The position numbers and the translations under genes are program-made. This document shows, piece after piece, positions 1 to 64,000 of a stretch of 64,000 bases of DNA. Source of the DNA: Anaerolineales bacterium (GTDB taxonomy: Bacteria; Chloroflexota; Anaerolineae; Anaerolineales; UBA11579); assembly GCA_021463845.1 (NCBI GenBank), contig JAJTXV010000001.1, forward strand, positions 454,174 to 518,173. Reading direction: 5' to 3'. The notes below the pieces were generated by a model. It did no database searches, was not told the DNA's origin, and saw only the letters and a list, made by a program, of their open reading frames with translations. The stretch's first letter is position 1; every line of letters begins with the position of its first letter.

Positions 1-1375
1 AAACTTCGTGGTGGATGTTGTGCCCGGCGGTGGCAAGACCATCTTCGCTCTCGGTATCCAGAACGATCTCCTTGAGGACAAGGTCGTCAAGAAATCGCTG
101 ATCGTCACCCACACTGACCATTTGCGCAATCAGTGGATCGCCCAGGCTGCCAGGGTGGGGCTTCGGCTGATCCCTCATCGAGCGCAAAAATGGGGCGATG
201 AGCACGGGCGTGTTTTGACCTACCAGCAGATCGCCCAGGATGCCCGCGGCATCGCCGCTCTGGTGCGTGGAGCCATGACCATGGTGGTCTTTGACGAGAT
301 CCACCACGTGTCCGATAACGCCACCTGGGGCAATGCGGTCGGCAAAGCTTTTGCCGCCGCTGAGCGCCGGCTGCTGCTCTCGGGCACGCCCTTCCGGCAC
401 GACGAACGGAAGATCGCGTATGTGAGCTACGAGGGCAACCGCGCCCTTGTTGATTACCAGTACACCTACAAACAGGCGTTGGACGATGGCGTGGTCGCGC
501 CGATCTTCTTTCCCACGATCGGCGGCACAGTGCTTTGGCAGCGCGATGGTAAGCAAATCGAGCACAGCTTTGATAGCGAGCTCAACCTTGCCGAATCCGC
601 GGCGCGCCTGGACTCTGTGATCTCGGCCAAGAGCGACTGGCTGGCCACCGTGATCGGAGAAGCTGACCGCAGACTCGACGAGCTGCGCGCGGTGCAGCAC
701 AAGGACGCTGGCGGCCTGGTGGTCTGCAAGGACCAGGCCCACGCACGCGCAGTGGCTAAGCTCATCCAGAAGCTGACAGGTGAGCCTGCCACCCTGGCCA
801 TCTCAGACGTGACCGACAGCTCGGCGCGCCTGCAGGAGTTTACGCACTCCACGAAGAAGTGGCTGGTGGCCGTGAAGATGGTCACCGAGGGCGTAGATAT
901 CCCACGCTTGCGCGTGGGCGTTTACGCCACCAACGTCACCACTGAGCTCTTCTTCCGGCAGATGGTGGGCCGCCTGATCAGAACCTTGCCTAATCTGCAG
1001 GACCAGAGCGTGTTCCTGTTCATTCCGAGGGATCCGCTCATCATCCGTTACGCCCAAGAGATCGACCAGGAGCGTGTCCATATGCTCGAAGAACGTCTGG
1101 CCAGCCGGCGCGCGGCTGCGGCCGGCAATGGCCAGCAAACATCTGCACCGGAGCTGGAGTTGCTTGGAGCGCAGGCCGTTCTTGGCGAAACCTTGTTCGG
1201 CAATGAGGTTTTTTCGCGTGAGGAACTTGAGCAGGCCAATCATCTGAAGCACAGCATTGGCCTGGGCTACTTGCCCGATGAGGTCGTTGCCAAGATCCTG
1301 CGCGCTTTCACGGCCGCACCACCTCCGGCGCCGGCGGCCGCGCCAAAGACAAACACTGCATGGGAGATCCGATGA
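1..1375 (+). CDS. Superfamily II DEAD/DEAH-type helicase, 5' partial
   Basis: This is an ATP-dependent DNA or RNA helicase of superfamily II, probably used in phage replication or recombination. Counting from the GTG at base 8, Walker A (PGGGKT) lies at residues 6-11, the Walker B/DEIH box near residue 96, motif III (SGTPFR) near 125 and motif VI (QMVGRLIRT) near 318. The reading frame is open to base 1 and Walker A sits almost at the start, so the true N-terminus lies outside the window and the listed GTG is not the start. The C-terminal ~90 residues are Ala/Pro rich with no motif. The stop overlaps the next start by 4 bases (ATGA). Confidence 0.9.
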   Translation, partial: NFVVDVVPGGGKTIFALGIQNDLLEDKVVKKSLIVTHTDHLRNQWIAQAARVGLRLIPHRAQKWGDEHGRVLTYQQIAQDARGIAALVRGAMTMVVFDEIHHVSDNATWGNAVGKAFAAAERRLLLSGTPFRHDERKIAYVSYEGNRALVDYQYTYKQALDDGVVAPIFFPTIGGTVLWQRDGKQIEHSFDSELNLAESAARLDSVISAKSDWLATVIGEADRRLDELRAVQHKDAGGLVVCKDQAHARAVAKLIQKLTGEPATLAISDVTDSSARLQEFTHSTKKWLVAVKMVTEGVDIPRLRVGVYATNVTTELFFRQMVGRLIRTLPNLQDQSVFLFIPRDPLIIRYAQEIDQERVHMLEERLASRRAAAAGNGQQTSAPELELLGAQAVLGETLFGNEVFSREELEQANHLKHSIGLGYLPDEVVAKILRAFTAAPPPAPAAAPKTNTAWEIR

Positions 1376-1767
1376 GTGAGACATACACGAAGGAACAGAT
1401 TCTTCACGCCTTGGCTTTGCAGCCTTGTCATACAACAGGAATGCATGATCCGACCCACACAGGTCTCTACATTTGCGAACTGCAGAAGGTCAAGGCATTC
1501 GAGGGGCTACTGAAACTCTTGAATGTTGAAGTTGGCGAGTTGCCTAGGCAACTCCATCATGATTGCGGTTGGTGCAGCGATTCGGGCCAGACAGCTTCTT
1601 TCCGGAACTGGGTGGAGAAGGGCCCCGATCAAGAGAACTTGCGCAAGGGGCTTCGTGAGCGAATAAAAGCCTCGCCAGAACGTGAAGCTTACTGGCGAGA
1701 ACGGTATAGCCAAAATGGCCTCATTGCCAAGAATGCACCCAAGAAAAGAGAGACCAGCCATGTCTGA
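1372..1767 (+). CDS. Hypothetical phage protein
   Basis: I do not recognise this 131-aa protein. The start at 1372 is chosen over the longer ORF (1360) because its ATG overlaps the helicase stop as ATGA, which implies translational coupling. It contains a short Cys/His-rich stretch (HHDCGWC) in the middle that could bind metal, and a charged C-terminus. Its stop overlaps the next gene by 8 bases. Its position between the helicase and the ParB genes suggests a role in phage DNA metabolism, but nothing in the sequence shows one. Confidence 0.7.
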   Translation: MSETYTKEQILHALALQPCHTTGMHDPTHTGLYICELQKVKAFEGLLKLLNVEVGELPRQLHHDCGWCSDSGQTASFRNWVEKGPDQENLRKGLRERIKASPEREAYWRERYSQNGLIAKNAPKKRETSHV

Positions 1768-3559
1768 GCAAACCGTAGTCGTTCCAACCGTCGAAGTGCC
1801 CCTGGGGCAGATCGACCCCAATCCTTATCAGATGCGCCTGGAGGAAAACCCGCAGGCTGTTGAAGAGATCGCCCTGAGCATCTATCGCAACGGCCTGCTG
1901 CAAATCCCGGCCGCACAGCAGAAGGGCGGCCGCTATGTGCTGGCATTCGGCCATACGCGCAAAGCCGCTTTCCAACTGCTGGCCACAAAGGGCTTGCCTG
2001 ACCATGACATTGCCGGCGATCCGCAGAAGTGGGGCGCGATGCCCCTGCGGCTGGTCAAGGACCTTGACGACCGTCGCATGTTTGAGCTTGCGCTGACGGA
2101 GAACATGAAGCGCCAGGACCTCAATCCGATCGAGGTCGCCCGCGCGTTGCAGCGCTACATGACGGAATTCAAAGCCACCAGCGATGAAGCCGGCGAACTC
2201 TTTGGCCTCAAAGGAACCACCGTGCGCGGCAAGGTTCGCCTGCTTGATCTACCCGAGTTCGTCCAGGAGCAGGTTTCGCAGGGCGCTGTTGCCGAATCGG
2301 ACGCGCGCAAGTTGGTCACCGTGAGCCGTGTGTTGCCAGAGAAACAAGTGCGCAAGGTTGTGGAGGACATTCGCAAAGGCTCAGACCCGGATAAGGCCCT
2401 GGAAGGCCATCTGAGGGAGACCAAGGCTGTGGTCCGAATGTCGCATAACTGGTACGGTGAAGATCAAAAGAACAGTGCCGGCGAGGACTTATGGGAGTTG
2501 GATGGCTCTGACTTCCCTCAGGACCGGCTGCCCGCTTTGGACAAGGGGAGCATGACCGGCCTGTTGGAGCGCGAGCTGGCAGTGGATGAAATTGCTGCTC
2601 TGGATGGCTGGCTGCCCCAGCTCGCAGCAGGCGTAGACCCCAGCGCGCTGATTGCCGAGAACCCGAAGCATGAGGACTTGCTTGAGCAGGTGCGCCACCT
2701 GGCCGCCCCGCCGACCTGCTTGCAGTGCCCTTTCTATATGCGCGTCGATGGCGACCATTACTGCGGGTGGGCAGCCTGCCATGCCCGCAAAAAGGAAGCC
2801 TACCTCGGTTGGCGTCTCGAGCAACTGAGCAAGAAGCTCAAGATTGCGATTTACGACAAGGCCCGGGACGGCAAGGCGAAGAAACTCAATACCTATGACG
2901 GCAGCGATAAAAAACTATTCACGGACCGTAATACGGACCTGCGCCTAAAGCTCGGAAAAGAGAATTCCTACTCCCAGTTCTCCGGCCTGCCCAGCAACAT
3001 CGTTGTGGTGATGACTGGCGCCGTGTTGGAGAAGCAAAAGGCCAAGCTGGCCAAGCGAAACAATGGGGCGGATAGCTGGGAGCTTCAGCAAGAAGAGCGC
3101 CGGCGCAAGACTGAGCAGGAGCAGCGCCGGCGTTTGGCCACATTTGATTTCCTATGGAAAGAATGCGCGCCTGCGCTGGCGAAGTGCCTCAAAAACTTTG
3201 ACCACCTGCCTGCACTGTTGGCCTTGGGAGAAGCAACGAGGGCCTACGAACGCCCCAAGAGCGTCAAGGCGCCGGGAAAAAGTGCATCACGGTCAGACAA
3301 GCTGAATTTTCTGCGATTGATTTTGGCCTACGATCTTCTGCTCAATGATGTGCCGTTCCGCCGGACAGAGGAGCGCCTGAAAGATGCTGTGTATCAGGCG
3401 GCCGCGCATGCTGCAGGTTTTGCCAAGGCCTGGGGCGCCAACCTCCCGGCCGGCTTCCTCGACCGGGCCAAGGCGGTCGACGCCGAGATCCTGATCGCCG
3501 AGGGTGAGACCGTTTCTGCAGAAACGGGTAGCAGCAAGAAGGCGAAGGCCAAGAAATGA
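1760..3559 (+). CDS. ParB/Spo0J-like nuclease-domain protein, long form
   Basis: This is a 599-aa ParB-family protein. The N-terminal ParB/sulfiredoxin-like fold is recognisable from IDPNPYQMR near residue 20, a GHTRKAAF box (equivalent to the GERR/GHRR box of ParB) near residue 67 and a TENMKRQDLNPIE stretch near 115, followed by a helix-turn-helix region. Around residues 320-345 is a Cys cluster (CLQCPFYM...CGWAACHAR) that could bind zinc. The C-terminal half is Lys/Arg rich with a coiled-coil look. The start at 1760 is preferred over 1682 because an A/G-rich ribosome site precedes it. No ParA is nearby, so a role in transcription or replication control is as likely as partition. Confidence 0.85.
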   Translation: MSEQTVVVPTVEVPLGQIDPNPYQMRLEENPQAVEEIALSIYRNGLLQIPAAQQKGGRYVLAFGHTRKAAFQLLATKGLPDHDIAGDPQKWGAMPLRLVKDLDDRRMFELALTENMKRQDLNPIEVARALQRYMTEFKATSDEAGELFGLKGTTVRGKVRLLDLPEFVQEQVSQGAVAESDARKLVTVSRVLPEKQVRKVVEDIRKGSDPDKALEGHLRETKAVVRMSHNWYGEDQKNSAGEDLWELDGSDFPQDRLPALDKGSMTGLLERELAVDEIAALDGWLPQLAAGVDPSALIAENPKHEDLLEQVRHLAAPPTCLQCPFYMRVDGDHYCGWAACHARKKEAYLGWRLEQLSKKLKIAIYDKARDGKAKKLNTYDGSDKKLFTDRNTDLRLKLGKENSYSQFSGLPSNIVVVMTGAVLEKQKAKLAKRNNGADSWELQQEERRRKTEQEQRRRLATFDFLWKECAPALAKCLKNFDHLPALLALGEATRAYERPKSVKAPGKSASRSDKLNFLRLILAYDLLLNDVPFRRTEERLKDAVYQAAAHAAGFAKAWGANLPAGFLDRAKAVDAEILIAEGETVSAETGSSKKAKAKK

Positions 3560-4500
3560 GCGCGGCCAAGAAGGGGAAGAAGTCGGCCGCGCTATCGGTG
3601 ATCCAGGAGATCCCGGTAGAGCAGATCGTCCCCAACCCGGAGCAGCCGCGCAAGACATTCGACCAGGGCGAACTCAAGAAACTGGCCGCGTCGATCAAAG
3701 AGAACGGCCTGATCAACGCCATCACAGTGGAGCGCACCGAGAAAGAGGATGTCTTCATTCTCGAAGATGGCGAGCGCCGGCTACGCGCCCACAAGCTCGC
3801 CGGCATCAAGACCATCCTGGCTGTAGTGCGGCCGGCCGGCGCTGAGGCGCAGGACCGGCTCACCCGCGCACTGGTGGCCAATCTGCAGCGGGCTGACATG
3901 AACCCGGTCGAGGAAGGGCAGGCCTACCTGCGGCTGCACCAGGACTTCGGCTGGAAACTGGTCAAGATGGTCCGTGCCACCGGAGTTTCCCAGCCGCGGA
4001 TCTTGAACCGCATGGCGATCGCCAAGCTGGCGCCCGAGATCCAGGAGCTGATCATCAACAAGAACCTGCCCAAGGACCAGCGCGCCATTGAGGCGCTGCA
4101 GTCCATCCCCTCGACGAAGGCGCGCATCCAGTTTGCCCAGGAATTGTCCAAGCGCCCTGATCTCACTGTCTCGGGTATTCAACGCGCCGCGACCAAGCTG
4201 AAAGAGCAGCTGGCGAAGGGGGGCGCCAACGAGACGACTGAGCTGACCCGCGATGTGGCGCCGGCTATTCATTTCGGCTTGTCAAAAAGCCACGTGAAGC
4301 GCGAGGCGCCCATCTGGACCCAACTGGTGGCCAAGCAAGTGGCGCCATCCTGGGACTTGGTGAAGCAAGCGGCCGAGAGCGCATGCTTCAAGTGCCCGTT
4401 TTATGACGACCCTTCGGAGGGTATCTGCGGGCAATGCCCGGCCGTGGAGCAGGTGGCGCAAATGGTGAGGCTCAGCCATGAGTTCAAAGTCAGCAACTAA
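3556..4500 (+). CDS. ParB/Spo0J-like protein, short form
   Basis: This second ParB-family protein has 314 residues. The ParB N-terminal domain is clear: VPNPEQPRKTF near residue 26, an EDGERRLRAHK box near 71 and ANLQRADMNPVEE near 116, then a KorB-like helix-turn-helix around GVSQPRILNRMAIA. The C-terminus again carries a Cys cluster (CFKCPFYDD...CGQCP) that resembles the one in the gene before it. The start overlaps the upstream stop by ATGA. The shared CxxCPFY signature suggests duplication of an ancestral gene or a common partner. Confidence 0.87.
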   Translation: MSAAKKGKKSAALSVIQEIPVEQIVPNPEQPRKTFDQGELKKLAASIKENGLINAITVERTEKEDVFILEDGERRLRAHKLAGIKTILAVVRPAGAEAQDRLTRALVANLQRADMNPVEEGQAYLRLHQDFGWKLVKMVRATGVSQPRILNRMAIAKLAPEIQELIINKNLPKDQRAIEALQSIPSTKARIQFAQELSKRPDLTVSGIQRAATKLKEQLAKGGANETTELTRDVAPAIHFGLSKSHVKREAPIWTQLVAKQVAPSWDLVKQAAESACFKCPFYDDPSEGICGQCPAVEQVAQMVRLSHEFKVSN

Positions 4501-5716
4501 GCCACTGGACAAGGCCATCGATCAGGTTTTTCTGCAGCTCGACCGCGAGGCTGAGCTGCAGAAAACAAGCACGCGCGCCCGCGCTGCCCTCGGCAAGCAA
4601 AACCTCAAAGACAAGGTACGCGATTGGAGCGAAGAGGAGCGCCGCATTCTCCGCGAGCAGATCGTGCAGCTGGGCGCGGCCGGCGTAGCAGAACTGGTCG
4701 GCCGCACAGCCAATGCGGTCAAGATCCAACAAGTCCGCATGGGCCTCAAAGGGCCTACCCGCAATGAAGAGTATTTCACTGCAAATACCGCGGCCGACGC
4801 GTTGGGGATTGATATCCACGCGGTGACCAAGCTGATGCGCATGGGACTGCTGGCGCTGGAACGCGCGCCGGTGCCTGGCTACCGCCCGATCTTTCGCATC
4901 AAGCGAAAAGACTTGCTTGCCTGGGCAGTGAATCCAATGCAGTGGCCATATTGGCTCTACAACGAGCAGTGGAAGGTCAGGCGCATCCCGGATCCCGCGA
5001 TCGCCCGAATGGTGGCGTTGCGGCGGAAACGCTGGGGGGATGAATGGCTGAGCATTGGCCAGGTGGCCAGGATGTTTGGTGTTCATCACACACAGATCAA
5101 CCTGGCCTATATCGAACGTGGGCGCTTCCGGGGGCGCAAGCTCAAGTTTCGTAACTGGATCTTCCTGCGCTCGGATGTGCTTGCCGAGAATGTGCCGATC
5201 ATCCTGGGGAAGGGCAGCGCGGAAGGTGATTGGACGCCAGGTGGCAACAAGTTCATGTTGCTGAGCATCGCTTGCGGAATGAGCGAACAGGGCACATGCG
5301 CAATGATGAAAAAGAATGAATTCAATTGGCTGTTCAGGCTCAAGGCGCTTCACCGCCGGGGGCAGTTGCGGCCGTTGGCCAAAGAACTTGGTATTGAGCT
5401 GAGGCGTATTGACGGCGATTGGTTCCCCTTTGCCGACTGGCGCCTCTATAAGCATCGTTTCCCCGCGCTGACGCGGGCCGCGTTCAAGTTTCGAGATGCA
5501 CGTCGTCTTTCTGGCCAGGAGCGCCTGCTTATCAAGCGAGTGCTGTATTGGTGGGCTAGCCATTTTGCCAAGACGCCGGCGCAACGAAAAACCGCGCTGG
5601 GCTGGAAGTTTGCCGGCCGGAACTGCTCTGAGGAAGCCCTAAGGAAGCGCTATGCAGTGCTTCTTTCCTGGGGAATCAACCCATTTCACGGACTTAGAAA
5701 AAGGAGATCAGCATGA
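4478..5716 (+). CDS. Multi-domain helix-turn-helix DNA-binding protein
   Basis: This 412-aa protein is basic and has several DNA-binding-like segments. A SANT/Myb-like stretch (WSEEERRILREQ) lies near residues 50-95, a first helix-turn-helix (AADALGIDIHAVTKLMR) near 105-125 and a second (IGQVARMFGVHHTQINLAY) near 190-210. It overlaps the upstream ParB gene by 23 bases and couples to the next gene through ATGA. I cannot name its family. Candidate roles are phage replication initiation, origin binding or late regulation. Confidence 0.7.
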   Translation: MSSKSATKPLDKAIDQVFLQLDREAELQKTSTRARAALGKQNLKDKVRDWSEEERRILREQIVQLGAAGVAELVGRTANAVKIQQVRMGLKGPTRNEEYFTANTAADALGIDIHAVTKLMRMGLLALERAPVPGYRPIFRIKRKDLLAWAVNPMQWPYWLYNEQWKVRRIPDPAIARMVALRRKRWGDEWLSIGQVARMFGVHHTQINLAYIERGRFRGRKLKFRNWIFLRSDVLAENVPIILGKGSAEGDWTPGGNKFMLLSIACGMSEQGTCAMMKKNEFNWLFRLKALHRRGQLRPLAKELGIELRRIDGDWFPFADWRLYKHRFPALTRAAFKFRDARRLSGQERLLIKRVLYWWASHFAKTPAQRKTALGWKFAGRNCSEEALRKRYAVLLSWGINPFHGLRKRRSA

Positions 5717-6348
5717 ATCAGCAGAAGCAAAAATTGTTGGCCTTTCACGGTGACCCTACAGTGAAGGCGAAGTACCTCGATCGGGTGAAGGCGCATCAAC
5801 TGGCCGATGAGATAACACAGGGATTCTATTGGGAGAACGGGAAAGGTTGCGCTGTGGGTTGCACGATCCACGGCGGTGAGCACCGTCGCTACGAAACGGA
5901 GCTCGGTATTCCTGAATGGTTGGCATATCTTGAGGATGGCCTGTTCGAAGCCTTGCCCAATGAAAAGGCCAAGGAGTTTCCGCTGCGTTTTCTGGAGGCT
6001 ATTCCTGTAGGTGCGGATCTTGAGATTGTCTACTACAAGTTCTGCCATTGGCTGCTGACGGATCCTGAGCACGGTGTGCTGCGCCTGATGCCGCGCGAAG
6101 CAGAGCCGGAAGTTCATGATGTGATTGTGCGTGTAGCCATGTTGCATGAAAGGGCGATTGCGGGCGACATGCCTGAGGAAGGTGATTGGGCCGCCGCCAG
6201 GGCCGCCGCCTGGGACGCCGCCTGGGCCGCCGCCAGGGCCGCCGCCAGGGCCGCCGCCTGGGACGCCGCCTGGGCCGCCGCCAGGGCCGCGCAAGCAGAG
6301 AAATTGCTTGAGCTATTGGCTGCCGCTCCTGTGCCTGTTGCAGGCTAG
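5713..6348 (+). CDS. Protein with Ala/Trp/Arg C-terminal repeats
   Basis: This is a 211-aa protein. Residues 1-155 form an ordinary soluble domain with CAVGCTIHGG near residue 47. The C-terminus is a repeat of 16 residues, AAARAAAWDAAWAAAR, present twice without change and then fading. At the DNA level a 36-bp unit recurs with a 48-bp period at 6190-6273. The repeat should make an amphipathic Ala-rich helix with regularly spaced Arg and Trp. A strong ribosome site (AAAAAGGAG) precedes the ATG. An intrinsic terminator follows. I know of phage proteins with such tails but of no assigned function. Confidence 0.8.
   Translation: MNQQKQKLLAFHGDPTVKAKYLDRVKAHQLADEITQGFYWENGKGCAVGCTIHGGEHRRYETELGIPEWLAYLEDGLFEALPNEKAKEFPLRFLEAIPVGADLEIVYYKFCHWLLTDPEHGVLRLMPREAEPEVHDVIVRVAMLHERAIAGDMPEEGDWAAARAAAWDAAWAAARAAARAAAWDAAWAAARAAQAEKLLELLAAAPVPVAG
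6190..6291 (+). repeat. GC-rich tandem repeat, 48-bp period
   Basis: Two identical 36-bp copies begin at 6190 and 6238, and a third partial copy follows. The repeat lies in frame and encodes the AAARAAAWDAAWAAAR unit. Copy number could vary by slippage without changing the frame, since 48 is a multiple of 3. Confidence 0.9.
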
Positions 6349-6376
6349 CGCTGCGGTCGCCTCTCTTTTGCATTTC

Positions 6377-6410
6377 AAAAGCCGCCCGTCAGAGGCGGCT
6401 TTTATATTTT
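6377..6410 (+). terminator. Intrinsic terminator after repeat protein gene
   Basis: A 9-bp stem AAAGCCGCC / GGCGGCTTT with a 7-nt loop is followed by a T-rich tract. It ends the left (+) transcription unit of the prophage. Confidence 0.85.
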
Positions 6411-6444
6411 GGGAGTTCTCCGTGGCGTCTTTTGAAATAGAGCA

Positions 6445-6480
6445 CACCAGACAGCCGGGCTGGCGCCCGACTGTCTGGTG
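6445..6480. repeat. Perfect inverted repeat downstream of integrase
   Basis: The arms CACCAGACAG and CTGTCTGGTG enclose a second small stem (CGGGC/GCCCG). There is no T-tract on either strand. It sits between two converging genes and could act as a terminator, an RNA-stabilising end or a protein site. Confidence 0.6.
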
Positions 6481-6502
6481 GAACAGACGGCGTAAGCTTA
6501 GT

Positions 6503-7504
6503 TTAGCTAGTCCTTGCTGCTATCAAATCTTTTTGTGGCCGCTTGCCGTGGTCACCGTATCTGGATTTGAAGGTTGGCATATTCGGATCCGGACGCCGGC
6601 TTGGGTCAAACAGTAGCTGAGGCTCCGGATCAGATGAACTACGCGGAAGGTGCTTGCGTAGCTGGCTGAGATTACGTCCGGAGGTGTAGCGGGCAACGGT
6701 GGGCCGGTCTTTCAGGCGCAATCCCATTTGAATGAGAAGTTCATTGGCCCCATTCTCCAGTAGCTTGTTTCCGCAGGAGTGTCGGAAGCGATGAGGTGAG
6801 CCTCGCTCAAGGCCAGCATTCTCTGTGATGGTGTAGAAGATCGCCCTGAGGCCGTGCCTTGTAAGTGGACGCCCGCAAACACCGCCCCAGAGAGCGATGA
6901 ATAAATTCTTCACCCGGGCGTCAGTAATGAACTGGTCCCGTAGGGAGAGCCAGTCTAGGAGATATTGAGCGGTTTCGCGTGTGAAGATAGCAGTCTCGTA
7001 GCGTTGGCCCTTGACCAACACAACCAGAGAGAGGTCAGAGAAGTTGATGTCATCAACCTCAAGCCTGCAGAGTTCAGATACCCGTAGACCGGTGGTGTAG
7101 GCGAGAGACACCAGCGCTTTATTGCGGATCTCTGCCGCCGTCTCGCCAAAGCTGGCCAGTAGCCGTTCGATCTCTTCGCCGTTATAAAAGGGGCGAGGTT
7201 TTACGGGCGCCTTGCGAACTTGAATGCGAGTGATCGGGTGGCCGTTGGGGTAAGCCCATTTGTAGAAGGCCTTGAGTGTGCCAGCAAAGTTGTACTTGCT
7301 GGCCTGGGACCAGTAGCCCTTTGGGTGTTCCATGTCGATGAATTCGGCTACGTGATGCTGATCGAGTTCTTCGAGCGTGAAGCCGCGCATCTCAACCCAA
7401 TCAAACCAGTAGCTGAGATTGGTTCTGTAAAGCACCTTGGTGGCATCAGTGTATTTGCGCTCCATCAAGAAGCGGGAGATTGAGCGAGTGTTCTCGGCGT
7501 TCAT
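6503..7504 (-). CDS. int: Tyrosine-family site-specific integrase
   Basis: This 333-aa tyrosine recombinase is expected to insert and excise the prophage at attP/attB. It has an N-terminal SAM-like core-binding domain (residues ~5-90) and a catalytic domain with TTGLRVSEL carrying the first Arg, HRFRHS carrying the His-x-x-Arg, and a Tyr in VARYTSGRN. The start at 7504 is chosen because it has a GGGGGG-rich ribosome site and overlaps the upstream stop (TAATG); the longer ORF adds 33 unlikely residues. The gene lies at least 6.5 kb from the left end and 31 kb from attR, which is unusual for an integrase. Confidence 0.93.
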   Translation of the reverse strand: MNAENTRSISRFLMERKYTDATKVLYRTNLSYWFDWVEMRGFTLEELDQHHVAEFIDMEHPKGYWSQASKYNFAGTLKAFYKWAYPNGHPITRIQVRKAPVKPRPFYNGEEIERLLASFGETAAEIRNKALVSLAYTTGLRVSELCRLEVDDINFSDLSLVVLVKGQRYETAIFTRETAQYLLDWLSLRDQFITDARVKNLFIALWGGVCGRPLTRHGLRAIFYTITENAGLERGSPHRFRHSCGNKLLENGANELLIQMGLRLKDRPTVARYTSGRNLSQLRKHLPRSSSDPEPQLLFDPSRRPDPNMPTFKSRYGDHGKRPQKDLIAARTS

Positions 7505-7734
7505 TACAGCCCCCCTGTCTCGATCAGTGCGCTGGTTGCCTGAGTGATGAAGAGTGGCAAATCTGCGGGGGAGGGGTCCGGGCTCTGGAAGTACGACATG
7601 CAAAGAGCCAGGCTAAGTAGTGGAGCTGGCGCATCGATCTTGACCAGCTGGTCGATGAGGCGTTGCTGCAGCCGCACAGACATCTCAACGATGAACTCAG
7701 CTGGTAGGTGGCCAGCGATGGCGGGGTGTGACAT
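7504..7734 (-). CDS. Small protein coupled to integrase
   Basis: This is a 76-aa protein starting MSHPAIAGHLPAE, with a strong AGGAGG ribosome site. Its stop overlaps the integrase start. I do not recognise the family. Its place directly before int, with translational coupling, fits a small recombination accessory or regulatory protein such as an excisionase, but it has no clear helix-turn-helix, so this is only a guess. Confidence 0.65.
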   Translation of the reverse strand: MSHPAIAGHLPAEFIVEMSVRLQQRLIDQLVKIDAPAPLLSLALCMSYFQSPDPSPADLPLFITQATSALIETGGL

Positions 7735-7796
7735 GCTAAAATGTCCTCCTCTTCCACAGCGCGTCTCCATCCAGGTTGCACGTTGTGGAGGTAGCA

Positions 7797-7827
7797 CCGC
7801 CCGGCCTTGCGCCGGGCGGTTTGTGTT
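7797..7827 (+). terminator. Hairpin with short T-rich tail
   Basis: A perfect 9-bp stem CCGCCCGGC / GCCGGGCGG is followed by TTTGTGTT on the + strand only. It would stop + transcripts or form a 5' leader hairpin in the - integrase message. The T-tract is imperfect, so the assignment is moderate. Confidence 0.5.
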
Positions 7828-7843
7828 GGGCTAGAATTCTAAC

Positions 7844-7857
7844 AGAACAAGCGTTCT
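7844..7857. promoter_or_regulatory. LexA-type (SOS/Cheo) box at integrase promoter
   Basis: AGAACAAGCGTTCT contains GAAC-AAGC-GTTC, which fits the Gram-positive LexA core GAACRNRYGTTC at every position. It overlaps the predicted -10 of the - promoter that would serve the integrase operon, a position from which a repressor would block initiation. LexA or the phage LexA-like protein (36823-37098) are candidate ligands. Confidence 0.6.
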
Positions 7858-7919
7858 ATATCTCTAACTTGTAGGTGCCTGTCAAGCTGTTTGACAATGC
7901 GATCCAGGTGAAATAGACT
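7857..7919. promoter_or_regulatory. Divergent promoter pair sharing a TGTCAA...TTGACA palindrome
   Basis: TGTCAAGCTGTTTGACA at 7880-7896 supplies a -35 in each direction. Leftward: TTGACA with -10 GATATA (17-nt spacer) or TATAGA (19-nt), leading to the integrase operon. Rightward: TTGACA, 17-nt spacer, TAGACT at 7914-7919, which would run antisense to the 51-aa gene or on towards the HTH gene. Confidence 0.55.
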
Positions 7920-7930
7920 TGTGTTGCGAG

Positions 7931-8086
7931 TCATGCGTAAAGACGGAAGTCGGGCGTGGCTGTGAACCCCAACACCGCTTCACCGAGCAGTGCGAAGAAA
8001 AGAAATCGCGAGCGGCGATATTTTCTTCGCTGCGCCTGAAACTTGCGCACGCGTCGGGTTCTGCGGTACTTCTGTGTTTCCGTCAT
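7931..8086 (-). CDS. 51-aa basic single-span membrane protein
   Basis: This gene is too short for the ORF track. It begins MTETQKYRRT, has an Arg/Lys-rich first half (about 12 basic residues in 27) and then one hydrophobic segment (FLFFALLGEAVLGF) near residues 28-41. It has an excellent ribosome site (AAGGAGG, 7 nt before ATG) and its own near-consensus promoter (TTGACA-17-TATATT). Its location in the lysogeny control region suggests a regulatory, exclusion or immunity peptide. The + strand ORF at 7919-8140 in this place has no comparable start signals. Confidence 0.65.
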   Translation of the reverse strand: MTETQKYRRTRRVRKFQAQRRKYRRSRFLFFALLGEAVLGFTATPDFRLYA

Positions 8087-8123
8087 GGCTTTGTTCCTCC
8101 TTCCTACCTTAGAAAATGCTATC

Positions 8124-8184
8124 AGGTAGTAATAATATAATCAATAATCAAAATATTGTCAAGTAGTAATAATTATGGTATCCT
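8124..8184. promoter_or_regulatory. Overlapping divergent promoters with GTAGTAATAAT operator repeats
   Basis: An AT-rich island in GC-rich DNA. The leftward promoter is TTGACA (8162-8157), 17 nt, TATATT (8139-8134). The rightward promoter is TTGTCA (8156-8161), 17 nt, TATCCT (8179-8184). The two -35 boxes overlap. Direct repeats GTAGTAATAAT lie at 8126-8136 and 8163-8173, placed to cover one promoter each. This is the layout of a lysis-lysogeny switch operator. Confidence 0.65.
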
Positions 8185-8190
8185 CAACTT

Positions 8191-8445
8191 ATGTGGCTAT
8201 CGGTGTCTCAAGCTGCCAAAGCATTTGGCTATAAGTCGGCTTACACGCTGCGCCAGCGGATTCGCCAGCTGCGCGAACAGGGCTTCGTATCGGACTTGGG
8301 CGATCCCCCGGAGGGCTACAGGATGGTAAAAGATGCTCCAGTACAGATACTGTGGGGGAACCCCAAGTCGATGATGGTGAATGACGAATCGTCTCCTGAA
8401 CTGTTGAATGGCCAAGTGGGGCGCCCGACCAAGGAGAGTTCATGA
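8191..8445 (+). CDS. Small MerR/excisionase-like HTH protein, probably leaderless
   Basis: This is an 84-aa protein with an N-terminal helix-turn-helix (VSQAAKAFGYKSAYTLRQRIRQL, quoted in part) of the winged MerR/Xis type and a polar C-terminus. It is a likely regulator of the switch region or an excisionase. The predicted -10 lies 6 bases before the ATG, so transcription would begin at or within a few bases of the start codon, giving a leaderless message as seen for lambda cI. No ribosome site precedes the ATG, which agrees. Its stop overlaps the next ATG. Confidence 0.65.
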   Translation: MWLSVSQAAKAFGYKSAYTLRQRIRQLREQGFVSDLGDPPEGYRMVKDAPVQILWGNPKSMMVNDESSPELLNGQVGRPTKESS

Positions 8446-8765
8446 CCCCGATCGCAGCCATTGCAGCTTTCCCCCATGAGCTGGCGCATCACCTTGCGGC
8501 CAGGGCATTGGGCCTGCGCTCAAACATCGTCGCGGGCGCCACGCTCGTGGACATTGAGACCGACACCCAAGAGATACTCGTTGCTCTGGCGCCGCTGGCT
8601 TGTACCCTGCTCCTGGTCGCCGCTGGCGCATACCTCCTGCCGATGCTGCCTGGCCATACGCCCCTTGCTCGGGCTGTGTTCTGGCTGGTTTCGGCCGGCT
8701 GGGTAGCCGGCTGCGCCCATGACGTAGCCCAAGCAACTGCAACACTGCGGCGCATGCTGGCTTGA
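8442..8765 (+). CDS. Mini membrane protein with HExxH zinc-protease motif
   Basis: This is a 107-aa protein. Near the N-terminus it has HELAHHLAARALG, a classic HExxH zinc-metalloprotease signature in a hydrophobic helix as in M50/DUF3267-type membrane peptidases. Two further hydrophobic segments follow (about residues 43-66 and 75-92) with an Asp in CAHDVAQ that could be the third ligand. It is only half the size of usual M50 enzymes. It starts at a good ribosome site (AAGGAG) and overlaps the HTH gene by ATGA, so the two are probably co-expressed from the switch promoter. Peptidase activity is inferred, not shown. Confidence 0.6.
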   Translation: MTPIAAIAAFPHELAHHLAARALGLRSNIVAGATLVDIETDTQEILVALAPLACTLLLVAAGAYLLPMLPGHTPLARAVFWLVSAGWVAGCAHDVAQATATLRRMLA

Positions 8766-8790
8766 CAGTGCGCGGCTGAACGTATAGGAT
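8762..8790 (+). promoter_or_regulatory. Strong promoter of the late operon
   Basis: TTGACA (8762-8767), a 17-nt spacer and TAGGAT (8785-8790). It faces the holin-like, terminase and structural genes and begins inside the last codons of the HExxH gene. Confidence 0.7.
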
Positions 8791-8807
8791 TGCCATAACC
8801 TAAATAA

Positions 8808-8901
8808 CGCGCTGCTCCAGAGCGCGGGAATTACGACCCGGCGGAGTGAAGTGCACCCAAAGCCCATAGGCTTTGCTGTGCGCATCACATCCGCCTTTTT
8901 T
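8808..8901 (+). terminator. Structured leader with intrinsic terminator
   Basis: A first hairpin CGCGCT/AGCGCG (8808-8826) is followed by a long interrupted stem from GGCGGA (8840) to TCCGCC (8895), with inner pairings GCAC/GTGC and AAAGCC/GGCTTT, and then six T. Being between a strong promoter and the late genes, it may be an attenuator needing antitermination. Confidence 0.7.
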
Positions 8902-8942
8902 GTTTCTCTACGCCAGGGCGGCGCACCAAAGGAGAAGCAAAG

Positions 8943-9281
8943 ATGGAATCCCTTATTCAGTTGTTTCAAGGTTTCGCAGCTCTGGCTGGCGTTGCTGCTT
9001 TCTTGGCGGCAGTGATCAACATCGGCAAGGCGTTCGGTTGGGTGAAGGACGGCCTGGCGCCGACCTGGTCGACCGTGCTCAACCTGGTCGCATTCGTGGC
9101 CTTCGTTGTTCTGCGTCTGTTTGCGCCTGAGATCGATATTGCCGGCGTGGATGGTGCAGCGGCTCAGCTTGCCAATACTCTGGTGGCCATCCTGGCATTC
9201 GTTGGCCAGCTGGGCGTCGCCAAGGGTACCAACGCGATCCTGCGCGGTGCGCCTGTGATCGGTTTCTCTCACTCCGACTAA
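8943..9281 (+). CDS. Putative holin-like membrane protein
   Basis: This is a 112-aa protein with three hydrophobic segments (about residues 10-27, 43-62 and 73-92) and short loops, the size and topology of a class I holin. It has a strong ribosome site (AAAGGAG). It is followed by a second small membrane protein and then terminase. The endolysin candidate lies 20 kb away at 29184, so this is not a usual holin-lysin pair, and the role is inferred from topology only. Confidence 0.55.
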   Translation: MESLIQLFQGFAALAGVAAFLAAVINIGKAFGWVKDGLAPTWSTVLNLVAFVAFVVLRLFAPEIDIAGVDGAAAQLANTLVAILAFVGQLGVAKGTNAILRGAPVIGFSHSD

Positions 9282-9294
9282 ACAATCAAAAATG

Positions 9295-9325
9295 GCCGGG
9301 CGCCGAGTAGTTCGGCGCCTGGCCA
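9295..9325 (+). other. Intercistronic hairpin
   Basis: GGCC-GGCGCCGA ... TTCGGCGCC-GGCC forms a long GC-rich stem with a GTAG loop between the two holin-like genes. It is followed by AAAGAGGA and the ATG at 9349. It could tune translation of the second gene or protect the mRNA. Confidence 0.6.
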
Positions 9326-9348
9326 TCAAGGAAAGAGGAACCGATCCC

Positions 9349-9615
9349 ATGGTAGCTGCAGACCCCTCCGAAAAGCCGTTTCATCCGGTCCGTATCGATG
9401 AGGTTGCTGCTGCAGTAAACGAGCTGCAGCAGGACATGTACGGCAATAAAAAGCGCGGATACCCTGGCGTACTTGCCCGCGTGAAAGCCCTTGAGGAGTT
9501 CAAGGACCGCATCGAGAATGTCGAATTCCTCGTGAAAGGTCTTGGTCTTGGCCTTGGGCTCAACCTTTTGGGCATCATCATTATCCTAGGCCAGCTATTT
9601 CACTGGTGGGGCTAG
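9349..9615 (+). CDS. XhlA-like coiled-coil plus membrane-anchor protein
   Basis: This 88-aa protein has a charged helical N-terminal part (residues ~15-60, heptad-like) and one C-terminal membrane segment (GLGLGLNLLGIIIILGQLF). This is the layout of the XhlA haemolysin/holin-accessory family. The start at 9349 is preferred over 9292, since the earlier ATG would place the hairpin inside the coding sequence and has no ribosome site. Together with the preceding gene it may form a two-component holin. Confidence 0.6.
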   Translation: MVAADPSEKPFHPVRIDEVAAAVNELQQDMYGNKKRGYPGVLARVKALEEFKDRIENVEFLVKGLGLGLGLNLLGIIIILGQLFHWWG

Positions 9616-9635
9616 TGGTGCTTCGGTGATGGCAA

Positions 9636-10091
9636 ATGAGCCAGAAAGCTAACAGCAAGCCCACACAAAAAGCCGCGTTTAGCCCCGAACAAAGAAAAGC
9701 GCGCCTTGAAGAGATTTGGCCTCAGCTGACGTGGAACCAAAAGCGCTACGTGGCCATTGCTCATCAGCATCCTGACAAGGCGTCGGCCGCGAAGGCGCTG
9801 CGCATCAAGGCGCAAACCATGTACCGGTGGCCGGAGATCGTTGACGAGGCGGCTGAGCTTGTTGTAGGCGACTTGATCGAGATTGCAAAATCGGAACTCC
9901 AAGGCGCCGTGCTGAAGGCTGCTCAGATCAAGATCGAGGGTCTGGATAGCAAAGGCAAGCGGCTGGCGCAGGATGCGGCAACCGAGATCCTGGACCGCAC
10001 TCTGGGCAAGCCGACACAGCGGCAGGACATCACTTCCAAGGGTGAGCGCGTCGTGCTTTACCTCCCTGAGAAGGACCCGCCCTCTAAATGA
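9636..10091 (+). CDS. terS: Terminase small subunit
   Basis: This 151-aa protein begins with a Lys-rich tail, then a helix-turn-helix region (SAAKALRIKAQTMYRWPEIV) near residues 47-66 that would recognise the packaging site, and a helical oligomerisation segment. It ends 4 bases into the large-subunit gene, the standard terminase order. The small subunit binds viral DNA and hands it to the large subunit. Confidence 0.85.
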   Translation: MSQKANSKPTQKAAFSPEQRKARLEEIWPQLTWNQKRYVAIAHQHPDKASAAKALRIKAQTMYRWPEIVDEAAELVVGDLIEIAKSELQGAVLKAAQIKIEGLDSKGKRLAQDAATEILDRTLGKPTQRQDITSKGERVVLYLPEKDPPSK

Positions 10092-11539
10092 CGTTCGCCC
10101 AGATGGCAGCTCTTGACGTTGCTGTAGAAACGGATGTCGTTGAAACCCTGCGGCCGCAACCTGGCCGCCAGGAGCAATTCCTGCGCTCCTCCGCTGACAT
10201 AACAATCTACGGCGGGGCTGCCGGCGGCGGAAAGACGTTTGCTCTGCTCCTGGAGCCTACTTACCACATTCAAAATGGCGCATTTTCTGCAATCATCCTG
10301 CGCAGAACCTACCCCGAGCTGATCAAGCAGGGCGGCATCTGGGATGAGGCGCACCATATTTATCCCGGCCTGGGCGGTTCGCCGAACAAGTCGGACATGA
10401 AGTTCAACTTTGAGAATGGTGCCAGCGTCGGCTTTGGCCATATTCAGCACGAGACCGATAAGTACAAGTACAAGTCAGCCCAAATCCCCCTGATCCAGTT
10501 TGACCAGCTGGAAACTTTTACCGAGGGGCAATTCTTCTACATGCTCAGCCGCAATCGCTCAACCAGCGGAGTGGCGCCATATATTCGCGCAACCTGCAAT
10601 CCGGAACCTGGCTGGCTGGCGAACTTCCTGGATTGGTGGATTGCCGAAGACGGCTACGCAGACCTCTCGCGTGTTGGGATGTGGCGTTGGTTCTCCCGCT
10701 CCGGGGACGACATTGTCTGGGCCGGCACGAAGGAAGAGATCCTCGAGAAGCTTGGACCTGAGGCATACCCGAAAAGCGTCACTTTTATTGTCTCCACTGT
10801 CTTTGACAACAAGATCTTGATGCAAAAAGACCCTGGCTATTTGGCCAGCTTGAAAGCAATGCCCCTGGTTGAGCGCGAACGACTGCTGGGAGACGCGAAG
10901 CGCGGCGGCAACTGGAAGATCAAGCCGGCAGCTGGCCTCGTCTTCAAGCGCGAATGGTTCGTCTTGCTTTTTGCGCCACCCGCGGGCGGGGTTGAGACCT
11001 TGTATTGGGACTTTGCCGCCACAGCCAAACAGATTGGCAAGGCTGATCCTGACTTCACTGCAGGGGTGGCCATGCGGAAGACCGCCGGGGCCTACACCAT
11101 CACCCATGTCGCCGCGGAGCAGCTGGCTCCCGCTGGCGTTGACCGCATGTTTACCAACACCAGCTGGCAGCTCGCTGAGCGGGCGAAAAAGACAGGCACC
11201 CAGTTCAAGGTGCGTTGGGAGATCGAGCCTGGCTCAGCTGGCCTGCGAGAGAACCGTCGCTTGGTGCAAATGTTGGACGGGTTGGATGCCCGCGGTATCC
11301 CATCCCGCGGCGAGAAGTACAGCCGCATGCGCCCCTTTGCAGCGCAAGCGGAGGCCGGCAATGTGGGCATTCTTTCTGAGCCCTGGACGGAGATGACCTT
11401 GCTGCACCTCCACAATGTGGACCCTGACCCCAAGAAGAAGATGCACGACGATATTGCGGATGCGGCAGCCGGCGCCTACAACGAGCTGGCTGACTTTGCG
11501 CCGTCCCGCCGCCAGGCGCAAGCGCTATCTACGAGGTAA
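10088..11539 (+). CDS. terL: Terminase large subunit (packaging ATPase/nuclease)
   Basis: This 483-aa protein is the DNA-packaging motor. The N-terminal ATPase has Walker A GGAAGGGKT near residues 37-45, an adenine/Q-type LRRTYPELIK near 72 and a Walker B-like LIQFDQLETF near 135. The C-terminal RNase H-like nuclease begins near TLYWDFAAT (residue ~305), where the Asp is the expected metal ligand, and includes KKKMHDDIADA near the end, another typical nuclease acid cluster. The length fits siphovirus TerL. It is coupled to terS by ATGA. Confidence 0.94.
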   Translation: MTFAQMAALDVAVETDVVETLRPQPGRQEQFLRSSADITIYGGAAGGGKTFALLLEPTYHIQNGAFSAIILRRTYPELIKQGGIWDEAHHIYPGLGGSPNKSDMKFNFENGASVGFGHIQHETDKYKYKSAQIPLIQFDQLETFTEGQFFYMLSRNRSTSGVAPYIRATCNPEPGWLANFLDWWIAEDGYADLSRVGMWRWFSRSGDDIVWAGTKEEILEKLGPEAYPKSVTFIVSTVFDNKILMQKDPGYLASLKAMPLVERERLLGDAKRGGNWKIKPAAGLVFKREWFVLLFAPPAGGVETLYWDFAATAKQIGKADPDFTAGVAMRKTAGAYTITHVAAEQLAPAGVDRMFTNTSWQLAERAKKTGTQFKVRWEIEPGSAGLRENRRLVQMLDGLDARGIPSRGEKYSRMRPFAAQAEAGNVGILSEPWTEMTLLHLHNVDPDPKKKMHDDIADAAAGAYNELADFAPSRRQAQALSTR

Positions 11540-11544
11540 AGAAC

Positions 11545-12942
11545 ATGGCTGAAAACGAAACTCAAAATCCGGATCTGCAGCGTGCACTCGATGTGTTCCG
11601 TAGAAAGTATGACCCTTATACGGAGCTGTGGGGCTTTTACGATGGCAACCACCCCGATGTCTACTCGCGTGAGCGCCTGCGTAAGCTCAGGCAGTTCTTT
11701 GGCCGTATCTTTGACTTCAAGCAGAACTGGTGCGCGGTAGTAATCGACGCGGTCGCCAACCGAATCAATCTCGGCGGGTTCATGGTTGAGGGAGAGGGCC
11801 AGAGAAAGGACACCCTAAACAAGCTTTGGGGAGACCACTATCTGCAGCTGCAGGCGGATGATGCCCATGAGGCTGCGCTGGTGATCGGCGAGAGCTACAT
11901 CATTGTCGAGACCGGCGGCACCGAACAAGAGCGCGGGAAGGCCTATTACAACGACCCCCGTTTCGTACATGTCTTCTACGAGGCCGGCAACCCGAACAAG
12001 AAGGAGTTTGCTGCCAAATATTGGTGGGTAGATAAGAAGACGATGCGCGTCACTCTGTACTATCCAGATCGCTTTGAATTTTACGAAGCAAGGATGCAAA
12101 AGGATGCAAAGATCGGAGCGATCAAGAGTTCTGCTTTCTCTCGGGTAGAGGCAGCTGAACACCCGGGCGGCGAGGCTGAAAACCCCGACAATGTGATCCC
12201 TGTTTTTCATTTCAGAGTAAAGCGGCGCTCAGTGAAGTCAGACCTCAATGACGCCATCCCGATCCAGATGGCCCAGAATAAGCTGGTCTTGGACATGATG
12301 ACAGCTGCAGATACAGCTGCTGTCATCCAAAAGTACGTGATCACGAATAGTGATCTCTCAGCCCTTCAAGAGAACCCGGGCGATCTTTGGAACATCCCTG
12401 CCTCGACCGAAGGCGAACAGGGATCGGCAGCCGGCCACTTTCCCTTTACTCCGCTGAAAAACTTCATCGAAGCGATCGCGGCGAATGTTGAAGCAATGGC
12501 CAGTATCACCCAAACGCCCCGGCACTACTTCTTTGGCTCCGGGGGAACTCCCTCTGGTGAGTCGCTGATCGCCCTGGAGGCACCACTCAACAAAAAGGCC
12601 AACGACCGTATCTTAGCCTTCTCGCCAACCTGGCAGGAGATTGCCTCTTTCCTCCTGCAGATAGCAGGGACAGCAGTTGATGCAAACCTGATCTCGCCCA
12701 ACTGGGAGCCCACGGAGACCGTGCAGCCGCTAACCCGCGCTCAAATTCGCCTGAGCAATCGCAACGCGGGCATGCCGTGGCGAACCATCCTCGAGGATGA
12801 GGGGTGGACGGAAGCCGAAATTGAGCAATTCTTCAAAGACAAGGAGGCCGAGCAGGCAGCTGAGGCTAAGCAAAACCAATCCTCTCTGGCCGAAGCCTTG
12901 TTGGATGCGCAGCGACGCCGTGACCGCGGGGAGGCCGATTGA
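11545..12942 (+). CDS. Portal protein, SPP1 gp6-like
   Basis: This 465-aa protein forms the dodecameric ring through which DNA enters the head. Evidence is its size, its place between TerL and the minor head protein, and segments typical of the SPP1 gp6 family: an N-terminal YTELWGFYDGNHP, the VVIDAVANRINLGGF stretch and the central FFGSGGTPSGESL segment. A long helical tail (EAEQAAEAKQ) closes the protein. Confidence 0.9.
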   Translation: MAENETQNPDLQRALDVFRRKYDPYTELWGFYDGNHPDVYSRERLRKLRQFFGRIFDFKQNWCAVVIDAVANRINLGGFMVEGEGQRKDTLNKLWGDHYLQLQADDAHEAALVIGESYIIVETGGTEQERGKAYYNDPRFVHVFYEAGNPNKKEFAAKYWWVDKKTMRVTLYYPDRFEFYEARMQKDAKIGAIKSSAFSRVEAAEHPGGEAENPDNVIPVFHFRVKRRSVKSDLNDAIPIQMAQNKLVLDMMTAADTAAVIQKYVITNSDLSALQENPGDLWNIPASTEGEQGSAAGHFPFTPLKNFIEAIAANVEAMASITQTPRHYFFGSGGTPSGESLIALEAPLNKKANDRILAFSPTWQEIASFLLQIAGTAVDANLISPNWEPTETVQPLTRAQIRLSNRNAGMPWRTILEDEGWTEAEIEQFFKDKEAEQAAEAKQNQSSLAEALLDAQRRRDRGEAD

Positions 12943-13973
12943 TGTTTCCCGCTACGCCGGCAGAGCCGGAAGTAGTACGCGCAATGCGCGCTTTCAAAGC
13001 AGAACTGCTTGCCTTGGAGACGGAACAGATGCGTGAAATGGCCAGGCGATGGTTGGCCATAGAGCGTAGTCTGCAGGGGCGCATGGACGCGCTGGCCCTG
13101 GAAATCCACGCTCTCCGTGCACAGGGCGATGCTGTTCCCGCGGCGCGCTTATTTCGCCTCGAACGGTACAGGATCCTGCTGGCCGAGGCTCGTGTAGAAG
13201 TGACGGCATACATGGATGCCGCTGCGGATCTGATAGAGCGGCAGCAGCGTTCCTGGGGCGACCTGGGAGTTCAGCAAGCCCGAGCCGCGATCCTGACCAG
13301 CCAAGTTGAAAATGGTTTGATTGCTGGGCAGTTCGACCGTCTGCCAGTGTCAGCTATCGAAAACATGGTCGGCCTCGTCGGGGACGGAACGCCACTCGAC
13401 CGCTATTTGCAGAGCAATGCTTTGCCCGGCGCCCTGGATGGGCTCTCGCGCAGTCTCGTGGATGCTGTTGCACTTGGCATAAACCCCAGGGAGACGGCGC
13501 GCCGCATGGCCAGCGGCCTTGCAGGCGGCTTGAACAGCGCACTCAATACAGCGCGCACAGAGCAGCTGCGTGTTTACCGCGAGGCTGCCCGGCAGCAATA
13601 TGTGCTGAGTGGGGTAGTGCGTGGCTATAAGCGCTTGTCGGCCCGTGATGACCGTGTTTGCATTGCCTGCTTGGTTGCAGACGGCAGGTTTTACGAACTG
13701 GACCAGGCCTTCGAGGAGCACAACTGTGGCCGCTGCACGCTGGTCCCTGTCGTCGAAGGCCTCCCCGAGATTAGCTGGCAAAGCGGCGCAGCATGGTTCG
13801 AGGCCCAGGACGAAGCCACCCAGCGCCGCATTATGGGCGCCGGCCGTTTCGATGCCTGGCAGTCCGGTGCGTTCGACTTGCAGGATGTCGTGACTTTGCA
13901 CGAGGATCCCGTGTGGGGGAATGCGCTCATGCCGACGCCTTTGAAAGACTTGGTCGCAGGAGAAGTCAAATGA
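12942..13973 (+). CDS. Minor head / head-morphogenesis protein (SPP1 gp7 / Mu F type)
   Basis: This 343-aa protein is predominantly helical in the N-terminal 200 residues and has the conserved C-terminal Cys/His module RVCIACLVADGRFY...HNCGRCTLVPV (about residues 225-270), characteristic of the Mu gpF/SPP1 gp7 minor head family. The ATG at 12942 overlaps the portal stop (TGATG). Such proteins sit near the portal and help initiate capsid assembly or stay with the ejected DNA. Confidence 0.87.
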   Translation: MFPATPAEPEVVRAMRAFKAELLALETEQMREMARRWLAIERSLQGRMDALALEIHALRAQGDAVPAARLFRLERYRILLAEARVEVTAYMDAAADLIERQQRSWGDLGVQQARAAILTSQVENGLIAGQFDRLPVSAIENMVGLVGDGTPLDRYLQSNALPGALDGLSRSLVDAVALGINPRETARRMASGLAGGLNSALNTARTEQLRVYREAARQQYVLSGVVRGYKRLSARDDRVCIACLVADGRFYELDQAFEEHNCGRCTLVPVVEGLPEISWQSGAAWFEAQDEATQRRIMGAGRFDAWQSGAFDLQDVVTLHEDPVWGNALMPTPLKDLVAGEVK

Positions 13974-14785
13974 ATTTCACTCAATACCTGGATACCGAAT
14001 ACAAGGAGCTTTACCCGCAGCCTAAAAAGCAGCTGGCAGGGCTGGATTGGCAGTTCTACGCAACTGTGGTCCACGCGATCGCTGCCATCCTGCTTTCCTC
14101 GTTGCGCACTGGCCAGCTTTTCTATAGCGCTGCCATGCTATCTGCGGCTCAACTTGGCCTATCGGGTGCGCTTGAAGGCGTCGTCGCAGCCCTCGATTTC
14201 GTGGTGGCAATGTTTGCGATCGAAGGCGGCCTGGTCATCTACTCGAGCATACGCTCGGTTGCCCGCCGCGAAGTGAAGTCGTGGATCTATTCACTCCTGA
14301 TCGGCTTATTGTTGGTCATCTCTGTTGCCGCCGGCTTGGGGCAATCAATGGGGCTTGCAGATGTTCCGCCTGAGTTCCGGGCCAACTTTATGGCTGGACT
14401 GTCAGTGGTGATTGGCGCCGGCGCTTCGGTGGTTGCTTGGCTTGCTGGCGAAGTCCTTGGAGTTCAGATCCTGCGCTTCCAGGCTGCGAACACGGATGCC
14501 GGCAAGGCGCACGCCCGGGCTATGGCGTCATGGCTGTCTCGCGGCCGCAAGGAGTGGCAGGTGCGCAGAAAGGAGCTGTTGATGCTGCCACAGCCTGAGC
14601 CAAGAGAAGTGGGTCAGCACAACGTCGAGCGTGAGCAGCATAAGACGCTGATCGGCCATTACCTGCAACGGATTGCGGCGCGTGAAAAACGAGTCCCGGG
14701 GGCGGCCGAGATCGGCCGGGCCACCGGCTTGCCCTCGAATTATGTGCAGAAGCGACTGGACGAGATCAAGGACGGTAGGCCGTGA
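13970..14785 (+). CDS. Membrane protein with C-terminal winged-helix-like domain
   Basis: This 271-aa protein is not a usual head-module member. The start at 13970 overlaps the upstream stop (ATGA). It has about four hydrophobic segments (near residues 32-48, 72-90, 102-122 and 136-162), then a basic, helical soluble tail whose last 50 residues (RVPGAAEIGRATGLPSNYVQKRL) look like a winged helix. I do not recognise the family. A host-membrane-associated regulator or an ejection protein are possible. Orientation and coupling place it in the late operon. Confidence 0.7.
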   Translation: MNFTQYLDTEYKELYPQPKKQLAGLDWQFYATVVHAIAAILLSSLRTGQLFYSAAMLSAAQLGLSGALEGVVAALDFVVAMFAIEGGLVIYSSIRSVARREVKSWIYSLLIGLLLVISVAAGLGQSMGLADVPPEFRANFMAGLSVVIGAGASVVAWLAGEVLGVQILRFQAANTDAGKAHARAMASWLSRGRKEWQVRRKELLMLPQPEPREVGQHNVEREQHKTLIGHYLQRIAAREKRVPGAAEIGRATGLPSNYVQKRLDEIKDGRP

Positions 14786-14886
14786 GCCCAGCTGAGCGTG
14801 CTCTGTGGGAAATGATCCTGCGTGGCGTCGTAATAATTGCTGACGCTATAAGGCAATTCCTCAAAGCCAACAAAAGCGCTCGATAG
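14782..14886 (+). CDS. 34-aa coupled small protein
   Basis: A GTG start overlaps the stop of the membrane protein gene (GTGA), and the frame stays open for 34 codons, reading MSPAERALWEMILRGVVIIADAIRQFLKANKSAR in the GTG frame (only the pattern matters: one amphipathic or membrane helix, basic end). Too short for the ORF track. The overlap is the main support, so confidence is modest. Confidence 0.4.
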   Translation: MSPAERALWEMILRGVVIIADAIRQFLKANKSAR

Positions 14887-14926
14887 CGTTACCGTGCCGC
14901 TCCCCGAAGGTTGTATACTGTGCGCT

Positions 14927-15406
14927 ATGAAAAAGTGGGTAATTGGTGTCCTTGTTCTGCTTGCGGCGCTATGTGTTTTTGGCGTTTTTCTCAATACCTT
15001 CTTTCCCACTACTGAGCCAACTCCAACAATAGAACCAACTGAAACAGCCAGCCGTGTTGTTCTTGATGTTGGGGCGTTGGTTGGGCTGAACGCTGTTCAG
15101 GTGAGAGAGATTGTTGACGCTCGTTTTGGGGAAAACGAAGAGTATTTCGACGATGACAGGACCTACTCTTGGCAGATTGAGGGCTATAACATCGGCTTTG
15201 ACTTCGATCCCGAAACCAAAGAACTTGTTTCTCCACTCTCAATTGTCGGCTTCTTTGGGCAGGAGCATTCAATCGAAGAAGCAATGATGCTCTTTGGACT
15301 TTCCGAGAACTCTTCAGCTTATGTTATTGAAATTGTTTCTTATACCCCTCCCAGAGAGACGCCAGGGTTGCCTATGTTTTCTATTAGGCTTTCACCTTCT
15401 CCCTAA
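14927..15406 (+). CDS. Membrane-anchored extracytoplasmic protein, moron-like
   Basis: This is a 159-aa protein with an N-terminal signal/anchor (KKWVIGVLVLLAALCVFGVFL) followed by a Thr/Pro/Glu linker and an acidic, probably secreted domain. The Cys in the anchor does not sit in a good lipobox. Base composition is more AT rich than the genes around it, and an extended -10 (TATACT at 14914-14919) ends 7 bases before the ATG, implying a separate, leaderless transcript. These traits fit a moron expressed in the lysogen that alters the host surface. The start at 14927 is chosen because it begins the signal-anchor. Confidence 0.65.
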   Translation: MKKWVIGVLVLLAALCVFGVFLNTFFPTTEPTPTIEPTETASRVVLDVGALVGLNAVQVREIVDARFGENEEYFDDDRTYSWQIEGYNIGFDFDPETKELVSPLSIVGFFGQEHSIEEAMMLFGLSENSSAYVIEIVSYTPPRETPGLPMFSIRLSPSP

Positions 15407-15423
15407 TCAGTGAGCCCTGGTAG

Positions 15424-15453
15424 TTGACAAATTCTTGATGTAATCCGTATAAT
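15424..15453 (+). promoter_or_regulatory. Near-perfect sigma-70/A promoter
   Basis: Consensus TTGACA and consensus TATAAT with an 18-nt spacer, the best promoter match in the prophage. It faces a non-coding interval that ends in two terminators. Confidence 0.85.
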
Positions 15454-15459
15454 CAGCAC

Positions 15460-15643
15460 AATTGAATAGCCCCTCTGCCTGGCCGCATCCATCTCGTAGG
15501 TGGGATGGCCCCGCCAGGCGGTAAGACAAGCCCCTGCTTGTATTGGAGCCCGCAGTCGCAGTAACCGGCGGCCCCGGCTCTGACGAGGAATCGAAAGCAG
15601 CGCCTTGTATCCCAATTTGGGATGCAAGGCGCTGCTTTTATTT
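15460..15643 (+). ncRNA. Predicted ~180-nt structured phage ncRNA
   Basis: The transcript would run from the consensus promoter to the first terminator. It holds no ORF with start signals but several stems: GCCTGGC/GCCAGGC (15477-15519) around an inner CATCC/GGATG, ACAAGC/GCTTGT with a CCCT loop, a CCGG/CCGG element, and the terminator stem. I do not recognise the motif as any known riboswitch, tRNA or 6S type. It may act as a free small RNA or as an attenuating leader for scaffold and capsid genes. Confidence 0.6.
15594..15643 (+). terminator. Very strong intrinsic terminator 1
   Basis: A stem of about 20 bp, AAAGCAGCGCCTTG... / ...CAAGGCGCTGCTTT with a further ATCCCA/TGGGAT inner stem, is followed by TTTTATTT. 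Confidence 0.9.
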
Positions 15644-15645
15644 GC

Positions 15646-15680
15646 AAAGCCCATCCCGAAAGAGGATGGGCTTTTTTGTT
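15646..15680 (+). terminator. Intrinsic terminator 2
   Basis: An 11-bp perfect stem AAAGCCCATCC / GGATGGGCTTT runs into a T-tract. It lies 3 bases after terminator 1. The pair should block nearly all read-through unless antitermination occurs. Confidence 0.9.
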
Positions 15681-15772
15681 TTCTGCAGCGGGATGCTGCT
15701 GGGAACTCCCAAATGGGCGGGATGCCCGACCGGGCGGGATGCTCGGAATAGCAAACCACAAGGAGCTTGAAC

Positions 15773-16381
15773 ATGTTGAACCGTTTTGGATTGGCTCGCA
15801 TTCTTTGGGAAGGTGAGGGCAGTGGTGGCGCAGTAGGTGCGCCGGCAGCTGGAACCCCCGCTCCGGCGTCTACCCAGACGCCGGAAAACGCCGCGATCGA
15901 TGACTACGAAAAGTGGCTCGATGAGCAGCCGAAGAATGTCAAGGATGCGATCTTGGCCAACGAGGCCAAGCTGCGCGGTGCGCTGAAAGACGAGCGTGAT
16001 GAGCGCCAGAACCTCGAGAAGCAGGTGCGCACGCTCAGCGACAAAGCTGAGAAGGGTAGCGATCTGCAGAAGGAGCTGGATGGCCTGGCGAATAAGATCG
16101 CGGAATCGGATGCGCGGGCTGACTTCTACGAGTTGGCCCATGCTGCAGGCATCACCAACCTCAAGCTGGCGTATCGCGTCGCCACGGATGAGGGCCACAT
16201 CGACAAAAAGGGGCGGGTCAACTTTGACGCTCTGAAAGCTGAATACCCCGAGCTGTTCGCCGGAAAGGTCAAGGCGCCGAAGAACAATGCAGGCGATGGC
16301 AGTCCGGACGGTCAGCCCCCGCGCAGTATGAATGATTGGATCCGTGCGCAGGCCGGGGCTAAAACCAAAACCGCAAACTAG
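15773..16381 (+). CDS. Capsid scaffolding protein
   Basis: This 202-aa protein has an acidic/Pro-Ala N-terminus, a long charged coiled coil (about residues 60-115) and a basic C-terminal tail. This layout and the position immediately before the major capsid gene fit a scaffolding (DUF4355-like) protein that guides procapsid assembly. The ATG at 15773 is chosen over the TTG at 15767 because AGGAG lies 7 nt upstream of it. Confidence 0.82.
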   Translation: MLNRFGLARILWEGEGSGGAVGAPAAGTPAPASTQTPENAAIDDYEKWLDEQPKNVKDAILANEAKLRGALKDERDERQNLEKQVRTLSDKAEKGSDLQKELDGLANKIAESDARADFYELAHAAGITNLKLAYRVATDEGHIDKKGRVNFDALKAEYPELFAGKVKAPKNNAGDGSPDGQPPRSMNDWIRAQAGAKTKTAN

Positions 16382-16389
16382 GAGAAACC

Positions 16390-17382
16390 ATGCCTTACGA
16401 CAGCAATATTAGCCGGAGCGACGCCGATGCCCTGATGCCTGAGGATGCCGTCCGGGAGATTTTTGCCACACCCCCTCAGAGCTCGGTCATCGGCCAGTTG
16501 GCCCGCAAGCTGCGCGACATGCAGCGCGGCGAACTGCGCATGCCGGTAATGAGCGCTTTGCCGCAGGCCTACTTTGTAGGCGAAAAGGGGCGCTCCCCGC
16601 AGACCTTCGGTCCGATCAAGCAGACCAGTGAGGCAGCCTGGGAGAACAAGTACATCCATGCCGAAGAGATTGCCGTGATCCTGCCTGTGCCGGAATCGGT
16701 TGTCGAGGACATGGACTACCCGATTTGGGAGGAAACGCTCCCGTATGTGCGCGAGGCCATCTACGGCAAGCTCGACTACTCGGTGCTCTTCGGCACCCAG
16801 AATGTCGACGTGCCTGCCAATTGGCCCAACGGCATCCTGGTCGCCATGCCGGCTGCGCACCGCGTCCCCGTGGGCTCTGTGGGCGAGGACCTGTACGACG
16901 ACCTGATGGGCGTCGGTGGCGTCCTCAGCCAGGTGGAAGAGGATGGCTACTTCGTCAGTGGCCATGTAGCAGCGCTGGGCATGCGGGCTCGCCTGCGTGG
17001 CCTGCGCACCGAAGACGGCCTGCCGATCTTCGTTCAGGATATGAAGGCGAAGACGCCGTACGCCCTGGACGGATCGCCACTGGTCTTCCCGCGCAACGGT
17101 GGCTTTGACCCCGCCGAGGCGCTGCAGATCTCCGGCGATTTCGAACAGCTCGTCTGGTCCATTCGCCAGGACATCCGCGTGAAGGTGCTGACTGAGGGCG
17201 TGATCACCGACAACAGCACGCCGCGCCAGATCATTCACAACTTGGCCCAGGACGACATGATCGCCTTGCGCGTGACCTTCCGTGCTGGTTGGCAGCTGCC
17301 CAACCCGCCCAACCGCGTGAACCCCGACAACAACACCCGCTATCCCTTCGCCGCCTTGGTGCCTGCGGAAGAGTCTGCCTAA
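16390..17382 (+). CDS. Major capsid protein, HK97 fold
   Basis: This 330-aa protein is the probable main shell subunit. Support: position after the scaffold, good ribosome site (GGAGAAACC), size and family traits such as VGEKGRSPQTFGPIK (E-loop-like) near residue 58, EEIAVILPVPESVVEDM near 93 and a C-terminal IALRVTFRAGWQL strand. There is no N-terminal delta domain, consistent with a separate scaffold gene. It is followed by two perfect RNA hairpins. Confidence 0.92.
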   Translation: MPYDSNISRSDADALMPEDAVREIFATPPQSSVIGQLARKLRDMQRGELRMPVMSALPQAYFVGEKGRSPQTFGPIKQTSEAAWENKYIHAEEIAVILPVPESVVEDMDYPIWEETLPYVREAIYGKLDYSVLFGTQNVDVPANWPNGILVAMPAAHRVPVGSVGEDLYDDLMGVGGVLSQVEEDGYFVSGHVAALGMRARLRGLRTEDGLPIFVQDMKAKTPYALDGSPLVFPRNGGFDPAEALQISGDFEQLVWSIRQDIRVKVLTEGVITDNSTPRQIIHNLAQDDMIALRVTFRAGWQLPNPPNRVNPDNNTRYPFAALVPAEESA

Positions 17383-17383
17383 G

Positions 17384-18403
17384 TTGAACTCTCTAACCTT
17401 GTATGGGGGCGCCGTCAAGCGGCGCCCCCATACAAAAAAGGCGCAACGCCGCGAATACTTCATCCGAAAGCATCAGCACAAGGCTGATGCTTTCGTGCGC
17501 GCCTTGAAAAAGGATGGCCGCTACCGAACGCAATCGGTCGAGCGGGCCGAGTTTGTCCTTCTGGATTTCCTCTACCAGGGTTTGTTCTCAGGGGTGTCGA
17601 GCGACCGCCTGCGGCCGGAGGCAGAAGCCGGCTTCGCCAAAGAGAAGCCTGTATTTCTGTACCCGCATTCGTTCAGCCCTGTGCTGCCCTATGACCTCGA
17701 GAGCGGACGGCCGCCGAGGGATGTTGATGCCTTCTTTGTCCCCTCCGAAGGTTTTGCCGAGGTCCTGCGCCTCATCAACTATCCCACCCAGGCGATTGAA
17801 GTGGTGGGCTGGTCTTATTCGGACATCAAGCCCTTTCGCCCGGCAGGTGAAAAGCCGAACGTGGTATTCGCGCCGCTGCACCCTACAAACCGCTCGCTCC
17901 CTGAATGTGAAGTTGAGATCAATAAGGCGGCGTACAAGCTTCTGCTGCAGATGCTTCAGGCTGGCGAGATCGCTTCGCTAACAGTACGCCACTACAAGAC
18001 GCTGGAAATGAACGGCTTGTGGGAAGCTCCGAATGTGCACTATGTGAACTGCTTGCTCAATGGCTCAATGAGCGACGCCGAGCGCTCGGATGTCGTCGTC
18101 TCGGCCGGCACTTACGCCTATATGGCGGTGGCACTGGGGATACCCACTGTGATGATGGGGCAGGACATTTGCCCTCACAACTCGCCTCAGAGCGACGGTG
18201 AGTTGATCTACGTGCTGAACTGGGAAGCCTATCGCGACTTCCTGAGGTTTCCATGGTCGTTCGAGACATCGACCAGCCTGAATGATGCTGTGAACGTTTT
18301 GCGGCAGGCCTCAGCTGAAGAGCCTGCCAGCTGGAAGCGCACATTCATCGGAACACCTTTTGATTCTCAACTATTCATGGAGCGGCTGGAGGCTCAACTG
18401 TGA
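17384..18403 (+). CDS. GT-B-like glycosyltransferase, start uncertain
   Basis: This protein of up to 339 aa resembles GT-B enzymes (CDP-glycerol transferase / UDP-GlcNAc epimerase type folds): an N-terminal domain with FLYPHSFSPVLPYD and FFVPSEGFAEVL, and a C-terminal nucleotide-sugar part with PNVVFAPLHPTNR, DVVVSAGTYAYMAVALGIPTV and a later GELIYV. The TTG at 17384 has no ribosome site and two hairpins lie in the first 37 codons, so translation may start at GTG 17495 instead. It couples to the next gene by GTGA. A role in decorating the capsid or fibres is inferred from position. Confidence 0.7.
   Translation: MNSLTLYGGAVKRRPHTKKAQRREYFIRKHQHKADAFVRALKKDGRYRTQSVERAEFVLLDFLYQGLFSGVSSDRLRPEAEAGFAKEKPVFLYPHSFSPVLPYDLESGRPPRDVDAFFVPSEGFAEVLRLINYPTQAIEVVGWSYSDIKPFRPAGEKPNVVFAPLHPTNRSLPECEVEINKAAYKLLLQMLQAGEIASLTVRHYKTLEMNGLWEAPNVHYVNCLLNGSMSDAERSDVVVSAGTYAYMAVALGIPTVMMGQDICPHNSPQSDGELIYVLNWEAYRDFLRFPWSFETSTSLNDAVNVLRQASAEEPASWKRTFIGTPFDSQLFMERLEAQL
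17399..17435 (+). other. 16-bp perfect hairpin after capsid gene
   Basis: TTGTATGGGGGCGCCG / CGGCGCCCCCATACAA with a 5-nt loop starts 17 bases after the capsid stop. The downstream side is A-rich, not T-rich, so it is not a normal + terminator. It may protect the abundant capsid message from 3' decay or limit read-through into the glycosyltransferase. Confidence 0.7.
17465..17495 (+). other. 13-bp perfect hairpin before glycosyltransferase
   Basis: CGAAAGCATCAGC / GCTGATGCTTTCG with an ACAAG loop. It lies just upstream of a possible GTG start (17495) for the glycosyltransferase and could control its translation. Confidence 0.65.
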
Positions 18404-18966
18404 GCAAAGAAGGACTACTCAGACTGCCGGCACACGACCTCATCGACCAGTCATTTGGGCGCCACATTGGCGTCAAAGATGTGGATGCTCAGCGCTTGGC
18501 TTGGCTGGCAGCCCAGGTTCCTGAAGACGGTGTGGTCGTCGAAGTGGGATCTTTTTGGGGACGGTCTGCCGGTTTCATGGCCGCGGCAATGCGACCCGGG
18601 GTCCGGATGTACTGCGTTGACAAGTGGACCAATCCAGTGGACCTGGATCGGTTCCAGCGCAACATGGCCAAGCTGGGTCTTGAGCAGTCGGTTAGTCCCC
18701 TGCAGGGCGACAGTGTCGAAGTGGCTCGCGGATGGGAAATGGACATTGACCTGCTGCACATAGACGCTACCCACACCTATGCAATGGTGCAGGCTGATTT
18801 CCAGGCCTGGGCGCACTTCGTGAGACCTGGCGGCCTGATCGCGTTCCATGACTACGGCGCCCACACCTGGCCGGCCGTGAAACGCTTTGTGGATGAGGTG
18901 GCTGCCCTGGAATTTGAAAAACTTGGTGTGCACCAGCTCATCTGGAGCGGAAGGAAGATCCTGTGA
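18400..18966 (+). CDS. SAM-dependent methyltransferase, Methyltransf_24 type
   Basis: This 188-aa class I methyltransferase has motif I VVEVGSFWGRSA near residue 45, an acidic post-I strand MYCVDKW near 70 and DLLHIDATHTYAMVQAD near 118 with a downstream GGLIAFHDYG. This subfamily usually modifies sugars or small molecules in polysaccharide clusters rather than DNA. It lies between two glycosyltransferases with 4-base overlaps on both sides, so it probably methylates the glycan they build. Confidence 0.82.
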   Translation: MSKEGLLRLPAHDLIDQSFGRHIGVKDVDAQRLAWLAAQVPEDGVVVEVGSFWGRSAGFMAAAMRPGVRMYCVDKWTNPVDLDRFQRNMAKLGLEQSVSPLQGDSVEVARGWEMDIDLLHIDATHTYAMVQADFQAWAHFVRPGGLIAFHDYGAHTWPAVKRFVDEVAALEFEKLGVHQLIWSGRKIL

Positions 18967-19553
18967 AAGTATCAGTGATTTTCCCTTACACCAAGGCCTT
19001 CGGCGACTTCGCTACTCCGTACACCGAAAGCATTCACAAGTATGAGCCCGATGTGGAGGTCATTGCCGTCAACACCGAAGCTGAGGCCGATTATCAGTAC
19101 ACCAAAGCACTCAACCAGGGTGCTCAGCGGGCGACCGGCGACTGGTTGCTGTTCTCCAATGACGACATCCTCTGCCAAGGGCCGTTTGTCAAGCAGGTGA
19201 TGGCCTTGAGCGAGCGGCGCATCTATGGCATGGAACTGCGCCGCAAGACGAAGCAAGGCTGGGGCGCAAATGTCGAATACCTCTATGGCTGGATCCTGCT
19301 GATGCACCGTTCGCTGCATCGTGAGGTCGGCCCGTTCGAAGAGTACTACCTGCACGCAGGGTTTGACGACATCGACTATTGCTGGCGGGCCAAACAAGCA
19401 GGCTTTGGCCTGGCGGTTGCGAACCTGCCATTCATCCACCTGGCCGACCAGGTCGGTGGCCAGCACCGGCGCTACACGGTGCCTGGCTATAAGGATCAAA
19501 TGGCGCGCAGCAAAGAATTCTTCCTCTCCAAGGTTGCGGGGGTGCCGGCGTGA
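18963..19553 (+). CDS. Family 2-like (GT-A) glycosyltransferase
   Basis: This 196-aa protein is a compact GT-A transferase: MKVSVIFPYT at the N-terminus, an acceptor/donor segment ending GDWLLFSNDD (the DxD-like metal site) near residue 65 and a C-terminal YYLHAGFDDIDYCWRAKQAG, matching the ED-x-D-x-x-R region of GT2 enzymes. It overlaps both neighbours (ATGA-type and GTGA). It lacks membrane segments, so it likely acts on a soluble protein or nucleotide-bound acceptor. Confidence 0.83.
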   Translation: MKVSVIFPYTKAFGDFATPYTESIHKYEPDVEVIAVNTEAEADYQYTKALNQGAQRATGDWLLFSNDDILCQGPFVKQVMALSERRIYGMELRRKTKQGWGANVEYLYGWILLMHRSLHREVGPFEEYYLHAGFDDIDYCWRAKQAGFGLAVANLPFIHLADQVGGQHRRYTVPGYKDQMARSKEFFLSKVAGVPA

Positions 19554-19960
19554 GTGCAACTGAGCCGATGATCGCCCGCCTACGCCGCATGGCCGACGAG
19601 CCGATGCCGCAGGAATCGGGCGTGGAGCCTGTGTATAGCGACGAGGTGTTGGCCGAGTACATCGAGGCCTATCCGCTTCCGGATCTGGATGGCAATTTGC
19701 CTGACTTGGATACCTGGACCCCGACCTATGACCTGAATGCGGCCGCTGCCGATGTGTGGGAAGAGAAGGCGGCTGCTCTCGCTCGCCGGCACGACTTCAG
19801 CGCAGATGGGGGGCGCTTCAACCGAAGCCAGCAATACGAACAGGCGCTAAAGCAGGCTCGTCACTACCGCAGCCGGCGCGCTGTGCGCATGCTCTCTGTT
19901 GTGCGTGGGAACAAGCCGGGTGCTTCATACATCGCCAACGAGACTGAGGCTGAAGACTGA
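19550..19960 (+). CDS. Head-tail connector region protein
   Basis: This 136-aa protein is of a type found in siphovirus connector modules, recognised by WTPTYDLNAAAADVWEEKAAALA followed by FSADGGRFNRSQ and a Tyr/Arg-rich helix. The exact role is not known to me; helical fold and location agree with a head-completion (gp15/gp6-like) protein. It starts at GTG overlapping the glycosyltransferase stop. Confidence 0.65.
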   Translation: MSATEPMIARLRRMADEPMPQESGVEPVYSDEVLAEYIEAYPLPDLDGNLPDLDTWTPTYDLNAAAADVWEEKAAALARRHDFSADGGRFNRSQQYEQALKQARHYRSRRAVRMLSVVRGNKPGASYIANETEAED

Positions 19961-20385
19961 TGGTCCTCGCATTTGACGATCGGGACTTGGCTGAGATGCG
20001 GGCGGCGCAAGCTGACCACTTCAACGATCGCTGCCTGCGGTTGACGTGGGTCGCCGATGGTACGGATGAGCTGAACTTGCCTATTGAGGATTGGACGGCC
20101 GCAGAAGTGCTGTCGTGTGGCTTTTCAAGTAGCCGGCAGCGTGAAGTCATGGTTGGCACTGAGGTGGTGTTGAGCAATGGCCAGTTGCGACTGCCGATTG
20201 GAACACCAGTCGATCACCGCGATCGCTTTCGCATCACGCATCGCCACGGTTCCGCGGTAGCTGAGCTGGACGCCGTGAACGTATACGAGGTGCTGGGCGC
20301 TCCCAATTTAGGCCCGAGTGGCGTCGTCCTGGATCTGCGGCTGGCCACAGACGGACGTGCAGAAGCCGAACAGGAGAGTTCCTGA
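19960..20385 (+). CDS. Probable head-tail stopper/adaptor
   Basis: This 141-aa protein starts one base after (overlapping) its neighbour's stop. Its small beta-rich content (PIGTPVDHRDRFRITHRHG) is what is seen in head-closure/stopper proteins, in which such a segment carries the strand-turn of an SH3-like barrel. Assignment rests on order between the connector and the HK97 gp10-like protein. Confidence 0.6.
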   Translation: MVLAFDDRDLAEMRAAQADHFNDRCLRLTWVADGTDELNLPIEDWTAAEVLSCGFSSSRQREVMVGTEVVLSNGQLRLPIGTPVDHRDRFRITHRHGSAVAELDAVNVYEVLGAPNLGPSGVVLDLRLATDGRAEAEQESS

Positions 20386-20810
20386 TGGCTAAGAAGGGCG
20401 GGGAGGTGAAACTGCGCTTGGACCATATTCGCCTGCGGGTGGCGGAGGGGGTTCATCAATCAACCAAGGCTGTGGCCTTGGACATTGAAGGACGCGCCAA
20501 GGTGAACATTCAACAGAATGACCAGATTGATACGGGTTTTATGTTGAATTCAGGCTACTCCGGATGGGAAGGCGGCAGTAATCACGGATCTATTTGGGGT
20601 TCCGGGCGATACCGCTCGCCCAAAACTGGCTCCACTGCTCTACATGAAGCGGCTGGTCCTGCGATCGTGGAGAAGGGCGCTTTCGTGCATTTTGCGGCCC
20701 TCTATGCCATTTGGCAAGAACTGAAGAATAGCTTTCTGTATCGCGCCGCCGAAGAGACCGAGCCCAAGCCGATCGTCGAGAAGATCTTTCAGGCGGTGCT
20801 ACGTGACTGA
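20385..20810 (+). CDS. HK97 gp10-like tail completion protein
   Basis: This 141-aa protein has the typical layout of the HK97 gp10 family: a basic N-terminus, a helix with ALDIEGRAKVNIQQND, then DTGFMLNSG (the D-T-G-x-L-x-x-S motif) near residue 47 and a C-terminal region that ends in a basic helix. These proteins form the neck collar that joins tail to head. Confidence 0.85.
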   Translation: MAKKGGEVKLRLDHIRLRVAEGVHQSTKAVALDIEGRAKVNIQQNDQIDTGFMLNSGYSGWEGGSNHGSIWGSGRYRSPKTGSTALHEAAGPAIVEKGAFVHFAALYAIWQELKNSFLYRAAEETEPKPIVEKIFQAVLRD

Positions 20811-21231
20811 CTTTGTGGCGGAGATCAACCCCGGGGCCATTTTGGTGCAGCACTTGTTGGGCGCCGGCCTCGAGTCAGTGGGTAATCGCGTGTGGGGCGA
20901 GCGCGACAACCCGCCAAGCAGCTACAAGCCGTCTTCTGGCGCAGCAATTTGCTTTAGAGCACGTGGAGGCATGGATGACGACACTGACCACATCCAGCAT
21001 GTGTCGGTCCAAGTCAAAGTCTACGGAAAAACTGAAACACAGGCCTTGGCTGCAGCCCGTGAATTGCACCAGGTCCTGCAGCACCCACTGCCGACCTCTG
21101 CGCCCAGAGTGTCCGGTCTAAAGTGGGCCAGGCGTGAGGCGCCTGGCCAGACACTACGCGAACCAGAGACAGGATGGATCTTCGTCCTTGTCTTTTACAA
21201 AATCATGTTCCAAGGAGCCAATCATGTCTAA
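20803..21231 (+). CDS. Tail terminator protein
   Basis: This 142-aa protein begins INPGAILVQHLL and carries an RGG-containing beta strand plus VQVKVYGKTETQALAAARELHQ, the strand-helix unit of tail terminator (minor tail U / DUF3168-like) proteins. It caps the tail tube. It overlaps the preceding gene by 8 bases, and the tail tube start lies inside its last codons. Confidence 0.75.
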   Translation: MTDFVAEINPGAILVQHLLGAGLESVGNRVWGERDNPPSSYKPSSGAAICFRARGGMDDDTDHIQHVSVQVKVYGKTETQALAAARELHQVLQHPLPTSAPRVSGLKWARREAPGQTLREPETGWIFVLVFYKIMFQGANHV

Positions 21232-21814
21232 CCCAGTAGTTTTCAACATCTTGAAGTCCAACGCGGTGATCTACAACGCGCCCGTTGGCGAGCCTCTGCC
21301 TGACCCAGAATCAGTTCAGGCCGGCGAGGCTTGGGGTGGGAACTGGACCCGTGTCGGTTTTACCCAAGAACCGGTGACGTTCCAGTATGAGGATGAGCGC
21401 ACGGATATTGTGGTCGAGGAGGTTCTGGCCAAGATTGACCAGGTCCGCACATCCGAAAGCGCCCAGCTCGAGACCACTTTGGCCGAGTTGACGGCCGAGT
21501 ATATGGCGCTTGGTCTAGGCGGGACCCCGGCCACAGACGAGGGTGTGGAAGAGCTTGAGGTCGGCAACCAGGTGTTGCTGCCGAAACGCGCATGGGGTCT
21601 CGAGGGGATCCGCTATGACGAAGACGGTGTTGGGCAGCCGCTTCGGATCTTCTTCTACACCGCCACGGCGCAGATGAACGGCGAACTGCAATTCAGCAAG
21701 CATGAGGATCAGTACACCGGCATCCCGCTGCACGTGGAAGCCCTGGCTGACGTTGAAAACGGCGGCCGTCTGTTCCTGTTCCAGCGTGTAGCTGCTGAAG
21801 CTGAAAGCGCGTAA
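21224..21814 (+). CDS. Major tail tube protein
   Basis: This 196-aa protein is the likely repeating unit of the tail tube. The start at 21224 has an AAGGAG site; the longer ORF (21134) runs back into the terminator gene. The central segment WTRVGFTQEPVTFQYEDER and a C-terminal ENGGRLFLFQRV are typical of tail tube folds. It is directly followed by the chaperone gene, as usual. Confidence 0.85.
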   Translation: MSNPVVFNILKSNAVIYNAPVGEPLPDPESVQAGEAWGGNWTRVGFTQEPVTFQYEDERTDIVVEEVLAKIDQVRTSESAQLETTLAELTAEYMALGLGGTPATDEGVEELEVGNQVLLPKRAWGLEGIRYDEDGVGQPLRIFFYTATAQMNGELQFSKHEDQYTGIPLHVEALADVENGGRLFLFQRVAAEAESA

Positions 21815-22302
21815 TGGAAGCCAAGACGATCACCTTGGCCGGGAAGGATTACGAGCTCTCCCGCCTGACGTATTCCCGCTCACGACAATGGCGCCAGGAG
21901 CATGGCGCCATTGTCAAGCGCCTTTTGGGCGCAACGCGGCAAATCAGCCCTTTGTTAGCTGACGGCAAGAATCTGATGGAGCTAAATCTTGCTGACCTGG
22001 GTCGGGTGCTTCTCAACCACGCAGGCGATCTGGTAGAGCTCTTTGTTGACGGCTCAGACCTGGCCCTGGATGCGATCTGCTCCTACGCGCCAGAGATTGC
22101 TGCTGATCGAGCCCGCATTGAGACCGAGGCCTATGACGAAGAGCTGTTGGGCGCCTTCTGGGAGGTGGTGCAGCTCGCCTTCCCTTTGGCCGGGTCGGTG
22201 CGCCGACTGGTGACGATTGGCCAGGGCGCGGGCGCGACCTCGAAGAGCTCGCCCTTGCCGAATGGGGAAGAACCCTTGACGAGTTCGACGCCGAAGACCT
22301 AA
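21814..22302 (+). CDS. Tail assembly chaperone, zero-frame product (G-like)
   Basis: This 162-aa protein is the short form of the tail assembly chaperone that binds tape measure and tube protein during tail assembly. Support: position between tube and tape measure and a perfect X-XXY-YYZ slippery site in frame at 22182-22188. It overlaps the tube stop by 1 base. The C-terminal ~38 residues after the slip site are low complexity (Ser/Pro/Thr), as expected for a non-shifted tail. Confidence 0.85.
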   Translation: MEAKTITLAGKDYELSRLTYSRSRQWRQEHGAIVKRLLGATRQISPLLADGKNLMELNLADLGRVLLNHAGDLVELFVDGSDLALDAICSYAPEIAADRARIETEAYDEELLGAFWEVVQLAFPLAGSVRRLVTIGQGAGATSKSSPLPNGEEPLTSSTPKT

Positions 22303-22469
22303 GAGATTTGGTCATGAGCTATATGCGGCGAAAGCAGGTTGAGGCTCGCTTAGTGGCGAGTGAGATTGCCATGGTCTTTGGCGCAAAGAGAGCTGGCCGC
22401 GGAAAGGTTGCCGGAGCACGAAAAGTGTCTACGAATGAAGGCTTGAGCCGTATGGGAGTGAGCATCTAG
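21814..22469 (+). CDS. Tail assembly chaperone, -1 frameshift product (GT-like)
   Basis: Slippage by -1 at CCCTTTG lets translation continue in the other frame to the TAG at 22467-22469, adding about 95 residues (after PFGRVGAPTG) that include DLEELALAEWGRTLDEF and a basic C-terminus. The extended frame has no other start and is open exactly between the slip site and the tape measure gene. A short stem GTCGG/CCGAC begins 7 nt after the slip site. The ORF track misses this product. Confidence 0.82.
22182..22188 (+). promoter_or_regulatory. Programmed -1 frameshift slippery heptamer
   Basis: CCCTTTG read as C-CCT-TTG in the zero frame; both tRNAs can re-pair after a -1 slip (CCC, TTT). A small hairpin at 22194-22207 lies at a suitable downstream distance. 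Confidence 0.82.
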
Positions 22470-24544
22470 TGTCGATCACCTTGGGCGACGCCGTGCTGTA
22501 CATCAGCGGAGACGATAAGCAGCTCGAGCAGGATCTGCGCGGGGCACAGCAGAAGATTGAGAGCTCGATCCGAGAAACTTTGGCCAATGCCGGGCAAAAC
22601 ATCACTCGCTGGGGCCAAACGTTGTCGTTGGGCGTCACTGCCCCCCTGGTAGGGTTTGGCCTGACAGCAGCTCGCGAGTTTGGCGATTTCAACGCGGAAA
22701 TTGAGCGCGCAGGTGCGTTCGTCAATGCCGGCGAAGAGGATATGGTGAATTTTCGCAAGGCGGCGATCGACGCAGCCCGCGGAACTCAGTTCGCCTTCAG
22801 GGATACGGCTGCTGCGCTGGGAGCTTTCGTAGGCGGCGAAATTGATGCTCAGACTGCCAGTCGTGAACTGGGTAATGTGGTCGATCTGGCGCTTATTGGC
22901 AAGCTGAGCAACCTGCAGGACGCGGTCAATTTGGGCTCCTTAGCCCTCACGGTCTTCAAAGATGACCAGATGGAGCTTATCAACGTGGGGGATCTTCTGG
23001 CCCACGTAGCGTCAAACGTCACCACCGAGACCGATAAGTGGGCAAATTCGATTGTGAATTCTGCTGGTGCAGCTAAGTCAGCCGGCCTGACGTATAAGGA
23101 CCTCAATGTCCTGATGTCTGCAATGGTGCTGGGCGGCGCAGATGTGAGTCTGACTGCTACAGCAATCAATAGCGCGCTTAGTGCAATTCAGGCGCCTGGC
23201 CCGCAGGCGGCGAAGACCCTCAAAGAGGTTGGGCTGAACGTGACCGGCCTGCAGCAGGCACTGGCTGGCGGTCCGATCAAGCTGCTGGATTATCTCCAGC
23301 AAGGGTTCCAAATCGCCAACGAAAAGGGACAGGGCTTTGCGTTCCTTTCAAAGGTTCTGGGTGACCAGGCTGCGCCAGAGTTTGCTCTTGCTCTGGGGCT
23401 TACTTATGACGAATTGGTTGAGCTCGGTGAGGGCTTCGATGATATCGAAGGCAAAGGCGCTGCGATGGTGGATCGCATCCGAGACTCCATCTCGCCCCTT
23501 GATCAGCTAAAGCAGACTTTTTCTGAAATTGCGATCACCCATGGTCCAGCTGTCTCTAGCATCATCGAGTTGATCGCCGACAAGGCTGGCATGTTCTTGG
23601 GCTGGTTACAGAAGCTGACCCCTGAACAGTTGAATATGGCTGTGTCGTTGGGTGCGCTCGCCGCCGCTGCTGGCCCAGCATTGTTGGTTTTGGGTAGCTT
23701 GGTCTCTGCTGTTGCTGCTCTTGGTCTTCCAATTACGTTGTTGATTGGCCTCGCGGCACTGTTAGGAGCTGCGTGGGTCAATAACTGGGGCGGCATCCAG
23801 GAAAAAACCCAAGCAGTCATTGACTTCTTGGCTCCCAAGATCGAGGGTTTTATTCAGGGAATTCGGGACTGGTGGGCAGAGCATGGCGACAGCATTATTG
23901 CGAAAGCCCAAGCCATCTGGGATGGCGTCAAGGATAAGTTCGAGTACTTCAAAGAGCAATTCACTACGCTTTTCGAGGCCTTCAAGCTTGCCCAAGAAGG
24001 CGACTGGGAAGGCTTTGGAAAAAAGATCAGAGAAATCTGGGATCGGATGTGGGACAAGCTCAAGACCACCACCTCAGAGAACCTCAACAAGATCAAAGAG
24101 TGGTTTCAGAACGTGGACTGGGCTGCTGTAGGCAAGGCGATCCTTGACGGAATTGCATCAGGTGTCACCAATGGGGCAAGGGCTCTCGCAGACGCAGTGG
24201 TCGCAGCGGCAAGTGCGGCCTACCAGGCCGTAAAGGGCTTCATTGGCTTCGAGTCGCCTGCGAAACTTTTCGTCCCTATGGGTGCCAGTATGCCTGATGG
24301 CCTGGTTGAGGGAATTGCGGGGCGTACAGATCATCTTCAAAAGGCTGTGCAAGGCATGCTCGGAAATGTAATTCCAGGGAACACGGGTTTCCAGATCCCT
24401 GGGCTGGTTGAGGCGTTGCGAGGTCTTAGAAAGACTGGACCATTCGCCCCACAGGTCACCGTCAACGGCAACCAGGATCCCAATGAACTTGTTGCCGTGT
24501 TGAACTACTACAACCAACTCCAACAACTCCAGGCGGTGGGGTAG
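22469..24544 (+). CDS. Tail tape measure protein
   Basis: This 691-aa protein fixes tail length and enters the host envelope at infection. The N-terminal TP901-like core (NAEIERAGAFVNAGEEDM, then FRDTAAALGAFVGG and NSGAAKSAGLTYKD-type repeats) is followed by a hydrophobic region (residues ~385-435) and a helical C-terminus. By the usual ~0.15 nm per residue rule the tail would be about 100 nm. GTG start overlaps the frameshift stop (TAGTG). Confidence 0.9.
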   Translation: MSITLGDAVLYISGDDKQLEQDLRGAQQKIESSIRETLANAGQNITRWGQTLSLGVTAPLVGFGLTAAREFGDFNAEIERAGAFVNAGEEDMVNFRKAAIDAARGTQFAFRDTAAALGAFVGGEIDAQTASRELGNVVDLALIGKLSNLQDAVNLGSLALTVFKDDQMELINVGDLLAHVASNVTTETDKWANSIVNSAGAAKSAGLTYKDLNVLMSAMVLGGADVSLTATAINSALSAIQAPGPQAAKTLKEVGLNVTGLQQALAGGPIKLLDYLQQGFQIANEKGQGFAFLSKVLGDQAAPEFALALGLTYDELVELGEGFDDIEGKGAAMVDRIRDSISPLDQLKQTFSEIAITHGPAVSSIIELIADKAGMFLGWLQKLTPEQLNMAVSLGALAAAAGPALLVLGSLVSAVAALGLPITLLIGLAALLGAAWVNNWGGIQEKTQAVIDFLAPKIEGFIQGIRDWWAEHGDSIIAKAQAIWDGVKDKFEYFKEQFTTLFEAFKLAQEGDWEGFGKKIREIWDRMWDKLKTTTSENLNKIKEWFQNVDWAAVGKAILDGIASGVTNGARALADAVVAAASAAYQAVKGFIGFESPAKLFVPMGASMPDGLVEGIAGRTDHLQKAVQGMLGNVIPGNTGFQIPGLVEALRGLRKTGPFAPQVTVNGNQDPNELVAVLNYYNQLQQLQAVG

Positions 24545-25395
24545 TGGATCAGTTTATTTGGATCGACACCCTTGGTCAGCTAAATCTGTCTGACCGCTCG
24601 AAGTATTTTGTGCTTCGTCACCCGACTGGGCTTGGAGTTCCGCCTCCAGACAACTTCTCCGACTCGGTCCCTTTGGAGGATGGGGAGGTGTATCGGGGAA
24701 CAAGAATGCACCCGCGCCGGATCAACCTGCCACTGTATATCTCCGGAACTTCAAGGCTCGACTTCCTGGCCAATCTGAAAACACTGGAGAATAGGCTTTT
24801 CCCTAAGAAGGGGCAGGGGGTTCTTCGTGTGATCAGGGAGACAGGGGAGATCCGTGATATCCCCGCGCTCTACGAAAGAGGTCTTGATGGAGAGGGAAAT
24901 CGAAATCCCTCTGGCCACTGGACTGTGCTTTCTTTGGTTTGCTACGATCCCTACTTTTTTGATCCGGTCGCAGTAGAGCAGACCTTTGACCCCGATGAGC
25001 CTCAAAGCTTTTTCCCAATCCTGCCACTACGTCTTTCCGGCAGCGGCATCATGGGCGGCGTAGAGGTCTTCAACCCTGGAGAAGTGGAGGCTTTCCCCAT
25101 CTGGACCGTTACTGGGCCAGGCGTGAATCCCTTATTCGTCAACCAAACCACGGGGAGGCAGCTGCGGATCTTGTCTCCGCTTACTTCAGAAGACGTCCTG
25201 GTTGTTGACACGCGCCCGCAGAAGAGAACCGTAACCCTCAACGGGGTCGATGCTTTTCCCTTGCTTGATCGTTCGATTACCTCTTCACTCTGGAGCCTGG
25301 TGCCAGGATACAACGTTGTTCAAGTCCTGATGTCGGGAGCGATTGAGGGGTCTTCCATCCACCTGAGCTTCAATGCGCGCTACGGAAGAGCCTGA
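24544..25395 (+). CDS. Distal tail protein (Dit-like)
   Basis: This 283-aa protein follows the tape measure as Dit proteins do. An N-terminal beta-rich part (RRINLPLYISG, LENRLFPKKGQGVLRV) resembles the belt-forming Dit domain, and the C-terminal half (VEVFNPGEVEAFPIWTVTG) resembles the galectin-like domain. GTG start overlaps the tape-measure stop. It forms the hub at the tail tip. Confidence 0.82.
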   Translation: MDQFIWIDTLGQLNLSDRSKYFVLRHPTGLGVPPPDNFSDSVPLEDGEVYRGTRMHPRRINLPLYISGTSRLDFLANLKTLENRLFPKKGQGVLRVIRETGEIRDIPALYERGLDGEGNRNPSGHWTVLSLVCYDPYFFDPVAVEQTFDPDEPQSFFPILPLRLSGSGIMGGVEVFNPGEVEAFPIWTVTGPGVNPLFVNQTTGRQLRILSPLTSEDVLVVDTRPQKRTVTLNGVDAFPLLDRSITSSLWSLVPGYNVVQVLMSGAIEGSSIHLSFNARYGRA

Positions 25396-26543
25396 TGGTT
25401 ACTCCTACACAAATTCCTGAACCTGTGGATCTCGCTCGCTACGAGATTACCGTTCTGACGCCTGACTATAAGGCTGGAAAGACCTTTCGCGCTTTCACAT
25501 CAGCTGATTTAGTGCTGCGCTTCAACAACGTTGATAGCTTCAATGTGGTGGTGCCGGCTACGGACCCCGCCTTTGATGTTCTAACAGATAAAGGCGGGAT
25601 TGAAATCAGGCGTGACGGCATCCCTATCCTTACCGGCCCAGTGATCAAGACGAAAAGAGATTGGGACGGCAAGCGCAACAACGCTACGCTTATGGGATTT
25701 AGCGATGACATCTGGCTCCTAAGGCGAGTGGCCTATCCTGATCCTGCTGGCCCAGAGTATTGGGAAACCAAATCGCACGACGTCAGAAGCGGAATAGCTG
25801 AAACAGTAATGAAATCCTTCGTCGCTCATCAAGCGGGGGCCCTTGCTCTGCCTGAGCGAAGGATCCTGACCCAGGCGACAGATCTTGGTCGGGGCATTCC
25901 CCTCACCATCCGGGCACGCTTCGGCGACCTGCTCTCGTATCTAAGGGCAGCCGGAGCTTTAGCTGGCCTAGGTTTCAGAGTGATCGATCGCAAATTTGAG
26001 GTCTACGAAGTTGCGGACAAGACCGCCTCCGTCATCTTCTCTCCTGAGCTTCGCAACCTGCAGGCGTATTCCTATACGAACGAAGCTCCAACTGCAAACT
26101 GGCTTGTCGGCGCCGGCACGGGCGAGGGAACCGATCGCCTCTTCTCCATCCTGGAAGACACGGATAGCCAAACCCAATATGGCCGTCATGAGTACTTCTA
26201 TTCCAGGACAAACGTGAGTGACCTCGAAGAGCTCGATGAGGGTCTTCAGGTGAGGCTGGGCAGCGGGAAAGAGCGAACCAACCTAGCGGTTCAGCCCTAC
26301 GACATTGAGCCTACTCGATTTCGCCAGGACTATGAAGTCGGAGACAAGGTCTCAGTGATCGTGGATGACTACGAGATCCAGGACGTAGTTCGAGAGGTCC
26401 AGCTGGTCCTTCGTTCCAACCAGGCAGAGCAGATCAAGCCGGTAGTCGGAACACCCGGGCAAGGTATTGACCTTCCAAATAAAGAAATCTTTGACAGTTT
26501 GAGAGATCTGAATGAACGGCTTCGTCAGATCGAGGAGGTATAG
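25395..26543 (+). CDS. Tail tip/baseplate hub protein (Gp37-like, Tal-like)
   Basis: This 382-aa protein resembles the ReqiPepy6 Gp37-like family: LVLRFNNVDSFNVVVP, GIEIRRDGIPILTGPV and YEVGDKVSVIVDDYEIQD are typical hub-fold strands. It overlaps Dit by one base. Such Tal proteins close the tail tube and support fibres. A C-terminal helix (SLRDLNERLRQIEEV) may form a trimeric coil. Confidence 0.85.
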   Translation: MVTPTQIPEPVDLARYEITVLTPDYKAGKTFRAFTSADLVLRFNNVDSFNVVVPATDPAFDVLTDKGGIEIRRDGIPILTGPVIKTKRDWDGKRNNATLMGFSDDIWLLRRVAYPDPAGPEYWETKSHDVRSGIAETVMKSFVAHQAGALALPERRILTQATDLGRGIPLTIRARFGDLLSYLRAAGALAGLGFRVIDRKFEVYEVADKTASVIFSPELRNLQAYSYTNEAPTANWLVGAGTGEGTDRLFSILEDTDSQTQYGRHEYFYSRTNVSDLEELDEGLQVRLGSGKERTNLAVQPYDIEPTRFRQDYEVGDKVSVIVDDYEIQDVVREVQLVLRSNQAEQIKPVVGTPGQGIDLPNKEIFDSLRDLNERLRQIEEV

Positions 26544-26546
26544 AGC

Positions 26547-27365
26547 ATGGCATCAACAGAAGAGATCAACGGCATTCCTTATGATCCCGGGTCCCCTGGG
26601 TCTGCTGTCTACCAGGACCGCTGGAGGCTGATGACACCTGCTTTCGCTCGGGACGGGATCATGAACTTGGTCGGGGGCGAGTTCGAGCCCTATGCTGATA
26701 GTTCGGGAATGCAGGTAAAGGTAAAGACAGGGGCGGCTTGGGTCAAAAGCCAATTTGCGTATGAGCTAAATGAAGAGAAGATCCTAACGGTCTCACCCGC
26801 TCACGCTACATTGAACCGCATCGACTCCATCGTCATTGAGAATAACTTCTCGGATCGGCTGATGTACGTCCGGGTCATTGCGGGGGAGGCTGATGTAGAC
26901 CCTGAGCCCCCGGCCATCCAGGACGATGAGATCGCGTCTCAAATGGTCTTAGCCCACCTTCTTGTCGAAGCGGCCGCGGTCACCATCGAGGCAAACAAGA
27001 TTACCGACCTCCGGATTCTTGGAAACGGGCACCTTGAGCCTCGCACCCAGACCCGTTCGGGAGTTGCCTTGGCGGTGATCGATGTCACCAAGCTTGACGT
27101 CTTCTTTGCGAAGGACCTGATTGAGAACATCGAGGTTGTGCTTTCAGGTGCTGCAGCGCACGAACAGAAAATCATGATCGTCTTTCATGATGATGGCACT
27201 CCGGTTGAGATCACTTGGCCAGAGAATGTTTTCCCGACAACGTCCTGCGGCGGGGAGCTTCCCGTGGAAACAATCGGGGGAGTCCCTACCCGGGCCGGCT
27301 TGATCTACAACGCCTTGGATGATGTTTGGGAAATCTGGGCTTTCGGCTCAAGGGTGGTGGAGTGA
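26547..27365 (+). CDS. Tail/baseplate structural protein
   Basis: This 272-aa protein begins with ribosome site GGAGG and is beta-rich. It has the GVKVKTGAAWV-like and RIDSIVIENNF segments that appear in baseplate upper or receptor-binding proteins of siphoviruses (here as QVKVKTGAAWVKSQF). The C-terminal 100 residues look like a separate jelly-roll-type domain. Receptor binding is inferred from location only. Confidence 0.68.
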   Translation: MASTEEINGIPYDPGSPGSAVYQDRWRLMTPAFARDGIMNLVGGEFEPYADSSGMQVKVKTGAAWVKSQFAYELNEEKILTVSPAHATLNRIDSIVIENNFSDRLMYVRVIAGEADVDPEPPAIQDDEIASQMVLAHLLVEAAAVTIEANKITDLRILGNGHLEPRTQTRSGVALAVIDVTKLDVFFAKDLIENIEVVLSGAAAHEQKIMIVFHDDGTPVEITWPENVFPTTSCGGELPVETIGGVPTRAGLIYNALDDVWEIWAFGSRVVE

Positions 27366-27730
27366 TGTTCATTCACGAACACCTCACCCAACTATGCCAG
27401 GAGCATAGTATCCCATGGGATCTGGAGCATCCGAAATTCATCTATGTGATCACCCAGGTTTTAGTGTTCTTTGATGTTCATTGTGAAGATGATATCCCTG
27501 TCGACGCGGGGAAACTCGAAGCAACAGAAGCAATCTTTCAGCTCGCTCTTGAGGATGACCTCACAATTCAGGAACAGGTTTATCTAAATGTCTCGAAGGA
27601 ATGGTCCGACCAAGTCAAAGGAAAGATCCGGCGACTTTATGACTTTTTAGCAGCTGATGACCTGTCAGACTTTGAACTGCAACGTCAACAGGAGATTCAA
27701 GAGACTGAGTGGAGTAAAGAAAATGGGTAA
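27365..27730 (+). CDS. Hypothetical tail-region protein
   Basis: This 121-aa acidic, helical protein is unfamiliar to me. The ATG at 27365 overlaps the preceding stop (TGATG). It may be a fibre chaperone, since it lies just before a fibre gene, but no motif supports this. Confidence 0.6.
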   Translation: MFIHEHLTQLCQEHSIPWDLEHPKFIYVITQVLVFFDVHCEDDIPVDAGKLEATEAIFQLALEDDLTIQEQVYLNVSKEWSDQVKGKIRRLYDFLAADDLSDFELQRQQEIQETEWSKENG

Positions 27731-27932
27731 CACGCATTTTCATTTCATCGTGTATTGCTTCAATGGAACAGACGCCGCTGGCGCGCCGATAAACAATGTG
27801 GTCGTAGATTTGATTGCTAAGAGCAAGCCGGAGGCGGAGACAAAGGCTGCTCGTATCTGTCCGCAGAAGGATGTATATCAGGTCGTACAGATAATCGAAC
27901 ACTTTGGAGAAGACCGCTGTGGCAATCGCTGA
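27723..27932 (+). CDS. Hypothetical small protein
   Basis: This 69-aa protein begins MGNTHFHFIVYCF and looks like one small alpha/beta domain (strand, then EAETKAARIC helix, then VYQVVQIIEHF strand). The start at 27723 overlaps the preceding gene, and the stop lies inside the fibre gene start. Function unknown. Confidence 0.6.
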   Translation: MGNTHFHFIVYCFNGTDAAGAPINNVVVDLIAKSKPEAETKAARICPQKDVYQVVQIIEHFGEDRCGNR

Positions 27933-29169
27933 TGGAATAATCATCCCGTGGCTAGGCGAGCATGCCAATATTCCCGCAGGTTGGTCCCGTATAACCGACT
28001 TGGATTCCCGCTATTTGCGTTCAATCCCAGATGAGAGTACGAATCCTGGGGCTAACGGTGGCAGCGCAACGCATCTGCACACTACACCAGGGCATACACA
28101 CGACTTATCTCACTCTCACGGGAGCGCTACGAGCACTGCTCTGACAGCCAATACAAACGCGCAAGGAGGGGTAGATGCGCAATCCGTAGGTACACATACT
28201 CATCCTTTTACTCTGTCCTCCCAAACGGTTACTTCTGGTAGTGCAGCGCCAAACTCAACTGCGGTATCGAATGAATTGGGCAGGCTTGAAGTAATCTGGC
28301 TGGAAAGTGACGGAACGCCAACCGCCTTCCCAGCCGGAACGCTACTCTTTACCGCCGACTCGGAGGATCCCCGAGAGCTGGTCGCTGGGGGTCGCTATCT
28401 CAGAGGCGCCGCTGACAGTCAGGATGGCGGAGATGAAGAAGACTCTACCCTTGCATCTCATGCGCACGGAGTAGAAGATCATACGCATGAAGGTGCACCT
28501 CATTCTCACCCGAGCACTAATTCTGGCGGCCCGAGCGCTACGGCAGGACCGGTAGAGCTTGGCGGTTCTGCGCGATCTGGCTCCAGCCATGTTCACCCGG
28601 TAAGCAGTAACTCAGTAAGCACCGGCGAAACGGGGAACCCTACCGGAGGAAGTTCGGGCACTTCTTCCCCAGAGCCTCCTTACGAAGAACTAGGAGTCGT
28701 CGAGCCTATCGAAGAGAAACCTCAGATTGGCGACATTTTCGTTTGGCTTAGAACTCTAAGCGAAATCCCGGATGGGTATTTGTTATGCAACGGAGAGAAC
28801 GAAACACCTAACCTTTGCCACGGCAAGTTCATAAAGAGCGCAGCCGCAGCAGCGAACATAGGAAACAGTGGGGGCACCTCCACTCACGCTCACACGGGTA
28901 TTACTCACGCTCATACGATAGGAAGCCATACTCACTCTGCCACTTTCGGTTCACAGAGTAGCACCTCGAACATTTCTGGCTCGGGAGTTTCATCCTCGCT
29001 AGCTCATAGCACGGTACACAATGCAACTTCAGCGGCGGCGACCCCCACCGTTGGAAATGCAAGCACTGGCGACCTGGCCACAGCGAGCCACATCCCGCTA
29101 TTCACGGAAGTGGCGTTCATTATGTATGTGGGCGAAAAGAACGCCGGTGCTTTCTTTCCATTCTTCTAG
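27919..29169 (+). CDS. Tail fibre with duplicated collar-like, His-rich modules
   Basis: This 416-aa protein contains two related modules. Each begins with an aromatic strand (IIPWLGEHANIPAGW near residue 10; IFVWLRTLSEIPDGYLLCNG near 275) and proceeds to a GG-THxHT / HTHxxxHxH stretch rich in His-x-His and Ser/Thr. This matches phage tail-collar domains in which HxH repeats bind metal in the trimeric fibre. The start is GTG 27919 with GGAGA upstream. It should be a receptor-binding fibre. Confidence 0.75.
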   Translation: MAIADGIIIPWLGEHANIPAGWSRITDLDSRYLRSIPDESTNPGANGGSATHLHTTPGHTHDLSHSHGSATSTALTANTNAQGGVDAQSVGTHTHPFTLSSQTVTSGSAAPNSTAVSNELGRLEVIWLESDGTPTAFPAGTLLFTADSEDPRELVAGGRYLRGAADSQDGGDEEDSTLASHAHGVEDHTHEGAPHSHPSTNSGGPSATAGPVELGGSARSGSSHVHPVSSNSVSTGETGNPTGGSSGTSSPEPPYEELGVVEPIEEKPQIGDIFVWLRTLSEIPDGYLLCNGENETPNLCHGKFIKSAAAAANIGNSGGTSTHAHTGITHAHTIGSHTHSATFGSQSSTSNISGSGVSSSLAHSTVHNATSAAATPTVGNASTGDLATASHIPLFTEVAFIMYVGEKNAGAFFPFF

Positions 29170-29183
29170 AAACGGAGATTGAT

Positions 29184-30095
29184 ATGTCACAGCAAGTTTT
29201 ATCAGGTAAGGGAATGTATCTTTGGATTATTAGTCGGGTCGAGGGTGGGGACCCGGAGCGCATCGCTGAGGTCGCGCAGCAAGCCGGCCTCACCCATGTG
29301 CTTATCAAGGTTGCTGATAGGAACTTTGCCTATAACATCGATCCTAAGACGGGCGTCGACCTGGTGCCCGGCCTCGTCAGCGCGCTGCGCGCCCGTGGCA
29401 TCGCGCCCTGGGGGTGGCAGTACATCTACGGCACCAACCCGGCAGCCGAGGCGGCGATGGCCATCCAGCGCGTCAAGCAGTTCAACTTGGACGGTTTTGT
29501 GGTGAATGCTGAGAAGGAATTCAAGGTGAAAGGCATGGACGTGCCCGCCCGCCAGTACATGCAGGCTCTGCGGGCCGGCCTGCCGGGTACGCCGATCGGA
29601 TTCAGCAGTTACCGCTACCCCACACTGCACCGCCCGCTGCCGTTTGAGGTCTTCCTGCAATTCAGCGACATCAACATGCCCCAGGTCTACTGGGTGCAGT
29701 CCAGCAACCCGGCTCAGCAGCTGCTGCGTTCGGTGCGCGAGCACAAGGCCCTCAGCGTGTGGCGCCCGATCGTGCCGACGGGATGTGCCTATCCGGAGGG
29801 CGCCTGGAAGCCGACGGCTGGCCAGATCACCGAGTTTCTGCAGGCCTGCAAGGACAATGAGATCAGCGGCGCTAACTTCTGGGAGTGGATCTACGCCCGC
29901 AAGGACGCCTCGCTGTGGGCCGCTCTGAGCGCGTTCCCGTGGGCGCCGGCGACGCCCCCGGAGCCAGAGCCGGTGGACCCTGAGCCTGGCCCGGTGAAAG
30001 ACGAGACTGAACCGCACGTGAGCCCCGAGGTGATGAAGGACTGGCTGGCCATGCAGAAGGCGCTTCGCAAGCAGGGCCGCCCGCATGCAGTCTAA
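29184..30095 (+). CDS. TIM-barrel glycoside-hydrolase-like protein, candidate endolysin
   Basis: This 303-aa protein has a barrel-like series of strands: GMYLWIISRVEGGD, LTHVLIKVADRNF, GIAPWGWQYIYG, LDGFVVNAEKEFK, GFSSYR, NMPQVYWVQ and ISGANFWEWIY. The Asn-Ala-Glu on the central strand is a plausible catalytic acid site as in GH25/DUF1906 folds. A Pro/Glu linker (PEPEPVDPEPGP) leads to a short helical tail, perhaps for wall binding. It is the last + gene of the late operon. GC content is higher than in the tail genes before it. Muramidase activity is inferred. Confidence 0.65.
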   Translation: MSQQVLSGKGMYLWIISRVEGGDPERIAEVAQQAGLTHVLIKVADRNFAYNIDPKTGVDLVPGLVSALRARGIAPWGWQYIYGTNPAAEAAMAIQRVKQFNLDGFVVNAEKEFKVKGMDVPARQYMQALRAGLPGTPIGFSSYRYPTLHRPLPFEVFLQFSDINMPQVYWVQSSNPAQQLLRSVREHKALSVWRPIVPTGCAYPEGAWKPTAGQITEFLQACKDNEISGANFWEWIYARKDASLWAALSAFPWAPATPPEPEPVDPEPGPVKDETEPHVSPEVMKDWLAMQKALRKQGRPHAV

Positions 30096-30142
30096 TATCT
30101 GCTGCAGGTAATGCAGCGGCTGAGCTGACGAGCACTAAGAAG

Positions 30143-30174
30143 AAGAGCCACCTGTACAGGTGGCTCTTTCTTTC
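30143..30174. terminator. Bidirectional intrinsic terminator
   Basis: AAGAGCCACCTG / CAGGTGGCTCTT with a 2-nt loop, T-rich on the + side and TTCTTCTT on the - side. It ends the late operon and the converging regulator gene. Confidence 0.85.
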
Positions 30175-30177
30175 AGC

Positions 30178-30612
30178 CTACAGTGGCTTTGATGAGGTGG
30201 TGGAGTTGCGTTTGGATCGGCGACCTCTTCTTTTGACCGACTGTTCCAGGAGCTCATCATCCCATATGAGTTCGGTCACATACTCGATCGCTTTGGCCTG
30301 CCAGCGGTTGCCTGTCTCTTGGCTGACTTTCAACTGATAGCAGATCTCGCCCATCGTCTCCTGGTTGATGTAGCGCCGGATCAAAATTCGGCTGAGCTGC
30401 GGCTGCAGGCGGGCCAGCTGGTCTAGGTATGCGTTCAGCATTTGATTGAGTGCCATACGAGTATCTACCAGGCGCATCCTGCGCTTTAGCCCGTAGTGCT
30501 GGGCAATTTCCAGTTCCAGGAATGGTTCTGTGCCTGCTCGTGAGGGCAAATACCAGTTGCGAAATGCGTTAAACACGTGTTTACGAAGCTGGCTTTTACT
30601 TTTAGCCCCCAT
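30178..30612 (-). CDS. Sigma-70 region-4-like phage regulator
   Basis: This 144-aa basic protein has a C-terminal helix-turn-helix (QETMGEICYQLKVSQETGNRWQ, shown here in pattern) preceded by a helical domain, as in ArpU/RinA-type late regulators that resemble sigma region 4. It is convergent with the late operon and divergent from 30708. A role in switching on late transcription is a fair guess. Confidence 0.65.
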   Translation of the reverse strand: MGAKSKSQLRKHVFNAFRNWYLPSRAGTEPFLELEIAQHYGLKRRMRLVDTRMALNQMLNAYLDQLARLQPQLSRILIRRYINQETMGEICYQLKVSQETGNRWQAKAIEYVTELIWDDELLEQSVKRRGRRSKRNSTTSSKPL

Positions 30613-30668
30613 CCGCCCATCTTACAGGGCTTGTCAAGGTGCGCTCATTTTGGGTGCGCCCTTGCGTA

Positions 30669-30686
30669 GAACAAACGTGCTATTAT
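30669..30686. promoter_or_regulatory. Imperfect LexA-type box and TATTAT -10
   Basis: GAACAAACGTGC differs from the GAACRNRYGTTC core at one base and is followed directly by TATTAT. The layout copies that at 7844-7862, where the box also abuts the -10. No good -35 is visible, so the promoter call is weak. Confidence 0.4.
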
Positions 30687-30707
30687 GCCCGGGAAGGAGA
30701 AGGCGCC

Positions 30708-30941
30708 GTGACCGAGCAAACCGAGCATTTTATGTACACCCGAAAGTTCCACCAGTTCAAAAAAGCCATCGAGCAGGATACTGTTGACTATGCATTTTGG
30801 CGTTGGCAGGTGAAGATCAACCGCGCCTGTTTTCGGGGCTACTTTAGTCGGCGCGAGCGCGATGAACTGAACGAACTGGTGGACCGCCGCATGGCCGAGA
30901 CCAGGGCGCAGAGCCTCGCAGGCGTGCATGGAGCTATTTGA
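30708..30941 (+). CDS. Small basic protein under SOS-like promoter
   Basis: This is a 77-aa protein starting at GTG 30708 with an AAGGAG site 12 nt upstream. It is basic and helical (FHQFKKAIEQDTVDYAFWRW, RRERDELNELVDRRM). I do not recognise it. It stands alone on the + strand between two - units, so it probably has its own promoter and a regulatory role. The longer ORF (30639) would run through the promoter region. Confidence 0.6.
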   Translation: MTEQTEHFMYTRKFHQFKKAIEQDTVDYAFWRWQVKINRACFRGYFSRRERDELNELVDRRMAETRAQSLAGVHGAI

Positions 30942-31188
30942 GCTTCTGCTCCGATCGTGGCTCGATGGTCAACTGCTCAACTGAGGGGGCCTCTGCGTGT
31001 GATGGCCACTCGATCTCTATACTGAGAACAAGCTTGGGCTTTTTGGATCCAGCGCGCCTCACGTGTAGACGGATGGATCCAAACCCACCCGCGTCAGAGA
31101 TACGGCGATAGGCTTCGCGGATTTGCTCAATGGTCTCCTCGGGGAGTTCAGGCATAGCGTCTTGGACACGCGGCGCGTTGGCGTTCAT
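30934..31188 (-). CDS. Hypothetical early protein
   Basis: This 84-aa protein has a helix (PEETIEQIREAYRRISDAG) followed by basic beta strands. It is the last gene of the - strand early array, and its 3' end overlaps the converging 30708 gene by 8 bases. Function unknown. Confidence 0.6.
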   Translation of the reverse strand: MNANAPRVQDAMPELPEETIEQIREAYRRISDAGGFGSIRLHVRRAGSKKPKLVLSIEIEWPSHAEAPSVEQLTIEPRSEQKLK

Positions 31189-31394
31189 GATGGGAGGGTC
31201 GCGTAGTTGTAGCCCGCGAAAGCGTGTCTGCCTCGGGTGAAGAACCAGATGCTGAAAAACTCGCCACAGTCAGGGCAGGCGAAATCGTCCAGCTGATCAT
31301 TGTCCTCGAGCATGTGCAAGGGCTGGGTCAGCTTGGGATGATTGCATAGCTTGGCTTGCATCCTAACTTGGTTGTGCCTGCGTTTCATTTTCAT
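31185..31394 (-). CDS. Small zinc-ribbon protein
   Basis: This 69-aa protein carries FACPDCGEFFSIW, and a His plus a further Cys (KLCNHP) upstream could complete a zinc site. Overlaps both neighbours by 4 bases. Function unknown. Confidence 0.6.
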   Translation of the reverse strand: MKMKRRHNQVRMQAKLCNHPKLTQPLHMLEDNDQLDDFACPDCGEFFSIWFFTRGRHAFAGYNYATLPS

Positions 31395-31828
31395 GGCGAC
31401 CCTTGCACCTTCGCCGGCACCACCACCAGCTCAACCAGATCTTCTTCGCCCAGGGAGCGCTCCGCTGAGATGCGGTCGATCCACAGGTCATTCTCAAAGA
31501 TCAGGCCCTGGGCGGCGTCCAGGATGGCTTTGACCTGGTTGTCGAGGTCCTTGGTGTGCAGCCGGCGGCTGACGCAGACGGTGAGCATCACCTGGATGGG
31601 CTGACCATTCTTGAAAAGGGGGAGGGCATCCGCTTGGTGGCCTTTCGCCAGCAGTTGCTGCTTGATGGCGTACTTGAGATCATCCTGGCTGGCCAGGTAG
31701 CGCTGAGCCGGGTTGCGCACCGGCTTGCCATTTTTGACGATGTAGGCGCGGTGCAGGCCGCGGCGCGTCATGCGCACATAGGGCACGACTTCACCGCTGA
31801 GCACGACGGAAACGGCAGAGGGGCTCAC
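31391..31828 (-). CDS. RusA-like Holliday junction resolvase
   Basis: This 145-aa protein matches the RusA family: RRLHTKDLDNQVKAILDAAQG holds the catalytic Asp residues (KDLDN ... D), followed by ENDLWIDRISAER, the second acidic motif. It would cut branched DNA during phage replication and packaging. GTG 31828 is chosen as the start since it overlaps the preceding TGA and has GGGAGG upstream; the longer ORF start at 31882 is inside the upstream gene. Confidence 0.88.
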   Translation of the reverse strand: MSPSAVSVVLSGEVVPYVRMTRRGLHRAYIVKNGKPVRNPAQRYLASQDDLKYAIKQQLLAKGHQADALPLFKNGQPIQVMLTVCVSRRLHTKDLDNQVKAILDAAQGLIFENDLWIDRISAERSLGEEDLVELVVVPAKVQGSP

Positions 31829-32016
31829 GCTGGGACCTCCCACCAACGGTGCAGATAGCCGCTGCCGCCGCACTCGGAGCATGGACCTACGTCAGTGTCG
31901 GGCTCTAAATCCATCCACTGCACAAGCTCGCCGCGTTCGTTATAGTCCTCGCGAACGACCACAACCTGCACCTGGATTTGCACCATGCCGTGATAGCAGT
32001 AAGGGCACTCGCTCAC
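31825..32016 (-). CDS. Small double-CxxC zinc protein
   Basis: This is a 63-aa protein with CPYCYHG near the N-terminus and CSECGGSGYLH near the C-terminus, a DnaJ-like zinc-finger pair separated by a beta hairpin. Coupled to both neighbours. Possibly an accessory factor of the resolvase, but this is not shown. Confidence 0.65.
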   Translation of the reverse strand: MSECPYCYHGMVQIQVQVVVVREDYNERGELVQWMDLEPDTDVGPCSECGGSGYLHRWWEVPA

Positions 32017-32960
32017 GCTGGCACCTCATTCCACTCGCGGCGGCCTAGCAGACGGCCGGCCGGTTTTTTGCCGGCGCGCAACATCTCGTAGCCCGGGGCG
32101 AAGACGTCCGCCAGGTCAGCGAGGGTCAGGGTAGGGGTGCTGGCCAGCTCTACGAATTCGTCGGGCAGCTCGCGGCGTGGCACCCACTCGCCCCATTGCT
32201 TGAAGAAAAACGGCACGCCGGCAGCCAGGCACTGATCCCGCAGAGTATAGGCATGGTCCGGGTGCATAGGGCGGGCGTCCGGGCCACTCTCGCCGCCGGC
32301 GATGACCCAGTCGATCTTTGTGCGCCTCCCATTGTCAAAATAGCCTCGCAGCGATTCAAAGAACCTTGGGCTGTCATCTCCTACGAGCACAGTTTCGTTT
32401 GCAGGCCTGGCCCAATGGACACGGGTCAAATCCACCGAGCCCAGCAGTGGTTCACAGCTGAGGAAGCGCACGCGGCAAGGCACGTGCAACAACGCAGGGA
32501 TGCGCTTGTCAGCGGTCTCCTGGTCCTCGACGCTGGTGCCTATCCAGACGTTGGCGGGGTAACCTAGAGAAGCCCAACTCAATGGAATTTGTCGCTTGAT
32601 GTTCTCCGGCCGCTTGGTGAGCAGTAGCCAGTCCAGGTGTGGCGTGGCTTCGATGAGCTCGAACAGGCGCGCACGAGGCTCTACCAGATCCGGCCGATCC
32701 TCGAAGACGTCGCAGAAGCTGCCGCAGAACACACGCCGGCGCTCGCCGGCCGCGGCCGCCTTCTTGTTCCAGCTGAGCGGCTTTTTCCAGTAGGCCTCGC
32801 TCGTCACCGGCCGCGGCGCGCTGACGCCCCAGATGTGCTTGCCGAAGCGCTCACTCTCGCGCTCGGCGTAGCAATGCTTGCAGCCGGCCGAGACCTTGAC
32901 GCAGCCCATCCAGGGGTTGAAGGTGTGATGGCACCACTCGATGCCGGTGCGCTCACCCAT
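32013..32960 (-). CDS. DUF5131 / phage Gp37-Gp68 family protein
   Basis: This 315-aa protein matches the family annotated as DUF5131 or phage Gp37/Gp68. It begins TGIEWCHHTFNPWMGCVKVS and has GCKHCYAE, in which the Cys residues are placed as in a radical-SAM-like cluster, then FCGSFCDVFED, WLLLTKRPEN, IGTSVEDQ and a C-terminal WVIAGGESGPDARPMHPD and FFFKQWGEW. The substrate is not known. It is common in phages and mobile elements. Confidence 0.85.
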   Translation of the reverse strand: MGERTGIEWCHHTFNPWMGCVKVSAGCKHCYAERESERFGKHIWGVSAPRPVTSEAYWKKPLSWNKKAAAAGERRRVFCGSFCDVFEDRPDLVEPRARLFELIEATPHLDWLLLTKRPENIKRQIPLSWASLGYPANVWIGTSVEDQETADKRIPALLHVPCRVRFLSCEPLLGSVDLTRVHWARPANETVLVGDDSPRFFESLRGYFDNGRRTKIDWVIAGGESGPDARPMHPDHAYTLRDQCLAAGVPFFFKQWGEWVPRRELPDEFVELASTPTLTLADLADVFAPGYEMLRAGKKPAGRLLGRREWNEVPA

Positions 32961-33165
32961 GCTTTTCTCTCAACCCCGCCAGCATCTGCTGTGGCATGTG
33001 GCCGATATGAAAGCCGCCGCAGAACTTGCACTTGTAATAGTGCATCGAGATTCGGCCAGGCTTGCGCGACCTGAGATCGCTTTTAGCCTGCTGTGCCGCC
33101 TGTTCAGTGGAGTAGCGAATCTTGCTACTGCAAGAACGCCTGCGGATCCTGCGTTTACTTGCCAT
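32953..33165 (-). CDS. Small CxxC...HxxH zinc-ribbon protein
   Basis: This 70-aa very basic protein ends with YYKCKFCGGFHIGH, a compact zinc site, after a helical stretch with AQQAKSDLRSR. Related short proteins are common near phage replication genes. Overlaps both neighbours. Probably nucleic-acid binding. Confidence 0.65.
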   Translation of the reverse strand: MASKRRIRRRSCSSKIRYSTEQAAQQAKSDLRSRKPGRISMHYYKCKFCGGFHIGHMPQQMLAGLREKHG

Positions 33166-33541
33166 CCAGCCCTACTACAATGTCGTCGACACACTTGAAG
33201 TCATTGAAGAGACCCCATGTGAGCCCAGCAAATAGGCTCTTGTAGCTCAGCGTCACCGGGCGCTTGTCACGAGCCGCCTGGGCTAACGCTTCGGCCAAAG
33301 CTACTTGATCATGCTGGATGCAATAGAACTCTTCTTGCGAGGACGCAAGGTCGGTCTTGACCCAAACAATGTAGTTCTTGTCCCACGGCGTGTTGTTCTT
33401 CTGAACGGCTGTTACGAAGACAACATGCTCGCCACTGCCGGTTTCGAACGCAAAGGGAAGTAGAAGGGCACCGATCACAGCCACACAGCAAAGCAGGGAC
33501 AAGGCCACAAACAAATCACTGATTTCAAAATTCTTGAACAT
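33155..33541 (-). CDS. Membrane-anchored hypothetical protein
   Basis: This 128-aa protein starts at MFKNFEIS (33541), where AAAGGAG lies 6 nt upstream, rather than at 33559. One membrane segment (LFVALSLLCCVAVIGALLL) lies at residues ~9-30, followed by an extracytoplasmic or soluble alpha/beta domain. Function unknown. Confidence 0.62.
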   Translation of the reverse strand: MFKNFEISDLFVALSLLCCVAVIGALLLPFAFETGSGEHVVFVTAVQKNNTPWDKNYIVWVKTDLASSQEEFYCIQHDQVALAEALAQAARDKRPVTLSYKSLFAGLTWGLFNDFKCVDDIVVGLDGK

Positions 33542-33590
33542 GTAAAGCTCCTTTTTCATTACTCAACGAGTTATTAGGCCAGTGGCTTCA

Positions 33591-33722
33591 TCAACCTGCC
33601 AACAAGAACAGCGACACTGGCAGGGAAAAGAGGCACAGGAATGCGGATAACAAAATGACGACTATCGTCACCACCACACCGATCGCAAACGATGCTAGAG
33701 GATCCGGTGTTTGTTTTCTCAT
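33591..33722 (-). CDS. 43-aa membrane protein, unlisted
   Basis: An ATG at 33722 overlaps the upstream stop (ATGA) and opens a 43-codon frame: a polar start (MRKQTPDPL) and then an almost wholly hydrophobic helix (FAIGVVVTIVVILLSAFLC...). It is missed by the ORF track, whose 33574-33837 entry here is a shadow frame. The overlap and the clean hydrophobic profile support it. Function unknown; superinfection exclusion is one option for such peptides. Confidence 0.6.
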   Translation of the reverse strand: MRKQTPDPLASFAIGVVVTIVVILLSAFLCLFSLPVSLFLLAG

Positions 33723-34069
33723 GCCGGCACCAGGTCAGGGTCGCCGTCGCCAGCGGGCTGATCCACGGGGTAGGGCGGCTCATCATCGGGAGCGCTAGAC
33801 GGCAGCAGATGCTCGCCACGGGCCTTGGAGAGCGCATTTGCTATCTTCGCAAGCAGCTCCTCTTCAAATGAATCGGGAAGGCGATCGCCAGCATATGCAT
33901 GCTCAAAAAGCTCTGTGCGGGCTGCATCCAGAGCGTTATACAAATCTGGCGCCGCCGCGATCAGGTGATTATTCGCCTCGCCAGCCACGACTTCGCCATT
34001 CCCGTTCAGCAGGGTTCCGGGGAAGGCGTCCCAGTGCCAGGGGCCAGGCGTGAATTTTGGTTCGCTCAT
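33719..34069 (-). CDS. Hypothetical phage protein (TPGPW type)
   Basis: This 116-aa protein starts MSEPKFTPGPWHWD at 34069. The start FTPGPW followed by NNHLIAAAPDLYNALDAAR is a pattern seen in many phage proteins of unknown function. The Pro/Asp-rich C-terminus ends overlapping the 43-aa gene. Confidence 0.68.
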   Translation of the reverse strand: MSEPKFTPGPWHWDAFPGTLLNGNGEVVAGEANNHLIAAAPDLYNALDAARTELFEHAYAGDRLPDSFEEELLAKIANALSKARGEHLLPSSAPDDEPPYPVDQPAGDGDPDLVPA

Positions 34070-34314
34070 TTTTGCTCTGTAGATGGCTCGGGCGACTCGA
34101 TCTGAAACGCGTGCCAAGATCGGTTCCCTTCCCATAGGATGGAGCCGCGGACGCGTTGACACGTGAAGCAAACCTGTGTGAGGGTGTGCATGAACGTAGA
34201 GAAAATTGCTTGCTGCACGTGCTTCCCCTCGCAGTTTTTGATGTGCTGCTTTACTTGCTCTTGGGGAAGCAGCTCGTATTGGAACTTCAACTCAGACACG
34301 TTAGGACTTACCAT
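34066..34314 (-). CDS. Hypothetical early protein
   Basis: This 82-aa protein has two Cys pairs widely spaced (NCEGKH; VCFTCQRVRG), a possible zinc site. It overlaps the genes on both sides. Not recognised. Confidence 0.58.
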   Translation of the reverse strand: MVSPNVSELKFQYELLPQEQVKQHIKNCEGKHVQQAIFSTFMHTLTQVCFTCQRVRGSILWEGNRSWHAFQIESPEPSTEQK

Positions 34315-34573
34315 TCTTTATCTCCTTGAAGAAGTGTTGGATGTCTTCGATTGCGGTGAGACGGATGCACAGGATCAGCTCGCTGAAGATTGCCGCAACG
34401 AGCTTCAGTGCGGCTGGAAGCGGCAGTAATGCAATTGCATCAGTCTCAGCCGTTTCTTCGCCTTTCTCGATGATTTCCAGCCACACCCCGGGCAACTCGC
34501 CTTCAAACATTGCTCTGTTGGCGTGAATTGCGATGTTTCCATACGCGGTTTTGATTATTGGCCGTTCGCTCAT
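34301..34573 (-). CDS. Hypothetical early protein
   Basis: This 90-aa protein begins MSERPIIKTAYGNIAIHANR and has a hydrophobic helix (LPLPAALKLVAAIFSELIL) in its second half that could be membrane-associated. Not recognised. Overlaps both neighbours. Confidence 0.58.
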   Translation of the reverse strand: MSERPIIKTAYGNIAIHANRAMFEGELPGVWLEIIEKGEETAETDAIALLPLPAALKLVAAIFSELILCIRLTAIEDIQHFFKEIKNGKS

Positions 34574-35169
34574 TGTTCCTCCTCAGAGCTGCCAGAGGCC
34601 TCGGCTCGTAGCAGGCGGTCGATTTCTGCCGCTATCAGCGCGCCGGCTTTGACGAGATCGCGCTTACGGTCAGTGTGCTTCTTGTTGAAGTCTGTGTCCC
34701 AGTTTTCTGGCCACAGGCCAGCGAGCAAGCTTGAGCTATAGAGATCCCACGCTTCCTCTGGCAGAGCGTAATAAGCAGCTGCCCAAGCCAACTCCTCGTC
34801 AGTGTTGCGCTGGTCATCATGCTCGGCAGACCACCCTTCTTCGTTGATCTGGCGCTGGCGTTCTTCCAGGATCATTTGGGCGCCGGACAGCCGCGCCCGT
34901 TGCAGGGCTTGGTCTGCCATTTCGGGACTCTTCCCAACAACCTCGCGTAATTCTGCGTCGTCAAAGTCTGCCGGAACCTCCTGCACACTGGCGAGTACGT
35001 GAAAGCGCTGACCGTCATGCATGTAAACCAAGACCTGCGAAGTGGGGATTTCGCCCAGGATCAACTGGCCACCCGGCGGATAGACTTGGCGGACAGAGGC
35101 ATGACGTCCCAGTTCTTCAGCCAGCTGCTTCAGCATTTCCTTCTCAATCAACCTTGCTAAATCGACCAT
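34570..35169 (-). CDS. EaA-like phage protein
   Basis: This 199-aa protein has in its C-terminal half the block ILEERQRQINEEGWS-EHDD-ELAWAAAYYALP and WDTDFNKKHTDRKRDLVKAGALI (given as fragments), typical of the EaA/EaB-type phage proteins of unknown function. The N-terminal half is a separate alpha/beta domain. Ribosome site GAGGAGG. Confidence 0.7.
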   Translation of the reverse strand: MVDLARLIEKEMLKQLAEELGRHASVRQVYPPGGQLILGEIPTSQVLVYMHDGQRFHVLASVQEVPADFDDAELREVVGKSPEMADQALQRARLSGAQMILEERQRQINEEGWSAEHDDQRNTDEELAWAAAYYALPEEAWDLYSSSLLAGLWPENWDTDFNKKHTDRKRDLVKAGALIAAEIDRLLRAEASGSSEEEQ

Positions 35170-35565
35170 GCTTCCTCCTCAAACAACTCAGATTGCAAAT
35201 AGGGTTCCTGCATCCACCTGGCGCAGGCCTCGACGTAGGGCAGCACGCGGCGGGCGTACACCGTCAACGCCCCCCCGTGAAATTTCGTACAAGGCGCGCA
35301 GCACGTGGCGCCGCTTGATTGCTGTATCCACATACTTGTCGCCACGCTGGCGGGCGCGTGTGCGCCGCGTCAGGTAGTCAGCACACAGCTGGCGATACCA
35401 GGCCGGGTTGCGGCTCTCGACCACGCGGATCTTGTGGCCACTGTGGCGCGGCTCGGGCGCCACAACCAGCACCACCCGCAGCCGCTGGCCTTCCAGCTGG
35501 CGCGCCATGAACTCGGCGGCCGTTGCTGTAGAAACACGCTGGATGGGCGCGACGAGGGCGATCAA
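35157..35565 (-). pseudogene. Hypothetical gene with probable frameshift in a G7 run
   Basis: The frame from TTG 35565 reads as a normal protein (IALVAPIQRV... HVLRALYEISR) up to a run of seven G (C on +, 35270-35276). It then turns Arg/Pro rich and stops at 35188. In the other frame the sequence after the run reads ALTVYARRVLPYVEACARW and stops at 35157, overlapping the next gene by 13 bases as its neighbours do. A one-base change in the run, by sequencing error, mutation or programmed slippage, would restore a ~135-aa protein. Family not recognised. Confidence 0.6.
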
Positions 35566-35843
35566 GCAATCTCCTCACGGGTCCAATCACCGTTGCGGCT
35601 TCCGACAGCATTGAGAAGCACGCGAAAAAGAAGGTCCCAAACTCCACGGACTTTTCGTGGGAATTTCGTGATCCGCCCCACCCGGAAGACGCGCCCGCCT
35701 GCATCCATGAGCTTGTACTGGTACGAGCCTTGGCTGCCCTGGGATTGAACGCTGTCGGTGCCATCGTTCCAGATATCCGCACGCCACGTCTTGTTGCGGC
35801 TTGGGTTGATGGCGCTTACCAGCTGCACTGTCACCTTGATCAT
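35562..35843 (-). CDS. Hypothetical phage protein
   Basis: This 93-aa beta-rich protein (IKVTVQLVSAIN, ADIWNDGTDSVQS, YQYKLMDAGGRVFRVGRI) belongs to a type I have seen in phage early regions without assigned function. It overlaps the frameshifted gene by TTGA. Confidence 0.6.
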   Translation of the reverse strand: MIKVTVQLVSAINPSRNKTWRADIWNDGTDSVQSQGSQGSYQYKLMDAGGRVFRVGRITKFPRKVRGVWDLLFRVLLNAVGSRNGDWTREEIA

Positions 35844-35845
35844 GC

Positions 35846-36070
35846 CTAGCGCAACCGCTCCACATAGTCGGGGTGAATATGTGCGCCCTCGCTGGCCATT
35901 GCCTCCGCGGCCAGGCGGTCACGCTCAGCCTCTCCCAGCTCGTCAATGCCCTGCTGAGCAGCGTCGCGGATACGCTTTAGCTCAAGAAGAGCGCCTTCCG
36001 GGCTTTGTCTGCCCCAGGAGTAGCGAATGCTAGCGATCGCTGTAATAGCGATTTGAGAAAAAGTCCTCAT
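35846..36070 (-). CDS. Hypothetical early protein
   Basis: This is a 74-aa protein starting at MRTFSQIAIT (36070), where GGAGG precedes the ATG and ATGA overlaps the replication gene stop. The N-terminus is weakly hydrophobic and the rest is a charged helix. Function unknown. Confidence 0.58.
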   Translation of the reverse strand: MRTFSQIAITAIASIRYSWGRQSPEGALLELKRIRDAAQQGIDELGEAERDRLAAEAMASEGAHIHPDYVERLR

Positions 36071-36822
36071 GAACCCTCCTCTAGGGAAACAAAGCGAAGC
36101 GTGATGTTTTGATTGCAAATGCCAGCCAGGGAGCGCTGCAGAGTTGACGTCAGCCGGCTTTCAGCCAGCGCGCACGCTTCTGCATCAGGCAGTCCAACGG
36201 AGAACACGCCGGCCTCTAAGCTGAGAGGCGTGGCGTATAGGGTCGCTAGGTCGAATAAGATCTTGGAGACGCCGGATGGCATACGGCCGGTGCCATCAGC
36301 CACGCCGGCGCCAGTCAGGGCTTTCTCCCACACCTCTACAAGAGGGTCGGGCCTGTTTTTATTACTGTGATATGTGGTATGTGGATTCAATGTAGGAGTG
36401 ACACTTTTTGTGTAAATCTGGATGTCACTCTGGATGTCACTCTGAGAATCCAGACTGGCAGGATCTTGCCAGTCTGGGCCATTTTTAGTACCCCCATATG
36501 TGGCCTGTGTGTTGTAGACCTTCCCAGAGTACTCGCGGGGGTTGACCCACTTCATGATCTTGATCCGCAGGCCGTGCTGCTTGCGCTCGCACTCGATGTA
36601 ACCGTGCTCTTCGAGCTTGACGCGTTGAGCGCGAACAGTTCGCTGCTCCATCTCCATTTCCTCGGCCGCGCCAGCATCGGTCCAGTCCCAAATAATGCCG
36701 GTCTCCCAGTCGGCGATATTGAGCATGTGGAAAAACAGCCAGACAGCCATGCCCATCTGTTGGCGGTGCTTTGGGTCGGCAGAGAGACCAACCTTGAGCT
36801 TGATCCAGGTTTTACGCGCCAT
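36067..36822 (-). CDS. Replication initiation (O-like) protein
   Basis: This 251-aa protein has an N-terminal winged-helix domain (WIKLKVGLSADPKH..., WDWTDAGAAEEMEMEQRTVRAQRVKLEEHGYIE), a Ser/Thr/Pro/Asn-rich linker (~residues 105-155) and a C-terminal domain beginning PDPLVEVWEKALTG. This is the domain layout of phage replication initiators of the O/DnaD type, which bind the phage origin and load helicase. The linker DNA is notable for AT richness and may contain origin iterons; I did not find clear ones. Confidence 0.72.
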   Translation of the reverse strand: MARKTWIKLKVGLSADPKHRQQMGMAVWLFFHMLNIADWETGIIWDWTDAGAAEEMEMEQRTVRAQRVKLEEHGYIECERKQHGLRIKIMKWVNPREYSGKVYNTQATYGGTKNGPDWQDPASLDSQSDIQSDIQIYTKSVTPTLNPHTTYHSNKNRPDPLVEVWEKALTGAGVADGTGRMPSGVSKILFDLATLYATPLSLEAGVFSVGLPDAEACALAESRLTSTLQRSLAGICNQNITLRFVSLEEGS

Positions 36823-37098
36823 CTACGCCACGTCCACTTTCGCCGGAGGCGTGTAGATCTCACCAGGCAGTGAGATGTGACGCGAAGAAAAGTCCTGAGC
36901 GATGCTGATATGGCCGCTTGCCTGCAGCTGGCGTAGGTAGTACCTCAGGACAGAAGTGCTGCTAACGCCTGTGAGCGCACATAGCTCGCGAATGCTGGGG
37001 GAGAGGCCGCCATGCTCCACCTTGTAGCGACGAATGGCTTGGTAGACCTGACCCAGTTTCGGGTTTATGGGCTTCTGCTTTGCTTTCACTGCAGCCAT
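36823..37098 (-). CDS. LexA DNA-binding domain-only protein
   Basis: This 91-aa protein aligns by eye with the LexA N-terminal winged helix: GQVYQAIRRY, then LSPSIRELCALTGVSSTSV, then LRQLQASGHISI and a final RHISLP strand. It ends without the S24 autoprotease domain, so it could not be cleaved after RecA activation. It may bind LexA-type boxes such as that at 7844-7857. Directly upstream of the replication initiator in one operon, it fits an early regulator. Confidence 0.75.
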   Translation of the reverse strand: MAAVKAKQKPINPKLGQVYQAIRRYKVEHGGLSPSIRELCALTGVSSTSVLRYYLRQLQASGHISIAQDFSSRHISLPGEIYTPPAKVDVA

Positions 37099-37244
37099 CC
37101 CAGCACAAATGCCAGGTAGAACAGCGCCGGCAGAAGGCTTGCGGCGACAATGAGGTGAGCGCGCTTGGCGCCAGTTGGTCGTTGTTGCAGGTCTTGGCGA
37201 TCCTCTTCCATGTCATCCTCGTGAAACAGTGGGCGAAAAATCAT
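37086..37244 (-). CDS. 52-aa membrane protein, unlisted
   Basis: The ATG at 37244 overlaps the upstream stop (ATGA), and the frame runs 52 codons: an acidic/polar first half (FHEDDMEEDRQDLQQ) and a C-terminal membrane helix (LIVAASLLPALFYLAFVLG). Its stop overlaps the LexA-like start region. Too short for the ORF track. Function unknown. Confidence 0.6.
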   Translation of the reverse strand: MIFRPLFHEDDMEEDRQDLQQRPTGAKRAHLIVAASLLPALFYLAFVLGWLQ

Positions 37245-37615
37245 GTGGTGACCAGTGCGTCCGCAAGGCGTAACTGATCTGGGTTCTCAAGGTCGGCGTA
37301 CATTTCCTGTGCACGCACGCGGCGGGACATGTTGCTGATACGCTTCTTGTCCTTGGCCAAATGCTGGCGCAGCTCCTCTTTGTCGCGAGCACTGAAGTAT
37401 CCGGAGCGCAACGAGCCGACGATCCAGCATCCGCGCTTTTCTAGGCGGAGCTCCTCCAACATGTCGCGCATCTTGCGATCACTCACGTTGGCATTCAGCC
37501 GAAAGCACAGCTCCTCTTTCAGGCGCGAACGCTTTATGCGGTTCTCGTGGCCAACATGCTCAGCCAGGATGTTGCAGAGGAAGAACTTGATGTGTGCGTC
37601 CAGGCTTTGTGACAT
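37241..37615 (-). CDS. Hypothetical early helix-turn-helix protein
   Basis: This 124-aa protein has a winged-helix look: LKEELCFRLNANVSDRKMRDMLEELRLEKRGCWIVGS fits helix, recognition helix and wing (pattern only). The C-terminus is basic and charged. It lies in the early operon and may regulate it. Confidence 0.6.
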   Translation of the reverse strand: MSQSLDAHIKFFLCNILAEHVGHENRIKRSRLKEELCFRLNANVSDRKMRDMLEELRLEKRGCWIVGSLRSGYFSARDKEELRQHLAKDKKRISNMSRRVRAQEMYADLENPDQLRLADALVTT

Positions 37616-37618
37616 CGC

Positions 37619-37885
37619 TTAGCCTTTTGCCAGCGCGGCCTCGATATTGCCGATTGACTTGGTCTTGCCGCAGCGAGCGCAAAACTTGAAATTGAATGAA
37701 GCTTTTCGCTTCGGGTCATTGCCCAGCTGCTGCCCTTTGCGAACAAACCGCCAGGCATGTTTTGCAGTACAAGCGTTGCGGCGTGCGTAGCGCGTAAACC
37801 TGCGCACCAAGCTTTGGTTCTTTGCTCGAAGCGGATTTGGTCCGCTGCGCTTTGCAACAAACTTTGGATCTGGATTAGTCGGCAT
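37619..37885 (-). CDS. Small basic zinc-ribbon protein, first gene of early operon
   Basis: This 88-aa protein is strongly basic (many Arg/Lys in residues 10-60) and has one CARCGK motif near residue 70 with a Cys upstream. AGGAG lies before the ATG. Being the first gene of the long - array it may bind nucleic acid. Function unknown. Confidence 0.6.
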   Translation of the reverse strand: MPTNPDPKFVAKRSGPNPLRAKNQSLVRRFTRYARRNACTAKHAWRFVRKGQQLGNDPKRKASFNFKFCARCGKTKSIGNIEAALAKG

Positions 37886-37983
37886 CTGTTCTCCTGTGGC
37901 CGGCGGCTGCCAGGCGCCGCCGGCCTGCGCCGGAATGGAGAAAGTGAGGTGATCACGCCTGGCCGCGTTTGTTGCTGCGCCCT

Positions 37984-38052
37984 AACACCTGAGCCGCAAG
38001 CGGCTACCGCAAGGGGCTAGGATGCAAGGCATCCCTGTTCAGTGTTAGTGGC
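37984..38052. other. Branched inverted-repeat structure
   Basis: CTAACAC and GTGTTAG close a domain that contains the palindrome AGCCGC-AA-GCGGCT and the hairpin GGATGC/GCATCC. It does not fold as a tRNA. It lies in the leader of the early operon, next to the phage tRNA. Confidence 0.5.
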
Positions 38053-38057
38053 ACAAA

Positions 38058-38129
38058 TAGCGCGAGGTGGATTCGAACCACCGGCCTCGAGGTTATGAGC
38101 CTCGCGAGCTGCCGCTGCTCTACCGCGCT
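38058..38129 (-). tRNA. Phage-encoded tRNA-Met (CAU)
   Basis: The - strand folds as a full cloverleaf: acceptor AGCGCGG/TCGCGCT, D arm GAGC...GCTC, anticodon stem CGAGG/CCTCG around CTCATAA (anticodon CAU), T arm GGTGG-TTCGAAT-CCACC and discriminator A. CCA is not encoded. The sequence differs from the host tRNA-Met fragment at 38434-38479. CAU could also be read as Ile2 after lysidine modification, which the sequence cannot decide. Confidence 0.9.
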
Positions 38130-38132
38130 GTG

Positions 38133-38160
38133 CCCGAGCCAGTTCGCCTGCTGGCTCGGG
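38133..38160. repeat. Inverted repeat beside phage tRNA
   Basis: CCCGAGCCAG / CTGGCTCGGG with an 8-nt loop, 4 bases from the tRNA 5' end. Confidence 0.7.
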
Positions 38161-38209
38161 GTACTGCATTCTTCAGAGAGGAGAAGAATTGGGCGCTGTG
38201 ATCAGACAC

Positions 38210-38331
38210 CCATCCACGGCTGCGGGGCGCCCTCCTCGCCTCGTAGCCGTGGATGGAAGCCCGATCGGGTACAGGCGCCCAGGCCAGCCCTGCAACAGGT
38301 GAGGGTGGCACCCGGTGCAGGACTGGCCTGG
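38210..38331. ncRNA. Possible structured RNA at prophage end
   Basis: Two long imperfect or perfect stems lie side by side: CCATCCACGGCT/AGCCGTGGATGG (38210-38256) and CCAGGCCAG-x-CCTGCA/TGCAGG-x-CTGGCCTGG (38279-38331). No supported ORF crosses them. Terminator-like hairpins follow on the + side (GATAG/CTATC-TTTT at 38375-38391) and on the - side. Strand and function are undecided. Confidence 0.4.
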
Positions 38332-38347
38332 AGGTCTGTGAGGGGAA

Positions 38348-38373
38348 TAAAAAGACACCCGGGCCGGGTGTCT
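38348..38373 (-). terminator. Intrinsic terminator, minus strand
   Basis: AGACACCCG / CGGGTGTCT with a 3-nt loop is followed on the - strand by TTTTTATT. It would stop transcription entering the prophage from the host side. Confidence 0.7.
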
Positions 38374-38433
38374 CGATAGTCGCTATCTTTTCAGGGGATC
38401 AGGGTTGAATGCCGAGTAAGTTTGTCAAGGTCG

Positions 38434-38479
38434 ACTCATAAGCCCTTGGTCGTGAGTTCGAATCTCACCCTCGCCACCA
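38434..38479 (+). other. attR: 3' half of host tRNA-Met
   Basis: Beginning within the anticodon loop (CTCATAA), the sequence continues with the 3' anticodon stem GCCCT, T arm GTGAG-TTCGAAT-CTCAC, acceptor strand CCTCGCC, discriminator A and CCA. The bases before it cannot pair to finish the tRNA. This is the displaced half left by integration into the tRNA gene, so the att core is at most these 46 bp. Confidence 0.88.
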
Positions 38480-38480
38480 A

Positions 38481-38511
38481 AGTCCCCGTACTTTTGCGGG
38501 GACTGGTTGTT
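38481..38511 (+). terminator. Terminator of the interrupted host tRNA
   Basis: AGTCCCCG / CGGGGACT stem followed by GGTTGTTT, directly after the tRNA 3' end. Confidence 0.75.
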
Positions 38512-38636
38512 TAAAAGCGACTCATGCGCCCTGGCATTTGAGTGCACTCCACATTTACTAATTTTGTTAGCGCCACTAGTTTTCGACCAGCTCTATATAT
38601 AATCCTTCAAAGCCCGCATTCTTGGAGGAGACACTG

Positions 38637-39662
38637 ATGGCCGAAACCCAACCTTATAAACCATCCTGGCTTGACGCATTGCTAGACTGGGTGAGTTCAC
38701 TCAAGATGCCGTCCGCGTTGTTCTATGTCTTGCTGTATGTAGCGAGTATCTTGGCCATTCACATTGCGTTGTGGGTGGAAGGCGTGCTGGACTTTGGCGC
38801 GTGGGACTCGTATGTGTTCTTCGACGTCATCTGGGCGCCGCTGGGCCTGGGTTACATTCACTATATGGAGCGCGTGGCCCAGCGCTCGGTCGAAGAGATC
38901 CGGCCCGCTCTCGGAGTCTCGCCCAGCGAATTCGAAGCCATCCGCTATCGCTTCACCACCTTGCCGTTCTGGCCGATCCTCATCATTACGGTGCTAGGCT
39001 TGGTGTTCGGTATGTACTTTGCCTTTCAGGCGGGCAGCACCCAGTCGTTGAGCAGCATCCTGTGGTCAGGAATTTCAGGGCTGGGTTATACGCTGCTGCC
39101 GATCTGGCTCTACGCGGCCTACCGCCATGTTTCGCAGATCGATGACCTGTATATTAAGGTCAAGAAGCTCAATCTGTTCAATCTGCAGCCGCTGTATGGC
39201 CTGGCGCGGGTGGCGATGGTTGTGGGCGTCCTTTTTGTGCTGCTGGTCAACATCAACTTTATAAGTGAGACCTGGCTGGGCTCGGTGACGCAGACCCCGG
39301 AGACGATCGTGTTTCTCTCGGCGGTGGGCATCAGTGCTGCACTGGCCGTGTTCGTCATCCCCGTGCTGGGCATCCACCGCAAGATCGAGAAGGACAAGAC
39401 CCAGCTGCTGGCTGAGAACGCCGATCAGATCGATAGCCTGCGCCGCGAGATCCAGACCGATATGGAGAAGCGCAGCTTCAAGAACATTGATGGGCTGGAG
39501 AAGGGCTTGAGCGCGCTGCTCAAGGTGCGCGAGAGCATCAGTGCCATCCCGACCTGGCCGTGGAGCCCCGGCACCTTTGGCAAGTTTGCCTCGGCGATCG
39601 TGCTGCCGCTGATCGTGTGGCTGCTGCAGCGGGTGATGACCCCGCTGTTTGCTGTGCCCTAG
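38637..39662 (+). CDS. Six-span integral membrane protein, unknown
   Basis: This 341-aa protein is the first host gene. About six membrane segments are visible (residues ~25-45, 55-80, 110-130, 145-165, 190-212, 220-245), then a soluble helical stretch (KIEKDKTQLLAENADQIDSLRRE) and a last hydrophobic segment at the C-terminus. GGAGGAG precedes the ATG at 38637, and a TATAAT lies at 38598-38603. I do not recognise the family. Confidence 0.75.
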   Translation: MAETQPYKPSWLDALLDWVSSLKMPSALFYVLLYVASILAIHIALWVEGVLDFGAWDSYVFFDVIWAPLGLGYIHYMERVAQRSVEEIRPALGVSPSEFEAIRYRFTTLPFWPILIITVLGLVFGMYFAFQAGSTQSLSSILWSGISGLGYTLLPIWLYAAYRHVSQIDDLYIKVKKLNLFNLQPLYGLARVAMVVGVLFVLLVNINFISETWLGSVTQTPETIVFLSAVGISAALAVFVIPVLGIHRKIEKDKTQLLAENADQIDSLRREIQTDMEKRSFKNIDGLEKGLSALLKVRESISAIPTWPWSPGTFGKFASAIVLPLIVWLLQRVMTPLFAVP

Positions 39663-39683
39663 GCGCGTGCCTTGACAGGAGCA

Positions 39684-39716
39684 AACAGCCCGGCATTGCC
39701 GGGCTGTTTTGTTCTA
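39684..39716 (+). terminator. Intrinsic terminator
   Basis: AACAGCCCGGC / GCCGGGCTGTT with an ATT loop and TTGTTCT tail. Confidence 0.85.
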
Positions 39717-39726
39717 GAATTGCGCC

Positions 39727-40965
39727 ATGCTCACGATAGACCAACAAACTGCCCGGCGCTTCATCCTCGGCAAGCAGGGCCTGTGGCCCGGGCGCCGCTG
39801 GAAGGGCGCGGCCGGCACCGAAAAGGCCATGCGCGCCATGGAGTATCTGCAGCTGGACCCGCTGCAGATCATCGCTCGCAGTCAGGACATCAAGCTGCAC
39901 GCCCGCGTGCTGGATTACACGCCGGGCCTGTGGGAGAAGCCCACGTACAAACAGCGCAAGTTCTTCGACTGGGGTGGGTGGCTGGCGGTGCGCCCCATGG
40001 ACGAACTGCCGTATTGGCGGGTGGTGATGCGCCGTGAGCGCGAGCAGGGCCATGCGAAGACCGCCAAGGAGCATGCCGCGGCGATCCAGGAGATGCGCGA
40101 GGTACTGCGCGAGCGCGGCACGGTGAGCAACCGCGACTTTCAAATGGCCAGCCGTACGCGCACCAATAGCTACCGCGGCCGCAAGGACAGCGCGGTGGCG
40201 CTGTATTACCTGTGGCGGACCGGCGAGGTGATGACGCACCACCGCTCGAATTTTGAGCGCGTGTATGCGCTCACGGAGACGGTGGCGCCCAAGGAACTGA
40301 TCCGCGAGGCCAGCGAGGCGGAAACGGACCGCTTCCTGGTGCGCAAAGAGATCAGCCACAACGGCCTGACCTGGCTGAAGCGCACGGCTGAGGCGTATTA
40401 TCGCGGCGTGCCGTTCAATCGAATTGGCGCGCTGCGCGAGAAGCTGTTGGCCGACCTGGAGATCATCGAGGTGCAGGTGGAGGGCTGGAAGCAGCCGCAG
40501 TGCGCGCTGGCGAGTGACGCCAAGCTGCTCAAGGAGCTGGCGGCGGGGCGCACCCCGGCGGCCTGGAAGCCGCTGGGGGCCACGACCGAGCAGGAAGTCA
40601 GCTTCCTGGCGCCGCTGGAGCCGGTGAGCGCCCGCGGCCGGGCCAAGGTGCTGTTTGACTTTGACTATGTGTGGGAAGTGTACAAGCCCGAGCACCAACG
40701 CAAGTATGGCTACTACACGCTGCCGGTGATGTGGGGCGAGCGGTTGGTGGCGCGCTTTGACAGCAAGCTCGACCGCACAACCAACACGTTCGTCATTTTG
40801 GGCTTTTGGCTTGAAGACAAAAAGCTCGCCAAGAATGAAGCCTTCGCCGAAGCACTGGCAGCAGGCTTCGAGAATTTTGTGCGCTTCCTGGGCGCAGCCA
40901 AACTGAATGTCAAGGCGGTCAAGGAGCCCATGCTGCGCAGGCGCCTCGCTCAAATTGCCCCTTAA
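39727..40965 (+). CDS. YcaQ/AlkZ-like DNA glycosylase (HTH_42)
   Basis: This 412-aa protein belongs to the winged-helix HTH_42 family of interstrand-crosslink DNA glycosylases. Residues ~40-50 contain EYLQLDPLQII, matching the Q-x-D active-site region of YcaQ. Further on are RHLR-like basic segments and the C-terminal FDFDYVWEVYKPEHQRKYGYYTLPVMWGERLVARFDSK block, strongly typical. It would remove bulky N7-alkyl or crosslinked bases. Monocistronic, flanked by terminators. Confidence 0.85.
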   Translation: MLTIDQQTARRFILGKQGLWPGRRWKGAAGTEKAMRAMEYLQLDPLQIIARSQDIKLHARVLDYTPGLWEKPTYKQRKFFDWGGWLAVRPMDELPYWRVVMRREREQGHAKTAKEHAAAIQEMREVLRERGTVSNRDFQMASRTRTNSYRGRKDSAVALYYLWRTGEVMTHHRSNFERVYALTETVAPKELIREASEAETDRFLVRKEISHNGLTWLKRTAEAYYRGVPFNRIGALREKLLADLEIIEVQVEGWKQPQCALASDAKLLKELAAGRTPAAWKPLGATTEQEVSFLAPLEPVSARGRAKVLFDFDYVWEVYKPEHQRKYGYYTLPVMWGERLVARFDSKLDRTTNTFVILGFWLEDKKLAKNEAFAEALAAGFENFVRFLGAAKLNVKAVKEPMLRRRLAQIAP

Positions 40966-41049
40966 TCTTTTTGCGGGAACATAATAGCTGCGAGCGGCGT
41001 TCACTTGAATACGCCATTTGCGTACGCGCTCCCTGGAGTAGCGCCCCCT

Positions 41050-41628
41050 ATGAAGAAACTTTCCCTCGTCTTACTTGCCTTGGTATTGGCTGCCTGTGCC
41101 GCGCCGGCGCAGCCGACCAGTGTCTCACTGCAACCAGCGCCGACTGTGGTAGAGGCAACTGCCCAGCCGATAGAGCCCAGCTTTGAACCCACCACGTATC
41201 AGGATGCTGAGGGGCGGTTTAGCTTGGAGTACCCGGCCAGCTGGCATATCCTGGGCGGCGAGAGCGGGCCACGCGGCGACTATGTACAGATCGCCTCGTG
41301 GGATCCGGGAGCGGCTGGTTTCGAAAGCCTGCCTCCTGGTGAAAGCCTGCTGCAGATGACGGTGTACCAGTGGGACCCGAAAGGTGACCTGGCGGCCCGC
41401 ATCGAAATGCGCCGGACGGCCTTCGATAACTCTGGAATAACTATTGCCGAAGAATCAGAACTTGCTTTTGAGGGCGGCCCGGCCGCTGTGCGCATGCGTC
41501 TGGTGTCCTCTGGCGAAGAGAGCATTGTGTACTTCTTTGTGCTCGGCGATGAATATCTCGAGGTCAGCGGCAGCGGCGACTTGGAGCTGCTGGACCAGAT
41601 CATCCAGACTTTTGAGTATGCCAACTAG
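41050..41628 (+). CDS. Secreted lipoprotein
   Basis: This 192-aa protein has a lipoprotein signal (KKLSLVLLALVLAACAAP) with Cys 16 in a good lipobox (LAAC), a Thr/Pro/Ala-rich linker and a C-terminal alpha/beta domain (FSLEYPASWHIL, VQIASWDPGAAGFES), resembling PsbP/LpqN-like domains. The ATG at 41050 starts the signal; the track start at 41005 would hide it. Role unknown. Confidence 0.8.
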   Translation: MKKLSLVLLALVLAACAAPAQPTSVSLQPAPTVVEATAQPIEPSFEPTTYQDAEGRFSLEYPASWHILGGESGPRGDYVQIASWDPGAAGFESLPPGESLLQMTVYQWDPKGDLAARIEMRRTAFDNSGITIAEESELAFEGGPAAVRMRLVSSGEESIVYFFVLGDEYLEVSGSGDLELLDQIIQTFEYAN

Positions 41629-41642
41629 CGGCGAGATGCGCT

Positions 41643-41675
41643 CAAAAAGCCCTGACCATGGTCAGGGCTTTTTGT
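41643..41675 (+). terminator. Intrinsic terminator
   Basis: AAAAAGCCCTGACC / GGTCAGGGCTTTTT with minimal loop; could act in both directions. Confidence 0.88.
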
Positions 41676-41691
41676 TTGCTAGAATTCCAGT

Positions 41692-42492
41692 ATGCTGATC
41701 CTTTTGCATTCCTCCAAGGCGATGCGCTCTGCGCCGGGGCAGGGTGGGGCGCTGGACAAGCCCCAGCTGCTGGCCCAGGCGCGTGAACTGGACGCGTATC
41801 TCAAGTCGCTCAGCCCGGCCAAGCTGGCCAGCATGATGAAGCTCTCGGCGCCGCTGGCGGCCAAGACGCATGCGCTGATCGCAGCCTGGACGGATGCGCC
41901 CGGCCAGCAGACAGCCGCGCTCGACAGCTTCATTGGCGACATCTACAGCGGCATGCAGGCGCCCAGCCTCAGCGCGGCCGAGCGCGAGTATGCCCACAAG
42001 ACCCTGCGCATCCTCTCAGGCTTGTACGGCGTGCTGCGTCCGCTGGACGGCATTGCCCCGTACCGGCTGGAGATGGGCTACAAGCTGCCCGGCTTTGCGT
42101 ACAAAGATATGTATGCGTATTGGGGCGGCCGCGTGGCGGAGACACTGCCCAGCAAAGGGGTGGTGGTGAATCTGGCGGCCAAGGAATACTACGATGTGGT
42201 CACACCGTATTTGGATGCGGAGCGCTTTGTCACCCCCAAGTTCCTGACCATCAATCGCAAGACGGGTGAGCCGGCGTTCGTGACGGTGCATGCCAAAGTG
42301 GCGCGTGGCGCCTTCGCACACTGGCTGCTGGTCAACCGCATCAAGGACGCGGAAGACCTGCCTGGCTTTGACGAGATTGGCTACCGTTACGACAAGAAGC
42401 GTAGCACCGCGGATACGCCGGTTTTCGTGTGCAAGCAGTTCGGCGGCACCGGGCTCAGCATCCGCATGCAGGACAAGCAGGGGCTTAGCTAG
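41692..42492 (+). CDS. yaaA: YaaA-family peroxide stress protein
   Basis: This 266-aa protein matches UPF0246/YaaA across its length: LILLHSSKAM at the N-terminus, SLYGVLRPLDGIAPYRLEMGYKL (fragment GLYGVLRPLDGIAPYRLEMG) in the middle and VVNLAAKEYYDVV further on. In E. coli YaaA limits free iron and protects DNA from peroxide. It converges with the following gene, sharing 8 bases at their 3' ends. Confidence 0.93.
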   Translation: MLILLHSSKAMRSAPGQGGALDKPQLLAQARELDAYLKSLSPAKLASMMKLSAPLAAKTHALIAAWTDAPGQQTAALDSFIGDIYSGMQAPSLSAAEREYAHKTLRILSGLYGVLRPLDGIAPYRLEMGYKLPGFAYKDMYAYWGGRVAETLPSKGVVVNLAAKEYYDVVTPYLDAERFVTPKFLTINRKTGEPAFVTVHAKVARGAFAHWLLVNRIKDAEDLPGFDEIGYRYDKKRSTADTPVFVCKQFGGTGLSIRMQDKQGLS

Positions 42493-42853
42493 CCAGTTTT
42501 ACATCCAACGCGATGGGCAGGGCGGTGGCGGCCCACTCGTTGAGCGGCTCGCCGGTTTCCCAGTGGTAGTACTTGGCGGCCAGCAGGCCGCGGGCCAGGG
42601 TCTGCTCGCCGGCTTCCTCCACAATGCGCCCGGTGGCCTCATAGGTCTGTTTGCCCAGGCGCACGCGCACGGCGGGCTGGGCCAGCAGGTTCTTGACCCA
42701 GTCTGAGCTGTGGCCGCCGCCTGACAGCAGATAGAGCGAGCTGCCCTGCAGCCCAAACCAGATCTCAATTTCGTGAGGCTTACTGCTGACGCGGCCTGTG
42801 GTGGTGAGGTAGCAGTAATCTTCGCTGGCAAATGTATTAAGTTCGTTGGACAT
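42485..42853 (-). CDS. Nitroreductase/quinone-reductase family flavoprotein (PNPOx-like fold)
   Basis: This 122-aa protein is of the deazaflavin-dependent nitroreductase type with the split barrel of PNP oxidases: YCYLTTTGRVSSKPHEIEIWF, LYLLSGGGHSSDWVKNLLAQPAVRVRLG and ARGLLAAKYYHW. It likely binds F420 or FMN. Anaerolineae often carry such enzymes. The substrate is unknown. Confidence 0.8.
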   Translation of the reverse strand: MSNELNTFASEDYCYLTTTGRVSSKPHEIEIWFGLQGSSLYLLSGGGHSSDWVKNLLAQPAVRVRLGKQTYEATGRIVEEAGEQTLARGLLAAKYYHWETGEPLNEWAATALPIALDVKLAS

Positions 42854-42901
42854 AATTTCACTCCATTAATCCATGTCTCACATTAAACTTCGTCAAATAC
42901 C

Positions 42902-42929
42902 TTGACATGCAGTTGTAGCCAGATATACT
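42902..42929 (+). promoter_or_regulatory. Promoter of E1 dehydrogenase gene
   Basis: TTGACA, 16-nt spacer, TATACT. It lies 116 bases before the E1 start codon. Confidence 0.7.
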
Positions 42930-42939
42930 GTGACTAGAT

Positions 42940-42972
42940 AAACGTCTGGGTGCCCCCCTCACCTAGGCGTTT
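42940..42972 (+). other. Leader hairpin of E1 mRNA
   Basis: AAACGTCTGGGTG / CACCTAGGCGTTT forms a 13-bp RNA stem with two G-U pairs right after the predicted transcription start. It may be a 5' stabiliser or part of a regulatory leader. It is not a recognised riboswitch. Confidence 0.5.
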
Positions 42973-43044
42973 GTCGCTTTAAAAGGCTAAGTTGGGGGCT
43001 ATGATAAACTAACGCTGTCCACTCATTTCTGAGGATTTCACTTG

Positions 43045-45432
43045 ATGGCAAAAATTGCAAATTCATCCTTTGTGCGGGAAGACGTGCTTGCCGATTATCG
43101 CTTGGCGTACCGCAGCCGGCAAGCCAGCCTGATCGGCCGCCGCGAAGTGTTGAGCGGCAAAGCTAAATTCGGCATCTTTGGCGATGGCAAGGAGCTGGCC
43201 CAGATCGCCATGGCTAAAGCATTCGAACCGGGCGATTTCCGCTCCGGCTATTACCGTGACCAGACCTTTATGCTGGCGATCGGTGAGCACACCCTGGATG
43301 AATTCTTTGCGCAGCTGTTTGCCAATACGGATCTGAAGGCCGAACCCGCCACCGGCGGGCGGGCCATGAATGCTCACTTTGCCACACGCAGTCTCAACCC
43401 GGATGGGTCGTGGAAGAGCCTGACCGAGCAAAAGAACTCGTCTTCGGATATTTCGCCGACCGCTTCACAGATGCCGCGCCTGGTGGGCCTGGCGCACGCA
43501 TCCAAGCTGTATCGCGAGGTAGCCGAGCTGCACGAGTTCACACAGTTCTCGCGCAAGGGCAACGAGGTCGCCTTCGGCACAATCGGCAATGCCAGCAGCG
43601 CCGAGGGCATGTTTTGGGAAGCCGTCAATGCGATCGGCGTGCTGCAGGCGCCGGCCGTGCTCTCGATCTGGGATGACGGCTACGGCATCTCGGTACCCAA
43701 CCAGCACCAACTCACCGCTGACCTGACCCGCTTGCTGTCCGGCTTCCAGCGCAGCCCGGGCGGCAGCGATGGCTATGACATCTACACTGTGCCGGGTTGG
43801 GATTACGAGGCGCTGGTGGCGGCCTACGCCACGGCCGCGGCCACGGCGCGCAAGAGCCATACCCCCGCTATTTTGCATATTACCGAGGTGACCCAGCCGC
43901 AAGGCCACTCCACCTCTGGCAGCCACGAGCGCTACAAGAGCGCCGAGCGCTTGCAGTGGGAGCAGGATTTTGACTGCCTACCGCGCTTCCGCCAGTGGGT
44001 GGTGGGGCAAGGCTTTGCGACTGAGGTGGAGCTGGACGCCTGGGAGCAGCAGGACCGCCAGGATGTGGAGGCGACCCGCGTGCGCGCCTGGGAGGCGTAC
44101 ACTTCGCCGATCCTGCAGGAGATGCAGACCCTGGCCGATATTCTGGTCGAGGTGGCCGGCTCCTCGCCGCATGCGGCCGAGATCAACAAAATGACGGCGG
44201 CCATGCAGGCGGCGGCCACGCCGCTGCGCCAGGACATGCTGGTGGCCTATCGCAAGGCGATGACCCTGCTCAAGGACGAGGCCCTGCCCGGCAAGCCGTT
44301 GCTGGTGCGCTGGAAGCAGGAGCAGGAGACGATTGCGGAGGACCGCTATGCCTCGGAGCTGTATACGCACGCGGCCGAGCGTGTGCCGGAAGTCAAACCG
44401 GTCTATAGCGAAAGCTCGCCCATGCTGAATGGCTTTGAGATCGTGAACCGGGGCTTCAATGCCATGTTCGCGCGTGACCCGCGGGTGGTTGCCTTTGGCG
44501 AAGACCTGGGTTTTCTGGGCGATGTCAATCAAGGTTTCGCCGGGCTGCAAGATACCTACGGCCCATTGCGTGTAGCCGACACCGGCATCCGCGAGGCCAC
44601 CATCATGGGCCAGGCCATCGGCCTGGCGCTGCGCGGCCTGCGCCCGATCGCCGAGATCCAGTATCTGGACTATTTGCTGTACGGGCTGCAGATCCTTTCA
44701 GACGATGTGGCCACGCTGCATTGGCGCACCAAGGGCGGCCAGAAGGCGCCACTGATCGTGCGCACGCGCGGCCACCGCCTAGAGGGTATCTGGCACTCCG
44801 GCTCACTGATGGCGGGGGCGCTGCATCTGCTGCGCGGCATGCTGATGCTGGTGCCGCGCAATATGACCCAGGCGGCGGGCTTCTACAATACGTTGCTGGC
44901 GGCGGATGAGCCGGCCGTGGTGGTGGAAGTGCTCAACGGCTACCGCCTGAAGGAGCGCCTGCCCGACAACATCGCTGAGTTCACCGTGCCGGTGGGCGTG
45001 CCCGAAGTGCTGCGCGAGGGCAAGGATGCCACCATCGTGACCTACGGCCCGCTGTGCCGGATTGCTGGCGAGGCGGCCGAGGCCCTGGCAGCGCAGGATA
45101 TTGATGTTGAGATCATTGACGTGCAGTCGCTGATGCCGTTCGACCTGCACGGGCGCATTGTTGAGTCGCTCAAGAAGACCAACCGCGTCCTGTTCCTGGA
45201 CGAAGACGTGCCCGGTGGCACCTCGGCGTTCATGATGCAGGAGGTGCTGGAGAAGCAGGGCGGCTACCAGTGGCTCGACTCGGCGCCGCGTACGCTGACG
45301 GGCAAAGCCCACCGCCCGGCCTACGGCAGCGATGGCAACTACTGGTCCAAGCCGAATACGGAAGACATCTTCTATACCGTCTACCGCATGATGCACGAGG
45401 CCCAGCCTCAGCGCTATCCGATCTTCTTTTAG
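43045..45432 (+). CDS. Fused 2-oxo acid dehydrogenase E1 (alpha + beta)
   Basis: This 795-aa protein joins E1 alpha (about residues 1-370) and E1 beta (about 455-795). The alpha part has FRSGYYRDQTF, a GNASSAEGMFWEAVN thiamine-diphosphate-binding segment and SIWDDGYGISVPN; the beta part has VVAFGEDLGFLGDVNQGFAGL, GIREATIMGQAIGLALRGLRPIAEIQY and DVEIIDVQSLMPFD. It decarboxylates a 2-oxo acid (pyruvate or branched-chain) and passes the acyl group to E2. No E2 or E3 gene is adjacent. The start ATG 43045 is used instead of TTG 43042. Confidence 0.88.
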   Translation: MAKIANSSFVREDVLADYRLAYRSRQASLIGRREVLSGKAKFGIFGDGKELAQIAMAKAFEPGDFRSGYYRDQTFMLAIGEHTLDEFFAQLFANTDLKAEPATGGRAMNAHFATRSLNPDGSWKSLTEQKNSSSDISPTASQMPRLVGLAHASKLYREVAELHEFTQFSRKGNEVAFGTIGNASSAEGMFWEAVNAIGVLQAPAVLSIWDDGYGISVPNQHQLTADLTRLLSGFQRSPGGSDGYDIYTVPGWDYEALVAAYATAAATARKSHTPAILHITEVTQPQGHSTSGSHERYKSAERLQWEQDFDCLPRFRQWVVGQGFATEVELDAWEQQDRQDVEATRVRAWEAYTSPILQEMQTLADILVEVAGSSPHAAEINKMTAAMQAAATPLRQDMLVAYRKAMTLLKDEALPGKPLLVRWKQEQETIAEDRYASELYTHAAERVPEVKPVYSESSPMLNGFEIVNRGFNAMFARDPRVVAFGEDLGFLGDVNQGFAGLQDTYGPLRVADTGIREATIMGQAIGLALRGLRPIAEIQYLDYLLYGLQILSDDVATLHWRTKGGQKAPLIVRTRGHRLEGIWHSGSLMAGALHLLRGMLMLVPRNMTQAAGFYNTLLAADEPAVVVEVLNGYRLKERLPDNIAEFTVPVGVPEVLREGKDATIVTYGPLCRIAGEAAEALAAQDIDVEIIDVQSLMPFDLHGRIVESLKKTNRVLFLDEDVPGGTSAFMMQEVLEKQGGYQWLDSAPRTLTGKAHRPAYGSDGNYWSKPNTEDIFYTVYRMMHEAQPQRYPIFF

Positions 45433-47780
45433 TTGTGGGGAAGGGCCGGCAGGCGCACCAGGAAGGTGGTGCCTTGCCGCGGCGCGCTCTGCAGGCTGAT
45501 CTCGCCGCCGTGCAGCTCTACGATCTCTTTGACCAGAGCCAGGCCCAGGCCCGTGCCGCCAAAGCTGCGTGAGCTGCTGCCATCCACCTGGTAGAAGCGG
45601 TCAAACACGCGCTCCTGCTGCTCCAGCGGGATGCCGATCCCAGTGTCCATGATGCGTATGCAGATGTGCTCGCCTTCGTGAGTTGCGTGCAGGCTTACCT
45701 GGCCGTGCGGCGTGAACTTGATGGCGTTGTCCACCAGGCTGGCGATCAGCGTGCGCAGCAGGGTCTCCTCGCCGTGCAGGGCGGGCAGGCCGGGCTCAAC
45801 CTGCCACTCAAGCTCAAGCTGCTGCGCCAAGGCTCTGGCGCGCAGGCCGGGGTAGGTGGTGTTGAGCACATCGCTGAGGTGCAAAGTAGTGAAGTCGTTG
45901 CGCTGATCTTTGAGGTTGAGCAGCGAAGTAAGGTCTTCCACCATGCGGGTCAGCATTTGGGTGCGGCGGGTAATGATCTCGACTGGCTCGTGGTAACTCT
46001 CGGGCAAGGGGCCGAGGTCGCCACTGCCCAAGATCTCGATGTAGCCGCTGACGATGGCCAAGGGTGTGCGGAACTCGTGGGAAACGTTCTGCACGAACTC
46101 ATCGCGCAGGCGGGCCAGCTCCTCCTGCTGTTTGAGCGTATCGGCCAGTTCGTCGGCGCGGCGCTCGGTATCCGCCAGTAGGCGAATGCGCTCGAGCGAG
46201 AGCGAGATCTGCCCGGCCAGCGCTTCCAACAGGTGCAAGTCGGTTTGCGTGAAGGCGTGTTTCTTGTGGTTTTCGGTATCCAGCACGCCAATGACCTCGC
46301 CCTTGATGCGCAGCGGCACGCACATCTCAGAGCGCACGCGCTCGTCAACCATCAAATAATCCGGGTCACGGGTTACATCGCCAACCATCACAGGCTTGCC
46401 GGTCACGGCTACACCGCCCGAGATGCCGCGGCCGAGCGGGATGGCGGGGGTGGGGTGGTTGCCGATCTGATGATAGGCCTTGTGCTCGAGCACCTTGCGG
46501 GCCGGGTCGATCAGCAGGATGCCAAAGTTCTCAGAGAAAAGCGATTTGCCAACCACGCTGGCGGCCTGCTGCAGGAACTCATCCTCGTTCGAGGCTTCCA
46601 TGCCGGCCATGGCGATGGCGTGCAGGGCGCGGGTCTCTTCCAGGTGGCGGCGCGAAAGCTGCAAGAGGCGCTTGTTGTAGATGACCGTGCCGAGCTGGTT
46701 GCAAAGGATCTGCAGCGCGTTGAGATCGTCAGTACCCAACAGCGTGTCCTTGTTGCTGATCACATCCAACACACCGTATAGGCGGTTGCCTTCCATGATA
46801 GGCACGGCGATCTCTGAGCGCGGCTCGCCCAGGCTTTCGTGGTGCAGGTACAGCGGGTCGCTGCGCACATCCGCGGCCAGGTACGGCTTGCGGGTGCGGG
46901 CCACATGGGCAATGATGCTCTTGCCGGGCGAGACCGAGTCGAGCGAGAAGCTGGGCATGGGCGCGCTGATGTGCCCGCCCTGGCTGAGCGCGTTGAGCGA
47001 GAGCTCGCTGGTGCCCTGGGTCAGGGTCAGGATCGAAACATGGTGCAGGCTGAAGCGCTCAGCGATCACGTGAGTGACCGCTTTTAGGAAGTCGTCCACA
47101 TCGCCGCTGGTGGTGGCGGCCATGCCGATCTCGGCGGCCGCCTGCAGCTGGGCGCTGCGCTGGCTGAGCAGCGAATGGCTGCGCTCGGCGCTGAGCAGCG
47201 AGGTGCGCAGGGCGTGCTCGCCGATGATGGCCATCACGGCTACAAGCACAAAATTGAGGATGACGATGACCGTCGGCCCCCAATCGGGCTGCCCGCTGGC
47301 GGCGGGGTTGATGACAGCAATGTAGACCACCGCCAGGGTGCTGAGCGCGGCCAGGCCCAGGCCGCCGGCCGGGCCGAGCAGCACGCCCGCCACCAGGATG
47401 ACGGTATACAGCGTGCTAATGCCGGTGCTGGTGACTTCACCCAGCGAGGTGGCCCAGATGGAGACAACCAGCCATAGCCCGAAGATGTATAAGAAGGCGG
47501 CCAGGCGCGGTTTGTGCAGATGCAGCAGCGCCAGACAGGTGGCCTGCAGAGCGACCACTAAAAGCTCAAAGCTGACGTTCAAAAATGGTGTTTTGGGCAG
47601 CGCCAGCGTGATGCCGATGTGAACGACAAGAATGCTGAGCCCGACCCACAGCAGAAAGTTGAGCATGCCAGCCTGGCGGCTGACGCTCGGGTCGGGAAAC
47701 TTGGGCGCCAGGAATAGCTTAGGCCACTGGACGCGCGAAGAGGCAGGTCCCCCCTGGCTTGGGCCGAGAGCTTGATCCAT
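45429..47780 (-). CDS. Membrane sensor histidine kinase with two GAF domains
   Basis: This 783-aa kinase has an N-terminal membrane region of six to seven segments (residues ~40-195), a first GAF (~220-370), a second GAF (~385-535, with VRSEMCVPLRIKGEVIGVLD), a coiled linker, the HisKA box VSHEFRTPLAIV near 567 and HATPase N, G1 and G2 boxes (LVDNAIKFTP, DTGIGIP, GGTGLGLALV). It converges with the E1 gene (4-base overlap at 3' ends). It is the last gene of the sigma-54 block and has no regulator of its own next to it except the NtrC-like one. Confidence 0.88.
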   Translation of the reverse strand: MDQALGPSQGGPASSRVQWPKLFLAPKFPDPSVSRQAGMLNFLLWVGLSILVVHIGITLALPKTPFLNVSFELLVVALQATCLALLHLHKPRLAAFLYIFGLWLVVSIWATSLGEVTSTGISTLYTVILVAGVLLGPAGGLGLAALSTLAVVYIAVINPAASGQPDWGPTVIVILNFVLVAVMAIIGEHALRTSLLSAERSHSLLSQRSAQLQAAAEIGMAATTSGDVDDFLKAVTHVIAERFSLHHVSILTLTQGTSELSLNALSQGGHISAPMPSFSLDSVSPGKSIIAHVARTRKPYLAADVRSDPLYLHHESLGEPRSEIAVPIMEGNRLYGVLDVISNKDTLLGTDDLNALQILCNQLGTVIYNKRLLQLSRRHLEETRALHAIAMAGMEASNEDEFLQQAASVVGKSLFSENFGILLIDPARKVLEHKAYHQIGNHPTPAIPLGRGISGGVAVTGKPVMVGDVTRDPDYLMVDERVRSEMCVPLRIKGEVIGVLDTENHKKHAFTQTDLHLLEALAGQISLSLERIRLLADTERRADELADTLKQQEELARLRDEFVQNVSHEFRTPLAIVSGYIEILGSGDLGPLPESYHEPVEIITRRTQMLTRMVEDLTSLLNLKDQRNDFTTLHLSDVLNTTYPGLRARALAQQLELEWQVEPGLPALHGEETLLRTLIASLVDNAIKFTPHGQVSLHATHEGEHICIRIMDTGIGIPLEQQERVFDRFYQVDGSSSRSFGGTGLGLALVKEIVELHGGEISLQSAPRQGTTFLVRLPALPHN

Positions 47781-47808
47781 GGACGTAAGCCGCGAAGTTA
47801 GTGTGTCG

Positions 47809-48993
47809 CTATTTCTTTTTGCTGGTGGGTTGGGGGGAGGTTAGTTCAGCAGGCAAGTGAGGCAAGTCAATGGCCGCCTCATCGCAGAAGAGCATAGCAC
47901 GCTCTAACACGTTGCGCAACTCACGAATGTTACCGGGCCAGCTGTAATTCATCAGCACCTGCATGGCGCCCGGGGTCACATCCTGAACGTTCTTACCCAT
48001 GCTGGAGTTGAAATGGCCGACAAAGAAGCCGGCCAGCTCTGGGATGTCCTGAGTGCGCTCGCGCAGCGGGGGCACGGTGAGCTTGAGCGTATTGAGGCGA
48101 TAGAGCAGATCCTCACGGAACTCACCCTTGGCGATCATGTCTGGTAGGTTGCGGTTGGAGGCGGCTAGGATCTGCACGTCTACCTTGATGAGGACATTGC
48201 CGCCCATGCGGCGGAAGGAACGCTCTTCCAGGGCGCGCAGCAGCTTGGCCTGCATGTCGGGCGCCATCGAGGAGATCTCATCCAGGAACAGGACGCCATC
48301 ATTGGCCTGCTCCATCAGGCCGATCTTCTTCTTGTCGGCGCCGGTGTAGGCGCCCGCTTCGTGCCCGAAGAGTTCGGACTCGATCATGGTGCTTTGGAAG
48401 GCGGCGCAGTTGATGGCCATGAAGGGTTTGTCACGGCGTGGCCCTGTTTTGTGGATGTGTTTGGCTACCACTTCTTTGCCTACGCCGGTCTCGCCCTGGA
48501 TCAGGATGGAGACGCCCGCCTGGGCGCCGCGCTCGGCTTGCTGGAGCAGGGTCTTCATCTCCGGGCTGTTACCCAGCACGAAGTCACCGTATTGGTTCTC
48601 GCGCAGGTGCAAAAGCTCGCGGCGCATAGCGACGATCTCTCCAGCGCGTTGAACTGACTTCTCCAACCGTTTCAGATCGACTGGCTTTTGCAAAAAGTCA
48701 TGTGCGCCGTTCTTCATGGCTTCGACCGCCATGTTGATGTCACCGTTGCCGGTGATGACTACCATCAGCGGCCGCATGGGCATTGAGACGGTTTCCTCCA
48801 GCAGAGAGGTGCCGAGCCCATCGGGCAGCTGCACATCCAGCAGCACAATGTCTGGGCTGCCCTGCGCGAGGAGCTGTTTGCCTGTTTTCAGGTCGGCAGC
48901 CTCCAGCACTTCGTAGTCCTTCTTTTTCAGGAAGGTGGCCACGTTATCGCGGGCGGGTTTTTCGTCTTCAATCACCAACACGGTCAAGGTCAT
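47809..48993 (-). CDS. Sigma-54 activator, NtrC type, without DNA-binding domain
   Basis: This 394-aa protein has a receiver domain (Asp 53 in VLLDVQLPDG as the phosphorylation site) and an AAA+ domain with Walker A GETGVGKE (~residue 170), the sigma-54-contacting GAYTGA (~222) and Walker B GVLFLDEIS. It stops soon after the C-terminal AAA+ helix (ELRNVLERAMLF), where other NtrC proteins have a Fis-type helix-turn-helix; only a short Ser/Pro/Lys tail (PQPTSKKK) is left. It should activate sigma-54 polymerase from solution. The start at 48993 begins the receiver fold; the track start is in the kinase gene. Confidence 0.88.
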   Translation of the reverse strand: MTLTVLVIEDEKPARDNVATFLKKKDYEVLEAADLKTGKQLLAQGSPDIVLLDVQLPDGLGTSLLEETVSMPMRPLMVVITGNGDINMAVEAMKNGAHDFLQKPVDLKRLEKSVQRAGEIVAMRRELLHLRENQYGDFVLGNSPEMKTLLQQAERGAQAGVSILIQGETGVGKEVVAKHIHKTGPRRDKPFMAINCAAFQSTMIESELFGHEAGAYTGADKKKIGLMEQANDGVLFLDEISSMAPDMQAKLLRALEERSFRRMGGNVLIKVDVQILAASNRNLPDMIAKGEFREDLLYRLNTLKLTVPPLRERTQDIPELAGFFVGHFNSSMGKNVQDVTPGAMQVLMNYSWPGNIRELRNVLERAMLFCDEAAIDLPHLPAELTSPQPTSKKK

Positions 48994-49006
48994 GGTGTCG
49001 GGCTCC

Positions 49007-50914
49007 TTAGTTTTGTGCGATGGGCAAGAGCAGTTTGAACATGGTGCCGCCCGGGAAACTTTCGAGCGAGATGTCGCCCTTGTGGGCCATAACGATGCGG
49101 CGCGTGATCGAGAGACCCAGGCCGGTGCCTTCACCGCCCTTGGTGGTGAAGAAGGCGTCGAAGATGCGCGAGCGCAGTTCTTCGGGCACCCCGGGGCCGT
49201 TGTCAGAGATCACCACCTCGACCATGTCATTGTCAGCGCGGCTGACATTGAGGGCCAGCAAACCGCTTTCCTGATTGCCCATGGCCTGGATGGCATTGGT
49301 GAACAGATTGGTGAAGACCTGTTCCAAGGCATGGGCATCACCCATGATGAGGGGAAGGTCATCACTGATCTGCAAATGGTCTTTGATGTTCTTGCGCTGC
49401 AGGCGCACCCTCCAGCGGGCGACCTGCTGGCGGCAGAACTCGGCGATGTCCATCGGCTCGGGCTGGTGGGCGCGGCCGCGGGCCACGCCCAGCATGGAAT
49501 GCATGTAGCGCGCCAGGCGCTCGCAGTCGTCAAGCATGGTGCGTAGCTGCTCGTGCCCGGGGTCGTGCTCCGGCAGGCTCATTTGCATCAATTGCAGCGA
49601 GGTGCTGATGTTGTTGAGCGGGTTTTGCATTTCGTGGGCGAAGATGGCGGCCACATCGCCCAGCCAGGCACGGTCGCTCATCTGCAGGGTCTGCAAGTGG
49701 AAGGCTTCGTGCTCGCTGAGGTCGCTGATCAGAATGGCCAGGCGGGTGGTCTTGCCGTTGGGCGCAATGGGAGCCAGACGCACCAGCGCCAGGAACTCCT
49801 GCCCATCGCGGCGCAGCAGCTTGCGTTTGCCCAGCTCCATCACTTCGTTGGCCTGCAAGGCCAGCTCAAGCTCAGGCAGCAGGGGGCGGGCGCTGATCAG
49901 CACTTCGTGCACCGGGCGCTGCTGCACTTCGGGCTGCGAATAGCCCAGCATGGCCTCGGCGGCCAGGTTGAGCTCAGTGATGCGCAGGCTTGTGTCGGTG
50001 AACAGCACGCCGTCCTGCATGTGCTCGCGCAGGGCCGTGTTGACCTTGTCGCTTTCCGCCAGGCGGCCGGCGTCCCGCCGCCAGGTGCTGCTGAGCTGCG
50101 CATTCAGCGCAGCGGTGGCGGCGCTGGCGGCCAGGATCTGCAGCAGGGTCAGCAGCTCTTCGCTGGGGCGGGTGTCTTCATCGGCGGCGGCCAGCAGGCC
50201 AGCCTCCGGCTGGGTCAGGTCGAGCAGCGTGGTGGCCAGGTAGCTTAGCTTGCTGGCGTGGGCGGCGCGCTGCAGTTGCGATTCGATGCTGCGGCCGGAT
50301 TGCCACACCTTGGGCACGCGCAGCGCGGCCAGGTCTTGGGCATCCAGCTGGGTGGGGAAGTCCACACCGCTGCCCTGCACAGCCTGCACGCGCAGCGTGC
50401 CCTCGGGGCCGGGCGTGTACAGCACCAGGTGGCGGGCGCCGAGCAGCAGCGCGCCAGCCTGCAAGATCTGGCGGTAGGCCGAGGCCAGCTCGGGCTGCTG
50501 GGCCGCCAGGCTCAGCAGGTGCAGCGCCTCCCAGCGTTGGCGATTGTCCTCGCCGGCCGGGGCGCTGGCGCTGCTCTCGAAGCTGAGCGCCAGCCATTGG
50601 TCCGTGCCGCTCAGGGCGCTGATGGTGGCCAGCACGGGCACGTTCTGGCTGTTGCGCTTGATTAGGGCACTGGCCTGCTTGCCGCGCTCGCTGAGCTTGA
50701 GCTCAGGCAGCAGGGTGCTGGCGTTGAGCTCGCTCAGTTCTTTGCGGGTGAAGGCGGTCAGCTCCGTGGCGGCGCCGTTAGAAAACAAAATGCGCCCCGT
50801 GCGGGCGCTTACGATCAGGGTGGGGTGCGGCAGCAGGTCCAGCAGGGCATGGATCTCTTCGTTGCCCGCGTTGCGCCGCTTGAAGGGCGAGAGGTCGCCA
50901 ATGGTCAGGGTCAT
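49007..50914 (-). CDS. NtrB-like PAS sensor histidine kinase
   Basis: This 635-aa soluble kinase has an N-terminal PAS domain (~residues 22-120), a GAF-like middle (~135-270), a second PAS (~300-400, DGVLFTDTSLRITELN), HisKA with FAHEMQNPLNNIS (His near 427) and an HATPase (FTNLFTNAIQAM, DNGPGVP, GTGLGLS). No membrane segments, so it likely senses a cytoplasmic signal. It lies between rpoN and the activator and probably phosphorylates the latter. The ATG is adjacent to the rpoN stop. Confidence 0.88.
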   Translation of the reverse strand: MTLTIGDLSPFKRRNAGNEEIHALLDLLPHPTLIVSARTGRILFSNGAATELTAFTRKELSELNASTLLPELKLSERGKQASALIKRNSQNVPVLATISALSGTDQWLALSFESSASAPAGEDNRQRWEALHLLSLAAQQPELASAYRQILQAGALLLGARHLVLYTPGPEGTLRVQAVQGSGVDFPTQLDAQDLAALRVPKVWQSGRSIESQLQRAAHASKLSYLATTLLDLTQPEAGLLAAADEDTRPSEELLTLLQILAASAATAALNAQLSSTWRRDAGRLAESDKVNTALREHMQDGVLFTDTSLRITELNLAAEAMLGYSQPEVQQRPVHEVLISARPLLPELELALQANEVMELGKRKLLRRDGQEFLALVRLAPIAPNGKTTRLAILISDLSEHEAFHLQTLQMSDRAWLGDVAAIFAHEMQNPLNNISTSLQLMQMSLPEHDPGHEQLRTMLDDCERLARYMHSMLGVARGRAHQPEPMDIAEFCRQQVARWRVRLQRKNIKDHLQISDDLPLIMGDAHALEQVFTNLFTNAIQAMGNQESGLLALNVSRADNDMVEVVISDNGPGVPEELRSRIFDAFFTTKGGEGTGLGLSITRRIVMAHKGDISLESFPGGTMFKLLLPIAQN

Positions 50915-52324
50915 TTAGCCAACGGCCTGCACTTTGCGCAAATGCGCCGGCAGGATGCCTTCCATTGTGCGATATTTTGCGACAGTGCGCCGCGCAACGT
51001 CATAGCCTTCTTTGGCCAGTAGCTTGGCCAGAGTCGTGTCGCTGAGCGGCTTGCGCTCGTCCTTCACGATCTTTTTCAGGGCGGTGCGGATGTGCAGGCT
51101 GCGGTCGAAGAACTGCGCCAGCGGCACGATCTTGCCCGAGGGCAGCTCGACCGACTTGCCGGCCACGGCCCGCGAGACGGTCGACTCGTGTACTCCCAAC
51201 TCATCGGCGATCGTGGCGCGGGTGAACGGGCGCAAATGCGCATCGCCACCCAGGATGAACTGGCGCTGCACCACGGCCAGCACCTGCATCAGGCGCACGA
51301 TGGCCTGGTTGCGTTGGGCCAGGCACTTGATGAGCAGATTGGCCTGCTCCAGATCGATCTTCCATTGGTCAGACTTGTCTTCGGGTGCATCTTGCAGCGC
51401 CTGCTGGAAGAGCGGGTTGACGCGCAGCACACCGCGCAGCGGCCAAGTGACTTCCACCACCAGGCGGCCGTCCTCCTGCTGCTTGATGATCAGGTCGGGG
51501 CGCTGGTAGACGGCCGGCGCGCCCGTAGTGGGAGTGCGCAGGCTGCCCCAGTGGGCGCGGGCGGGGAACGGGTTCAGGTTGGATGCGATGAATTCGGCGA
51601 CTTGCTGCGCCTTGGCTTTGCTCACACCCAGCAGGCTGCCGAGCTCGGCGTATTGCTTCTTGCTCAGAGCCCCCAGGCCCTCTGTGATGGCGCGGGCGCA
51701 CAGGTCGAAGTTGGGCACTTGCTCGCCCAGGGAGCGCAGCTGGGTCAGCATGGCCTCGCTGGTGGAGCTGGCGCCGACGCCAATGGGGTCCGCCATCATG
51801 ATCAGGCGCGAAACCTCTTCCACATCGGTGACGGGCACATGGTGGTAGCGGGCCACTTCGAGCAGCGGCACGGTCAGCAGGCCGTCATCGTCAAGGCTGG
51901 TCAGCAGGTGAGCGGCGATCTCCTGCTCCTTGGCGGTCAGCTCACCGGCGATCTGGCGCAGCACATAGCCGGCCAGGTCTTCCGGTTGGGCGGCGTTGAA
52001 ATCCTCGGGCAGCTCTTCGCCGCTGCGGGCGCCGCGGCCAAAGCCATCCTCCGGCGGGGCGATGAACACCACCGGCTCCTCGCCCTTGGCGGCGTCAATA
52101 GAGACGCAAGCGCCGCAGCGGGCGCCGGGGCGCAGCAGGCGGCCGCAGCTGGGGCAGTGGCGGCCTTCGAGCAGCTCCAGGGCCGGGTTGGCCGCCAGAG
52201 CCGATTCGATCTTCTGGTTCAATTCTTGCAAGTTAAGACCAAGCAGGCTCATGGTTTGAGCCAGGTGGGCGGTGGCTTGCGGGCGCTGGGAAAAGCCCTG
52301 GCGTTGGGTAGGAGTGAAGGCCAT
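50915..52324 (-). CDS. rpoN: RNA polymerase sigma-54 factor with zinc-ribbon insert
   Basis: This 469-aa protein is sigma-54: Gln/Leu-rich region I (QRPQATAHLAQTMSLLGLNLQEL), core-binding domain, the HTH at ATIADELGVHESTVSRAVAGKSVELPSG (fragment ELGVHESTVSRAV) and the RpoN box ARRTVAKYR near residue 445. After region I there is HCPSCGRLL and RCGAC, a four-Cys zinc ribbon that is not usual for RpoN. It is the first gene of the kinase-activator operon. Confidence 0.93.
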   Translation of the reverse strand: MAFTPTQRQGFSQRPQATAHLAQTMSLLGLNLQELNQKIESALAANPALELLEGRHCPSCGRLLRPGARCGACVSIDAAKGEEPVVFIAPPEDGFGRGARSGEELPEDFNAAQPEDLAGYVLRQIAGELTAKEQEIAAHLLTSLDDDGLLTVPLLEVARYHHVPVTDVEEVSRLIMMADPIGVGASSTSEAMLTQLRSLGEQVPNFDLCARAITEGLGALSKKQYAELGSLLGVSKAKAQQVAEFIASNLNPFPARAHWGSLRTPTTGAPAVYQRPDLIIKQQEDGRLVVEVTWPLRGVLRVNPLFQQALQDAPEDKSDQWKIDLEQANLLIKCLAQRNQAIVRLMQVLAVVQRQFILGGDAHLRPFTRATIADELGVHESTVSRAVAGKSVELPSGKIVPLAQFFDRSLHIRTALKKIVKDERKPLSDTTLAKLLAKEGYDVARRTVAKYRTMEGILPAHLRKVQAVG

Positions 52325-52401
52325 TTTGTGCTCCTCGAGCGAGTGGATTATAGGTATGCACCCCTAAAGATGCAAGTTCTATGCCAAGTGAGTTTGACGC
52401 C

Positions 52402-52429
52402 CGTCATTGCGAGCGGAGCGAAGCAATCT
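52402..52429. repeat. Dispersed CGTCATTGCGAG...CAATCT repeat
   Basis: CGTCATTGCGAGCGGAGCGA... followed by AGCAATCT matches a short intergenic repeat I know from many bacterial genomes, including Chloroflexota. One copy is present in this window. Confidence 0.6.
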
Positions 52430-52518
52430 GGGGCTAGGTAGAAAAAATCTTGGGGATTGTTTCGTCCCGTTTCGAACCCTCGCCCCATTGTCTCTACCCC
52501 GAGATAACTCGTGTTCTG

Positions 52519-52581
52519 CCCTCTCCCTTAGGGAGAGGCGCGGAGCGGCGAGCCATTTGGATTAGAGGGGACGGGTGAGGG
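52519..52581. repeat. Intergenic palindromic repeat (CCTCTCCC/GGGAGAGG)
   Basis: CCTCTCCC-TTA-GGGAGAGG is followed by GC-rich sequence and GGGTGAGGG, a second known type of dispersed intergenic element. It lies in the 290-base gap between the divergent rpoN and trmFO genes; apart from these two repeats I see no clear feature in that gap. Confidence 0.5.
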
Positions 52582-52614
52582 TGATGATATGCCCACCTGA
52601 TAAAATCACTCCTC

Positions 52615-53994
52615 ATGACCCCTAAACCTGACCTTATCGTCGTCGGCGGCGGCCTAGCGGGCAGCGAAGCTGCCTGGCAGGCCGCGCAGGCCGGCTTGCA
52701 CGTGGCGCTGTACGAGATGCGCCCCAGTATGCCCACCGGCGCGCATGTGAGCGAGCACCTGGCCGAATTGGTGTGCTCCAATTCATTGGGGTCTGACCTG
52801 CCTGACCGGGCCGGCGGCCTACTGAAGAACGAGATCCGCCGCATGGGCAGCCTGCTGATGGAGGTGGCCCAGGAGACGGCCCTGCCGGCCGGCGGGGCGC
52901 TGGCGGTGGACCGGGATGGCTTCGCTGCGGCGGTGACCCAGCGCATCGAAGCGCACCCCAACATTACGCTAATCCGCGAGGAGATGCCGGCTGTGCCGGA
53001 TGGGTTGGCGATCATCGCCTCCGGTCCGCTGACCTCGTCAAACTTGTCGCAGTCCATCGCCGAGCTGAGCGGCGAGCAGCATTTGTTCTTCTACGATGCC
53101 ATCTCGCCCATCGTCAGTCTCGACTCGATAGACATGAGCATCGCCTTCCGGGCCTCACGCTACGATCGTGGCGAAGAGGAGCAGGGCGATTACATCAACT
53201 GTCCGATGACTCGTGAAGAGTACGATGCCTTCCTGGCGGCGCTGTTGGCCGCCGAGCGCATCGAGCTGCGCGAATTTGAAAGCCACCTGCAGACCGATGA
53301 CGGCGCCGGGGTGCGCACGGGCGCCCACGAATTCTTCGAGGGCTGTCTGCCGGTCGAGATCATCGCTGAGCGCGGCGAGCGGGCGCTGGCCTTCGGCCCG
53401 ATGCGCCCGGTCGGCCTGCGCGACCCGCGCACGGGCAAACGGCCGTATGCGGTGTTGCAGCTGCGTCAGGACAACCTGGCGGGCACGCTCTACAACCTCG
53501 TTGGTTTCCAGACCAATCTCAAGTTCCCGGATCAGAAGCGCGTCTTCCGCATGATCCCTGGCTTGCAAAATGCCGTTTTTGAACGCTATGGCCAAATGCA
53601 CCGCAACACGTTTATCTCGTCGCCGCGTTTGTTGGAGCCCACGCTGCAGTTCCGCACGCGGGCGGACCTGTTCTTCGCCGGGCAGATCACTGGCGTGGAA
53701 GGCTACGTCGGCAACATTGCCACCGGGCTGCTGGCCGGGCTGAACGCGGCCCGCCTGCACGCCGGGCAGCCGCTGCTGCAGCTGCCGCCCACCACCATGC
53801 TTGGCGCGCTATGCCACTATGTGACCCACGCGGACGAAGCCGACTTCCAACCCATGAAGGCCAACTATGGGATCATGCCGCCACTGGAGATCACCGGCCG
53901 TATGGGCCGCCGTGACCGCGCCAAGGCGTATTCTGAACGCGCCCTCGTTGACTTGGGCGCGTACCTGGCTTCGCAGCAACTCCAAACGGCCTGA
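52615..53994 (+). CDS. trmFO: Folate/FAD-dependent tRNA U54 methyltransferase TrmFO
   Basis: This 459-aa enzyme makes ribothymidine at position 54 of the tRNA T loop with methylene-tetrahydrofolate and FADH2. The N-terminal [14 protein letters not shown] is the FAD Rossmann motif, then [11 protein letters not shown] (conserved Cys), [20 protein letters not shown] with the second Cys, [18 protein letters not shown] and [14 protein letters not shown]. Length is normal. Common in bacteria that lack TrmA, which includes Chloroflexota. Confidence 0.95.
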
Positions 53995-53995
53995 T

Positions 53996-54916
53996 ATGCA
54001 AGCTCGCAAGTGGAATCTGAATTCCCGTCAGCTGCATACCGTTGTTTTGCTGTGCATCGGACTGGTGCTGGTGGGTGTGGGGCTAAGCTTGGCGCTGCCA
54101 GGGCGCAGCGCTCCGGTCGCTTTTGAGGGCCAGCGTGCATTTGCGCATGCCGAAGTGCAGATGGCCTTTGGCGCGCGCACGCCGGGCAGCGAAGCGCACG
54201 AACGCACCCGAGCCTATATTGCCGATGTGCTGGCCCGCCATGGCTGGCAAGTGCAGCAGCCGCAAGGCGAACTGCTAGGCCAACAGGTGTTCAACCTGTT
54301 GGCCACCCGGCCGGGCGCCGAGGGCGGCCCTTGGATCATCCTGGGCGCCCACTATGACAGCCGCTTCTTTGCTGACCATGACCCCGACCCGGCCCTGCAG
54401 CTGCAGCCAGTGCCCGGCGCCAACGACGGCGCCTCCGGCGTGGCGGTGCTGCTGGAGCTGGCCCGGATCCTGCCGCTGCACGACCCGGCGGCCACGGTGA
54501 CCCTGGCCTTCTTCGACGCAGAGGACAATGGCGGTATTGACGGCTGGGATTGGATCATGGGCAGCCGCCTGGTGGCGGACTCGCTCACCGAGCTGCCGGA
54601 TGCGGTGGTCATTCTCGACATGATCGGCGATGCGGATCTGCAAATTTACCTGGAGCGCAGCTCAGACCCGCGGCTGGCGGCCGAGATCTGGGCGCAGGCA
54701 GCCGCGCTGGGTTATGCGGATGTGTTTATCAACGAGCCCAAGTTCACCATCATGGATGACCATACGCCGTTCCTGGCGCGCGAGATCCCGGCGGTCGACA
54801 TCATCGACTTCGATTATCCGTACTGGCACACCAGCGAAGACACGCTGGACAAAATCTCGCCACGCAGCTTGCAGATCGTGGGCGAGGTGGTGCTGGCGTG
54901 GGTGTTGACGCAATAG
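53996..54916 (+). CDS. M28-family zinc peptidase / glutaminyl-cyclase-like, membrane-anchored
   Basis: This 306-aa protein has a single N-terminal anchor (LHTVVLLCIGLVLVGVGLSLAL) and an extracytoplasmic M28 domain. Ligands visible: ILGAHYDSR (His, Asp), GANDGASGVAV (Asp), FFDAEDNGG (Glu/Asp) and the late DYPYWHTSEDTLDKIS (His). The length and the WHTSEDT ending fit glutaminyl cyclases as well as aminopeptidases, so the reaction is not decided. The ATG overlaps the trmFO stop (TGATATG, 1 base apart). Confidence 0.85.
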   Translation: MQARKWNLNSRQLHTVVLLCIGLVLVGVGLSLALPGRSAPVAFEGQRAFAHAEVQMAFGARTPGSEAHERTRAYIADVLARHGWQVQQPQGELLGQQVFNLLATRPGAEGGPWIILGAHYDSRFFADHDPDPALQLQPVPGANDGASGVAVLLELARILPLHDPAATVTLAFFDAEDNGGIDGWDWIMGSRLVADSLTELPDAVVILDMIGDADLQIYLERSSDPRLAAEIWAQAAALGYADVFINEPKFTIMDDHTPFLAREIPAVDIIDFDYPYWHTSEDTLDKISPRSLQIVGEVVLAWVLTQ

Positions 54917-55049
54917 TTTGCAGGCGGCCTTGTTTTGGGTTGCTGCAAAAAAGCGAGTAGGATAAAGCCATCCAGGGGAAAGTCGTTCAGCTTTGACTCT
55001 CCTCGTCTGTTCATGATCAGAGAATCACACCAGAAAGGTGGACGAAAGC

Positions 55050-55643
55050 ATGATCGAAGCAGGGTTTGTAGCTGAAAACCCACAGGCCGGTGTTCGGGCT
55101 GTGGTGCTTAAAGCGCAAAACGAAACTCAGGGAAATGGTTTTCAGATTGAATATTTTTACCGCGCTCATTCGGGGCAAGACTTGCCTGCCCACTTTCATA
55201 TGTGGTGGGAAGAGCAGTTCGAAATCCTCGCTGGCTCCTGCACGTACATGCTTGATGGAAAACAATACTCTGCCCATGCTGGCGATACGATTATCTTGCC
55301 TGCCAGGAAAGCCCATATTCATCCCTGGAACACAGGGGATGAAGAGCTGCACATGATCCAGACAGATACATTTGAATACTCCAGTCCCGAAGCAGTCATC
55401 GACACGTTAAACACGATAGCCACTCAGTATGGGCTGGCGCGTGATGGCAAGGTTGGCTCGGATGGCAAACCCCATCCATTGCAATTAGCCGTATCCATGC
55501 AGACCTTACTTAAGCATGGCGGTTACCTGGCGGGGATGCCACCGGTCGCTCAGAGAGTGATTTTTGGCTTGCTGGGTCACATTGGCCATGCATTTGGCTA
55601 TCGCTCAAGCTATGCAGAGTATATGGATACTGTCAGAAGCTAG
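55050..55643 (+). CDS. Cupin-domain protein
   Basis: This 197-aa protein has a cupin barrel: HFHMWWEEQFEILAGS (metal His residues and Glu) and AGDTIILPARKAHIHPWNTG. The C-terminal 80 residues are helical. Composition is more AT rich than the flanking genes, so it may have been acquired. The ATG at 55050 follows AAAGGTGG. Function not assigned. Confidence 0.78.
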   Translation: MIEAGFVAENPQAGVRAVVLKAQNETQGNGFQIEYFYRAHSGQDLPAHFHMWWEEQFEILAGSCTYMLDGKQYSAHAGDTIILPARKAHIHPWNTGDEELHMIQTDTFEYSSPEAVIDTLNTIATQYGLARDGKVGSDGKPHPLQLAVSMQTLLKHGGYLAGMPPVAQRVIFGLLGHIGHAFGYRSSYAEYMDTVRS

Positions 55644-55745
55644 GCGTGCTTGACAACTACGCTTCTGAGTTAGGCCAGCACGCCGACGGCACGAACAACT
55701 GATTAGCGATTAACCGTTTCTCGCTTTCAGGTAAACTACGCCCTT

Positions 55746-56918
55746 ATGGAACTACAGCCCGCTCATCGCATTGCAGCACTCAAACCATACTTTTTTGCCG
55801 ACCTTGCCAAGCGCATCGCCGCTTTGCGCGCCAAGGGTACCGACGTGGTGCGCTTGGATATTGGCAGTCCGGATCTGCCGCCGCCCGGCTTCATCCTTGA
55901 AGGTATGTTTGAATCGGCCCAACGCGCCGACACCCATGGCTACACTCTGGGCATGACCCAGAAGTTCCGCAAAGCCGTGGCCGAATACTACAAGGCTCGT
56001 TTTGATGTGGAGCTCGACCCGGCCACGGAAGCGATCGACCTGCTGGGTTCGAAAGAAGGCTTGTTCATTCTGAGCCAGGCGGTGCTCAACCCGGGCGACA
56101 TCTCGCTGGTGCCAGACCCGAGCTACGCGGTGTACGCCAAGAGCATCGAGATCGCCGGCGGCCAGGTGCACCTGATGCCGCTGCTGGAAGAGAACGCCTT
56201 CCTGCCCGATCTGGATGCTATTCCCGCGGATGTGCTGCGCCGGGCCAAGATCTTGTGGCTCAACTATCCCAACAATCCCACTGGCGCCATCGCCGATCTG
56301 GCCTTCTTCGAGAAGGTGATCGCCTTTGCGCGCACGCACAATATTCTGGTGGCGCACGACAACCCGTATTGCGATGTGGGTTTCAATGGCTACCGCGCCC
56401 CCAGCATCATGCAGGTGCCGGGCGCCAAAGAGGTCGCGGTCGAGTTCAATTCGCTGTCCAAGACCTACAACATGGCCGGCTGGCGCGTAGGCATGGCTGT
56501 CGGTCACCCGCAGGCCCTCAAATATATCGAGACCTACAAGAGCCAGCAGGACTCGGCCATTTTTGCGCCGCTGATGGCGGCCGGCGAGCTGGCCATGCTG
56601 GGCGACCAGACCTGGCTCAACGAGCGCAACCGCATCTATCAGGAGCGGCGTGACGCCGTGGTGGACGGCCTGCACCGCGCCGGTGTACGCGTAGCGCCGC
56701 CGCAGGCTGCGCTGTACGTGTGGGCTCCGGTGCCCAACGGCGAGAGCAGCATGGACTTCTGCGCCGCCATGCTCAACGAATGCGGCGTCAGCACCACGCC
56801 GGGCGTAGTCTTCGGCCAGCACGGCGAGGGCTATTTCCGCGTCTCGCTGGTGACCGATGTGGCCCGCCTGCGCGAGGGCGCCCAGCGCATCTCAGACTGG
56901 CTGCAAGCACGGAGATAG
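55746..56918 (+). CDS. PLP aminotransferase, LL-diaminopimelate aminotransferase-like
   Basis: This 390-aa class I/II aminotransferase has IGSPDLPPPGFI, GYTLGMTQKFRKAVAEYY, LNYPNNPTGAIADLAFFEKV, AHDNPYCDVGF and the PLP lysine in FNSLSKTYNMAGWRVGMA, closing with FGQHGEGYFRVSLV. The DapL family shares these blocks and would provide lysine/peptidoglycan precursors, but the alanine/aspartate types are close, so substrate is left open. It ends directly before hflX. Confidence 0.85.
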   Translation: MELQPAHRIAALKPYFFADLAKRIAALRAKGTDVVRLDIGSPDLPPPGFILEGMFESAQRADTHGYTLGMTQKFRKAVAEYYKARFDVELDPATEAIDLLGSKEGLFILSQAVLNPGDISLVPDPSYAVYAKSIEIAGGQVHLMPLLEENAFLPDLDAIPADVLRRAKILWLNYPNNPTGAIADLAFFEKVIAFARTHNILVAHDNPYCDVGFNGYRAPSIMQVPGAKEVAVEFNSLSKTYNMAGWRVGMAVGHPQALKYIETYKSQQDSAIFAPLMAAGELAMLGDQTWLNERNRIYQERRDAVVDGLHRAGVRVAPPQAALYVWAPVPNGESSMDFCAAMLNECGVSTTPGVVFGQHGEGYFRVSLVTDVARLREGAQRISDWLQARR

Positions 56919-58271
56919 ATGGCAAAAGGCAAACTGCACAACACCGAGCGCGTGCCTGAACGCGCCATCCTGGTGGGCGTGCAGCTAGCCACTGAGCCTG
57001 GCTTGCTGCCGCTGGAAGACTCGCTCGACGAGCTGGCCCTGCTGGCCGATACCGCCGGGCTGGAAGTTGTCACCCAGACCTACCAGCGCATCAACGCGCC
57101 CAATCCCAAGACCCTGATCGGCAAAGGCAAGGTACAGGAGATCAAAGCCCTGGCCGAAGAACTCGACGCCCAGGTCATCCTGTTCGACGATGAGCTGCAG
57201 CCGCGCCACCAGCGTGAACTTGAAGAAGAGTTTGGCGCCAAGCGCCGCGTGATCGATCGCACCGCCCTCATTCTGGATATCTTTGCCCAGCACGCCAGCA
57301 CCCACGAAGGCGCGCTGCAAGTCGAGCTGGCGCAGTACGAGTACCGCATGCCGCGCCTGACGCGCGCCTGGACCCACCTTGCGCGCCAATCCGGCGGCGG
57401 CGGCGGGCGCTCCGGCGGAGTGGGCGGCGTGGGTCTGCGCGGCCCCGGCGAAACCCAGCTCGAATCCGACCGGCGTGAGATTGGCAAGCGCATCTCACGC
57501 CTGCGCAGTGACCTGGAGAAGGTGCGCGCCCACCGCGGCCGTTACCGCGCCCAGCGCAAGCGAGCGCGTATTCCTGTTATTGCCCTGGTCGGCTATACCA
57601 ACGCCGGCAAATCCACCCTGCTCAACGCGCTGACGGATGCCCAGGTCTACGTGGCCGACAAGCTCTTCGCCACGCTGGACCCGACCACGCGCAAGGTGCG
57701 CCTGCCCGGAGGCCGCGAGGCCCTGTTCACGGATACGGTAGGCTTTATCCAAAAATTGCCGCATGGCTTGGTGAAAGCGTTCCAGGCCACGCTGGAAGAA
57801 GTCAAAGAGGCTGACCTCCTGCTGCATGTCATGGATGTCACCCATCCCAACGTGCACGAGCATGCCGAAGCGGTGATGCAGACGCTGGATGAGATCGAGG
57901 CGCGCCATGTGCCCATGCTGACCGTGCTCAACAAGATCGACCGGCTGGAAGATCCCCAAGGCGCGCAGGCGGCCCTGGATGAATTCGAGGATGCCGTGGC
58001 GGTGTCGGCGCTCACCAAGCAGGGCCTGGATGAGCTGCTGGCCGCGGTGAGCCGCAAGCTGTACGAGACCCTGACGCCCATCGAAGTGCTGCTGCCCTAT
58101 GAGCAGGGTGCGCTGATCGCCCTGTTTCATGAGCAGGGCCAGGTGGACGTGGTCGAGCACACCCGCAGCGGCGTCAGACTTAGCGGGCGCCTGCCCGGCC
58201 GCCTGTTGGCTCGCTTCAGCGAATTTGCCAAAGGTCGCAAGGCGGCCGCGCCGGCTACAAAGGTGGAGTGA
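56919..58271 (+). CDS. hflX: Ribosome-associated GTPase HflX
   Basis: This 450-aa protein has the HflX N-terminal domain (TLIGKGKVQEIKALAEEL; ILDIFAQHASTHEGALQVELAQ), the GGVGGVGLRGPGETQLESDRR linker (quoted in parts) and a G domain: G1 GYTNAGKSTLLN, G3 DTVGFI, G4 NKID. It splits stalled 70S ribosomes after heat or antibiotic stress. ATG is the base after the aminotransferase stop; its stop overlaps the next gene (TGATG). Confidence 0.95.
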   Translation: MAKGKLHNTERVPERAILVGVQLATEPGLLPLEDSLDELALLADTAGLEVVTQTYQRINAPNPKTLIGKGKVQEIKALAEELDAQVILFDDELQPRHQRELEEEFGAKRRVIDRTALILDIFAQHASTHEGALQVELAQYEYRMPRLTRAWTHLARQSGGGGGRSGGVGGVGLRGPGETQLESDRREIGKRISRLRSDLEKVRAHRGRYRAQRKRARIPVIALVGYTNAGKSTLLNALTDAQVYVADKLFATLDPTTRKVRLPGGREALFTDTVGFIQKLPHGLVKAFQATLEEVKEADLLLHVMDVTHPNVHEHAEAVMQTLDEIEARHVPMLTVLNKIDRLEDPQGAQAALDEFEDAVAVSALTKQGLDELLAAVSRKLYETLTPIEVLLPYEQGALIALFHEQGQVDVVEHTRSGVRLSGRLPGRLLARFSEFAKGRKAAAPATKVE

Positions 58272-61204
58272 TGGCCCCAGAACTATTGCAGGATTTTGCG
58301 GCTGAGGTGCGCAAGCGCACCGTCAGCGAATTGCGCCTGGATGCGGCCGATCGCCGCTTGTACAGCACGGATGCTTCCATTTATCAGATCGAGCCTTTGG
58401 GCGTGGCGTTGCCGCGCCACGAAGAAGACCTGGAAGCTATCGTGGAGCTGGCCGCGCAGTACAACCTGCCGATCCTGCCGCGCGGCTCCGGCACCAGCCT
58501 GGCGGGCCAGACGATCGGCCCCGCCGTCATTTTGGATTTCACCCGTTATCTCAATCAAGTCCTGGAGATCAACGCCGAACAGCGCACCGCCTGGGTGCAG
58601 CCAGGCATGGTGCTGAATGCGTTCAACAAGGCCGCCACCGCCCACGGCCTGATGTTCGGCCCAGACCCTGCGTCCTCTGACCGCGCCACCCTGGGCGGTA
58701 TGGCTGGCAACAACTCCACCGGGGCGCACTCCATCAGCTACGGCATGACCTCAGACAACATCATCGCCAGTGATGTGATATTGGCGGATGGCTCACGGGC
58801 GCGCCTGGAAGAGATGGCGCTGCACGAGGCACTCGGCCGGGCCGAGAACGACACGCTGGAGGGTAGCTTGTACCGCCAGGCGCTCAACATTCGTGAGCAG
58901 CACGGTGAGCGCATCAAACAGAGCTGGCCGCGCACCTGGCGGCGTGCCTCCGGCTACAGCCTCAACTACCTGCTGCCTTGGTCGCCCAGCCGCCCGCCAA
59001 TGTGGGCGCGGGCCGGCGCTGGCGACGCGTATCCGCCCATTGCCGAAGGCCACATCAACCTGGCGCCGGCCGTGGTCGGCTCCGAGGGTACGCTGGTGGT
59101 GCTCAAGCGCATGCTGGTGCGCCTGGTGCCCAAGCCGAAGCGCACAGTGCTGGGCGTGCTGTCATACCCAGGCATCGCCGAGGCTTGCGATGCTGCGCCG
59201 GGCTTGCTCAAGCTGGAACCCTCGGCGATCGAGCTTATCCCGCGCGCCATGATCAATCTGGCGCGCAGCGTGCCTGCCTATGCCAATCGTCTCGGCTTCG
59301 TTAAAGGCGACCCCGCCGCTATCCTCATTATCGAATTCGCCGGCGATAGTGAGGATGAGCTGCAGAGGCGCCTGGCTACCCTGGGGCCGGATGCAGTCCA
59401 CGCCATCACCCAGGCTGAGCAGGACAACGTGTGGGGTGTGCGCAAGGTGGGCCTCGGCCTGCTGATGTCGCGCCCGGGCGATGCCAAGCCGCTGCCCTTT
59501 ATTGAAGATGTGGCCGTACCGGTCGAGAACCTGGGCCAGTTTGTGCGTGCCTTCATGCGCATTTTGGAAGGCTACGGCACCGGCGGCGATTTCTACGCCC
59601 ATGCTTCGGCAGGCTGTCTGCATGTGCGCCCGCTCATCAATCTCAAGACCCTGCGCGGCATTGAGCAGATGCGCGGCATCACGCAGGATGTGATGGCTGC
59701 CGCCAAGCAATACAACGGCTCGATGAGCGGCGAGCATGGCGATGGCCTCTCGCACGGCGAATGGCTGGAAGAAACCTTTGGCCCGGAGATCAACAACGCC
59801 TTCCGTGACCTCAAGCGCGCCGCGGACCCGCAGGCGCGCTTGAACCCCGGCAAGATCCTCGAACCGCAGCCCATGCACCTGAACTTGCGCTACGGCGCCG
59901 ACTACAAGTCGGACCCCTGGCTGCCCATCCTCGATTTCTCGAGCCAGGGTGGCCTGGGCGGCGCGATCGAAATGTGCAATGGGGCCGGCGTGTGCCGCAA
60001 AGACGGCGGCGTGATGTGTCCCTCGTTCCAGGCCACGCGCGAGGAGGAACACAGCACTCGCGGCCGCGGCAACCTGCTGCGCGCCATGATCTCGACCGGT
60101 ATGCCGGGGCAGGGCGCCCCCGCCGCCAATGCGCAGAAGGCGGCCCATGCGGCCCTGGACCTGTGCCTGGAGTGCAAAGGCTGCAAGGCCGAATGCCCCT
60201 CTGGCGTGGACATGGCCAAGATCAAGTACGACTTCTTGAACGACTATTACAAGACCCACCGTCGCCCGTTGCGTGACTATCTATTCGGCTACATCGGCGT
60301 GTTGGGCCAGCTGGGCCGCGCCGTTGCCCCGATCAGCAACCTGATGCTGCAAAGCGGCATCGGCAAGGCACTGGGCGAGAAACTATTCGGCCTCTCGGCC
60401 AAGCGCGGCCTCCCCAAATTTGTAGGCAGCCGCAAATTGCGCTCGGTGGCCCCGCACGAAGCCGATGTGTTCTTCTTGCGTGACCCTTTCATCGAGTTCT
60501 TCTATCCGGAGATCGCCCACGATGCCATCCGCGTGCTGGCCGCCGCCGGCCTGAAGGCCGCCGTACTGCCCTTCAACGGGGCCGGGCGCACGCTCATCTC
60601 CAAGGGACTGCTGCCCGCCGCCAAAGAGCATGCCCGCCGTGTGGTGCAAACCATCGAAGCCTGGGATCCGGAGCGCCGTATCCCCGTAGTGGGGATCGAG
60701 CCCTCCGAGATCTACACCTTCAAGGACGAATATCTCGACCTGCTGCCGGGCGAAGATGGCGTGAGCGCGCTGGCCAAACGCAGCTTCATGCTGGATGAGT
60801 TCCTGCTACGCGAGGGGCTGGACAGCCTGCGGGCGGCGAGCGCCGCGCCGACGCAGCGCTCCGTGCTGATGCACGGGCACTGCTACCAGAAGGCGCAGGC
60901 GCCGGCCGATGATGGCGTCCCGGCTGGCGCGGCCGCCACCGCCGCGCTGCTCACTGAGCTTGGCTTCGAAGTCGAGCAGGTCAACTCCGGCTGCTGCGGA
61001 ATGGCCGGCTCGTTTGGCTACGAAGCTGAGCACTACGAGCTTTCGATGCAGATCGGTGAGATTGCCGTGTTCCCCGCAGTGCGTGGCGCTGGCGAGGGCC
61101 AGCATGTGGTCGCGGCGGGCGTGTCGTGCCGCTCACAGATCGCCAGCGGCACCGGCCGCGAGGCATTGCATCCAGTCTCGCTCATTGCGGCACAGCTCAA
61201 ATAG
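58271..61204 (+). CDS. FAD-linked oxidase / Fe-S (GlcD + CCG) fusion dehydrogenase
   Basis: This 977-aa protein fuses a FAD-binding type-4 oxidase (residues ~1-460; PILPRGSGTSLAGQ, FGPDPASSDRATLGGMAGNNSTG) to a Fe-S reductase part: MCNGAGVCRK...GGVMCPS and CLECKGCKAECPSGVD (two 4Fe-4S sites near 575-645), and CCG motifs MHGHCYQKA (~865) and NSGCCGMAGSFGYE (~908). This is the YdiJ/D-2-hydroxyacid dehydrogenase layout and probably oxidises D-lactate or another D-2-hydroxy acid into the quinone pool. Coupled to hflX by TGATG. Confidence 0.9.
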   Translation: MAPELLQDFAAEVRKRTVSELRLDAADRRLYSTDASIYQIEPLGVALPRHEEDLEAIVELAAQYNLPILPRGSGTSLAGQTIGPAVILDFTRYLNQVLEINAEQRTAWVQPGMVLNAFNKAATAHGLMFGPDPASSDRATLGGMAGNNSTGAHSISYGMTSDNIIASDVILADGSRARLEEMALHEALGRAENDTLEGSLYRQALNIREQHGERIKQSWPRTWRRASGYSLNYLLPWSPSRPPMWARAGAGDAYPPIAEGHINLAPAVVGSEGTLVVLKRMLVRLVPKPKRTVLGVLSYPGIAEACDAAPGLLKLEPSAIELIPRAMINLARSVPAYANRLGFVKGDPAAILIIEFAGDSEDELQRRLATLGPDAVHAITQAEQDNVWGVRKVGLGLLMSRPGDAKPLPFIEDVAVPVENLGQFVRAFMRILEGYGTGGDFYAHASAGCLHVRPLINLKTLRGIEQMRGITQDVMAAAKQYNGSMSGEHGDGLSHGEWLEETFGPEINNAFRDLKRAADPQARLNPGKILEPQPMHLNLRYGADYKSDPWLPILDFSSQGGLGGAIEMCNGAGVCRKDGGVMCPSFQATREEEHSTRGRGNLLRAMISTGMPGQGAPAANAQKAAHAALDLCLECKGCKAECPSGVDMAKIKYDFLNDYYKTHRRPLRDYLFGYIGVLGQLGRAVAPISNLMLQSGIGKALGEKLFGLSAKRGLPKFVGSRKLRSVAPHEADVFFLRDPFIEFFYPEIAHDAIRVLAAAGLKAAVLPFNGAGRTLISKGLLPAAKEHARRVVQTIEAWDPERRIPVVGIEPSEIYTFKDEYLDLLPGEDGVSALAKRSFMLDEFLLREGLDSLRAASAAPTQRSVLMHGHCYQKAQAPADDGVPAGAAATAALLTELGFEVEQVNSGCCGMAGSFGYEAEHYELSMQIGEIAVFPAVRGAGEGQHVVAAGVSCRSQIASGTGREALHPVSLIAAQLK

Positions 61205-61291
61205 TCCACAGATAAGTCTGATCTAAATACGATGAACACGGATGATTCTTATCCGTGTTCATCGCTTCTTTCATCCGCGTTCATCTGTGGA
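61205..61291. repeat. Nested palindromic intergenic repeat
   Basis: Ends TCCACAGAT / ATCTGTGGA enclose a perfect 13-bp hairpin GATGAACACGGAT / ATCCGTGTTCATC and a degenerate extra copy (CATCCGCGTTCATC). Similar elements occur in many genomes. It may work as a terminator after the oxidase gene. Confidence 0.7.
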
Positions 61292-61345
61292 TTCATCCCT
61301 CCCTTAGAGACACATTAGCCCGTTCCTCCTCAGCACTAGTGCCAT

Positions 61346-61368
61346 AACGGCGGCATTTTGCCGCCGTT
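61346..61368. terminator. Hairpin before lipoprotein gene
   Basis: AACGGCGGC / GCCGCCGTT with an ATTTT loop; no T-tract follows on +, so it may be a leader structure rather than a terminator. Confidence 0.45.
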
Positions 61369-61402
61369 CGCCAGAGTAGAACTCATCTTGAGGAGGTTCA
61401 TC

Positions 61403-61690
61403 ATGTTGAGCAAGAAATTGATCGCGCTTACGCTTTTGGTTGCAATCCTGGGCGGCGCACTGCTGACGGCCTGTGCCGGCGGCGCAAGCATTGATGTGAA
61501 CGTGGATCCGGAAACGGGTCAGGGCACGATCGACATCATTGGCAGCGACTCTGGCGGCGGGCAGCAATCTGACGGCACGGTTGGCGGCATGAGCACCAAC
61601 AATGTCATCATCCTCGCCGTGGTCGTGGCTCTGTTCCTGGCCATCATCGCATTGGTGATCGCGCTGGTGAGCCGCAAGCCAAACCAGTAG
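61403..61690 (+). CDS. Small lipoprotein with C-terminal membrane helix
   Basis: This 95-aa protein has a lipobox (LLTAC, Cys 24) after a Leu-rich signal, a short Gly/Ser/Asp-rich extracytoplasmic linker and a strong C-terminal membrane segment (VIILAVVVALFLAIIALVIALV) with a basic end. Anchoring at both ends is unusual. GAGGAGG precedes the ATG at 61403. Function unknown. Confidence 0.75.
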   Translation: MLSKKLIALTLLVAILGGALLTACAGGASIDVNVDPETGQGTIDIIGSDSGGGQQSDGTVGGMSTNNVIILAVVVALFLAIIALVIALVSRKPNQ

Positions 61691-62416
61691 CTAGTCTGCC
61701 GGCAGCGAACTCGCTGCCTCAGCATCCAGCAACCAAGTCAACCCGCCTGAGTGCGGGTTGACTGCTTTTGCGGGCAGGGGGCGCCCGCCGCTCTCGAAGA
61801 TCTCCTGCACGATTGAAGCTTTGTTGGCGCCGGATACAAGGAACACCACCTGGCGGGCGGCATTGATGAGCGGCAGCGTGAAGGTCAGCCGCCAGCTTTC
61901 CAAGCTGGCAACATAGTTCTCGGTCACCGGCACTTCGCCGGTGCGCAGGGCGGCGCTGCCGGGGAACAGCGAGGCGGTGTGGCCATCGGTACCCAGACCT
62001 AGCAGGATAAGATCAAAGGTGGGAAACATGGGCGTTTCAAAATGGGTCGAGAGCTGCTGGCGGTATTCCTCGGCGCCCTGAGCAGGCGGCAGCTCCCCGT
62101 GCATGCGATGGGTGTTGGCCGCGGGAATGTGCACATGATCCAGCAAGGCGGCCTTGGCCGCGCCGTAATTGCTGTCGGCATGCTCTGGCGGCACGCAGCG
62201 CTCATCACTCCAAAAGATATGGACGCGGGACCAGTCTACGCTTTCCTGATGGGGCGGGGCGGCCAGTTGCTGATAGGCACTTAGCGGCGTGCTGCCGCCC
62301 GAGAGCGCAATCTTGAACTGGCCGCGGGCCGCGATGGCCAGCGCAGCCTGCTCTGCGATCAGCGCCGCGGCCGCCGCGGCCAATTCACTGGCGTTTGCGT
62401 GGACTTGGCGCTGCAC
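61691..62416 (-). CDS. pgl: 6-phosphogluconolactonase
   Basis: This 241-aa enzyme hydrolyses 6-phosphogluconolactone in the oxidative pentose phosphate pathway. Blocks seen: KIALSGGSTPLSAYQ, VHIFWSDERCVPPEHADSNYG (fragments), LILLGLGTDGHTASLFPG and a late VVFLVSGANKA. The GTG at 62416 is chosen because it follows the rpiA stop by one base and has GAGGA upstream; the longer ORF enters rpiA in a wrong frame. Confidence 0.92.
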   Translation of the reverse strand: MQRQVHANASELAAAAAALIAEQAALAIAARGQFKIALSGGSTPLSAYQQLAAPPHQESVDWSRVHIFWSDERCVPPEHADSNYGAAKAALLDHVHIPAANTHRMHGELPPAQGAEEYRQQLSTHFETPMFPTFDLILLGLGTDGHTASLFPGSAALRTGEVPVTENYVASLESWRLTFTLPLINAARQVVFLVSGANKASIVQEIFESGGRPLPAKAVNPHSGGLTWLLDAEAASSLPAD

Positions 62417-62417
62417 A

Positions 62418-63104
62418 CTATCCTCTGGAGAGATGGCGAACGCCTTGCGGGCCGGCCACCAGCAGGTCAGTGACCAGGCCGAGGAAGAGGCCGTGTTCCA
62501 CAATGCCGGCGCGGCCCTCAAGCTGCCGGGCCAGTGTATGCGGGTCCGCAATGCGGCCGAAGGCACAATCCAGAAGATAGTTGCCCTGGTCGCTTAAGAC
62601 GGGCATGCCATTGTGCTCGCGCACCTGAGGATTGCCCCCCAAGCCAGCAATAAAGTCCAGCGCGTGCTGCCAGGCGAACGGCAGCACTTCCACTGGCAGA
62701 GCGAAGCGCGTGCCGAGTGCATCGGATAGCTTACTTTCATCCACCATGATGACTTCGCGGCGGCTGGCTTGCGCTACGATCTTCTCACGTAGCAGCGCGC
62801 CACCGCCGCCCTTAATGAGATTGAGCTGCGGGTCGACTTCGTCGGCGCCATCCAGTGTGATATCGATCTGCGAATGGGCGTTGATGTCACCTAGCGGGAT
62901 GCCCAGGCGGGTGGCTTCGTTCTGGGTGTGTTTGGAGCAGGGAATCCCAATGATGCCGGTGAGCTCGCCGGCGTGCAGCCGCGCCGCCAGCGCGTCCAAC
63001 GCGTACTTTACAGTGCTGCCGTGGCCGAGGCCAACCACCATGCCGCTTTGCACAAGCTGCACGGCAGCTTGTGCCGCGGCCTGCTTGAATTGCTCGGCGC
63101 TCAT
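62418..63104 (-). CDS. rpiA: Ribose-5-phosphate isomerase A
   Basis: This 228-aa enzyme interconverts ribose-5-phosphate and ribulose-5-phosphate. Motifs: VVGLGHGSTVKYALDAL, GIPCSKHTQNEA, DITLDGADEVDPQLNLIKGGGGALLREKI (fragments; catalytic Asp/Glu/Lys) and MVDESKLSD. In the RpiA family the first motif reads GLGTGST; here His replaces the Thr (GLGHGST). Overlaps the upstream gene by 4 bases and sits 1 base before pgl. Confidence 0.94.
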   Translation of the reverse strand: MSAEQFKQAAAQAAVQLVQSGMVVGLGHGSTVKYALDALAARLHAGELTGIIGIPCSKHTQNEATRLGIPLGDINAHSQIDITLDGADEVDPQLNLIKGGGGALLREKIVAQASRREVIMVDESKLSDALGTRFALPVEVLPFAWQHALDFIAGLGGNPQVREHNGMPVLSDQGNYLLDCAFGRIADPHTLARQLEGRAGIVEHGLFLGLVTDLLVAGPQGVRHLSRG

Positions 63105-64000
63105 GCCAGCAGCTCCCGTAACACGGCTCGCAACTCGGCCGCCAGGTCACCGGTGACGGCGAAGCTGGTCACGCGGCGGCCGGCGGTGCGCAAGGCGGCC
63201 GCGTCGCCCAGGGCCTGGGCCGCCTTCAGCACGCCGAAGCTCAGCGTGCTGGCGGCGCCGCCGACCGCGTCGGGAATGGGCAGGTCATCGGCCGGTGGCT
63301 GGGTGACGAACTGCAAAAAGATGCCGCGGCCGGCATCGCCCTTATGCAGTTGCCCAGTGGAGTGCAAAAAGCGCGGCCCGTAGCCCAGAGTGCTGGCTAC
63401 ATGCTGGGTATGCAGAATATAGCTGCGCAGCTCCTGCAGCGCGGCGGTCAGCTCCGCGCTTGGTGTGGCGTAGGCTTGCAGCGCCACATAATCCCCCGCG
63501 CTGGCCTGGCCCAGTGTGCTGCGCAACGTGTCGGTGCTCAGCGGGCGGGTCTCGCCCGCGGGCAGGGCGCCTGTGCGGGTGTACGCTTCCACGAAGGCGC
63601 GGCCCTGCACCTTGGCCGACTCAACATCGGGTTGGTCAAAGGGCTGAATGCCAAGCACATGCCCGGCTACCGCCGTGGCGAATTCCCACAGGAAATATTG
63701 CGCCCCGAGCGCGTAGTCGCCATCCCAGCTGACCTCGATGACGGGATGGCCAGCGGCGCGGGCGATCTGCAGCAGGTGTGTGTTGGCTGGGTCCTGCTCG
63801 CCGAGGGCGATGAAGACGCGGTCTTCGCCATAATCGCCCAGGTCGCCGAGTGGCTCGGCCACCACAGGCAGGATGCCCTGGCCGTGTTTGCCAGTGCTCT
63901 CGGCGATGAGCTGCTCTGCCCAATCACCAAAGCTCTGCAAGTTAGCCGGCGCAATGAAGGTGGCCTTGTCGCGGCCAGCCTGCGCCAACACCCCCAATGC
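63101..64000 (-). CDS. Glucose-6-phosphate isomerase half of a likely Tal-Pgi fusion, partial
   Basis: This frame is open to the window edge; about 299 residues are visible, which are the C-terminal end. LGYGPRFLHSTGQLHKGDAGRGIFLQF is a signature of the isomerase half of the bifunctional transaldolase/glucose-6-phosphate isomerase, as are EVSWDGDYALGAQYFLWEFATAVAG and GIQPFDQPDVESAK (fragments). The N-terminal part lies beyond 64000, so the transaldolase domain is inferred. It heads the rpiA-pgl unit. Confidence 0.82.
   Translation of the reverse strand, partial: ALGVLAQAGRDKATFIAPANLQSFGDWAEQLIAESTGKHGQGILPVVAEPLGDLGDYGEDRVFIALGEQDPANTHLLQIARAAGHPVIEVSWDGDYALGAQYFLWEFATAVAGHVLGIQPFDQPDVESAKVQGRAFVEAYTRTGALPAGETRPLSTDTLRSTLGQASAGDYVALQAYATPSAELTAALQELRSYILHTQHVASTLGYGPRFLHSTGQLHKGDAGRGIFLQFVTQPPADDLPIPDAVGGAASTLSFGVLKAAQALGDAAALRTAGRRVTSFAVTGDLAAELRAVLRELLA

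Follow-up and report, generated by a model that had tools for sequence, protein, structure and literature searches.

Introduction

The closest described counterpart of the locus treated here is the late leader of phage lambda, where the strong constitutive promoter PR' is followed by a leader of ~200 nt (the '6S' late leader RNA), the intrinsic terminator tR' and, behind it, the late structural genes. In Stx phage, the small RNA StxS stems from a terminated late leader of this kind (PMC7873438). Phage morons, which are promoter-gene-terminator inserts, also bring their own promoter and terminators into a structural gene cluster. Two Rfam families are relevant to the scaffold genes themselves, namely GP20-b (RF03003), a cis-regulatory RNA whose name we read as referring to the GP20 scaffold-type gene, and skipping-rope (RF02924), a small RNA with conserved sequence. 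Phage P22 is known to control its scaffold synthesis autogenously; to our knowledge, no recognisable RNA operator for scaffold synthesis has been described. Here, we compare with these systems a unit of promoter, leader and two terminators located before the scaffold and capsid genes of a prophage.

Results and Discussion

The window, by which we mean the whole 64-kb stretch of DNA analysed, is part of a 2.33-Mb draft genome, whose bearer most probably belongs to the Chloroflexota. It carries a prophage with the gene order integrase, small and large terminase, portal, MuF-like, scaffold-type, capsid and tail genes, reaching to ~30 kb, after which the early genes follow on the minus strand; a tRNA-Met gene repeat, sought as attachment site, is absent from the window. 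The features at and around the unit are the following.

6506-7603, minus strand: integrase
14924..15406, plus strand: orphan secreted-type ORF of 160 aa with an N-terminal hydrophobic segment, directly upstream of the promoter
15424..15453, plus strand: predicted sigma-70 promoter TTGACA-18-TATAAT, consensus score 12/12
15460..15594, plus strand: leader RNA region of 135 nt, start inferred from the -10 box; non-coding, GC 63%, without relatives
15595..15644, plus strand: intrinsic terminator 1 with T-rich tail, -37.5 kcal/mol
15646..15682, plus strand: intrinsic terminator 2 with T-rich tail, -18.5 kcal/mol
15685..15699, plus strand: GNGA hairpin copy 1, GCAGC-GGGAT-GCTGC
15714..15728, plus strand: GNGA hairpin copy 2, TGGGC-GGGAT-GCCCG
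15730..15746, plus strand: GNGA hairpin copy 3, CCGGGC-GGGAT-GCTCGG
15759..15772, plus strand: ribosome-binding site region AAGGAG of the scaffold gene, read from the sequence
15773..16381, plus strand: scaffold-type gene with ATG start, directly before the capsid gene; its positional counterparts in relatives carry the annotation 'head scaffolding protein'
16390..17382, plus strand: major capsid gene (PF05065, E = 1.3e-18)

The gene context given by the first-pass annotation, with scaffold and capsid genes directly downstream, agrees with these assignments. In this first scaffold family, the name denotes the gene directly before the capsid gene, which is so annotated in relatives; the window protein gives no significant PHROG match of its own. 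The stretch from the capsid gene to the tail-connector genes (17384-19553) encodes a 339-aa unknown protein, a methyltransferase (PF13578) and a glycosyltransferase-like protein (phrog_22332), which is an unusual place for sugar-modification genes.

The promoter-terminator unit

The -35 box TTGACA starts at 15424 and is separated by an 18-nt spacer from TATAAT, which ends at 15453. This is the only 12/12 promoter on both strands of the window, where dinucleotide statistics lead one to expect 0.0024, and its earlier description as the best promoter of the prophage is borne out. Scoring by folding and T tail places two intrinsic terminators behind it, both in plus orientation and with a T tail: a hairpin of 20+ pairs at 15595-15637 and one of 11 pairs at 15646-15674. 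These are the two strongest terminators within the 20-kb late region, lie within about 200 nt of the promoter and ahead of late genes, and leave 100 nt to the scaffold gene; the first-pass annotation, too, had called them strong and tandem. As sequence features, the promoter and the terminators are solid. The interval between them was said to hold no supported ORF, and we find no convincing one either, the best ATG-started candidate being 19 aa long; as a leader peptide, this ORF at 15505 was rejected for its poor SD spacing.

The unit thus shares with lambda PR'-tR' and StxS the strong promoter, a leader of comparable length, intrinsic termination and late structural genes behind, and a short RNA would be expected in the lysogen, as there. 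Unlike the lambda unit, which opens the late operon, it lies inside the head cluster, behind the terminase, portal and MuF genes on the same strand; it has two terminators followed by a hairpin array, and the window is without a recognised Q gene or Q-binding site. A Q-like antiterminator was not recognised among the prophage proteins tested, and the adjoining ORF 14924-15406 is a secreted-type orphan. The only candidate for a late-gene regulator that we recognise would be the protein encoded at 30181-30612 on the minus strand, which has weak similarity to sigma-70 region 4 and HTH domains (PF04545, PF13022; phrog_36, phrog_248) and no tie to the promoter-terminator site. We do not assign the unit to the lambda class; that it works in the manner of PR'-tR' has, by analogy, about even chances.

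The leader RNA

The first-pass annotation had described the region as folding into several stems. This holds for the terminators and not for the RNA body: the fold of 15459-15680 reaches z = -7.6, nearly all of it contributed by the terminators, and the terminator-free part (15459-15590) reaches z = -1.64, with 13 out of 200 shuffles equally good, so that the stems are weak evidence for a structured RNA. Comparison of the unit with 4227 Rfam families gave nothing at gathering score and nothing convincing to E = 10, the sub-threshold matches (E <= 10) being no more than terminator look-alikes. Relatives of the leader RNA were found neither in its own genome nor in 24 family genomes, 400 phylum genomes and 50,697 phage records, where matches were short and scattered. 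The exact pattern TCGCAGTAACCGGCGGCC has 3 matches in viral contigs. Weak matches at two loci (L025, L026) were rejected, the inspected sites reading as coding sequence. A hammerhead-like core (CTGACGA...GAAA) at the RNA end was likewise discarded, its stems I and III being unable to form by inspection and Rfam giving no hammerhead match, and so was an IS605/omega RNA (16.8 bits, with 88 needed).

These results bear on the earlier suggestion of a conserved class such as a packaging RNA or a 6S-type polymerase-binding RNA. The length is about right for 6S and the RNA is located among head genes, yet the Rfam search and the lack of relatives make membership in these or any other known RNA class highly improbable, and a conserved family or distinct class is not supported. 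The 6S covariance model (RF00013) matches neither the region nor the host genome, which makes the lack of 6S similarity weak evidence where this one class is concerned.

The unit could also be a non-coding moron, that is, a stand-alone small RNA that has its own promoter and terminators and would regulate mRNAs of the host or the phage in trans in the lysogen. Promoter and double terminator form the classic moron layout, StxS provides a precedent of exactly such an RNA (PMC7873438), and two relatives have a small RNA, skipping-rope, ahead of their scaffold gene (L294, 1074-1172; L324, 2076-2173). The adjoining ORF 14924-15406 has moron-like composition as well, with 45.8% GC and a GC3 of 0.42, compared with ~59% GC for late genes and a GC3 of 0.82 for the capsid gene. 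It has no Pfam or PHROG match and no relative in viral contigs, its best relative among 400 genomes being a partial match of 29% identity (residues 3-64), and it is probably an inserted moron gene. The deviation in base composition is, however, confined to this ORF and does not extend to the RNA stretch, which is near the phage GC. The absence of sequence relatives in own, family and phylum genomes and in phage records, the modest fold upstream of the terminators and the lack of convincing antisense pairing between the RNA and the starts of prophage genes (36 tests, none beyond z = -2.1) also speak against a small RNA of this kind. Skipping-rope itself differs from the window RNA in being a family with conserved sequence, and it has no window match at E <= 10. 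At the same site in relatives, no sequence counterpart of the RNA or the ORF was found, yet the promoter-terminator layout recurs, which suggests more than a random insert. We therefore regard a stand-alone small RNA as doubtful.

Recurrence of the layout in relatives

Capsid relatives were gathered from viral contigs, genomes and annotated phages. In the annotated relatives, the scaffold gene is preceded by a non-coding gap of about 60 to 290 nt. A terminator is present in 16 of 31 scaffold gaps compared with 21 of 98 other same-strand gaps measuring 40 nt or more on the same contigs (p = 0.0025), and the order promoter-then-terminator in 6 of 31 compared with 1 of 98 (p = 7e-4); the listed cases do not include the window, and both p-values are descriptive, the statistics having been made after inspection of the same collection. 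In a set of 117 deduplicated loci with a profile-defined scaffold start, into which a later genome-contig sample was pooled, 70 have a terminator within 380 nt of that start, 18 have a promoter before the scaffold gene and 12, the window included, display the full promoter-then-terminator order. The premise of the first-pass annotation that a phage would not normally put terminators before its capsid gene is thus wrong for this phage group.

The clearest parallel is found in a locus from the host's class with a capsid 50% identical (L016). It has a 12/12 TTGACA-18-TATAAT promoter followed by a leader of ~87 nt (inferred start), a terminator of -34 kcal/mol, a GNGA core and then the scaffold gene. 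The same order is seen in L058, L060, L076, L077, L085, L087, L098, L282 and Mycobacterium phage JacoRen57 (L123). The leaders with this layout, ~60 to ~220 nt long, have no obvious sequence in common with that of the window. What recurs is therefore the promoter-terminator order and not the RNA, pointing to a conserved regulatory architecture defined by place and order, a conclusion which the sequence comparison supports. The option of a terminated short transcript or of read-through controlled by antitermination, already raised from the window, fits this picture.

Since a terminator with no strong promoter ahead of it is the usual state among relatives (a terminator in 70, promoter-then-terminator in 12 of 117), the promoter may be an addition to a terminator-only arrangement. 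The same imbalance could be explained by plain insulation, in which the terminators just end the upstream operon and separate the doses of portal and capsid, the promoter being incidental or serving the short RNA only, and capsid being transcribed from another promoter or by read-through. Terminators before the scaffold gene are far commoner than promoters (70 compared with 18 of 117), and two annotated phages (L118, L120) have one without a strong promoter. Insulation does not account for the enrichment of the promoter-then-terminator order at this place, chance placement of a perfect promoter upstream of the terminators rather than behind them is unlikely, and the window holds no promoter of at least 9/12 between terminators and scaffold gene from which capsid could be transcribed. 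We consider insulation as the whole explanation unlikely.

Several leaders carry further elements. In three of the loci (L037, L038, L040), a TCGTACGA palindrome is conserved together with its flanks, about 60-150 nt ahead of the scaffold gene; it is present in leaders of the closest viral relatives and absent from the window leader. A different conserved stretch, approximately GYCCAAAACGUGAUGACGUAAAAAGCUCGGGAGCCUGUCGAGGCGAAACGGAGG, lies behind the terminator and before the scaffold gene in Firmicutes relatives (L273, 3200-3348, and the other Lachnospiraceae loci L270, L278, L286, L297 and L301), the L273 leader having no Rfam match at E <= 1; other Firmicutes relatives have a GACG-loop hairpin followed by UAAA. 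In Faecalibacterium phage FP_Lugh (L120, 1726-1798), a tRNA gene whose anticodon reads Trp (CCA) is located in the scaffold leader directly behind the terminator, and a Lachnospiraceae locus (L284) has by eye an apparent tRNA at the same place.

GNGA hairpins before scaffold genes

Between the terminators and the scaffold ribosome site, the window holds an array of three hairpins (15685-15746) that was absent from the first-pass annotation. Comparison of leaders yields the consensus GC-GNGA(N)-GC with an outer stem, located between terminator and ribosome site. Folded in its entirety, the window array shows no unusual stability (z = -0.35), so that the case for the hairpin rests on comparison. 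So that the pairing test would not be circular, the search used the core GCGNGANGC and set no condition on pairing of the outer bases. Ahead of the scaffold start, there are 38 copies of this core at 27 of 117 loci, corresponding to 2.75 per kb compared with 0.108 per kb elsewhere on the plus strand and 0.054 on the minus strand; on the minus strand of the scaffold leaders, there is none. Of 114 possible outer pairs, three per copy, 82 form, compared with 47.9±4.0 after shuffling (0 of 5000 as high), and leaving out the window copies gives 73 of 105 compared with 42.5±3.9. In the pair-count test, 91.4% of cells are paired (shuffled 73.0±2.2), and the covariation score is 0.378 compared with 0.083±0.025, slid partners reaching at most 0.110. 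A host REP element was rejected as the source, GGCGNGAYGCC occurring 40 times in the host genome and its reversed control 34 times.

At ten loci (L080, L082, L083, L089 and L252 among them), the scaffold start codon lies inside a GCGAGATGC core, as in GGAGGCGAGATGCC. This region looks like one more hairpin copy, its pairing being only slightly above that of shuffles.

The association with scaffold genes was followed through 2.9 million viral contigs using a pattern of hairpin plus GGAGG, all counts referring to the matches listed. With G[AGT]GAY loops, 20 of the 24 listed ORFs of at least 120 aa encode scaffold proteins, and among the listed ORFs of this length that start with ATG behind hairpin and ribosome site, all 17 do. 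Control scans gave, again among the matches listed, no scaffold protein in 1 case with reversed loop and none in 21 with swapped inner stem pairs (together 0/22); GCGAY loops gave 1 of 9. There are at least 15 distinct scaffold proteins behind the hairpin in all. Some of the loci overlap with the earlier ones, L184 being the L088 contig and L238, judging from the leader sequence, apparently L109. The scaffold proteins belong to two families, the window's and phrog_206 'head scaffolding protein', the latter matched at E = 7e-28 to 6e-34 by three proteins tested independently, although the profile of this second family was built from the hairpin-scan matches themselves.

The GNGA hairpin thus appears at the sequence level to be tied to scaffold genes, covarying and apparently undescribed. 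An RNA control element before scaffold genes is already known in GP20-b, which occupies the same niche and has matches in or beside the scaffold leader of three relatives (L289, L320, L321). The GNGA hairpin is a different RNA, with other sequence and structure, and GP20-b has no window match at E <= 10. The GNGA array is a candidate translational operator.

Proposed mechanism

We propose that the unit is a regulatory leader of the scaffold-capsid operon, terminated by default, opened when capsid is needed and followed by translational control through the hairpins; we see this reading as evenly poised between right and wrong. The strong host sigma-70 promoter would fire constitutively, in the lysogen too. 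By default, its transcripts and read-through from the terminase-portal-MuF genes would end at the two terminators, so that a discrete RNA of ~183 nt (and one of ~221 nt) is made while scaffold and capsid stay off. During lytic growth, a phage antitermination event or simple flooding from the promoter would allow passage of the terminators and production of capsid mRNA at a high rate. On this mRNA, the GC-GNGA(N)-GC array beside the scaffold ribosome site would set translation of scaffold and hence of capsid, most plausibly as an operator to which a phage protein, for example free scaffold, binds.

The sequences compared establish which parts are present, in what order, and that they recur at this place, as well as the covariation and gene specificity of the hairpin. 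Scaffold autoregulation as the purpose of the hairpin is what we infer from the P22 precedent. More tentatively still, the GC-GNGA(N)-GC hairpin could be a widespread undescribed translational operator across scaffold families, combining with the promoter-terminator gate into a two-step control of capsid production, first of transcription and then of translation, with free scaffold as the likely ligand; we regard this broader picture as possible.

Conclusions

Capsid assembly depends on a correct ratio of scaffold to coat protein and on correct timing. That relatives repeat the promoter-terminator layout at this site suggests that the spot before the scaffold gene is one of the main points at which these phages control capsid production, and the lysogen may constantly make a short leader RNA. 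The hairpin, with its covarying stem and fixed loop before two scaffold families, offers a target for direct testing.
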